From Myxococcales bacterium (lineage in GTDB: Bacteria; Myxococcota_A; Polyangia; Polyangiales; Polyangiaceae), in the NCBI GenBank assembly GCA_021778125.1, contig JAJYCT010000009.1, positions 1 through 37,914 on the forward strand: a stretch of DNA of 37,914 nt, in the 5' to 3' direction. Made by a program: the position numbers and the translations under genes. Shown here one piece after another: positions 1 to 37,914 of the stretch (positions are counted from its first letter, which is position 1; every line of letters starts with the position of its first letter). The notes beneath the pieces are model-generated. The model was not told where the DNA came from. It saw only the letters and a program-made list of their open reading frames with translations, and searched no databases.

Positions 1-726
1 GTGCTCGGCTCGGCCGTGCACGGGGCCGCCGGGTGGTTCTTCTCCGAGCGGCTCGAGGGCCGCGAGCCGACGATGGAGGACGCGGAGTCGGTGCTTCGTG
101 CCGACCTCTGCGCCGAGATCGTCGAACAGGACATTCGCTGGAAGGAGACGACACCTGAGGAGCTGGAGGCCGACAGCCTGCGCTACCTCCGGGCGTACCT
201 CACGGCCCACGCATCGCTCCCCGTCGTCGGCGTCGAGCAGGCCTTCCAGGTCCCGCTCGTGGATCCGGCGACGGGCGAGGTGCTCGGCCGGCCGCTCAAA
301 GGCTTCTTCGACTTCGTCTTGGAAGACCGAGTCGTCGAGCTCAAGACGGCCGCGAAGTCCTGGTCCGAGTTCGAACTCGCGCGCCAGCTCCAGATCGGTG
401 CGTACAACTTCGCGACGACGTCATCGTCAACCGACGAGTCGATCGTCGAGGTGCACGTCATCGTGAAGCTCAAGCGCGAGCCGCGCGTGGAGACGTTCGT
501 CGTCTCGCGTTCGCAGAGCGATCTCCGGTGGTGGCTCCGTGCCGCCGCCGAGATCGAAGCCGCCATCGCGGCTCGTCACTTCCCGCCCTCGCCCAGCCCC
601 TACTTGTGTCGCGATTGCGAGTTCGAGGGTGCGTGCAGGAAGCTGGGCCTCGAGGATCGCCCCCTAATCCGACCGTCGCTCCCTGTCCTCCGCACCGCGG
701 CGGACGCGGTCTCGCCGTCGTTCTGA
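1..726 (+). CDS. PD-(D/E)XK superfamily nuclease, Cas4/RecB-like (5' end may lie outside the window)
   Basis: GSAVHGA, DFVLED, VELKTAAKS (E-x-K), QLQIGAYNF (QxxxY) and a C-terminal CRDCEFEGAC cysteine cluster, as in Cas4/AddB-type nucleases. Confidence 0.8.
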   Translation: MLGSAVHGAAGWFFSERLEGREPTMEDAESVLRADLCAEIVEQDIRWKETTPEELEADSLRYLRAYLTAHASLPVVGVEQAFQVPLVDPATGEVLGRPLKGFFDFVLEDRVVELKTAAKSWSEFELARQLQIGAYNFATTSSSTDESIVEVHVIVKLKREPRVETFVVSRSQSDLRWWLRAAAEIEAAIAARHFPPSPSPYLCRDCEFEGACRKLGLEDRPLIRPSLPVLRTAADAVSPSF

Positions 727-947
727 TCCTCGCTCCTTGTCCCCGAGCGATCGGCGGCTGCCCGTCCTGAGGGACGATGCTTCCGACCGTCCCGCAAGGC
801 CGTTGCTCCTTCTCGTACGCGTCTCGGAGGCGTGGGTTCTGCCCCACGCCTCCGAGGCCCTTCTTCACTCCCCGCGCCCGATCCCACAGCCCGGGAGCGC
901 TCCTGCTCGCGCGCTGTGTCTGTCGGTTCCCCAAGAGGGAGGAAGTT

Positions 948-2003
948 ATGGAACACGTTGGTTCGATCGTTTCACGCACCTTGGAAACTCTCACGCCCGG
1001 GCACGCCGAGCAGCCGGCTCGCGAACGCCCCAGGACCCTGCATGACCTCGCGCGCGTCTTCGAACGCGCCGAGGCTCAGGACAATCCGGACGTCGTCCTG
1101 CCGCTCACGGCGCTGCGCATGACCGAGGCCGAGACCCTCGAGGTCCCGCGCCTTGGCCTGTTCGGCTTCACGGACTGGAGCCGGCGCCAGTGCGCGGCCC
1201 TGGTTGGGGTTCGTTATGACCGCTGGTTCGAGAACGCGAGCCCGGTCGAGCGCGCGGACGAGATGAACCGCCGCTTCGCCCGGGCGACCAACACGGTCCG
1301 CCTGCGCACGAGCCGCGTCGCGAACGGCGACGGGACCCACGGGACGCTCCGCGCCTTCGTGACCCCGGGCTACTCGCCCGTGTCGGATTCGAGGCTCGCG
1401 CAGACGCTCGCGACGGTCCTCGAGCCGGCAGACCCCGAGCTCAAGATCGTGCGTTCGGACATGACCGACCGGACCGTGAGCTACGTCGTGAAGGTCGGCG
1501 AGGCGTACCGGCCCGGCGGACCGGGCGACGTCGGCGACCTGTGGGGCGGCATCCTCGTCCGCAACTCGGGCGTGGGGTTCGCGAGCCTGCTCCTGTCGCT
1601 GCACCTCACGCGGCTCGTCTGCAAGAACGGGATGACCGCGCCCTTGCCGGACGCGCTCCTTCTGAAGCGCCGGCATCGCGCGCTCGACCTCGGCAAGCTC
1701 CGCGAGCTTCTCGCGTCGCAGCTCGACAGGCTGCCCGCCCGCCTCGCCCAGGGGGCGGCCACGCTCCGCGCCGCCCGCGACCGCCCCGTGACCGACATCG
1801 AGGGGGTGGTGCGCCAGGTGCTCGCTTTCGCAGATCTGCCCGAGCGCCACGTCCGCTCCATCCTCGACGCCTACGCCCGCGAGCCCGAGCCCACCGCGTT
1901 CGGCATCTCGCAGGCCATCACCCTTTCCGCCCAGGCGCTGTCGCCCGAGGTCCGCTTCGACCTCGAGCGGGCCGCCGGCACCTACCTCGCCACGACCAAC
2001 TGA
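948..2003 (+). CDS. DUF932-family (phage/plasmid-like) protein
   Basis: Start ATG at 948 after GAGGGAGGA RBS; RVANGDGTHGTLRAFVTPGYSPVSDSRLAQTL and VRNSGVGFASLLLSLHLTRLVCKNGM match the DUF932 pattern. Confidence 0.8.
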   Translation: MEHVGSIVSRTLETLTPGHAEQPARERPRTLHDLARVFERAEAQDNPDVVLPLTALRMTEAETLEVPRLGLFGFTDWSRRQCAALVGVRYDRWFENASPVERADEMNRRFARATNTVRLRTSRVANGDGTHGTLRAFVTPGYSPVSDSRLAQTLATVLEPADPELKIVRSDMTDRTVSYVVKVGEAYRPGGPGDVGDLWGGILVRNSGVGFASLLLSLHLTRLVCKNGMTAPLPDALLLKRRHRALDLGKLRELLASQLDRLPARLAQGAATLRAARDRPVTDIEGVVRQVLAFADLPERHVRSILDAYAREPEPTAFGISQAITLSAQALSPEVRFDLERAAGTYLATTN

Positions 2004-2017
2004 AACGGAGGACCATC

Positions 2018-2242
2018 ATGTCGAATCGCAAGGACGTCTTCACCATCATCGACAAGGGCGAGAACGCGAAGCCCTTCTGGCTCAAGATTGGCGCCGCGTT
2101 CGAGAACAAGGACCACAGCTGGAACGTCGTCCTTGACGCGCTGCCCGTCGACGGGCGGCTTCACATCCGGGACGCGGAGGCTCGCGAGGGCGAGCCCGAT
2201 CCGCCCCCGGCGCACAACGACCGCCGCGCTCCGCGGCGGTGA
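2018..2242 (+). CDS. Small conserved protein downstream of DUF932 gene
   Basis: 74 aa, MSNRKDVFTIIDKGENAKPFWLKIGAAFENKDHSWNVVLDALPVDGRLHIRD...; 14 nt after the DUF932 stop, RBS ACGGAGGA. Confidence 0.75.
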   Translation: MSNRKDVFTIIDKGENAKPFWLKIGAAFENKDHSWNVVLDALPVDGRLHIRDAEAREGEPDPPPAHNDRRAPRR

Positions 2243-2262
2243 CAAAGAGCATCTTTCTTCCG

Positions 2263-2287
2263 CGCGGCACCCATCTCGGGTGCCGCG
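2263..2287 (+). terminator. Strong hairpin after the DUF932 operon
   Basis: CGCGGCACCC-ATCTC-GGGTGCCGCG, perfect 10-bp stem, 5-nt loop; no clear T-tract. Confidence 0.6.
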
Positions 2288-2498
2288 CTTTCCGTATCAC
2301 GCCGGCGATCGTCACGCTTGGTGACCCTTGCACGGACGCCGGACCCAAGCTCGATGGTGTCGCCTCTCGGGCTTCGCCGTTTCCATCGATCTGGATGGAC
2401 GCCCGCAGCGGTGGCGGCGGGCGGCATCGAGATGGCGCAACCGGAGCAAGGGCCAGAGGCGCGACGAGCGCGACGAAGCGGGTGGAGGCGCACCGTCG

Positions 2499-2861
2499 TC
2501 ATGTCGACAGGCACTGCTTCGAGCAGCTCGACCGGATGCAGTCGGCCCGCACCTTTGCGATCGAGCCCGTCGCCCCGAACGCGTCGTAGCAGGCGGGCAA
2601 GCCGCTACCGGCCTTCTCTGCCTTCGCCTCGCAGGCGTCGAGCGTGTCGTCCGCCGCCTTGCACGCCGAGTCGGACATGCAGGCACTCTCCTCGGGGCAG
2701 CACTTCGCGGCCGTGCACACGTCGCACGCGTCGTCTGCAGGCGAGGTCCGACACGCGCCCGGAACGGCGGCGGACGAACCGTGCGGGCGAGTTGCCACCT
2801 GCGGCGTGCAGGCCATGAGCGTGCCCACGACGACGCAGACGACACACGCCCGAGACTTCAC
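2499..2861 (-). CDS. Cys-rich putative lipoprotein
   Basis: GTG start; VKSRACVVCVVVGTLMACTP lipobox-like signal, then CRTSPADDACDVCTAAKCCPEESACMSDSACKAADDTLDAC. Confidence 0.65.
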   Translation of the reverse strand: MKSRACVVCVVVGTLMACTPQVATRPHGSSAAVPGACRTSPADDACDVCTAAKCCPEESACMSDSACKAADDTLDACEAKAEKAGSGLPACYDAFGATGSIAKVRADCIRSSCSKQCLST

Positions 2862-2972
2862 GCCGACCTCGCCATGTGAACCACCGTACTGCCCGCCCTT
2901 TGGGCAGGCAACGCCGCGCGCCAACGCCCGCGCCCCAGGACCGTCGATCGCCATCCGGGCCGCTCCACCGTG

Positions 2973-3462
2973 GGGCTTCACGCACGAGGTGAGCAACCCG
3001 CTGGCCGTGCTCTGCGCGAACTTCGCGTCGGTCCGCGAGAGCCTCGAGTGGTTTCTGCAGGCTGACGGTGCCCTTGGCGGTCCAACCGCCAAGGTGAACG
3101 AACCTGCGCGTGGGCGACTGTCGCCCACGTCACGGGGGCAAGTACAGGACGCGCTCGTCGACATGCAGACCGCCCTCGACCGCATCAAGGGCGTCCTGTC
3201 CACGGCGCGCGATCTGGCCCAAACGGGACACGGCAGCCGCGTCGAGAACGTCGATCTCTCCTCGGTCGTGCATGACATTCGCCAGTGGGCGTCCGGTGAG
3301 CTTCGAGGCATCGACGTGCAGGAGCTGATCGACGGGGCCGTTGTCGCGCGCGCCGATCCGCGGCTGCTCGGGCAGATCGTCATGAACCTCGTGACCAACG
3401 CGGCGCACGCCGCCCGCCAGCTCCCATCCCCTCGGGTTCGCCTTCACGTCTACGGGACGGCC
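2973..3462 (+). pseudogene. Truncated histidine kinase (H box through N box only), paralogue of 23682..24926
   Basis: [13 protein letters not shown]...[17 protein letters not shown]...[28 protein letters not shown]; near-identical to 24209-24698, but without N-terminal domain or G1/F/G2 boxes. Confidence 0.75.
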
Positions 3463-3517
3463 CAGCTATGTGCCCCGCCATGGTATGATTGCAGTCGTTG
3501 TGGCAGGAGGGTTGGAG

Positions 3518-4522
3518 ATGAGGCGCGCGCTCGTGCTCTCGATCGCGACAGCGATGGGCGGCTGCGGAGCCGGCGATCACGTGAGCGCGGACGCAGGCGC
3601 GCTCAACGTGGATGCCGGGGTTGCGGACTCCGATCGCGGGCACGACGCCTGGACGGGTCAGGAGGCTTCGATCGATGCCGAAGCCGGGCGGCCGAGCGGC
3701 ACCATTGATCCCCGCGGCGGCGGCGGCACCGTCAACCGGCTGGCCTTCACGGCGTTCGGCGACATCCGCCCGGCACTTCCCGACGAGGACTTCGCGTACC
3801 CGAACGCCACGGTCAAGTCGATCGTGGGAGAGATGGCCACGCTCGGACCCGAGTTCGCCGTCGCGACGGGTGACTACATGTTCGTGGAGTACATCCCCTC
3901 GTCGGCGACCGGCCAGCTTCAGGCCCTCTTGGACGACGAGAAGACCTTCACGTCGCCCATCTTCCACGCCATGGGCAACCACGAGTGCCAGAGCTTCACG
4001 GACGTGAACTGCCCGAACCTGGACGAGTCGGTCAACATCACGACCTACCTCTCCATGCTCCTGCCGTGGACGAAGGTGCCGTGGTTCTCGTTCATCGTGC
4101 ACACAGACATGGGTGACGCGAAGTTCGTCTTCGTAGCAGTCAACGCTTGGAACGACACGCAGGCGCAATGGCTAACCCAGACGATGGCCCTCCAGACCCG
4201 CTACACGTTCATCATCCGGCATCACCCGACCCCTGATGCGGGGCATCCATCGTCAGCCGAGGGCATCGCGGGCTCGGACACCATCCTCAACAACTACCCG
4301 GTCACGCTTCTTCTCTTCGGCCACGTGCACGAGTACGCCCGGCTGACGCCGAATCGCGTGATCACTGGCAACGCGGGCGCGCCGCTCGACGAAGGGATGT
4401 ACGGCTACCTGTACGTCGAGCAGCGCCCGGACGGAAACATCCAAGCGACCGAGCACGAACTCGGCGGTGCTGCGCCTATCGATACGTTCGCCGTCACGCC
4501 TGACGGTCACGCGACGCAATGA
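3518..4522 (+). CDS. Secreted calcineurin-like metallophosphoesterase (lipoprotein)
   Basis: MRRALVLSIATAMGGCGAG lipobox; ATGDYMF, MGNHECQ, IIRHH, FGHVHEY metallophosphoesterase motifs. Confidence 0.8.
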   Translation: MRRALVLSIATAMGGCGAGDHVSADAGALNVDAGVADSDRGHDAWTGQEASIDAEAGRPSGTIDPRGGGGTVNRLAFTAFGDIRPALPDEDFAYPNATVKSIVGEMATLGPEFAVATGDYMFVEYIPSSATGQLQALLDDEKTFTSPIFHAMGNHECQSFTDVNCPNLDESVNITTYLSMLLPWTKVPWFSFIVHTDMGDAKFVFVAVNAWNDTQAQWLTQTMALQTRYTFIIRHHPTPDAGHPSSAEGIAGSDTILNNYPVTLLLFGHVHEYARLTPNRVITGNAGAPLDEGMYGYLYVEQRPDGNIQATEHELGGAAPIDTFAVTPDGHATQ

Positions 4523-5157
4523 CGGCCGCGCGTGACGGCGACGCGGGTTCCGCGCCCTTGAAGGCCGGTTTGCGGTTGGCTCTGCGTGCTCGCCTCACTC
4601 TGGTTGCCGTGACCATGACCCGGCACAAGAGAACTTGGCGCATCCCACCCGATAGCGCCGAGGGCCGCGCGCGCGTGGAAGCTGCGCACGCTCCTGAGCG
4701 ACGGCGCCTCGCTCGGCCCGGACACGTCCGTGGTCGGAACACCGGGGGCGCACCGTCGAAATCACGGGGCGCACAGGGAGGACGGCACGAAGGTCCCGTT
4801 GCCCCGTCTCAACCGCCGCGGGCGACTGAAGTTCGAGTGGGTCACAAGCGATCTGTCCCCCATCGAGGGGGGGGAGCGCCTGCGGGAGGTGACCTCGGTC
4901 TTCTTCAAGCGCAGGGCCCCGTGAGCCCGCGTTCGTCGATCACACGTTAGGCGAGCGAACCGTCGTGGTCGTCCACGCGCGCACTTCTGTTCAACGGCCC
5001 GCTATAGGCCCAGGATCGCGTCACCGCGCCGCTCCCCCAGATCGGTGAGCAAGAAGCTGGGCGTCTGGCGGTGAAGCGAGTGCCTGCGCAACCCGTACTG
5101 CCGAAGCGGTGCCCCGAGGGGCCAGCTTCCTGGGCCCTTAGCGGGCCGTTGCTTCTG

Positions 5158-6651
5158 TTACTGCGTCGGCGTGCCGTCGGGCTTCACGGCGAAGTGGAAG
5201 CTTGGGTCGGCCTGGTTCGACTGGTAGTCCACGGCATCGACCACGATGGCCCCATCCTGACGCTGCGTGAAGACGCCGTAGCCGTAGTTGGCCGAGCCCG
5301 AGAGTGGCGCACCCCCGTTGCCGAAGAGCACCTCCTTCTGGCTCGGATGATCGTAGGTGTGCGAGTGGCCCACGATGAGAAGCGTGTACGCGGAGGCGTT
5401 GATGATCTGGTCGGAGGGGCTAACGCCGGGCGCGGTACTGGCCGACGAAGACTCGTGCCGCAAGACGAAGGTGTAGGTCGTCTTCTGCCCCATCACGCCT
5501 TGCAGCCAGCTCGCCTGCTTGGAGTCCCAGGCGTTCGCTGCGACGAACACGAACTTGCTGGTCCAGGAGTTGTCGCTCGCGTTGATGTTGACCGAGTAGT
5601 ACGGCGCGGTCTTCTGGATCGGCCCGAGCATCTTGGCCATGAACTGCGTGTAGTTGTCGGTCACGCCGTCCTGGTTGCCCGTGCCGCAGTTGGATGCCGT
5701 GGCGCCCGTGCACTCGTGGTTGCCCATCGCCGGGAAGAACGTGCCCGAGAACTTCGCTCGCGCCGCCAGGTAGAGATCCAGCTGCGGGGATGCTTGGCCG
5801 CCGCTCGTGGAGGCGAACATGTAGTCTCCCGTCGAGAGCGAGAAGAGAGGCGCGGGGTTGAGGCTCGAGACGTCCGTGTAGAGCTGGTTGATGATTGCGG
5901 TGGGGTAGCCGCTCGTGTCGTCGATGTTCGCCGGACGCGTATCGCCAATGACGCTGAAGAAGAGGCGCGAGACGGATCCGCCGGACGGCCCGACGCTGCC
6001 GGTGATCGGTCCCGTCCCTGCGTCGAATAGACCGCCACCGCTGCTGCTGCCACACCCGCTACCGCCGCCCCCCGCGTCCAGCGCGCCAGAGCAGTTCGAT
6101 GGAGGCGCGTGGCACTTGTTGGTCGAGGTGTCGCACCACCAGCCCCCGTAGCAGCCATTGGGCTGGCAGTTGCTCCCCGAGCACGAGGAGCAGCCAGCCG
6201 AGGTGTTTGGCCCGACCAGCGTGCCGCACGTGCTGGGCGGCGCCGAGCCCGCGTCGCAACCGGGCGGCAGTCCGCCATCGCTCTTTGGTCCGACGCTCGG
6301 ACCACAGACGTTTCCGTTCGGGACGCAGACGCTCACCTGGTTGCCCGAGACGCTCGTCTCCGAAAGGCACGTCCGATCGCTCGCGCACTCGTTGCCCTTG
6401 GGGCACGCCGGTGCGCAGAAGGAGTCGCCTTGGAACTGGGCGCAGGCCCCGTCGTTGCAATCCTTGTCCGTGGTGCACGGCGGACATGCGGAGGCGTTCG
6501 GCCCGTCGCCGGTTGCGGTGCCATCAGCACCGCCCCCACCGCCGTCTGCGAAGGTGGCGTTTGTGGTCGTTCCCCCGCAGCCGGCCGACCAGCCGATGGC
6601 GGCAGCGACCGTGACGGTCAGGCTTGTGGTTAGGATGAGCGAGATGCGCAT
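5158..6651 (-). CDS. Secreted calcineurin-like metallophosphoesterase with Cys-rich N-terminal region
   Basis: MRISLILTTSLTVTVAAAIGWSAGCGG signal; GDTRP, STGDYMF, MGNHECT, VLRHE, VGHSHTY; paralogue of 3518..4522, convergent with it. Confidence 0.85.
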   Translation of the reverse strand: MRISLILTTSLTVTVAAAIGWSAGCGGTTTNATFADGGGGGADGTATGDGPNASACPPCTTDKDCNDGACAQFQGDSFCAPACPKGNECASDRTCLSETSVSGNQVSVCVPNGNVCGPSVGPKSDGGLPPGCDAGSAPPSTCGTLVGPNTSAGCSSCSGSNCQPNGCYGGWWCDTSTNKCHAPPSNCSGALDAGGGGSGCGSSSGGGLFDAGTGPITGSVGPSGGSVSRLFFSVIGDTRPANIDDTSGYPTAIINQLYTDVSSLNPAPLFSLSTGDYMFASTSGGQASPQLDLYLAARAKFSGTFFPAMGNHECTGATASNCGTGNQDGVTDNYTQFMAKMLGPIQKTAPYYSVNINASDNSWTSKFVFVAANAWDSKQASWLQGVMGQKTTYTFVLRHESSSASTAPGVSPSDQIINASAYTLLIVGHSHTYDHPSQKEVLFGNGGAPLSGSANYGYGVFTQRQDGAIVVDAVDYQSNQADPSFHFAVKPDGTPTQ

Positions 6652-6712
6652 GATGTGGATTTCTCCGGGTTGCCGCATCCCCTCGCGGCGGCGCTTCTTG
6701 GATCAACGAGGA

Positions 6713-8014
6713 CTACTGGGCAGGCGGCGTCACGCAGGTGGCGACCTCAAACATCAGGTATTCAAGGATGCGCTCCTGCGGAAGGAGGTTGCCGGGGGTC
6801 ACGTTGCCGCCGGCCGTGTGGTACGAGCTGTAGATGACGCGACCGCAGCTCGATACGTCGAACTCGGTCGTCAGCGGGACATCGCTGCCGCCGCCCGTGT
6901 AGCTCACCGTCCCGTCCACGATGAGCGTGGACGCCTTGGGCAGCGACGCCTGCACCGACCACGGGTTGAGGAACCCTTGCAGCGGGACCGTGGTGCCGGT
7001 CGTCGCGCCGAGCTTGTTCAGCCACGCGGAGAGCTGGGGGTCGTCCACGTTGCCGGTGTACGAGCCGCCCACGCCCACGTTCGCGCCATCGACGGGCTGG
7101 GGCGAGCCGCTCGGCCCCATCCACGTGATCTCGGACGGGAACGCCTGCGCCACGTAGTCGTAGGACATGTCGGTCGCGAAGAGGCGCCCGCCCGCCGTGA
7201 CGAAGGCGGTGGTGTTCGAGGCGATCGTCGGCGAGCCGAAGGTCTTGTAGGCGTTGGGAGCGCAGCTCACGAACAGCAGGTGGTAGTCGTCGATGGTCTT
7301 GACCGACGTCTTCGAGAGCAGGTTGGCCACCGTGTCGATGGGCGAGCATGTGGGCATGCTGCTCGTGGATGCTCGCCCCTCGTAGCAGTCGTACTCGGTG
7401 ATCCCGAGCGCGCTGAGGATCTGGTCGAGATGATCCGAGTTACCCGTCGAGACGGCGATCTTGGGGATGTCGCCGTCGGCCGACTTGCCGGGCAGCGTCG
7501 TGGCCGATGCGGCGGCGGTGTTCACGCCACACTTGACCGGAAGCTGGGTGGCCTTGCGGAACCGGCCGACGTTGATGACAAACGTGATGTTGGCGCCGGA
7601 GGGCACACCGGAGAGGTCGAGCGAGAAGGTCCCGTCGGCAGCGGTCTGCGTGTGCGAGTACCAGGTGTCCAAGGGCTTGTTGCACTGGTTGCAGTAGTTC
7701 CCTGGCGGGAACTGGTTCACTTGAGCCGCCGCATACACGTAGATGTTCGGCAAGGGATCCGTGCCGTTCGGGGCGTACACGGTCCCGGTCACGGACGTTG
7801 CCGCGCCGTTGCAGCTACTGCCGAAGGTCGGGCCGGCGTCGCCCCCGAACTGGCCGCCCACACCGGAGTCGCCGGTGAGGCTCGGCGAGCCCGAGTCCGT
7901 CGCAACCGTGCCGCCATCGCCCGAGGTCTCGTTCTGGAACCCCTGCGGGCCGGCCGAGCCGCATGCCACGACCGCCAGCACCACCAGCCCTCCCGTTGCC
8001 ACTTGCTTCTTCAT
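6713..8014 (-). CDS. Putative lipoprotein with carboxypeptidase-regulatory-like (Ig-like) segment
   Basis: MKKQVATGGLVVLAVVACGSAG lipobox; SVTGTVYAPNGTDPLPNIYVYAA...DGTFSLDLSGVPSG. Confidence 0.75.
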   Translation of the reverse strand: MKKQVATGGLVVLAVVACGSAGPQGFQNETSGDGGTVATDSGSPSLTGDSGVGGQFGGDAGPTFGSSCNGAATSVTGTVYAPNGTDPLPNIYVYAAAQVNQFPPGNYCNQCNKPLDTWYSHTQTAADGTFSLDLSGVPSGANITFVINVGRFRKATQLPVKCGVNTAAASATTLPGKSADGDIPKIAVSTGNSDHLDQILSALGITEYDCYEGRASTSSMPTCSPIDTVANLLSKTSVKTIDDYHLLFVSCAPNAYKTFGSPTIASNTTAFVTAGGRLFATDMSYDYVAQAFPSEITWMGPSGSPQPVDGANVGVGGSYTGNVDDPQLSAWLNKLGATTGTTVPLQGFLNPWSVQASLPKASTLIVDGTVSYTGGGSDVPLTTEFDVSSCGRVIYSSYHTAGGNVTPGNLLPQERILEYLMFEVATCVTPPAQ

Positions 8015-8161
8015 ATGCGGGACCCCTGCACCTACGACGTGCGCCGTAGACGCGGCGTCACCTACCGCGCAGGTTGCCATCGGTCAACCAAGCCCGAGGC
8101 CGCAAAGGTCGTCGCGTTGCAGTGTGCCCAGAATCGTCCACCCAGGTCGTGTCACGTCGTG

Positions 8162-8944
8162 TCACCCGCCATCCTGCCGCACGTCGCGAAGGGGCTCGAC
8201 GATGAGGCGCAGGTAGACGCCGACCCACGGTTGCGTGTCGCCCGCACCCGGCGACCATGGCAGGGCGACGCCGAGGCGCACGGGGAGTCCAAGCGGGGCC
8301 AGGTCGGCGACGACGTTGGGCGCGGCGAGCACCGGCGTGATCCATGTGCCGTCCGCCAGAGCCTCCAGCCCGAAGAAGCCCGTTCGGGAGGACCGGTCGA
8401 GGCTAACGAGCACCGCAAGGCTGCCTCGCAGAGGGGCGTGAGGGCCGGAGGCTCCGACTCCGACGCCCGCGCTGCCACGCAAGGTCCAGAGCCCGCGACG
8501 GAAGGCGGCGCGCAAGTCGAATGCGAAGGGCAGGCCGGGCTGGTCTGGCGACGGGTAGCGGTCTGCGCGCGGAGGCCACTCCGCGCCTGCCTCCGCCTGC
8601 AAGTAGAAGTCGTCGGAAGAATCCCGCAAGAGCTTCCACGAGACCGTCGTGCCGACCCCCAGGTCGGTGCGCGAATCGAAGCCGGGGCCCTGGCTGCCCA
8701 CGAGGGATGGCTCCAGTCGCAGCCCCAAACGCTCGGTGGCGAGCCACTCAGCTTCGATGCTCGCAAGTTGCAGCAGCGCTCCAGCGCGACGCGATCGGAG
8801 TTCGCCGGCATCGCCGGAGACCTCCAGTTCCCCCTTCTCGATCCCGTCGATGTCGGTGGCCGTTTCGCCGAAGATCGGCTCGGGGATGGGCGAACGGGGC
8901 GGGTCGCCTGCCGACGTCACCGCACTCGCGGTCACGACGGTCAC
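8162..8944 (-). CDS. Putative outer-membrane/exported protein, likely target of the adjacent BlaI-like repressor
   Basis: Beta-rich ORF GLRLEPSLVGSQGPGF...WVGVYLRLIVEPL; GTG 8944 chosen over ATG 8998 because the predicted promoter/operator lies at 8966-9014 and GGAG precedes this GTG. Confidence 0.55.
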   Translation of the reverse strand: MTVVTASAVTSAGDPPRSPIPEPIFGETATDIDGIEKGELEVSGDAGELRSRRAGALLQLASIEAEWLATERLGLRLEPSLVGSQGPGFDSRTDLGVGTTVSWKLLRDSSDDFYLQAEAGAEWPPRADRYPSPDQPGLPFAFDLRAAFRRGLWTLRGSAGVGVGASGPHAPLRGSLAVLVSLDRSSRTGFFGLEALADGTWITPVLAAPNVVADLAPLGLPVRLGVALPWSPGAGDTQPWVGVYLRLIVEPLRDVRQDGG

Positions 8945-8965
8945 GACGGCTCCTGCGGCAACAAT

Positions 8966-9014
8966 ACTACGACACACGTCGTAGTCAGTACCGCCCACCG
9001 TCGGACGGTGTCAA
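8966..9014 (-). promoter_or_regulatory. Predicted promoter plus BlaI/MecI-type operator
   Basis: Minus strand TTGACA (9014-9009), 18 nt, TACTGA (8990-8985), overlapped by perfect inverted repeat ACTACGAC-acac-GTCGTAGT (8966-8985). Confidence 0.6.
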
Positions 9015-9042
9015 CGTTGTCGGCGAGCGCGCACGCTGACCA

Positions 9043-9888
9043 TCAATCCACTCCGGCCACGGCTCGAACGATCTGCTCGCCGAAGATGTGGCCCACGATC
9101 ACGGCCACCGCGAGCGACGAGGCGAGCACGACAGATAGCCGCCGGAACGTCCATGGCCCCCGCGACGTCGGCACGGGTTGGAGAAGGCGCGCCACCCTAT
9201 CGGCGAGCTGCGGAGCATCAACGAGAGCTGCGGCCGTTGCACGCCTTCCGACGGCAAACCGAGCAGCCTTGACGATGGCGGACGCAAGGTCGGCCCCATC
9301 GACACCTCGTGCGCGCGCTTCCTCGTCGCGCGCCAGTTCGAGAGCATGGCGCCAAGCCGAGAGCAGAGTGCCCGCCGAGGGCACGGGCCACTGTAGGTCG
9401 GCAACGAACTGCGTCAGCAGGATGCGCAGCGGGTCCCGGTGCCGAACGTGCGCCCGCTCGTGCTCCAGGACCGCGCCCAGCTCGGATTCGTCAAGGAGCG
9501 AGGCGAGGCTCTCAACGACAACTACGCGCGGGCGGAGCAGACCGATCGTGCATGCGCCGGTCGCTGGCCGGCTTGTCGCCGCAGCGACCGAGAGAACGGC
9601 CCTCAAGGCCGCGCGGCCCCAGATCGCGGAGACGACCAGAGCGACCCCCCAAACGACGGGGCTCAGCGCCTCGTTGGTCATGTCAGGTTCTTGCAGCCCC
9701 CAGCCGAGCAAGCCTGCGAACACCAGTAGCGCGAAGACGAGGGGGCTCCACATGCGCCGTGCACAGGCATGCTCAAGCTCCTGCCCGCCGCCGCCGGACT
9801 GCGCCGATGGAAGCAGGCTGCTCGACAGCAGGAGCGCGGAGCCACACGCCGACAGGCTCAGCGTCGCGAGGGTGAGTTCACGTTCCAC
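9043..9888 (-). CDS. M56-family (BlaR1/MecR1-like) membrane metallopeptidase
   Basis: Hydrophobic segments, LRPRVVVVESLASLLDESELGAVLEHERAHVRHRDPLRIL (HExxH-like HERAH) and C-terminal TM; overlaps the BlaI-like gene. Confidence 0.85.
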   Translation of the reverse strand: MERELTLATLSLSACGSALLLSSSLLPSAQSGGGGQELEHACARRMWSPLVFALLVFAGLLGWGLQEPDMTNEALSPVVWGVALVVSAIWGRAALRAVLSVAAATSRPATGACTIGLLRPRVVVVESLASLLDESELGAVLEHERAHVRHRDPLRILLTQFVADLQWPVPSAGTLLSAWRHALELARDEEARARGVDGADLASAIVKAARFAVGRRATAAALVDAPQLADRVARLLQPVPTSRGPWTFRRLSVVLASSLAVAVIVGHIFGEQIVRAVAGVD

Positions 9889-10267
9889 GGCGGGCCTTCC
9901 TTCGTTGCTCGACGGCGACTGCGAGCCGATCGAGAAGCTCGGGGTCGATCGACTCGACCGCATCGACCAGACCGGCGACGGCAGGGTCGGGAGCAGACGC
10001 GAGAAGCTCGGTGAGCATCCGCTTGGCACGGGCACGTTCCAGCACCGCCCGAGACACCCGTGAGGTGTACGACAGGGCGATCCCAATCCGCTCCCGCTTG
10101 ACGAGGCCCTTGTCGTGCAGCCGATCGAGCACCTTCGCCGTGGTCGTGTAGGCGAGAGCGTCGCGCTTGCCGACGCGCTCGTGAAGGTCACGAACGGTCG
10201 CACGGCCGGCGTCGATGAGGGCGCTCAGCACGGCGTACTCCAGCTCCCCTCCGGGCAGGGCCTTCAT
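9878..10267 (-). CDS. BlaI/MecI/CopY-family transcriptional repressor
   Basis: MKALPGGELEYAVLSALIDAGRATVRDLHERVGKRDALAYTTTAKVLDRLHDKGLVKRER, classic BlaI winged helix. Confidence 0.9.
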   Translation of the reverse strand: MKALPGGELEYAVLSALIDAGRATVRDLHERVGKRDALAYTTTAKVLDRLHDKGLVKRERIGIALSYTSRVSRAVLERARAKRMLTELLASAPDPAVAGLVDAVESIDPELLDRLAVAVEQRRKARRGT

Positions 10268-10277
10268 GGTCGCTCCC

Positions 10278-10306
10278 GCGTAAGCGCCCACTACCCGCGC
10301 TGTCAA
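10278..10306 (-). promoter_or_regulatory. Predicted promoter of BlaI-like gene
   Basis: Minus strand TTGACA-N17-TTACGC; GTAGT half-site inside the spacer. Confidence 0.4.
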
Positions 10307-10540
10307 GGTGGTTCCTCGTCGAGCCCCAAGACCATCGCCCGCGCGACCTTGTTGCCACCCTGGGCCTTGGCGATGTTCACGCCCCTTCGGGAAGCATCGA
10401 CGACGCGAAGCGAAGCATGGTCCCCAGCCAGAAGCTCCAGAGCGGCGTCGGTCACTTCCTGAAAGGCGTACTCAAGGGTGTGCTCCCCCGAAAGGTGCTC
10501 GGTGACTCGGCGGAGCACGAGCAGGGCCTGGCGAGTAAGA
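10303..10540 (-). pseudogene. GAF-domain-like fragment
   Basis: LLVLRRVTEHLSGEHTLEYAFQEVTDAALELLAGDHASLRVVDASR resembles the start of a GAF domain, then diverges and stops. Confidence 0.4.
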
Positions 10541-10664
10541 CACCGGCGCCCCACACGCAGCCCGGGGCAACGCCCCCGACCTGGTTGCGTTGACGTGGCG
10601 CCGCCGGCCGAGAGGGCTCGCCGACTGGTCGACGTAGCCTGCGAGGTTCCCGGCACGGAGCTTG

Positions 10665-11335
10665 ACGAGCATTCGGCCGATGCGCGAAGCGGCCAGGTCC
10701 GCGCCGAGCATCGACCGCACCCGAAGCCGCGACCGGCGCGGGAACACGACGCCGGCGTACGCTCCGACGCGCGGCTCGGCGCTGGAGGGTCCACCGGTTG
10801 CTCCGCTGCCGCCCGTGTCCGCGCCTTGCTCGCTGGTCACGCTCACCGCTGCCATCACGCCCCCCAGCAACTCGATGCCACCGACGGGTTGCCTTCGTCC
10901 CATGAGCACACCGACGTCGAAGGTCGACATCGCGAACCCCGCCGGCGCGCTCGCCTGCAGCGGCGACTGAGCCGGGTCCCACTGGGCGAGCACGCCGATC
11001 TCCCAGTGAGAAAGGGTCAGGCTCGCAAGGATGCCGACGTCGGGCGAAACGAAGCTACCGGGACCGGCGACGCGAGCGCCGACCGAACCGGCGATATCGA
11101 GGTGCGCGGAGGACGAAGCCTCCGCTGCAGGCGGCGGCAGGACTTCTCCAGGGGTGGGGCTCGCGGGCGGAGCCGAGTCGGGGCGAGCGGGTGCCGGTTG
11201 TACGGAGGGCGCCGCCGACACGAGCAGCGCGACGACGGCCGGACCGAGCTCGCCGGGCGTTCCGACCGCGCGCCTCGCCTGACGATCGTCGTGCGTCGTG
11301 AACACGATCGTGGCGCCCGCATCGCCGACCACGGG
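10665..11335 (-). pseudogene. Doubly truncated copy of the exported protein encoded at 18630..19610
   Basis: GATIVFTTHDDRQARRAVGTPGELGPAVVALLVS...GPGSFVSPDVGILASLTLSHWEIGVLAQWDP...GATGGPSSAEPRVGAYAG...GADLAASRIG aligns collinearly with 18630..19610; both termini missing. Confidence 0.75.
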
Positions 11336-11598
11336 CGAGCGCTTCGAGTGGGTCGCAGGCCCCGGCGACGGGCAGGCGGCGGAGCCGAGGCCGAGACCGT
11401 CACCCTGCCCTGAGCCACCGAGCGGGGGCCCCGGCGGCGGGCGATCCCGATCTCTTCCTCTTGCGCGCTTGGCCGAGCAACGGATCGAGCCCGACGGCCG
11501 AGCAGTGGGGTGACGCCGACGACGAATCATCCTCGGTCGTCGGGCAAGCCGACGTCGGTGCCTGGCGCCCCCACGAACCGTGTGGTAGATGCGCCACC

Positions 11599-12234
11599 AT
11601 GTGGACGGGGGCTGCACGGGGATCGCGCATCCTGCTCTTCGCGCTGCTCCTGGGAGCCTGCGGGGCCCAGCTCGCCCCGATGCGCAAGGTCGCCGCGCCG
11701 GGCAGATCGCTCGCCGGCCCGCCGCCCGAGGGACGGGCGAGGGTGGTCTTCTTCGTCGTCGACGAGAGGAGCTTCGATTTCGGCAGTCCGAGCGACGCGT
11801 TCTACGTCATTGACGAGAAGGGGGGCGTGCTCGGCGCGCTGGAATGGGGCTCCTGGTTCGCGATCGACCTGCCCGCCGGCGAGCACGCCTTCTTCGAGTG
11901 GAGCCCGTGGACGCCCAACCTGCTCGGCCCGCAGGTGAACGCCGCGATGAAGGCGTCTCTCGCGGCCGGGCGGACCTACGAGGTCCAGCTCACCACCGGG
12001 CCTCGGCCCTTCTACCGGTCGGCCGTCCTTCCCCACTTCGCGGCGGTGGCGCCGGACGAGGCTCGGCTCGCGACGCTGATCCCGCTCGAGATCGATCCGG
12101 CGAGCGCCTCCCGGTGGGCGGAGAGCCACGCCGATTCGCTTCGCGCGCGCGTCGCCGAAGGCCAGGCGCGGCTCGCCCGGGGCGACTATGCGAGGCTGGG
12201 CGAACCTCCCGCTGGTGCGTCCACGGCGCAGTAG
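11599..12234 (+). CDS. Putative lipoprotein, DUF2846-like
   Basis: MWTGAARGSRILLFALLLGACGAQLAP lipobox; YVIDEKGGVLGALEWGSWFAIDLPAGEHAFFEW...AGRTYEVQL. Confidence 0.65.
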   Translation: MWTGAARGSRILLFALLLGACGAQLAPMRKVAAPGRSLAGPPPEGRARVVFFVVDERSFDFGSPSDAFYVIDEKGGVLGALEWGSWFAIDLPAGEHAFFEWSPWTPNLLGPQVNAAMKASLAAGRTYEVQLTTGPRPFYRSAVLPHFAAVAPDEARLATLIPLEIDPASASRWAESHADSLRARVAEGQARLARGDYARLGEPPAGASTAQ

Positions 12235-12429
12235 GAGCGCGCCGGGGCCAGTCCTACCCCCGGTTCTTCATGAACGCCGCCACCTGCCGGCGGGCTCCAT
12301 GGAAGGCGGAGACCAGTCAAGCCGCGAAGGACGCCAAGAGAGGACAGCACGACCAACCTGGCGGCCCTGCGGCTTGGCGCCCTCTCCTCTCCTTGCCTCG
12401 ATGGCGTACCCTCGCCGTCATGATCGAAT

Positions 12430-12600
12430 GGTCCCTTTCGGGCGACCACGGGTTGTAGCCGATGCTGATCTTGCACTTGCTCTTCGAGCGGCTGACCAGG
12501 ACCGAGTACGCGCTCTCGGGGACGAGGGCGTAGGTGACGAACTTGCCCGCGACCTCGATGAGCTGGTCGGTGAGGTCGACGAGGGCGGCGAGGGCGGCGT
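12430..12600 (-). pseudogene. C-terminal fragment resembling a DHH/DHHA1-family phosphoesterase
   Basis: DLTDQLIEVAGKFVTYALVPESAYSVLVSRSKSKCKISIGYNPWSPERDHS on the minus strand, no intact gene around it. Confidence 0.4.
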
Positions 12601-12619
12601 GCCCGCGCCAGGCTCGGGC

Positions 12620-13330
12620 AAGCACACGCACTTGAGCGGCGGCCAAGGCCTCGCCAACAGCGGTAGCGAGGGAGGCTACGAGCCGGGCTGGGACGCCACG
12701 GACTGGAACAACACGACCGACATCGACCCGACCAACAGCAACCTCGATTCGTGCAGTCCCTACAGCACCTGGACCGACACGCCTGGCAGCCAGGAGAGCC
12801 TGCCCATCAACTGCGTCAACTGGTGGGAGTCGTACGCGTTCTGTATCTGGGACGGTGGTTTCCTCCCGAGCGAAGCAGAGTGGGAGTACGTGGCGGCGGG
12901 CGGGAGCGAGGAGCGCGAGTACCCGTGGGGCAACCGCGCGATCGCTCCCGGTGGTGCGCCCGCGCCGCCCGCGACGGCGTGCCCGGGGGCGGGGTGCGAC
13001 TACGCGATCTACAGCTGCTACTACCCGAGCGGCTCGGGCAGTTGCAGCGGCGTCTCGAACATCGCGCCGGTAGGTCATGCATCGCAGGGAGCTGGGCTCT
13101 GGGGTCAGCTCGATATGGCGGGTGATGTCTGGGAGTGGAACCTCGACTGGGCCGCCAGCTACACGCTTGGCACCGATTGCGCCAACCTAAGTCCTGCCCT
13201 CGCCGCCCGGGTGTACCGGGGCGGCGGCTTCGAGGACGACTCGGGTGGCTTGAGCCCACCGCGCCGCGGGTTCGGCTCGCCGTCGTTTCGCGAGCCCGAG
13301 ATCGGCTTCCGGTGCGCGAGGACGCAGTAG
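12620..13330 (+). pseudogene. Formylglycine-generating-enzyme (FGE/SUMF1)-like protein, N-terminally truncated
   Basis: PINCVNWWESYAFCIWDGGFLPSEAEWEYVAAGG...YPWGN...LWGQLDMAGDVWEWNLDW...RVYRGGGFEDD...EIGFRCARTQ; usual N-terminus (F-MG..) absent. Confidence 0.7.
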
Positions 13331-13472
13331 CTGCTCGGTCGGCCCCGCCCCCTGGCCAGCGATTCTCATGGCACCCGCACGAGCACGCTGTCCTCGTCGC
13401 GTCCGCCGTCGACGACGGTTTGAAGATTCAGGATCGGCAGGCTGGCGTCGTCCGCACAAGGCCCGACGCGCA

Positions 13473-14297
13473 TCATGCGACGAGGGCCACCGGGACGACC
13501 GCTTCGGGCTCGCGGAAGGGATGTCGCCCGGGCATCGCGGTCGCGAGCACCCGGCAGTACTGCGCTGCGGGCCCCCGTCCGGTCAACGGTTGCAGTTCGA
13601 TGCTCACCCACGCCGGGCGGCACTCGACGATCCGCCAGCCGACGATGCCTCCTGCGTCGACCCGCGAGAGCCAGCCGTGCAGGGCAAGGCGGCGGCGGCG
13701 CGTGGCGCTCCAGACCACGGCGCAGAGGGGCGTCGCGATGGCCGGCAGGACGCCGCCAGCGAGCGGGGCGCCGAGCCATGCCAGCAAGGCACCCATCGCC
13801 CAGCTCTGAACCGCGAGCCTCGCCGCAGCCGAGACGAGCAACCGATCGACCGCGTCGTGAGACAGGCTCGTCGTCGCCTGCAGGACGACCCGCGCGAGCG
13901 AGCACTGCCACGCCGCGAGCATGCCCCCCGCGACCGCGCCGCCGACGGCGGACGCGACGATCTCGAGGTTTGCCGCGCCATCAATCACGGCCGGATCGAT
14001 CTGACCACGGAAATGGATGAACAGGCACACGGTCATCGTCCCGACCTGCCCCACGAGCGAGCGTGCGCTCGCGTCCTCCTCGCTGCACGCCGCGGCGAGG
14101 GCCACCGCGCACTCGGCGCCGAGCCAGACCAGGCAGTACGCAACGCCGGTGGATCCCAGTGCGCCTGTGGCGACGGCGACCGCGAGCGCCAGGGCCGGCG
14201 GGCAGAGATAGATCGCGAACGACGCCGCCTCGATCGTCAGCGAGCCGGAGGTGCAGTATGGAACGGGGAGTGCCCGGCGCGTCAGCCGTTCGTGCAC
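13473..14297 (-). CDS. Hypothetical multi-pass membrane protein
   Basis: Several hydrophobic stretches (AIYLCPPALALAVAVATGALGSTGVAYCLVWLGAECAVALAAAC etc.); GTG 14297 overlaps upstream stop; start uncertain. Confidence 0.55.
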   Translation of the reverse strand: MHERLTRRALPVPYCTSGSLTIEAASFAIYLCPPALALAVAVATGALGSTGVAYCLVWLGAECAVALAAACSEEDASARSLVGQVGTMTVCLFIHFRGQIDPAVIDGAANLEIVASAVGGAVAGGMLAAWQCSLARVVLQATTSLSHDAVDRLLVSAAARLAVQSWAMGALLAWLGAPLAGGVLPAIATPLCAVVWSATRRRRLALHGWLSRVDAGGIVGWRIVECRPAWVSIELQPLTGRGPAAQYCRVLATAMPGRHPFREPEAVVPVALVA

Positions 14298-15379
14298 TGC
14301 CCGCCCTGACACACGCCTCCCGGGCCGCAGTTCCCGCAGTCGAGCACCTGGCTGCACCCGTCGGAGACCTTGCCGCAGTCGTAGTTCAGATCCTTGCAGG
14401 CCATCGGAACGCACGTCGCGGTGCCGCAGCCGTTCGGCCCGCCGCCGCCGCAGGTCTGGCCGGCCGGGCAGGCTCCGCAGCCCACGGTACCTCCGCAGCC
14501 GTCGAGGATGGTGCCGCACGTCGCGCCGAGCGCGGCGCACGACGTCGTCTTGCAGCCGCACAGGTTCGCCGTACCCGTGCCGCCACAGGTCATCGGGGGC
14601 GTGCAGGCGCCGCAGTCGAGGCGCCCGCCGCAGCCGTCGGTGATCGACCCGCAGTCGGCTCCCCTGGCGCCGCAGCTGGTGGGCAGGCACCCGCACTGGT
14701 TGGGCGCGCCGCTGCCGCCGCACGTGGCGGGCGGGGGGCACGATCCGCAGGCCAGGACGCTCCCGCACCCGTCGGACACGGTGCCGCAGCTCGCCCCTTG
14801 CTGGGCGCACGTCTTGGGAGTGCACGGCGCGGCCCCGCAGCGGTTCGTCCCGTTGCCCCCGCAGATCTGCCCCGACGGGCACGAGCCGCACGACACCGTC
14901 GCGCCGCAGCCATCGGGCATGGTTCCGCAGTCGGCCCCCTGCGCCTGGCACGTCGTGGGCCGGCAACCGCACTGGTTGGCGACGCCCGCGCCGCCGCAGG
15001 TCGCGGGGGCCGCGCACTTGCCGCAGTCGAGGACCGCGCCGCACCCGTCCGAGACGCCGCCGCAGCTCGCCTTCTGCTCCGCGCACGTCCCGGGCACGCA
15101 CGTGCCGTTGCCGCACTGGTTGGGGCCGCCGCCTCCGCACACCTGGCCTTGCTGGCACGCGCCGCAGTTGAGGACGCCGCCGCAGCCGTCGGCCGCCTTG
15201 CCGCACGTGGCGCCGAGATCGGCGCAGGTCTTGGCCGCGCAGGAACCGCCGTCCGGTTGCGTGGTGGAGCCACCGTCTCCAGCGCCAATGGCGGCTCTGC
15301 CTCCGCAGCTCGCAACGACCGCCACGAGGCTCAGCAGCAGCCCGCCCGTCCTGCCCGCGACTCGGCTGACTCTCATCAT
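14282..15379 (-). CDS. Exported Cys-rich tandem-repeat lipoprotein (about 7 repeats of about 44-48 aa)
   Basis: MMRVSRVAGRTGGLLLSLVAVVASCGG; repeated TCAxxGAxCGxxxDGCGxxLxCGxCxxxxxCGGxGxxNxCG. Confidence 0.85.
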   Translation of the reverse strand: MMRVSRVAGRTGGLLLSLVAVVASCGGRAAIGAGDGGSTTQPDGGSCAAKTCADLGATCGKAADGCGGVLNCGACQQGQVCGGGGPNQCGNGTCVPGTCAEQKASCGGVSDGCGAVLDCGKCAAPATCGGAGVANQCGCRPTTCQAQGADCGTMPDGCGATVSCGSCPSGQICGGNGTNRCGAAPCTPKTCAQQGASCGTVSDGCGSVLACGSCPPPATCGGSGAPNQCGCLPTSCGARGADCGSITDGCGGRLDCGACTPPMTCGGTGTANLCGCKTTSCAALGATCGTILDGCGGTVGCGACPAGQTCGGGGPNGCGTATCVPMACKDLNYDCGKVSDGCSQVLDCGNCGPGGVCQGGQCTNG

Positions 15380-15648
15380 CCCCTTGCCGCATCCTTGATC
15401 GCCGCGTCGGCATCCTCCCCGGCGTCGTGGGGCCCGGCATCGTGCGAGATACTCGTGTCGGGCATGCCGGCGTCGTGCGAGATGCTCGTGTCGGGCATGC
15501 CGGAGTCCTCAGGCGTCGAGACATCCCACCCGCTGGCGTCGTGAATGTATCCGCCGTCGTGCTGCGGCGCCGGGCCCGAGCTCGCGCACGCGCAGACCGA
15601 CGCGGCGAACCATGCGACCACCACCGGCCTAACTCGGATCGATGTCAT
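15376..15648 (-). CDS. Small Asp/His/Ser-rich lipoprotein
   Basis: MTSIRVRPVVVAWFAASVCACASSG lipobox; ATGA overlap with 14282..15379; GMPDTSISHDA twice. Confidence 0.7.
   Translation of the reverse strand: MTSIRVRPVVVAWFAASVCACASSGPAPQHDGGYIHDASGWDVSTPEDSGMPDTSISHDAGMPDTSISHDAGPHDAGEDADAAIKDAARG
15437..15502 (-). repeat. 33-bp tandem repeat x2 inside 15376..15648
   Basis: gcatcgtgcgagatactcgtgtcgggcatgccg followed by gcgtcgtgcgagatgctcgtgtcgggcatgccg. Confidence 0.9.
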
Positions 15649-15778
15649 CGAAGCCTCCTTCGGCTCTGCGCCGTCAAGGTGAGAGAGGGATAGAGAACTG
15701 CGCCTCGGACCTGGCACGCGCTCGCAGGGCTGGGGAGGGGGGCGAGCGGCGCCGGGTCCGAGGCAAGCTGCTGGCCGA

Positions 15779-16489
15779 TCAGTGCTCGCCCGTCTGCTCG
15801 ACGTTGTCGTTGCCGCCCTGCTGGCCGTCCTGGTTGTCGCAGCCGGTTGCCTGATCGGGCGCGTTCTGGTCGCCGACGGCCATCTCGGCGCTCCCGTCGG
15901 CCTGCTCGGCGTTGTCGCCTGCGCCGCCGCCACCGGACGATGCGCTGCCCGACTCGGTCCCCGGCGCCGACTCTCCCTCGGAGCCCTTGCCCTCGCCGCC
16001 GCCGTTGTCCTCGCAGCTCGTCTGCTGATCGTCGTTCACGCAGTCGGTGCAGTTGCTCCCCTGCTGGGTCGAGCCGTGGGCGGCGACCAGGACGTGAAAT
16101 CCGCCCTTGGGCGCGCCGGGCAGATAGTGCACGGCACCGAGCGCGATGCGGGCCCCGTCGGTGCCGAGGACGAACGAGGCGTCGAGCCGACCCGTCTGGC
16201 GTGGAAACACGAGCGGCACGGCTCCGTGGTCGGTCTTCAGCGACAGCTTGTAGGTGTGTCCCTTGGCGAGCGCCAGCGAGAACCCCCCGTCCGCGGCCAG
16301 GGCCGCGCTCGAAGTCCGACCTGTCTCGTCAGTCGCCGACAGGCTCCGGGCCGGCGACGGGAAGCTCGACAGCGCGGCCGTGCCACTGACGGCGCTTTGA
16401 GGGACGGGACCGCCCGTCCCTGTCCTCGAGGCGCACCCGCCTGCGACGACCGCGAGAAGGGCAACCGACGAAATGAGAGCTGAGCGCAT
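15779..16489 (-). CDS. Putative lipoprotein with low-complexity acidic/Gly C-terminus
   Basis: MRSALISSVALLAVVAGGCASRTG lipobox; Gln/Asp/Gly-rich tail. Confidence 0.7.
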   Translation of the reverse strand: MRSALISSVALLAVVAGGCASRTGTGGPVPQSAVSGTAALSSFPSPARSLSATDETGRTSSAALAADGGFSLALAKGHTYKLSLKTDHGAVPLVFPRQTGRLDASFVLGTDGARIALGAVHYLPGAPKGGFHVLVAAHGSTQQGSNCTDCVNDDQQTSCEDNGGGEGKGSEGESAPGTESGSASSGGGGAGDNAEQADGSAEMAVGDQNAPDQATGCDNQDGQQGGNDNVEQTGEH

Positions 16490-16684
16490 GGGGGACCTCC
16501 ATCGAGGCGACGCGACGCGCTGTCGGCCTCCACTTCATGTTTGCTCGTGGGGCGGGCGACCTTCATTTTTTCTTTGTCTTTTTCGTCCGAGCCGCGTGAA
16601 GGCACCCGCCTCTCGGGTCGAAGACAGTTAGAGACCGTGACGGGAGAAGGAATACGAGGCGAACCGGGCGAGAACGACCCGCGC

Positions 16685-17218
16685 ATGGCGCCAAAGATGG
16701 CCCCCGCCGTGGCGCGGCGGCGCGCGCAGCTGCAGAAGTACGTTCGCCTCGTGGTTGGAGCAGCATCGGCCCTGTGCCTGGTGGCGCTCATGAAGGTCGC
16801 CGTGGCGCGCAACCACGCCGAGTCCGCGGCGCGTCGGGAGTCGGCAGCCCCCCAGCTTGTGCCGCAGCGTGCGGAGGCCACTGCGCCAGCCCAGACCGAG
16901 CCCGCGCCGGCCGCCGCACAGCCCGATCCGGCCGCGTCGTCCCCCGCGGACATGGTCGCCCCCGAGCCCGATCCGAAAGAGGCCGCGAGGGCCAAGCACG
17001 CTTCGCGGCTCGCCCTGGAGCGCGGCAAGGTCGCCGACGCCATCGAGGCCGGCGAGCAGTCCGTCACTCTCGATCCGAGCGACGCCGAAGCGTGGCTCAT
17101 CCTGGGCGCCGCCTACCAGGAGAAGGGCGACCTTGCCCAGGCGCGCCGCAGCTTCCGTGCGTGCCTCACCGAGAGCAAGCGCGGCCCCAAGTGGGAATGC
17201 GCACAGATGCCGCACTAG
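16685..17218 (+). CDS. Membrane-anchored TPR-repeat protein
   Basis: One N-terminal TM, Pro/Ala linker, ALERGKVADAIEAGEQSVTLDPSDAEAWLILGAAYQEKGDLAQARRSFRAC; GTG 16637 is an alternative start. Confidence 0.7.
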   Translation: MAPKMAPAVARRRAQLQKYVRLVVGAASALCLVALMKVAVARNHAESAARRESAAPQLVPQRAEATAPAQTEPAPAAAQPDPAASSPADMVAPEPDPKEAARAKHASRLALERGKVADAIEAGEQSVTLDPSDAEAWLILGAAYQEKGDLAQARRSFRACLTESKRGPKWECAQMPH

Positions 17219-17235
17219 CTTGACCTGCGCGGAAC

Positions 17236-17408
17236 CTTCTCCCGCTGGTGTGGGCAGGAGCGGCGCCGCTCCGCCACGGCGCAGGGCACAAGTGGTTCTC
17301 TCTTTCGTCGAGCTTCTTCGTCGATGCAGCGTGAAGGCGCCCGCCCCTCGGAGCGAATAAGAGTGACGAGAGCAGGATGAGAAGGAAATGCGAATGGGCG
17401 TCGTGCGC
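17236..17408 (+). repeat. Leader repeat copy 1 (hairpin + upstream region + RBS + first codons)
   Basis: TCCCGCTGGTGTGGGCAGG...GGCGCAGGGC...TCTTTCGTCGAG...GCAGCGTGAAGGCGCCCGCC...CGGAGCGAATA...GAAGGAAATGCGAATGGGCGTCGTGCGC; shared with 18446..18650. Confidence 0.8.
17257..17272. terminator. Perfect GC palindrome after TPR gene
   Basis: GGAGCGGCGCCGCTCC. Confidence 0.4.
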
Positions 17409-18338
17409 GCCCTCCCTCCTTCCTGGATTCCCATGTTTTTCCAGCGATTCGACACTCCCTTCGCCCTCCCCTGCACACTCGCCCTCGGCGTACTCTCCTG
17501 CGCAGTCCAACCCGGCGGCGCCAACGAGGTAGCCGACGCTGTGCCAGATGGGCACACGCATGCAAGGACAAGGGGCCCCATCGTGTTCTTCGCCGCGCAT
17601 CCTGATGACGAGACCATCGGGATGGCCGGCGCGATCCTCCAGGCCGTGTCCGAGGGACGGCCCGTGTACATCGAGCTGATGACCCACGGGGACAGCTCGT
17701 TCGTGCGATCCGAGCTCGTCAACGGCCAGACGGACGCCTGGCACCCGGGATCACACATGTACCCGCTCTCCGTCCAGAGCTTCGGCGAGGCTCGTGTGCG
17801 CGAGTTCATGGACGCCATGCAACGCCTCGGCGTCACTGGCGTGAACGTGTCGGATTTCGGGAGCTCCTCCAAGCTCACGTCGGCGCAGGTGACCGAGCGC
17901 GTCGACTACTGGCTCTCGCGCAATGAGCGTGGGCTGAGCCTACGCGGCACGGCCGGCGCGCAGGATCCGGCTCACGCGACGAGTCCCGCACCACACCCCG
18001 ACCACGCCGCAGTCTGGAATGCGCTCGTCGCCTCCGGATACGAAGACGTCCTGGGGTACTGCATCTACGAGGCGGTGACGGGCCGATGTCGCTACGACGA
18101 GAAGGTCGATGTCAGCGAGTGGTGCGCCGGCAAGCGCGATGCGCTCGGGGCGTACGAGACGTGGGATCCGTCGAAGGGCCGCTACGGCATCGCCTTGCAC
18201 AGCACGTACGGGCTGCTCAAGAACGTCGGCGCTCGGTGCAACGAGTACGTCGTGCGCGCGATCCCCGACCGGCCGTCGACGATCGACAACACCGACCCGT
18301 TGCCGCCTCAGATCGAGGGCGACGATCTCGAGCGCTGA
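17388..18338 (+). CDS. PIG-L/LmbE-family deacetylase, exported
   Basis: GPIVFFAAHPDDETIGMAGAIL (AHPDDE) and PHPDHAAVWNAL; RBS GAAGGAA before ATG. Confidence 0.85.
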   Translation: MRMGVVRALPPSWIPMFFQRFDTPFALPCTLALGVLSCAVQPGGANEVADAVPDGHTHARTRGPIVFFAAHPDDETIGMAGAILQAVSEGRPVYIELMTHGDSSFVRSELVNGQTDAWHPGSHMYPLSVQSFGEARVREFMDAMQRLGVTGVNVSDFGSSSKLTSAQVTERVDYWLSRNERGLSLRGTAGAQDPAHATSPAPHPDHAAVWNALVASGYEDVLGYCIYEAVTGRCRYDEKVDVSEWCAGKRDALGAYETWDPSKGRYGIALHSTYGLLKNVGARCNEYVVRAIPDRPSTIDNTDPLPPQIEGDDLER

Positions 18339-18445
18339 CGGCAGCGCGCATTTCGCGAGGATCGCCTCGGGTCTGGGTTCTGGGCCACCAAGAGTGGTCT
18401 CCGGCCTACCGCAGGTGGTCGCCGGGCCGCCGCCCGTGCTCATCT

Positions 18446-18650
18446 TGTCCCGCTTGTCCCGCTGGTGTGGGCAGGGGCGGCGCCTGTCCCACACCCGCGG
18501 CGCAGGGCGTAGGGTCTTGGTCGAACCTCGAGCAAGAGACTCGAGCTACCGGCAACTCCTTCTCTTCTTTCGTCGAGGCAGCGTGAAGGCGCCCGCCTTT
18601 CGGAGCGAATACAATGGCGAGAGAAGGAAATGCGGATGGGTGTCGTGCGC
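18446..18650 (+). repeat. Leader repeat copy 2
   Basis: Same blocks as 17236..17408, ending GAAGGAAATGCGGATGGGTGTCGTGCGC. Confidence 0.8.
18465..18494 (+). terminator. Hairpin after PIG-L gene
   Basis: GTGTGGG CAGG ggcggcg CCTG t CCCACAC, 11 bp with one bulge. Confidence 0.5.
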
Positions 18651-19610
18651 CATGGGATGGAGCGAGGCCTGCTGGCGGCCGCCGCATGGGCCGCGTGCGA
18701 AGTCGCCAATGCCGCGGCTGCGCCGGCAGGATCCGGCGCGTGCTCCGTGGTGCTCGTTCCCGACGATGCTGGCGCGCCCTGGATCGACGCGACGACCGCG
18801 CTCGCCCGGCGGGTGGGAGCGGCTGGCTCGGAGGCCGACTGCCGCACCATCCGCATCGAGGTCGGCGCCGTCGGGGCAACGGTCGTGTTCACGACGCGCG
18901 ACGGCCGTCAGGCGCAGCGCACGGCCGAGAGCCCAGGTGATCTCGGTCCCGCCGTCGCCGCTCTCCTGGTCTCGGTCGAGTCCTCTTCGCCTCTCTCCAC
19001 TCCGCCGCACCCCGGCCCGAGCCCAGCCGTGCCCCCCTCGAGCCCTTCGCCGGGCGACGCAGTCGCGCCCTCCTCGGCGCCAGCCGACTCCGCGCACCTG
19101 GAGCTCGGCGCCGCTGCGGGCGGACGGATCGCCGGCCCCGGCGGGTTCGTCTCTCCGGACGTGGGGGTCGTGGCGAGCCTGACGATCGCGCGCTGGGAGC
19201 TCGGCGTGCTCGCGCAGTGGGAGCCCTTGCAGGCGCCGACCCAGGGAGCCGCGCCCTCCGGATTCGCGATGTCGAGCTTCGCCACCGGCGTGCTCGTCGG
19301 GCGACGGCAGCCCGTCGGCGGAGTCGACATCGTGGCCGGCGCACTGGCAGCGGTGACCGTGACGAGCGAGACGGGCGCCGGGGCAGGTGGCGGCGGCGCA
19401 ACGGGCGGGCCGTCGAGCGCCGAGCCGCGAGCGGGACTCTATGCCGGTCTGGCGTTTCCTCGCCGCGCGCGCCTGCGCCTGCGCCCGATGCTCGGCGCAG
19501 ACCTCGCGGCGTCGCGCGTCGGCACGCCGCTGGTGATCGACTCGGCCCTGCCGCCGCTGCCGTGGTGGAGCATGACCGCGTCGCTCGGCGTCGAATGGGA
19601 GCCGCTGTGA
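18630..19610 (+). CDS. Exported hypothetical protein in ECF-sigma operon
   Basis: Signal-like N-terminus, Pro linker, beta-rich C-terminal domain; 4-nt overlap with the sigma factor gene. Confidence 0.75.
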   Translation: MRMGVVRHGMERGLLAAAAWAACEVANAAAAPAGSGACSVVLVPDDAGAPWIDATTALARRVGAAGSEADCRTIRIEVGAVGATVVFTTRDGRQAQRTAESPGDLGPAVAALLVSVESSSPLSTPPHPGPSPAVPPSSPSPGDAVAPSSAPADSAHLELGAAAGGRIAGPGGFVSPDVGVVASLTIARWELGVLAQWEPLQAPTQGAAPSGFAMSSFATGVLVGRRQPVGGVDIVAGALAAVTVTSETGAGAGGGGATGGPSSAEPRAGLYAGLAFPRRARLRLRPMLGADLAASRVGTPLVIDSALPPLPWWSMTASLGVEWEPL

Positions 19611-20191
19611 GCGCCGTGATCGCGCCGCGCCACGCTCCCACCGATCCGGAGCTGCTCTCACGGATCGCGCAGGGCGATCTCGCGAGCCTCGGAGACCTCT
19701 ACGAGCGCTACTCCGGAGACGTCAGGCGCTTCGTCGGCAGACTGGGCGCGCTCGGCGTCCAGCCAGGGGAGGTCGACGACCTGGTGCAGTCGACGTTCCT
19801 GCTCGTCGCCCGGGCCAGCCATGGCTACGACGGTCGCGTGGCGGCGCGCGCCTGGCTATTCGGCCTGGCCGCGAATGTCGCGCGCCAGCACAGGCGATCC
19901 CTCGCGCGGCTCGCGCGCAAGCTGGCGGCGTGGGCCGCGGAGCCGAAGTCTCACGGCGAGCCCTCACCCGCCGAGTTGCTCGCGGCCAAGGAGGCCGCGG
20001 TGCGCGCTCAGCGGGCCATCGACGGCCTGCCTTGGAAGAAGCGCGAGGTCTTCCTGATGGTCGTCGTCGAGGGGATCAGCGGAGAGCAGGCGGCCGCCGC
20101 GCTCGGGATCCCGCTTGCCACGGTGTGGACGCGATTGCATCACGCGCGGCGAGACATCCGCCGACTGCTCGCGGAGGAGGAGACGCCATGA
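19607..20191 (+). CDS. ECF-type RNA polymerase sigma-70 factor
   Basis: LGDLYERYSGDVRRFVGRLG...VDDLVQSTFLLVARA...GRVAARAWLFGLAANVARQHRR and sigma-4 LPWKKREVFLMVVVEGISGEQAAAALGIPLATVWTRLHHARRDIRRLL. Confidence 0.9.
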   Translation: MSAVIAPRHAPTDPELLSRIAQGDLASLGDLYERYSGDVRRFVGRLGALGVQPGEVDDLVQSTFLLVARASHGYDGRVAARAWLFGLAANVARQHRRSLARLARKLAAWAAEPKSHGEPSPAELLAAKEAAVRAQRAIDGLPWKKREVFLMVVVEGISGEQAAAALGIPLATVWTRLHHARRDIRRLLAEEETP

Positions 20192-21366
20192 GCGCGAACG
20201 CGAGGGCGACGTGCCACCGAAGCTGGCAAGCCGAGGCGATCGAGGACGGTCGCCTCGAGGGCGGCGAGCGCGAGGCGTTCGAGCGTCACGCGCGCGCGTG
20301 CGCGATCTGCACGAGGGCGGTCCGCGCGCTCGCCTCGGTGCGCGAAGCGATGGAGCACCTGCCCGATCACGCGCAATCTCCTCTGGAGCGGCGGCGCGGC
20401 CGGATGGACCTGCTCGAGCGTGCCGACGCGCGGCAAACGCGGCGAGCCGGAGCCCGCGGTCGAGCCTCCGCGCGCTGGATCGCCGCGTGCGGCGTCGCCG
20501 CGCTGCTGGTACTCGCGGCCTTGCTTCAAGTCACTCGGCACGCTCGACCCCAACCCATGGAGGCTGCCGGGGCTCCGGCGCCACGCTTCGATGTCGTCGA
20601 ACTGGGCGCGGTTCGCTGGACCGCGGGGGCCGCCGGCGCGGAGAGCCGCGCACGACTCTCCGACGGCACCTTGAGCATCCACGTGGACCATCTGCTCGCG
20701 GGCCAGCGATTCGTCCTGGAGTTGCCCGACGGCGAGATCGAGGTGCGCGGCACCCGCTTCGTGACGTCGGTCGGGGCCGGACACACCCAGCGCGTCGAGG
20801 TGACCGAGGGCGTCGTCGCGCTGCGACTTCACGGCGAGCCCGAGCGCCTGCTCGGCGCTGGCCAAGCGTGGGCGCTCCCCGTGGAGCCGACGCTGTCGGC
20901 CACGACCCAGGCGACCGCCGCCGTGCCCACCGCAACCTCCGCGCCGGCCGTGATCGCCGGCCGTGCGCCTTCGCGCTCGTCGCCGGCTGGCGCCGCTCCT
21001 GCGAGGGGCGCTCCTCTCCGGCTACCCGGGACGGCGTCAGTCACCTCGGGGTCCTCCGCAGCCGCGATGGGATCATCGACTCCCGCGGCATCGAGCGCAC
21101 GGCCCTCCGGCGCGGCGGCAGGGTTTGCAGCCGGGATTGGAGCCTTCGAGGCGGGTGACTATCTTCGCGCCGACGCGCTCCTCGCGCAGTTCGTCCACGA
21201 CCATCCAGGCGACTCCCGGAGCGAGGACGCCGCTTTCATTCGCATCGCCGTGCACCAGCGCATGGGAGACCCATCAGGTGCGTCGCGGCTCGCACGGGCC
21301 TACCTGCGCGACTGCCCGCTCGGACTGCGCCGCAAGGAAGCCGAGAAGCTCGCAGACCCGCCGTGA
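20188..21366 (+). CDS. Anti-sigma/FecR-domain protein with C-terminal TPR-like segment
   Basis: HARACAICTRAVRALASVREAM (zf-HC2-like), one TM, LELPDGEIEVRGTRFVTSVGAGHTQRVEVTEGVVAL (FecR), GAFEAGDYLRADALLAQFVHDHPGDSRSEDAAFIRIAVHQRMGD; ATGA overlap. Confidence 0.85.
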   Translation: MSANARATCHRSWQAEAIEDGRLEGGEREAFERHARACAICTRAVRALASVREAMEHLPDHAQSPLERRRGRMDLLERADARQTRRAGARGRASARWIAACGVAALLVLAALLQVTRHARPQPMEAAGAPAPRFDVVELGAVRWTAGAAGAESRARLSDGTLSIHVDHLLAGQRFVLELPDGEIEVRGTRFVTSVGAGHTQRVEVTEGVVALRLHGEPERLLGAGQAWALPVEPTLSATTQATAAVPTATSAPAVIAGRAPSRSSPAGAAPARGAPLRLPGTASVTSGSSAAAMGSSTPAASSARPSGAAAGFAAGIGAFEAGDYLRADALLAQFVHDHPGDSRSEDAAFIRIAVHQRMGDPSGASRLARAYLRDCPLGLRRKEAEKLADPP

Positions 21367-21570
21367 CGCAGCGTCGCGCGAGTGGGATCTCGTCGTCTCG
21401 GGAGCCGATGCCGCCGCACGTCGCGTACGTGTTCGGGATGTTCCAGTCGGTCACGTTGTTCGAGGAGCAAGCGCCAGCGTCGGGCGCGCATCCGGAGTTC
21501 GCGGCGTTGGGATCGCAGAGCTGCGCGCAAGCGTCCAGGGCGTCCAGCTCATCCCGGTGACCGTCGTGTC
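21236..21570 (-). pseudogene. Fragment of a Cys-rich exported protein
   Basis: HDGHRDELDALDACAQLCDPNAANSGCAPDAGACSSNNVTDWNIPNTYATCGGIGSRDDEIPLARRC reads cleanly on the minus strand, then runs into the 3' end of the FecR gene. Confidence 0.35.
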
Positions 21571-21629
21571 GAAGCGAGGGAGGGTGCGCCGGCGATCGAG
21601 CCGGCCAGCAGCAGCGCGAGCGCGCGCAT

Positions 21630-22005
21630 CTACTGCGCGCCGATGGTCAGCCTCAGCCGGGCGTCATGTCGTCCGGGCCGTGGCGGCGCGCCGACATCGG
21701 CGGTGGTGCGCGTGACGACCCAGCCGGCCTTCGTGATCGCGGCGGCGAGATCGAGGACCTTCGCCGCCGCGCTCGCCCCCACGATCTTCGCATGCTCTTC
21801 ACCCGAAAGCGCCTCCGGTGGACGGGATGCGAATGCGGCGGCGCCCATCCGGGGCTTTCGCGCGATGGGGCAGCACGACCTCGGCAACCGCGCGAAAGTG
21901 GTCCCAGTACCCGAAGAAGTACGTTTCTCCCACGGTGAGCCGCTCGGCGAGGTCGACGACCGTGCGCTGTCGGGTCACAGTTGAGGACGTGCCGCAGAGG
22001 ATCAA
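21630..22005 (-). pseudogene. Frameshifted unknown ORF
   Basis: VTRQRTVVDLAERLTVGETYFFGYWDHFRAVAEVVLP in one minus frame and EEHAKIVGASAAAKVLDLAAAITKAGWVVTRTTADVG in another. Confidence 0.4.
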
Positions 22006-22305
22006 GAAGACGGCGACGAAGGACTACGATCTCGACGGCGCTGCGATGTTCTGGTTGCCGGACAAGTTCCCGCCCATCGTGGAGCCGGCGCGATCCCCGG
22101 CCCCCCAGGCATCAACAGGGGAGCGCGGTCACAAGTGCGACACGGGCTGGCCCCGCCTCGGTCTCTCCTGATCGGGATGGGAAACGCGTATTCGAAATGG
22201 ATCCCGGCCCTCTTCCTTGCCAGCCTGCGTTGTGGTTGCATTCATCGCAGTACGCTGGGATCGTGTGCCGGTCTTGTTCGACGGCCCGCGTTCGGGTTCC
22301 GCGAG

Positions 22306-23595
22306 ATGACTCACCCCCCCCCCCGCACCTTTCCCCACATCGAGACCTCGAGGGCTCGGGTTCCGGAGCGGGATGTCGGTCGCGAAGTCGAGGAGCTTCG
22401 CCGTCAACTCCATGACGCCGAGCAAGCCGTCCATCGCGCCGAGGAACAACTGCGTCGAGTCCAGAAGGTGGACTCCATCGGCGCGCTCGCGGGTGGTATC
22501 GCGCACGACTTCAACAACCTGCTCACCGTCATCCTCACCTACGCGAGCCTCGCGCTTCAGCGACGGCGTTCCGACGACGAGATTCGTGCGGACCTCGAAC
22601 AGGTGATTCGAGCCGGCGAGCGTGCCGTTGAGCTCACGCGACAGATTCTCGCCTTCAGCCGACCGCAGGTGCCTCGGCCCGCCGTTGTCGACGTGAACCT
22701 GGTCGTCGCGAGCATGGAGAAGATGCTCCGCCGTCTGCTCGGCGAAGACGTCGAACTGTCGCGGCTCGCATCCGGCGCGCTCGGCAGCGTGCACGTAGAC
22801 CCGGGCCAGATCGAGCAGATCGTCATGAACCTCACGGTCAACGCGCGCGACGCCATGCCCCAGGGCGGCAAGCTCACCATCGAGACCAAGAACGTCGACC
22901 TCGATGCCGGCGACGAACGCGAGCACCAGGGCGTACCTGCCGGTCGCTACGTCATGCTCGCCGTGAGCGACACGGGAACGGGGATCGACACGCAGACGCG
23001 AGAGCGCATCTTCGAGCCCTTCTTCACCACGAAGCAAAAGGGCACTGGCCTCGGACTCTCGACCGTGCTCGGCATCGTGAAGCAAGCCGGGGGGCACATC
23101 GCGGTCGAGAGTGAGCCCGGCAACGGCACGACCTTCAAGGTCTGCTTGCCTCGAACCGACGGTGCCGCCGAGGCTTGCTCATGGCGACCGCCGGTTCTCG
23201 AATCAGGGCGGTGGACGGAGACCATCCTGCTCGTCGAAGACGACGATCCGGTGCGAGCCGCCGTGTGCAGCATCCTGGAGCGCAGCGGCTACCGCGTGCT
23301 CGAAGCTCGCAACGGGGGTGAAGCCCTTCTCGTCTGCGAACAACACCGAGAGCGCATCCACTTGCTGCTCACCGACGTTGTGCTCCCGAGGATGAACGGC
23401 ACGCAGCTCGCCCGTCGGCTCACGAGCGGGCGCCCCGACATGAAGGTGCTCTTCATGTCCGGCTACACGGGCGAGACCATCGTTCACCACGGAGTCCTGG
23501 TGCCGGGATCGGCGCACCTCCAGAAGCCGCTCACGCCGGACAAGCTCACGCGAAAGGTGCGCGAGGTGCTCGGGGCGAGAGGGAACGGGCCGTAA
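22306..23595 (+). CDS. Hybrid histidine kinase with C-terminal receiver domain
   Basis: GGIAHDFNNLLTVI (H box), QIVMNLTVNARDAMPQGG, DTGTGID, FEPFFTTKQKGTGLGLSTV, then ILLVEDDDPVRAAV...LLLTDVVLPRMNG...FMSGYT...LQKPLTPDKL. Confidence 0.9.
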   Translation: MTHPPPRTFPHIETSRARVPERDVGREVEELRRQLHDAEQAVHRAEEQLRRVQKVDSIGALAGGIAHDFNNLLTVILTYASLALQRRRSDDEIRADLEQVIRAGERAVELTRQILAFSRPQVPRPAVVDVNLVVASMEKMLRRLLGEDVELSRLASGALGSVHVDPGQIEQIVMNLTVNARDAMPQGGKLTIETKNVDLDAGDEREHQGVPAGRYVMLAVSDTGTGIDTQTRERIFEPFFTTKQKGTGLGLSTVLGIVKQAGGHIAVESEPGNGTTFKVCLPRTDGAAEACSWRPPVLESGRWTETILLVEDDDPVRAAVCSILERSGYRVLEARNGGEALLVCEQHRERIHLLLTDVVLPRMNGTQLARRLTSGRPDMKVLFMSGYTGETIVHHGVLVPGSAHLQKPLTPDKLTRKVREVLGARGNGP

Positions 23596-23681
23596 GGCGA
23601 TGGTAGAGGATTCCGCCGTGGCCTCCCCTTCGCATCGGCTCCGCGACGGGCAAACTTCAGCAGCAAGCGAGTCGTAAGCAC

Positions 23682-24926
23682 GTGGACTCTCCGCTCCCCA
23701 GAACCCCGTTTCCGCCCTCCTCGGCGCCCGAAGGTGGTCCCGACGCGGCGCTCGTCTTCGACCAAGAGCTACCTTCCGAGTCGGGCCAGTACGCGGTCGT
23801 GCCCGCGGTGGCTCTCGCAATCGCCGACCGAAAGCTGCGCGACCAGTTGTCGCTTGTCTTGCAGAACGCGGGCCGGGTAGCCGGTGGCGACGACATCATC
23901 TCTGTCGCGACGGTGGTCATCTCCGACACGAAGGCCGGAGCCGCGCATGCCGTGGCAGGGCTCCGCGCGAGGACGAGGAGCGATGCGGCGATCATCGTCG
24001 TCTTGGCCGACGTGGCACCGGCCACGGAGGTCGGCGCGGCCTACGAGGCGGGGGCCGCGCTGTGCCTGCGAGCTCCCGTGGACGAGCACCAGCTGCTGGC
24101 GGCCATCGGCTCCGCGATCGACCTGCACACGGCGAAAGTCCATGCCAACGACTTGATGCGGCAGCTCGACGTGCAAGCCCACTTGGCCGCGCTCGGACGG
24201 GTGACCGCGGGCTTCACGCATGAGGTGAGCAATCCGCTGGCCGTGCTCCTCGCGAACTTCGAGGCTGTCCGAGACAACGTGGAGTGCCTCCTCCAGGCAC
24301 GTGATCTCCTCGCCCGCCCGACCACAGAGGCTGGCACGGCTGCGCAGGAGCGGATGTCGCGCGTCTCCCCGCGGGACCTGCGCGACGCGCTCACCGACAT
24401 GGCAGGTGCCCTGGACCGCATCCGAGGCGTCCTCGCCACGACGCGTGATCTCGCCCAAACGGGACACGGCAGCCGCGTCGAGAACGTCGATCTCGCCTCG
24501 CTCGTGCACGATGTTCGCCGCTGGGCGGCCGGCGAGCTTCGGGGCATCGACGTGCAGGAGCTGATCGACGGGGCCGTCGTCGCGCGTGCCGATCCCCGGC
24601 TGCTCGGGCAGATCGTCATGAACCTCGTGACCAACGCGGCGCACGCCGCCCGTCAGCTCCCGTCCCCTCGGGTGCGCCTTCACGTCTACGGGGCGGCCGA
24701 CGCGGCCATCCTCTCCGTGCGGGACAACGGCCCTGGGGTGCCTCCCGAGATCCGCGACCGGATCTTCGAGCCCTTCTTCACGACACGCCGTGACCACGGT
24801 GGCACGGGGCTTGGTCTTGCCCTCTGCCGGGAGTACGCCGCCCAGATGCAGGCCCAGATCACGCTTTGGACGGCGCCAGGACGCGGCGCCTGCTTCCGCG
24901 TCCACATGCGCCGGCAGGTGCGCTGA
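23682..24926 (+). CDS. Histidine kinase with N-terminal receiver-like domain
   Basis: [19 protein letters not shown]...VVISDTKAG...[76 protein letters not shown]. Confidence 0.9.
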
Positions 24927-25117
24927 GGACGCGAGCACTGGCTTGTCTTCGTGCGCAGCGCCGGTACGCCACTGCTCTTCGCCGCGCGTGTCCTTGTCGG
25001 TGATCGGGCGGACTCGAGAGCGTACCAATTGGCTCGACGTGGGCACCCCTCTCGTCTCGTAGCGCCCAAGCCTTACACGTTTCCGGCCAAGCTCTGAACT
25101 CGCGTGATCGGTGGGCG

Positions 25118-25708
25118 CTACGATCCGAACCGCCAGCCGAGGACGAGAGCGGGGGTGATCGCCACCGAGGTGCGCTGCTCGATCAGCACGGGCACCTGCA
25201 GCGCCAGCGAGAGGCTCCAACCTTGCCCGAGCGGCAGCCCGTAGCCAGCGCAGCTGAAGATGCCGATGTTGAAGGCATCGATGCCGAAGGCGCGCGGCGC
25301 GAAAAGCGGCCCGGCGCCTGCGAAGAAGCCGTGGGTGGTGAACGCCACCCACGGAAAGAAGCTGATCTGGGTCAGCGCGCGCGCGCCGGGCTTGAGACCC
25401 GACAGGGTCTCCCCCAGCATGCCCGTGAGCTGGAGGCGCACGTTGGGGTGTACCCAGTATCCGGCGCCGACCTGCTCGAAGGTCATGGGGTGATCCGCTG
25501 GCGTGAGGGTCTGCGACGGCGCGCTCCCCGAAGCGCCAGCGTATGTGTAGACGTTGAAACCGGCGCTCGCGTGCAAGAAGAACGGGCCGTCCGGCGGCGT
25601 AGACTGGGCGGCCGCCGGTCCCGCGACGAACAGAAGGGCACACGCGAATGCCAGGCTCACACGAGGAACGAGGGTCTGCCGCACCGACGGGAACGATGAC
25701 CGGGACAT
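25118..25708 (-). CDS. Putative outer-membrane beta-barrel protein
   Basis: MSRSSFPSVRQTLVPRVSLAFACALLFVAGPAAAQ signal peptide; alternating beta pattern ending VLGWRFGS. Confidence 0.65.
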   Translation of the reverse strand: MSRSSFPSVRQTLVPRVSLAFACALLFVAGPAAAQSTPPDGPFFLHASAGFNVYTYAGASGSAPSQTLTPADHPMTFEQVGAGYWVHPNVRLQLTGMLGETLSGLKPGARALTQISFFPWVAFTTHGFFAGAGPLFAPRAFGIDAFNIGIFSCAGYGLPLGQGWSLSLALQVPVLIEQRTSVAITPALVLGWRFGS

Positions 25709-25726
25709 TGGCTCACGAGCGCGTCG

Positions 25727-25918
25727 ATGGCGCTCATCATCGCCGTCGTGACCGAGATGATTGCAGGCGCCGACCACGGGATCGGCTCGCGGATGATCTC
25801 GGCGCAGATTGCGTCCGACACGACCGACCTCGCCATCGACCTCGTCGTCGGGGCCCTGGGGTACCTCGCCAACCTGTCGCTGAGACGGCTGGAGCGCTGG
25901 GCCCGGCGCTACGCGTGA
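25727..25918 (+). CDS. Small hypothetical protein
   Basis: MALIIAVVTEMIAGADHGIGSRMISAQIASDTTDLAIDLVVGALGYLANLSLRRLERWARRYA; GC-rich third positions only. Confidence 0.3.
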   Translation: MALIIAVVTEMIAGADHGIGSRMISAQIASDTTDLAIDLVVGALGYLANLSLRRLERWARRYA

Positions 25919-25971
25919 AGCGACTCGCAGGACCTGCGCCGCGGTGCACGCGTGGCGCCGCCCGACTGGGC

Positions 25972-28959
25972 TCATCGGCGCCTGCGGCGCAGCAAGGCCG
26001 CCGCGGCGACCAGCGAGCCGGTCGCCGCGAGAGCACCGCCGCGCCAGTCGCCGGGTCCGATCTCGCACCCGCATCCAGAGCCATTTTTCGCGGGAGCGCC
26101 CGTGCCCGCGTCGGGAGCGGTCTCCGCCAAGTGCCTCACGCAGCGCGCGTAGCCCAGGCCTGATCCCGACACGCCGTCCACGGTGCCGAGATTGAACGTG
26201 ACCATCCACGCGAACCCGGGCGAGCCTTCGTTCGGCGTCGAGCTCCAGTAGAGGTCCCCCTTGGCGTCCTCGAACGACGGATCGATCGCGGCGCCGGCGT
26301 GCGTGCCGTCGTACTGCACGAGCCCTGCGAGCTCGCTGACGTTGGGCAGGTGCCAGCCCGAGAGGCCGCCGAGCGACAGGCCGGCGCAGTACGACAGCGA
26401 ATCGTTCCAGGAGCGCCGAACCCCGTCGTCGCGACGTTGCCACTCGAGGCCCGTCGTCTCGTCGCGCACCGTCTGCGTCATGGCGACGAGCGGGCCGGCC
26501 GCGCGCAGCCCGACGCTGCCGGCGTTCAGGATCCTGCTGGCGCCGCGGACGCAGCGCACGGGAAACTGCGTGTCCATGAGCAGCGGGATGACGGGGCCGT
26601 CGTCGAACTTCACGGTCCACGCGAGCATCTTCGAGGACGCCTCGAGAGTGGACGTCCAGTAGTTGGTGGGCTGCGCGCCCTCGAAGAGGGAGCTTGTCGC
26701 CGGGTCGGTCGCCCCTCGATCGACGAGCGTCGTGAGCTCGATGACCGAGGGCAGCCTCCAGCCGGTCGAGCCCTGCGAGCCGCGGAACGCCGCGCAGTGC
26801 GAGACCGCCGAAGGCTGGTCGTACGCCCTGCCGTCGTCGCTCGCCTGCCAGACGAGGCCCGTCGTCGTGTCGGCGATCTCGTCCGGCGCGGACTTCACGA
26901 ACGCTTGCGTGTCCGGCTGGAAGTCGCCGTCCTCGAGCGGGTAGCCCGGCGCCGGACACGGCAGGTCCTGCTTCGCCTCGGTGGCGCAGGTCACGACGCC
27001 CGTGCGGTAGAGCGGTGGATGCGGCGACGCCGCGCGCGGCGCCAGGCCCGCCTCCGGCGCCGACGCCTCCGGCGCGCTCGCGTCGGCCTGGAACGCCGAG
27101 GCGTCGATGCCCGCATCACCGTCCGGCGGCAGGCGCGCCGGCGAGAAGATCTCCGCGAACGGGATGCACGTCTGCGGGTTGCACCCGCCGCCCACGAGCA
27201 CCCGCCCGTCGGCGAGCTCCACGCCGATGTGGTACGCGCGCGACATCATCATCGCCGACGTCTCGAGCCACTGGCGCGCGACGGGCAGGTAGACCTCCGA
27301 CGTGGGCACGCTCGAGCCGCTCACGTCCGCGCCCCCGGCCATCAGCACCTCGCCGGTCTGCAGCAACGTGGCGGTGTGGTGGTGTCGCGCGCCCGCCATC
27401 GGGGGAGCGGGTGAGAAGCCCCCGCCCGCGCCGAGCGGAGCCCAGGTCTCGGCTGTCGCGAGCACCGTGCTGCAGCCCGCGTCCGAGCAGCCTCCGGCCA
27501 CCAGCACGCTGCCGTCGGCGAGCAGGGTCGCCGTGTGTCCCGCGCGCGGCGAGGTCATCGATCCTGCGTCCGACCACGTACCGGCAGCCGGATCGTAGAC
27601 GGTCGCGTCGCCCAGAACGGTCGCGCACCCCGGGTCCGCGCAGCCGCCCACGACGAGCACGCGTCCGTCGGCCAGCGCCGTCGCGGTGCCGTACCCGCGC
27701 GGGGCCGCCAGCGCGGGCGCGTCGGACCAGGTGTTGGTGGCCTCGGTCCATCGCTCGGTGCTCGTCGTGCAGCCGCCGACGTCGCAGCCGCCCGCCACCA
27801 AGGCGCCGCCGCCGATCGCGACGCCCATCACGCTCGCGCGCGGTGACGAGAGCGAGCCTGCGGCGATCCAGGCGCCCGTGGCGAAGGAATAGCGCTCGGC
27901 TAGCGCCGTCGTGGCAGTGCAGACCGATGCAAAGCAGGCTCCAGCGTCGTTCATCTGCGTGCAGTTGGTCGCCGTGCACCCGCCGGCCACGAGCAGGTCG
28001 CCCGTGGGCAGGGGCATTCCGGCGAACGCGGTGCGCGCCGTCGACATCGGAGGCGCGGACGTCCATGTGCCCGAGGCGGGGTCCCACAGATCGCTGTTGG
28101 CCAGGATCTGCCCGCACGCCGACTGCGCGAAGCTCGTCGGGCAGTTGGTGAGCCCGCAGCCGCCCACCGCCATCACGCGGCCATCCGGGCGGCGCCACGC
28201 GGCGTCTCCCCAGTGAGAGACGGTCATCGTCCCCGTGGTGGACCAGTCGGGATCGACCAGGATGGGCGCGCGCATCCCCGTCAGATCGATGTCGAGGATG
28301 ATCCTGCGGCCCTCGACGTGCACCGCTCCCCGCCGCCTCGTGCCGTCAGCCGCCCGGGCGAGCGGAGCGCTCAGACGGAGGCGCGCGATGCCATCCTTGC
28401 CGAGCACCTCCAGGTTCGTCCCCGCCTCGCGCAGCTTCCAGACGGCGCCGCCGGTGTCGAACTCGAGCTCCCGCGTGAGCCTCGCCGGAGGATCGCGCAG
28501 GTAGACGTACTCATCGACGTGCGTGGGCGTCAGCTTGTAGAGCAGGTCGCCGCCGGCGACGGCGCCGCGATAGACGACGACGCCGTGGTGGACCTCGGCG
28601 GGCACCGGCCGCATCCCGATCTCCTCGGTGCGCACCGAGAAGCCGTCGACCCCGTGAAACGCGACCACGTGCGCAGCGCTCGCAATCGCGGGGAGCCTCG
28701 CGTCGAGCGTCTGGCCGGCGGCATCGTGCCGGAGGACGAACTTCGAGTGCAGCGTCTCGTAGAGCGGAACGAGCGATCCGTCCGCCGCGCGCTCCAGGCC
28801 GAGATCGGCGACCATGCCGAACCACTTCTTCGTCGCGCGGAAGTGCCCCGCGATCTCCGCGAGCAGCGGATCCTGCTGCTGCGAGCCGGCCGGTTGCGCG
28901 CTCAGGAGGCAGGCTGTCCCCAGCAAGACGGACAGCAGCGCCCTCGGGGATGGGCTCAT
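25972..28959 (-). CDS. Kelch-repeat protein with two DUF1566 (Lcl) domains and MYXO-CTERM-like C-terminus
   Basis: Repeated GRVLVVGGCxxPGC...TATLLADGSVLVAGGC; W..RLPSVIELTTLVDRG and WHLPNVSELAGLVQYD; C-terminus GCGCEIGPGDWRGGALAATGSLVAAAALLRRRRR. Confidence 0.85.
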   Translation of the reverse strand: MSPSPRALLSVLLGTACLLSAQPAGSQQQDPLLAEIAGHFRATKKWFGMVADLGLERAADGSLVPLYETLHSKFVLRHDAAGQTLDARLPAIASAAHVVAFHGVDGFSVRTEEIGMRPVPAEVHHGVVVYRGAVAGGDLLYKLTPTHVDEYVYLRDPPARLTRELEFDTGGAVWKLREAGTNLEVLGKDGIARLRLSAPLARAADGTRRRGAVHVEGRRIILDIDLTGMRAPILVDPDWSTTGTMTVSHWGDAAWRRPDGRVMAVGGCGLTNCPTSFAQSACGQILANSDLWDPASGTWTSAPPMSTARTAFAGMPLPTGDLLVAGGCTATNCTQMNDAGACFASVCTATTALAERYSFATGAWIAAGSLSSPRASVMGVAIGGGALVAGGCDVGGCTTSTERWTEATNTWSDAPALAAPRGYGTATALADGRVLVVGGCADPGCATVLGDATVYDPAAGTWSDAGSMTSPRAGHTATLLADGSVLVAGGCSDAGCSTVLATAETWAPLGAGGGFSPAPPMAGARHHHTATLLQTGEVLMAGGADVSGSSVPTSEVYLPVARQWLETSAMMMSRAYHIGVELADGRVLVGGGCNPQTCIPFAEIFSPARLPPDGDAGIDASAFQADASAPEASAPEAGLAPRAASPHPPLYRTGVVTCATEAKQDLPCPAPGYPLEDGDFQPDTQAFVKSAPDEIADTTTGLVWQASDDGRAYDQPSAVSHCAAFRGSQGSTGWRLPSVIELTTLVDRGATDPATSSLFEGAQPTNYWTSTLEASSKMLAWTVKFDDGPVIPLLMDTQFPVRCVRGASRILNAGSVGLRAAGPLVAMTQTVRDETTGLEWQRRDDGVRRSWNDSLSYCAGLSLGGLSGWHLPNVSELAGLVQYDGTHAGAAIDPSFEDAKGDLYWSSTPNEGSPGFAWMVTFNLGTVDGVSGSGLGYARCVRHLAETAPDAGTGAPAKNGSGCGCEIGPGDWRGGALAATGSLVAAAALLRRRRR

Positions 28960-29377
28960 CGCACGCTCGTGCGTGTTGTCGGCGACATCGTGCGCACCCG
29001 CCGAGGGCACATAGCCATGCGTACGGGCCTCGGCCATGACGGGCGTCATGAAGACCCGTTGAACGACCCGTGCGCCGAGCGCGTCTGCTGCGGGCGTGGG
29101 AGCACGCTGCAGTAGCGGGTCATCCTCCCGATCAGATCCTCGCTGAGGCCATCGATCGCTGCACCCGGCGCGCCCTTGGAAGCGGCCTTGAGGGGCCGGC
29201 TCTGCACGCTCTTCGCGCCGAATTGGAGAGACGTCCATCGCTGGATCGCCCAGCGCGGCCACCGGATGGGCACGCCGGTGAGAGACGTCGAGCGATCGCT
29301 GGCCGACATCATCGTTCACCAGGTCGCAATCCAGAGAGCACACAGGAGCTGACGCCGAGAGGCTCGGCCGGCGCGGG

Positions 29378-29860
29378 CTACGTTTTCTTCGGCGCCTTCC
29401 GCGTGCGCTTCCTCTTGGTCGCGTTCTTCGCGGCCTTCGCCGCTCCCGCGCCGCTCGCCGAGTAGGTGGTCGCGCGCTTGTGCCCTCTCGCCCGAAGCAT
29501 CTTCTTCGAGAGCCCCTCGTGCAGCACGCGGGGCACCTCGCGCTTGTCGAGCTTGAGCGCGTGGCGGATCTGTTCGGACCGCAGCCCCTTGGGGTGCCTC
29601 TTCACGAGGGCCACGACCTGGGCGAGCGTCTTGGCGATGTCCTCGGGGGAGCGCCGGCCGAGGCGGCCCTTGCGGCTCGGTCGGCGAGGCAGAGGAGCGC
29701 CGTCCGCCGTCCGAGGTCGCTCCCGGCGACCGGACCGAGATGTGCCCTGGGCCTCGGAGAGCAGGTCGTCAAGGGAAGCGCCTCGGATGGCGGCGAGGAC
29801 GGAGCTGGCGAAGGTGTCGGCGAGGGAGGCGAGCTGGGAGCGGAGGGACGCGGACGGCAT
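29378..29860 (-). CDS. Putative DNA-binding protein with winged-helix region and Lys/Arg-rich tail
   Basis: LAQVVALVKRHPKGLRSEQIRHALKLDKREVPRVLHEGLSKKMLRARGHKRATTYS then KNATKRKRTRKAPKKT. Confidence 0.65.
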   Translation of the reverse strand: MPSASLRSQLASLADTFASSVLAAIRGASLDDLLSEAQGTSRSGRRERPRTADGAPLPRRPSRKGRLGRRSPEDIAKTLAQVVALVKRHPKGLRSEQIRHALKLDKREVPRVLHEGLSKKMLRARGHKRATTYSASGAGAAKAAKNATKRKRTRKAPKKT

Positions 29861-30032
29861 GGCCAGCCCATACTACGTCGGTGCGCTGCCAGGGAAGGGT
29901 CTGCGAGGATGGCGCACGGCGTACGTTCGACAGATACCGACAACCACTTCCTCAGAGGGCGGTTCCACGCGGGCGCCACGCCTTTCGCATCTACGCCTCC
30001 CGCGCGAACTCACCGCCGGTTGAGGACCGCAG

Positions 30033-30428
30033 TCAGATCGCGTCATGAAGCTCGATCGCGCCCAGTTCCAGCATCCGGGCGAGGATGTCGACGGCCTCGT
30101 CCTCTCGAATGCCTGACATGTCGAGGATCATCTCGATCGTGGCGCGTCCGTCGACGAGCGAGAGAAGCCGGCCCGCTCGCGCGTCCAGCGGCAGCGCCTT
30201 CACCTGGTCCAGCGTCATGATGAGCCATGGCACCGCGTGCAGCGGCATCAGCGGGCGGACATCGCTCGACGCGGTCTCGAACTCGCGCTCGCTCTCGCGA
30301 GCGAGGCCGCGAAGGTCCGCTGGGATGGTTGGTCGGTCGCCGCTGCCGCTCACGCTACTTGCAAGCGTACGCCCGTGGTCCTCATGGCGCACGTCAGGAA
30401 GAACATGCCGGGGGCCGAGCCGCGTCAC
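30033..30428 (-). CDS. Conserved myxobacterial-type hypothetical protein
   Basis: VPWLIMTLDQVKALPLDARAGRLLSLVDGRATIEMILDMSGIREDEAVDILARMLELGAIELHD; start uncertain. Confidence 0.6.
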   Translation of the reverse strand: MTRLGPRHVLPDVRHEDHGRTLASSVSGSGDRPTIPADLRGLARESEREFETASSDVRPLMPLHAVPWLIMTLDQVKALPLDARAGRLLSLVDGRATIEMILDMSGIREDEAVDILARMLELGAIELHDAI

Positions 30429-30489
30429 TGAGGGACAGAGTGTCCAGCTCCGTCTCGCCGTTGGAGTCGGATCTCGCGGCCGTGAGATC

Positions 30490-30650
30490 CACGTTGACGG
30501 CCGTCTTCACATCCGGGACGCGGGGGCCCACGAGAGCGAGCCCGATCCGCCTCCGGCGCACAACGACCGCCGCCCTCAGCGGCGGTGACCTGCGGTGACC
30601 AGGAACCGCTTCCTCGGCGCAGCATCCATCTCGGGTGCCGCGCTCTTCTT
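30490..30650 (+). pseudogene. Decayed duplicate of the 3' end of 2018..2242 plus its terminator hairpin
   Basis: VDGRLHIRDAGAHESEPDPPPAHNDRRPQRR* versus VDGRLHIRDAEAREGEPDPPPAHNDRRAPRR*; downstream hairpin partly decayed (GCAGCATCCATCTCGGGTGCCGC). Confidence 0.8.
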
Positions 30651-30799
30651 GTTCGTCCAATGCACTCGACGGCGAGACGCCACCGAGGCAGCGTTGGGGT
30701 GCGGCCCGAGGGAAACTCCGTTCCACAGGAGCGCCGGAGGACGACGAAGGACTGGTCGTTCGCCCCACGCACGAACGCAAAGGAATCTGGGAGGAACCT

Positions 30800-31345
30800 G
30801 TGGCCTACATGACCCTTGAACAGCTGCGGAGGTACGCACGCCCCCGCGTCCCTGTCGGCGTCGGCGGCATCGTCAAGGAGGCGAAGAAGTTCCGGCCAGG
30901 CACTGACTTGTTCCTGTCGCACTCGCATCTTGATCGACCGGCACTGGACCAAGTAGAGGACTTCTTCTCCACGTTCGGGGCGACGGCATATCGCGATGTC
31001 GACGACGATCTGCTCCCGACCTCGCCATCCGGAACAACGGCACACACGCTGCGGGACCGGATCGCAAACTGCCGCCGCTTCGTGGTGGCAACCTCAGCCA
31101 ACGTTCGAACTTCGCGATGGATCCCGTGGGAGCTCGGCTACGCGGACGCGAAGAAGGGGCTGGAGAATATCGCCCTCCTCCCAATCGCTCCCGACGCAGC
31201 GGTTACTGCGGTCGTGGAGCAGGAGTACCTGGCGATCTACCCGGTCATCGAACGCATCCGGCTCCAAGGCCAGGACAAGGAGCGGTGGTGCGTCAAGGAT
31301 CCTCGCGACGGTACCTGGTGGACCATCGAGCAGTGGCTCGCTTGA
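30800..31345 (+). CDS. TIR-domain protein (TIR A)
   Basis: GTG start after GGGAGGAACC; GTDLFLSHSHLDRPALDQVEDFFSTFGATAYRDVDDDLLP...LRDRIANCRRFVVATSANVRTSRWIPWELGYADAKKG with candidate catalytic Glu in WEL. Confidence 0.8.
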   Translation: MAYMTLEQLRRYARPRVPVGVGGIVKEAKKFRPGTDLFLSHSHLDRPALDQVEDFFSTFGATAYRDVDDDLLPTSPSGTTAHTLRDRIANCRRFVVATSANVRTSRWIPWELGYADAKKGLENIALLPIAPDAAVTAVVEQEYLAIYPVIERIRLQGQDKERWCVKDPRDGTWWTIEQWLA

Positions 31346-31430
31346 CTGAGCGGGCGGCGCTGGCGCCCAAGCCCTTGTCGAGTCGGGTGTCCTTGGCTGT
31401 CGCTTGGCAGCGACCACGGTTCAGGAGAAC

Positions 31431-31997
31431 ATGTGTCGCATGAGCCAGCTCCACAGGGTCTTCGTCAGCTACCACCATGAACTCGATGAATCTCGGAGGA
31501 AAATCTTCGAGTTGCGTTTTGGCAATCGCTTTGGCGCGATCATCCCTGGCGCAGTGAGAGTCGGCGACATTGATGAGACGCTGCCGACGGAAACCATCCG
31601 CCAGAAGATCCGCGACGAATATCTGCGCGATACGTCTGTGACGGTCGTACTTGTCGGCGCCTTGACTTGGCAGCGCAAACACGTTGACTGGGAGATCGGA
31701 TCCTCAATTCGGAATACGCCCGCGAATCCAAGATCGGGGTTGCTTGGGATCATGCTCCCGTCCTATTACGACCACCACTTCGGTGGCCGGATAGGGAAGT
31801 ACGACCCGTACACGATCCCCCCACGCTTGCACGACAACGTCGAGGCCGGCTTCGCAACGCTGCACCATTGGAGCGAGGATCCGAAGGAGGTCCAAGCCTG
31901 GGTGCACGAAGCGTACCTGCGGAAGGGTCGCGTGCAGCCGGACAACGGGCGCCCGTCATTCGCCAAGAATCGGTCAGGTGATCGCTGGGAACGTTGA
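31431..31997 (+). CDS. TIR-like (DUF1863/MTH538, ThsB-like) protein (TIR B)
   Basis: HRVFVSYHHELDESRRKIFELRFGN...LPTETIRQKIRDEYLRDTSVTVVLVGALTWQRKHVDWEIGSSIRNTPANPRSGLLGIMLPSYY; RBS AGGAG. Confidence 0.85.
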   Translation: MCRMSQLHRVFVSYHHELDESRRKIFELRFGNRFGAIIPGAVRVGDIDETLPTETIRQKIRDEYLRDTSVTVVLVGALTWQRKHVDWEIGSSIRNTPANPRSGLLGIMLPSYYDHHFGGRIGKYDPYTIPPRLHDNVEAGFATLHHWSEDPKEVQAWVHEAYLRKGRVQPDNGRPSFAKNRSGDRWER

Positions 31998-32051
31998 TCG
32001 CGCGCGCGGAAGACGCATCGCGCTTCGGGACTCCTGGTGCGACGAGGCTGC

Positions 32052-34076
32052 TCACGCGGCAGACATGCGCCCCATCAGCAGGAGTTCGACGATCCGGTTT
32101 GGATCACGAGAGCGGAATAGCTCTCGGTTCTCATCTACGGAGAGACCATTCTGCAGCGCGAGCCCGTCGACGCCCACCGTGCGGAAGAACGTGACCATTT
32201 CATCGTAGTTCTCCCAAAGAACTCCCTGCTGGCCGTAGATCTGGCGCATACCTTCCGCGAAAGGGGCAGCCTTCTGGTAGTCCCAAGTGAACTCCGGCCG
32301 GCAGCGGCCCTCAAGCAGATCAGCCACGACCTCGGCCGCCCCGCCGAACCCGCCGCAAACAAACAACGGTTGCCCAGCCCGTAGGGTCAGCAGAGCCTCC
32401 TCGATGACGCCTGGTATGCGTCCTGAGTACCAAGTCACGCGCTGTCCTCCGTCAGGCTGAGCCGAGAGGGTGGGCCCGACCTTGCCCCCGAGGATCACTC
32501 GCGCCTGCACATCGGCGACTTGCTGTTCTCGCATGGTCGTCATGCCGCGGGCCCATGCGTAGCGCCGCGCGGCAGAAGAGGGAGTGAAGAACTCTGGCTC
32601 TTCGACGAACGTCGCGGGTTCCAAGTGCTCGATGCCCGCCGGTCGCGCTACGCGGACGTAGGTCGCCATCGCCTGAAAGGCTGCGAGCGTCGCCTTCGGC
32701 AGCGTCTTGAAAGGCAACGGCCAGCCCACGTAGTTGCGGACTCGTTCGAACGTTGGGAGCTTGCTCGACGCATCATGCGCCTGCACCAGCTCGAACAACC
32801 GTGCAGTGTACCCCTCGTTTCCGAGGTGGCCACCGTAGGCCAGGCTGGCGCCCCGGACGAGGAGGTGGCGGGAGACCTCCATGAGCACGGCCTCGAGGTG
32901 ATCGACCAGCAGGCCGTGGCGCGGCAGGTCGTCGCTCTCCGATATCGAGAGCGCGATAGCGCGGCCCTGCAGGCGGCGGTCCCTCCCCGCCCGTTGGAGG
33001 GGCGTCTCGAGCTGGTGCCGGAGCGGCGCCAGCAGCTCCAGTTCCTCGTCTCCGAGCGGCGGATCTGGATAGAGCACCGTGGCTCCGCTGGGCAGCCCGA
33101 TGAGCTTCGCCGCCTCCGGCGGCGCCGTCAGGACGTGGTCGCTGCCCGCCTGCTGGCGCCTCAGCAGCCGCTGGACATGGAGACGCCGCAGTGTCTCCTT
33201 GAGGAGCAGGTCGACGGCGCCCTGGGCGCCGACGCTCGTCCAGGACACCACGGGTACGTTGCCCAGGTAGGGGAAGCCGCGGAGGTCGAGGCCCTCCAGC
33301 GCATCGACGACCACGATGGGGCGCTGGTGCTCCTTGGCGAGCAGCACCTCGCGCCGGCACCACGTCCGGCTGCTATAGTGCTTGGTGAGAAGGACCAGGA
33401 GTTCAGAGTCCTGCACTCCCGAGGCGATCGCTTTCCCGAACTCGGAACCGCCCTCGATGCGGGCGCTGTCGATCCAGGTATCGATTGGCTTTGTGGCGTC
33501 GAGGTGGTCGACCAGGCTCTTGAAAACCTGCGGTTCGGCGGCCACGTCCGCTTTCGCATGGCTGAGAAACAGCGTCACGGGGACGCTCGTGCCGGCGTCC
33601 TGGCCCAGGAGGAAGCGGCAGAGCTCCACAACGGTTCGCCGCACAATCCACGTTGTTCGTGCCTCGCCGGCGGCCTCGCGATAGGCGGGTGGAAAACTGA
33701 CCCCTCTCAGACGCGCATCCAGCGGCCAGGCGTGAGGGGTGAGCTGGAAGGGCAGCATCCGATGCGGGCTGCCACTGCAACGGGCCCACGTCTCGGCGAC
33801 GAAGGATCCCCATGGTTGGCGTCCGGCGACGAGATCCGTCGGGGTGACTACCATCTCGTCGTCCGCGAGCACCACCACGAGACTCAGGTCGGCAGCGTCA
33901 ACCGGTAGCAGCTGGGGGGGGAGGCCCGTGCCGTCCTCCGGCACGAGCAGCGTTGGCACGCGCAGGCCCGGGAGCGCCGGGTCGTCGTTCAGTGCGCGGT
34001 GGATCGCGACGGCGAGCGCGCGGCCCTCCTTCGACTCGGGATGGAAGACCAGATGGACAAGGAGCGGCGTCGTCAT
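32052..34076 (-). CDS. Multidomain TIR-SLOG-like protein (N-terminal TIR-like, central TIR, C-terminal SLOG/LSDAT-like)
   Basis: LVHLVFHPESKEGRALAVAIHRAL; VTLFLSHAKADVAAEPQVFKSLVDHLD...SELLVLLTKHYSSRTWCRREVLLAKEHQRPIVVVDAL; then GRAIALSISESDDLPRHG...GASLAYGGHLGNEGYTARL and PLFVCGGFGGAAEVVADLLEG Rossmann motifs. Confidence 0.8.
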   Translation of the reverse strand: MTTPLLVHLVFHPESKEGRALAVAIHRALNDDPALPGLRVPTLLVPEDGTGLPPQLLPVDAADLSLVVVLADDEMVVTPTDLVAGRQPWGSFVAETWARCSGSPHRMLPFQLTPHAWPLDARLRGVSFPPAYREAAGEARTTWIVRRTVVELCRFLLGQDAGTSVPVTLFLSHAKADVAAEPQVFKSLVDHLDATKPIDTWIDSARIEGGSEFGKAIASGVQDSELLVLLTKHYSSRTWCRREVLLAKEHQRPIVVVDALEGLDLRGFPYLGNVPVVSWTSVGAQGAVDLLLKETLRRLHVQRLLRRQQAGSDHVLTAPPEAAKLIGLPSGATVLYPDPPLGDEELELLAPLRHQLETPLQRAGRDRRLQGRAIALSISESDDLPRHGLLVDHLEAVLMEVSRHLLVRGASLAYGGHLGNEGYTARLFELVQAHDASSKLPTFERVRNYVGWPLPFKTLPKATLAAFQAMATYVRVARPAGIEHLEPATFVEEPEFFTPSSAARRYAWARGMTTMREQQVADVQARVILGGKVGPTLSAQPDGGQRVTWYSGRIPGVIEEALLTLRAGQPLFVCGGFGGAAEVVADLLEGRCRPEFTWDYQKAAPFAEGMRQIYGQQGVLWENYDEMVTFFRTVGVDGLALQNGLSVDENRELFRSRDPNRIVELLLMGRMSAA

Positions 34077-34258
34077 GGGGACCTCGGCGCGGTGGTGGCC
34101 TCGGCCGATGATGCGCCAGCGCGTCGCGCTTCGCATCACTCACACGCGGGGCTTCCTGGGCGTCATGACATGACGCGGGCATAGAGCCGCGCACAGTGCC
34201 AGCGACGGGAGAACCGGACGCTTCAAGACGGCGCAGGGGGCGGATGGCTCAATCGAGA

Positions 34259-34274
34259 GAGAGCTGCAGCTCTC
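34259..34274. promoter_or_regulatory. 16-bp perfect palindrome between divergent genes
   Basis: GAGAGCTGCAGCTCTC. Confidence 0.4.
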
Positions 34275-34304
34275 GATCACGAGTGGTAGCTTGGGAGATG
34301 TCCC

Positions 34305-35072
34305 ATGCGGAAGTCGGTCGCATGCATCGGAGCCTTCGGTGTTCTCGCCGCCTGCACTCCGGCTGCAAGTCCGGTCGACGGCTGCGGAGCATCGCGCACC
34401 CTGCTCGACGGCGTGTGCGTCAACGAGCGCGTGGCCGACTACGTGGCGTGCGTTCGCGCCCAGGGTGCCCAGCTCGGCGAAGAGAAGGGCCGGAAGCTCT
34501 CGGCTGAGGCCGGGGTCGCCGGGACGCACGCGGGCGTCGCTTCGGAAGTGAGGGATACCCTCGAGCGCACGTACACTGTGTCGGACTCGAACACGCTCGA
34601 GATCATCCGAGCCTGCAACGCGGCGTCGGGGATGTCATCGGCGGCACCGACGCCCCCGCCTGCGTCGGCCAGTGCACCGTTGGTGTCCGGGCCCGTGGCG
34701 ACGCCGGGGGGACACGCACAGAACGAGGGCTCGCTCGGAACGCCGGTCCCGAACTGCGCCAGCGGTCCTCTCGTCGTCGAGTTCGCGAATCGGACGGACG
34801 ACCAGTTCGTCACACTACAGATCGACGGTGACGACATCGCCATCCGCGGCCGCCGAGGCGCTCTCCCTCCACAGGTGCCGCCGCAAACGAGCCTCTACAT
34901 CTGCCTTGAATCCCTCGGGCAGCACGTCATCACGGGCAAGCGCTACGTCAGCCGCATGGACCAGCTCATTCTGGCGGGAACGATCAACGTCACGATGGCG
35001 TTCACCGCCAACTACAACGGCAACGTTGGCCACCACGTCGTGTTCATCAACGGGCTCGACGTGCTCCGGTAG
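34305..35072 (+). CDS. Putative lipoprotein
   Basis: MRKSVACIGAFGVLAACTPAAS lipobox; C-terminal region LVVEFANRTDDQFVTLQIDGDD...ITGKRYVSRMDQLILAGTINVTM. Confidence 0.7.
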   Translation: MRKSVACIGAFGVLAACTPAASPVDGCGASRTLLDGVCVNERVADYVACVRAQGAQLGEEKGRKLSAEAGVAGTHAGVASEVRDTLERTYTVSDSNTLEIIRACNAASGMSSAAPTPPPASASAPLVSGPVATPGGHAQNEGSLGTPVPNCASGPLVVEFANRTDDQFVTLQIDGDDIAIRGRRGALPPQVPPQTSLYICLESLGQHVITGKRYVSRMDQLILAGTINVTMAFTANYNGNVGHHVVFINGLDVLR

Positions 35073-35279
35073 CGAGAGTACCCGGGCGTTGCCGTCTTCG
35101 GTGCCGTAGATCACGCCCTCAGATTCAGACAGCAACGACCCCGGGTCGATACCGTGGGAGGCTGGTCATCTCGGAAGTGTCCGTGGGGTACACGTCCGCG
35201 TCGTCGGTTGAGGATGTCGTCATCGAAACGGCCAGCGAGTCACTGCGCATCGTCACGGTCTGCCGTTCGTGCGGGCCGG

Positions 35280-35440
35280 AGGCTAGGCTGTCGTCGAGGG
35301 AGGCGCGCTGGGAGCGGAGGGACGCGGACGGCAGCCCATACTGCGCTTGGGGGCCTGGCGGGAAGGTCCCCGACGCCGAACGCCCCTTCGCGCCACCTCA
35401 GGTAGCTGCGCGCGACGACGGACCCGGCGCGGCGTACGCT
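35280..35440 (+). repeat. Degenerate copy of the 5' end/upstream region of 29378..29860
   Basis: gctgggagcggagggacgcggacggc...agcccatact matches 29837-29875 in the same orientation; further weak matches (ggcgtacg-ttcga) upstream. Confidence 0.65.
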
Positions 35441-35444
35441 TCGA

Positions 35445-35912
35445 GTGGAGGACGCGGGCGTCGTGCCGGTGGAAGTTCGCTCGGGGCAGGTCTGGGAGTT
35501 CACCAACGGCGCCGCTCCGGTACGTCGCGCTCGCGTCGTACGGGTGAGCGAACCGATTTGTGGCGTGAGGTACGTGTTCCTCGTCCGGACCAACTCCAGC
35601 CAACCGATGCGCACGACTCTGCATCGACTACAGCACGAGCAGGCCGGCGCGCACCTCGTCGAGGATGTGCTTCCGGAGGAGGAGGTTGGCAGGACGCTGC
35701 CGTCGCCCGGGCCGATCGAGACTGCGAACGGCGGCGGGGTGCACGTCACCGTGCACGAGCCCAGGATGTCGATCGGAGATCGCCGCGCCTACGTGGCGCG
35801 TGCCCATCGGCTTCGCGCGCAGGGGTTTGCTGTCGCAGAAGTCGCGGAAACCATGGGCGTGTCGGCAGCGGTCGTGGAGGTGTGGCTCGTGGAGCCGCCG
35901 GGCGGGGAGTGA
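35445..35912 (+). CDS. Hypothetical protein with C-terminal helix-turn-helix-like segment
   Basis: RSGQVWEFTNGAAPVRRARVVRVSEPICGVRYVFLVR; RRAYVARAHRLRAQGFAVAEVAETMGVSAAVVEVWLVEPP. Confidence 0.6.
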   Translation: MEDAGVVPVEVRSGQVWEFTNGAAPVRRARVVRVSEPICGVRYVFLVRTNSSQPMRTTLHRLQHEQAGAHLVEDVLPEEEVGRTLPSPGPIETANGGGVHVTVHEPRMSIGDRRAYVARAHRLRAQGFAVAEVAETMGVSAAVVEVWLVEPPGGE

Positions 35913-35983
35913 GGGCGCGGCACTCGTGCCCTTCATACCGGACAAGCCCAGCGAGACCTCGTCGAGCAGGTCTCGGGATCGGA

Positions 35984-37225
35984 CTACTTGCACATCCCCG
36001 CCGTGCAGGTCTGGCCGGAGAGGCACGTGTTGTAGCAAGACCCGCAGTTGAGCGGATCCGCCGTGGTGTCGACGCAGGCTGGGGCGCACAGCGTTGTGCC
36101 GCCCGTGCACGTGGGCATGCAGTTGGCGGCGGTGAACTCGGCCCGCACCAAGTTGCACGCAGTGCTCGGAGCCTGGAGCAAGCCGCAAGTGGGTCCGCTC
36201 GTGCATGATACGCAACTTTGGCCCGAGCAATCCGCGCACCGCCACGTGGCAACGCTGCTGTTGTCGAGTTCGCACTGCTGCCGGGCGTCGAACAGGTTGA
36301 GGCAGTTGCCCGAGTAGCCGTTCCGCGCGACGTGGCATGCAGCGAGACATTCGCTCATCGTCGGCGTGTAGCAGGAGTACGTGACCTCCCGCGTGCACTC
36401 GGCGATGCACTGGTCGACGGGACAGGAGCTCGCGGTGCAGGTGCACGTGCCGCCCATGCAGGACTCGCCCTGGGCACACGCATGCCCGCACGCGCCGCAA
36501 TTGATCGAGTCTCCGGAGAGATCGATGCACGCGGTCTTGCCGGACCCCGTGGGGCAGAGGTTCTTCGGGTTGCACTGGCACGTCCCGTTCTGGCACGACT
36601 TCGTTGGATCCGTTGCCAGGCACCACTGGTCGGCCTGGGGCTCCTGGTCGACGACGCCGGTGCAGGCGTCGTCTTTGCCGTCGCACGTGATCGTGGCGCC
36701 GGGGTGAATGCTCGGATCGCTGTCGTCGCAGTCCCCGCCGCTGCAGACCTGTGGCGGGTAGCCGTCCTTGTCCTTGTCGAGCACGTCGAACGTGCAAACG
36801 GAGCTCGCCGGATCGCACTGGATGTTCGTCTTGCAGGCGTCGCCCTTCCACGCGTTCTGGCAGTCGGTCACAGACGCGCACGCAGGGCTCGCGACGCAGC
36901 CCTTCTCCACCGTGCAGTACTGGCCCGCCGGGCACGCCGTCGCGCCGGAGTTCGGCCCGATCGAGTGCTTGCAGGCGCCCGCGACGCACGCGTCGACGGT
37001 GCAGGAGAAGCCGTCGTTGCAGCCACTGGAACAGCTTCCTCCGGCGTCGCCCCCTCCGCTGCCGGACCCGCTCCCGGAGCCGCCACTCGACCCGCCGCTC
37101 GACGCGCCGGAGTCGGAACCGCCGCCAGAGCCCGAGCCCCCGCCGGACGACGAGCACGCGAAGGCCGCGGCGACGATCAGCGCGAGCGCGCTCACCCGTG
37201 GGAAACGAATTGAGGACGAGATCAC
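35984..37225 (-). CDS. Cys-rich lipoprotein with MopE-like metal-binding motif
   Basis: VSALALIVAAAFACSSSGGG; DKDKDGYPPQVCSGGDCDDSDPSIHPGATITCDGKDDACTGVVDQ; further Cys-rich repeats. Confidence 0.8.
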   Translation of the reverse strand: MISSSIRFPRVSALALIVAAAFACSSSGGGSGSGGGSDSGASSGGSSGGSGSGSGSGGGDAGGSCSSGCNDGFSCTVDACVAGACKHSIGPNSGATACPAGQYCTVEKGCVASPACASVTDCQNAWKGDACKTNIQCDPASSVCTFDVLDKDKDGYPPQVCSGGDCDDSDPSIHPGATITCDGKDDACTGVVDQEPQADQWCLATDPTKSCQNGTCQCNPKNLCPTGSGKTACIDLSGDSINCGACGHACAQGESCMGGTCTCTASSCPVDQCIAECTREVTYSCYTPTMSECLAACHVARNGYSGNCLNLFDARQQCELDNSSVATWRCADCSGQSCVSCTSGPTCGLLQAPSTACNLVRAEFTAANCMPTCTGGTTLCAPACVDTTADPLNCGSCYNTCLSGQTCTAGMCK

Positions 37226-37393
37226 TGCCCACCTCCGGCAGTGACCGGCATCGCGAGGCCCCAGCCCATTCTGTCGCACCATGATCCGCGTTCTCCTTCC
37301 CTCAACGGTGTCCGTGAGTGCGTTCTCTCCATGCCTGCCCCCGGCTGCGTCCGTGGCGGCGTGCTGGCGCACAAGTCGCCCCGAAGGCGGCGC

Positions 37394-37780
37394 TCACAGC
37401 AGGCAGTTCCCCGCGACCCCTGCGCACGAGCACTGACTGCTGCACGCATCACACGAGAACGGGCAACCCATGTATGACTGGTACGCACTCGCATTCTGCG
37501 ACGCGCAGCTCTCCCAGCATGACGAGTCGAACTGAGCGCAAGCGCACCGGCACTTGACGTAGTCGGAGCCCGCGCCTGTCACGCAGCTGGCGAGGCTTCC
37601 GCAGTTGCTCTGCACGCAGCTCCAGCACGCGTCGCTCGGATTGTCGCTCGCGCACGACGGCCCGTGGTACGGGAAGCCGCCTCCGCCCCCGCTGCCCGAC
37701 GAGCACGCGAAGGCTGCGACGACTGCGATGGCGATCGCACCGGCGCGTGCCACACAACTCGCAGACGAAGCGCCGATCAC
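37394..37780 (-). CDS. Small Cys-rich lipoprotein
   Basis: IAIAVVAAFACSSGSGGGGG lipobox; SDACWSCVQSNCGSLASCVTGAGSDYVKCRCACAQFDSSCWESC. Confidence 0.75.
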   Translation of the reverse strand: MIGASSASCVARAGAIAIAVVAAFACSSGSGGGGGFPYHGPSCASDNPSDACWSCVQSNCGSLASCVTGAGSDYVKCRCACAQFDSSCWESCASQNASAYQSYMGCPFSCDACSSQCSCAGVAGNCLL

Positions 37781-37914
37781 TGCCCACCTCCGGCGACCCG
37801 CGTGTACTTCATCTCGCCCACCATGGGCTGGACGTGCGCCATGTGGTTCGCGTCGAGGAGCCGGAAGCGCTCGGTCTGCCCGCCGCCCTCGGTCGAGATG
37901 ACGAGGATCGTGCT
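37777..37914 (-). CDS. C-terminal part of an ORF running off the window
   Basis: Reads STILVISTEGGGQTERFRLLDANHMAHVQPMVGEMKYTRVAGGGQ*; GTGA overlap with 37780 start. Confidence 0.6.
   Translation of the reverse strand, partial: STILVISTEGGGQTERFRLLDANHMAHVQPMVGEMKYTRVAGGGQ

Follow-up and report, generated by a model that had tools for sequence, protein, structure and literature searches.

The stretch of DNA analysed here, a window of 37,914 nucleotides from a Myxococcales bacterium, contains two genes for small TIR proteins (TIR-A and TIR-B) next to a gene for a 674-residue protein in which a TIR domain is joined to a SLOG domain. We consider it probable, with odds of roughly two in three, that this locus is a Thoeris-like anti-phage system, in which a TIR-made signal would act through the SLOG domain to trigger NAD+ loss by an effector TIR. 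This view is based on the domain content, the conserved catalytic and pocket residues, the homology to type III Thoeris and the gene linkage, all of which are observed at the sequence level, and it borrows signal production, SLOG binding, NADase activation and defence from what is known of Thoeris. In the proposed mechanism, TIR-A and TIR-B would respond to phage infection, perhaps as two sensors for different triggers, and would use NAD+ to produce a signal of the ADP-ribose type. Binding of this signal to SLOG in the 674-residue protein would let the effector's own TIR domain assemble and destroy NAD+, thereby stopping phage growth.

The sequence-only reading had described the small TIR pair as convergent with the large protein, and the positions and strands of all three genes hold. 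TIR-A (30800..31345, plus strand) is separated by 85 nt from TIR-B (31431..31997, plus strand), which in turn lies 54 nt from the gene for the TIR-SLOG protein (32052..34076, minus strand, with its ATG at 34076). It counts against the preferred reading that the two small TIR genes run towards the effector gene instead of sharing an operon with it. Profile searches of the 5.9-Mb genome gave TIR_2 or ThsB_TIR matches above the cut-off only for TIR-A, TIR-B and the 674-residue protein, and LD_cluster2 was found as a single copy in the latter. The trio is therefore more than a chance arrangement. The third-position G+C content of the TIR-A and TIR-B genes is 0.73, as compared to 0.77-0.91 for the other genes of the window. 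The adjoining genes are ordinary (a nuclease, a phosphoesterase, sensor kinases and a Kelch-repeat protein), with no evident defence island among them in the window, and a scan for promoters and terminators gave nothing above chance. Elsewhere in the window, and with no relation to the TIR genes, positions 25972-29343 on the minus strand encode an 1123-residue myxobacterial protein that contains Kelch repeats as well as two Lcl_C domains and is likely to be exposed on the surface or secreted.

TIR-A is a small ThsB-like TIR protein of 181 residues and a predicted signal-making enzyme. Its gene starts with a GTG at 30800, immediately preceded by GGAGG, and stops at 31345. The protein matches the Pfam families TIR_2 (E=2e-8) and ThsB_TIR (2e-4) and, over its full length, the PADLOC ThsB model PDLC00436 (148.6 bits, E=3e-44). 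TIR-B, likewise a predicted signal-making enzyme, has 188 residues if its gene starts at the ATG at 31431 and 185 residues if it starts at 31440, the position favoured by the homologues; the stop is at 31997. Its earlier assignment to the ThsB type is confirmed by a ThsB_TIR match with an E-value of 7e-15, and ThsB structures were among the first Foldseek matches of its structure model (pLDDT 79). Both proteins keep a glutamate at the expected catalytic position, as had been proposed: E111 of TIR-A (codon 31130-31132) is invariant in an alignment of 8 relatives, and E88 of TIR-B (31692-31694), located in a DWE motif, is invariant in 15 relatives.

The AlphaFold model of the 674-residue protein, the predicted effector (pLDDT 87.9, pTM 0.87), shows an N-terminal Rossmann-like region, the TIR domain, a helical linker and the SLOG domain, in this order. 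The N-terminal region (residues 1-164; 33585..34076, minus strand), modelled as alternating strands and helices, is conserved among relatives and is also found in the TIR proteins of loci where TIR and SLOG are split. The idea that it represents a degenerate TIR was rejected, since the Rossmann-like model is not matched by profile support (hhalign, 0.3%). The effector TIR domain (residues 170-257; 33306..33569, minus strand; TIR_2, E=3e-9) carries the catalytic glutamate E243 at 33348-33350, and the claim that this residue is retained was borne out in every row of the effector alignment that covers the TIR core. Foldseek with the model showed a resemblance of this domain to NADase TIRs, namely those of SARM1, AbTir and SPARTA; when the whole effector served as the query, only its TIR was ranked. 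When the TIRs were placed in a tree, 53 of the 55 from effectors clustered separately from the small TIRs with an SH-aLRT value of 78, which is a modest support for groups that were labelled by profile searches. No SIR2 or macro match was obtained for the 674-residue protein in profile searches.

Further TIR genes are a recurrent feature of TIR-SLOG loci in other genomes, as had been anticipated. Upon removal of duplicates, 36 of the 51 sampled loci had a further TIR gene within 5 kb of TIR-SLOG. When these loci were sorted by layout, a further TIR ORF was present within this distance in 20 of 31 loci with a fused gene, 16 of 19 split loci and 0 of 1 SLOG-only loci, and for fused proteins of the size class found in the window the proportion was 11/14. 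The density of TIR ORFs amounted to 1.67 per 10 kb within 5 kb of TIR-SLOG versus 0.25 beyond, as determined with TIR profiles that were seeded from the same loci and were identical for the near and far regions. The small TIRs are not obligatory, however, because 15 of the 51 loci, some of them on short contigs, had no second TIR nearby and because a few TIR-SLOG loci adjoin patatin, DUF4062 or STAND genes instead. The complete trio of TIR-A, TIR-B and TIR-SLOG recurs in Myxococcota (L036/L072), and in Agrobacterium (L080) and P. veronii (L048) a TIR-A relative and another small TIR are found together with split TIR and SLOG genes.

Relatives of the TIR-SLOG protein, drawn from scans of genome contigs, plasmids and E. 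coli genomes, were detected in Planctomycetota, Myxococcota, Bryobacterales, Cyanobacteria, Bacteroidota, Bacillota (a Priestia plasmid), rhizobia, Pseudomonas, a Klebsiella plasmid and E. coli, where they occur in 16 of 5,426 genomes. The closest ones, with 62% identity, belong to Corallococcus and one Planctomycetota MAG. The protein is split in many Proteobacteria, with TIR and SLOG encoded by two adjacent genes. Within the phylum, LD_cluster2 was found by a profile search in 12 of 379 genomes. A relative of the whole protein is absent from 37 nearer genomes, and none of the IMG/VR viral contigs encodes one.

Several of these loci contain additional genes or domains. In the E. coli isolate UK_Dog_Liverpool (L054:4088-7991), an uncharacterised protein, two small TIRs, a TIR and a SLOG are encoded together and annotated as TIR or hypothetical only; a protein of similar length to the uncharacterised one adjoins a small TIR in Priestia (L045). 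Close TIR-SLOG relatives lie beside a patatin-like phospholipase in Corallococcus carmarthensis (L056:5868-15297), where a TIR protein and a TIR-AAA-HEAT protein are also encoded, and in L063:8929-12184. A Kofleriaceae MAG (L026:954-11286, on a contig shared with L058) combines TIR-SLOG with a TIR-NB-ARC-TPR protein of the layout of plant TIR-NLRs, a TIR-B relative and, on the opposite strand, a second TIR-SLOG protein. In L057:320-1708, the TIR-SLOG gene is adjoined by one for a protein with DUF4062 and FGE-sulfatase domains; DUF4062 was recently reported to be a TIR-like NADase (PMC13174449). In a Planctomycetota MAG (L055:11652-16409), TIR-SLOG is immediately followed by a gene for a 1586-residue protein, a candidate repeat-based sensor that has many WD40 repeats and matches TIR weakly. 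Lastly, four Myxococcota TIR-SLOG proteins bear an extra C-terminal caspase-like CHAT protease (L027:8168-11896, L030:7339-11001, L037:7427-11086 and L038:6421-10458), and two of the four genes adjoin TIR-B relatives. These fusions may connect SLOG-type sensing with protease effectors and suggest that SLOG is a switch whose executioner can vary.

The SLOG domain that had been suspected in the C-terminal half of the large protein is indeed present (residues 369-653; 32118..32972, minus strand), as it matches the Pfam family LD_cluster2, 'SLOG cluster2' (PF18163), with an E-value of 8.7e-68. It is the predicted signal sensor. Nearly invariant in this domain are S377, G388, G409, Y414, G416, R516, R526, G530-G531, P555-G556, E559-E560, G575 and G578-G579. 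ThsA binds cADPR isomers through R371, K388 and E403, and its S288 is located in the pocket (PMC7272460, PMC10022894); these published residues were located on the ThsA sequence. An hhalign alignment of the SLOG family with ThsA, which is weak on its own with a probability of 32%, places R516, K532 and E560 opposite R371, K388 and E403, respectively, and a shared LSxS motif places S377 opposite S288. Among these residues, K532 is retained by some family members only. The STALD model of ThsA is also hit, at its cut-off or close to it, by some TIR-SLOG relatives, and a search of solved structures with the SLOG family found no relative.

These residues bear on the question of whether the domain could itself be an enzyme, which, in the manner of LOG proteins, would act on NAD+, ADP-ribose or a nucleotide and would thus make or remove the signal rather than sense it. 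LOG-type hydrolases do belong to the SLOG superfamily (PMC9503650), and a GG.GG motif is present in the domain. The VCGGFGGAAEV motif singled out by the sequence-only reading resembles the LOG motif PGGxGTxxE, but its glutamate, E582, varies within the family (E/A/R/S/G/L), and LOG-type catalysis was rejected for this reason. Since the LOG glutamate varies and the counterparts of the ThsA pocket are kept, a sensor pocket is more likely than an enzyme, and we regard the enzymatic alternative as improbable. The conserved ligand-type pocket also argues against a model of co-assembly, in which the small TIRs would make no diffusible signal and a phage protein would instead induce a mixed filament of these TIRs and the effector TIR, with SLOG serving as a nucleotide-gated brake or scaffold. 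TIR domains act through self-assembly in many systems, and the resemblance of the effector TIR to TIRs that form filaments or oligomerise is in line with such a model. However, the small-TIR families differ widely among loci that share the effector, and the effector TIRs group by themselves; this is easier to reconcile with a diffusible message than with a common interface. We therefore consider co-assembly unlikely.

It is also conceivable that the TIR-SLOG protein needs no partner, its own TIR making the signal and its SLOG giving feedback, and that the small TIRs belong to independent defence functions and are no more than clustered neighbours. The loci without a second TIR within 5 kb are compatible with this idea, which nonetheless appears very unlikely to us, given that the clustering of TIR genes is far above the local background and that the genome of the window has no TIR gene above the cut-off outside the locus. 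Our doubts are greater still with respect to a myxobacterial module that would serve development or stress signalling and have no role against phages. This option, to which we attach hardly any weight, would be consistent with the myxobacterial host and with the fact that known defence genes do not adjoin the locus, but not with the absence from the 37 nearer relatives and the patchy occurrence across distant phyla, plasmids and E. coli, which point to a mobile, defence-like distribution.

If the proposed signal relay from TIR enzymes to effector TIR is correct, one fold family would both make the message and execute the response, with a SLOG switch in between, and the locus would reveal which ADP-ribose derivatives are read by a second SLOG family. 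The TIR-SLOG family is widespread, including on plasmids and E. coli chromosomes, and the split genes of E. coli (L054) would make signal, sensor and killer separable for study in laboratory strains. The effectors in the Thoeris descriptions that we found are SIR2, membrane-macro and caspase-like proteins. A more far-reaching, tentative proposal, which we rate at somewhat below even odds, is that the locus represents a Thoeris type not described so far, whose TIR enzymes would signal through an LD_cluster2 SLOG to a TIR effector, perhaps with a new ADPR-type messenger, and which would belong to a modular superfamily (fused, split, with CHAT, or beside patatin) with interchangeable sensors, including TIR-STAND proteins. 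No named match above the cut-off was found for the TIR-SLOG protein in PADLOC (2023) or NCBIfam (2026), and a literature search of limited coverage returned no description of type III Thoeris or of a TIR-SLOG effector. The SLOG clusters in Pfam reportedly take their names from the classification by Burroughs and Aravind. For a type VI Thoeris, PMC13232231 cites a 2025 preprint on TIR-based signalling systems. There is a real chance that LD_cluster2 TIR-SLOG proteins have already been catalogued, and this preprint may cover the present locus type.

Among the named systems, TIR effectors of CBASS and CRISPR systems (TIR-STING, TIR-SAVED, Cat1) likewise have a nucleotide sensor fused to a TIR NADase, but in the window the predicted sensor is a SLOG domain and the partners are TIRs rather than a cyclic-nucleotide synthase or Cas10. 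Type IV Thoeris consists of a TIR and a caspase-like protease (PMC12847820) and shares with the proposed reading that a TIR makes the signal for a separate effector; the CHAT protease is present in some TIR-SLOG relatives, but the protein in the window has no protease domain. Type II Thoeris, defined by a ThsA with macro and transmembrane parts, does not apply, as none of the three proteins has a macro match. The sequence-only reading had compared the layout with type I Thoeris (the SIR2-SLOG protein ThsA plus ThsB). At the sequence level, the Thoeris-like character stands, with TIRs of the ThsB type as judged by PADLOC and Pfam, invariant catalytic glutamates, alignable pocket residues and a SLOG domain joined to a predicted NADase. 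However, this NADase is a TIR instead of SIR2 and the SLOG is LD_cluster2 instead of STALD; type I was rejected, with neither SIR2 nor STALD in the protein and no STALD in the genome, and the nearest system is type III. The TIR and SLOG pairs of E. coli and Klebsiella (L054, L047) have an LD_cluster2-type SLOG, the same effector TIR family and adjoining small TIRs, and differ from the window in that TIR and SLOG are separate adjacent genes, annotated as TIR domain-containing or hypothetical. In NCBIfam, type III Thoeris is represented by ThcA (NF058525, cut-off 110 bits) and ThcB4 (NF058526, cut-off 220 bits). Membership by these curated models was rejected, as both remained below their cut-offs: ThcA had no match in the window protein or its genome and reached 23 bits on the Priestia relative, and ThcB4 scored 23 bits on the window protein and 43 bits on the best split relative. 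In two Myxococcota genomes with ThcA above the cut-off, small ThsB_TIR genes are accompanied by ThcA and a TIR protein of 390-432 residues, which matches ThcB4 above the cut-off in one genome and below it in the other. ThcA corresponds to Pfam LD_cluster3, a different SLOG cluster, and the SLOG family of the window aligns with it over 89% of the length (hhalign, E=2.4e-6), including the GG, MR, GGK and PGxxE stretches. As in type III Thoeris, the locus in the window unites small ThsB-like TIRs, an N-terminally extended TIR and a SLOG, and its layout is thus partly described already; it differs in that TIR and SLOG are fused and the SLOG is of LD_cluster2 rather than LD_cluster3. These shared modules and the alignment with ThcA preserve the kinship despite the failure of both curated models, and, judged from the sequences, the locus is the counterpart of type III Thoeris with a fused effector and an LD_cluster2 SLOG.
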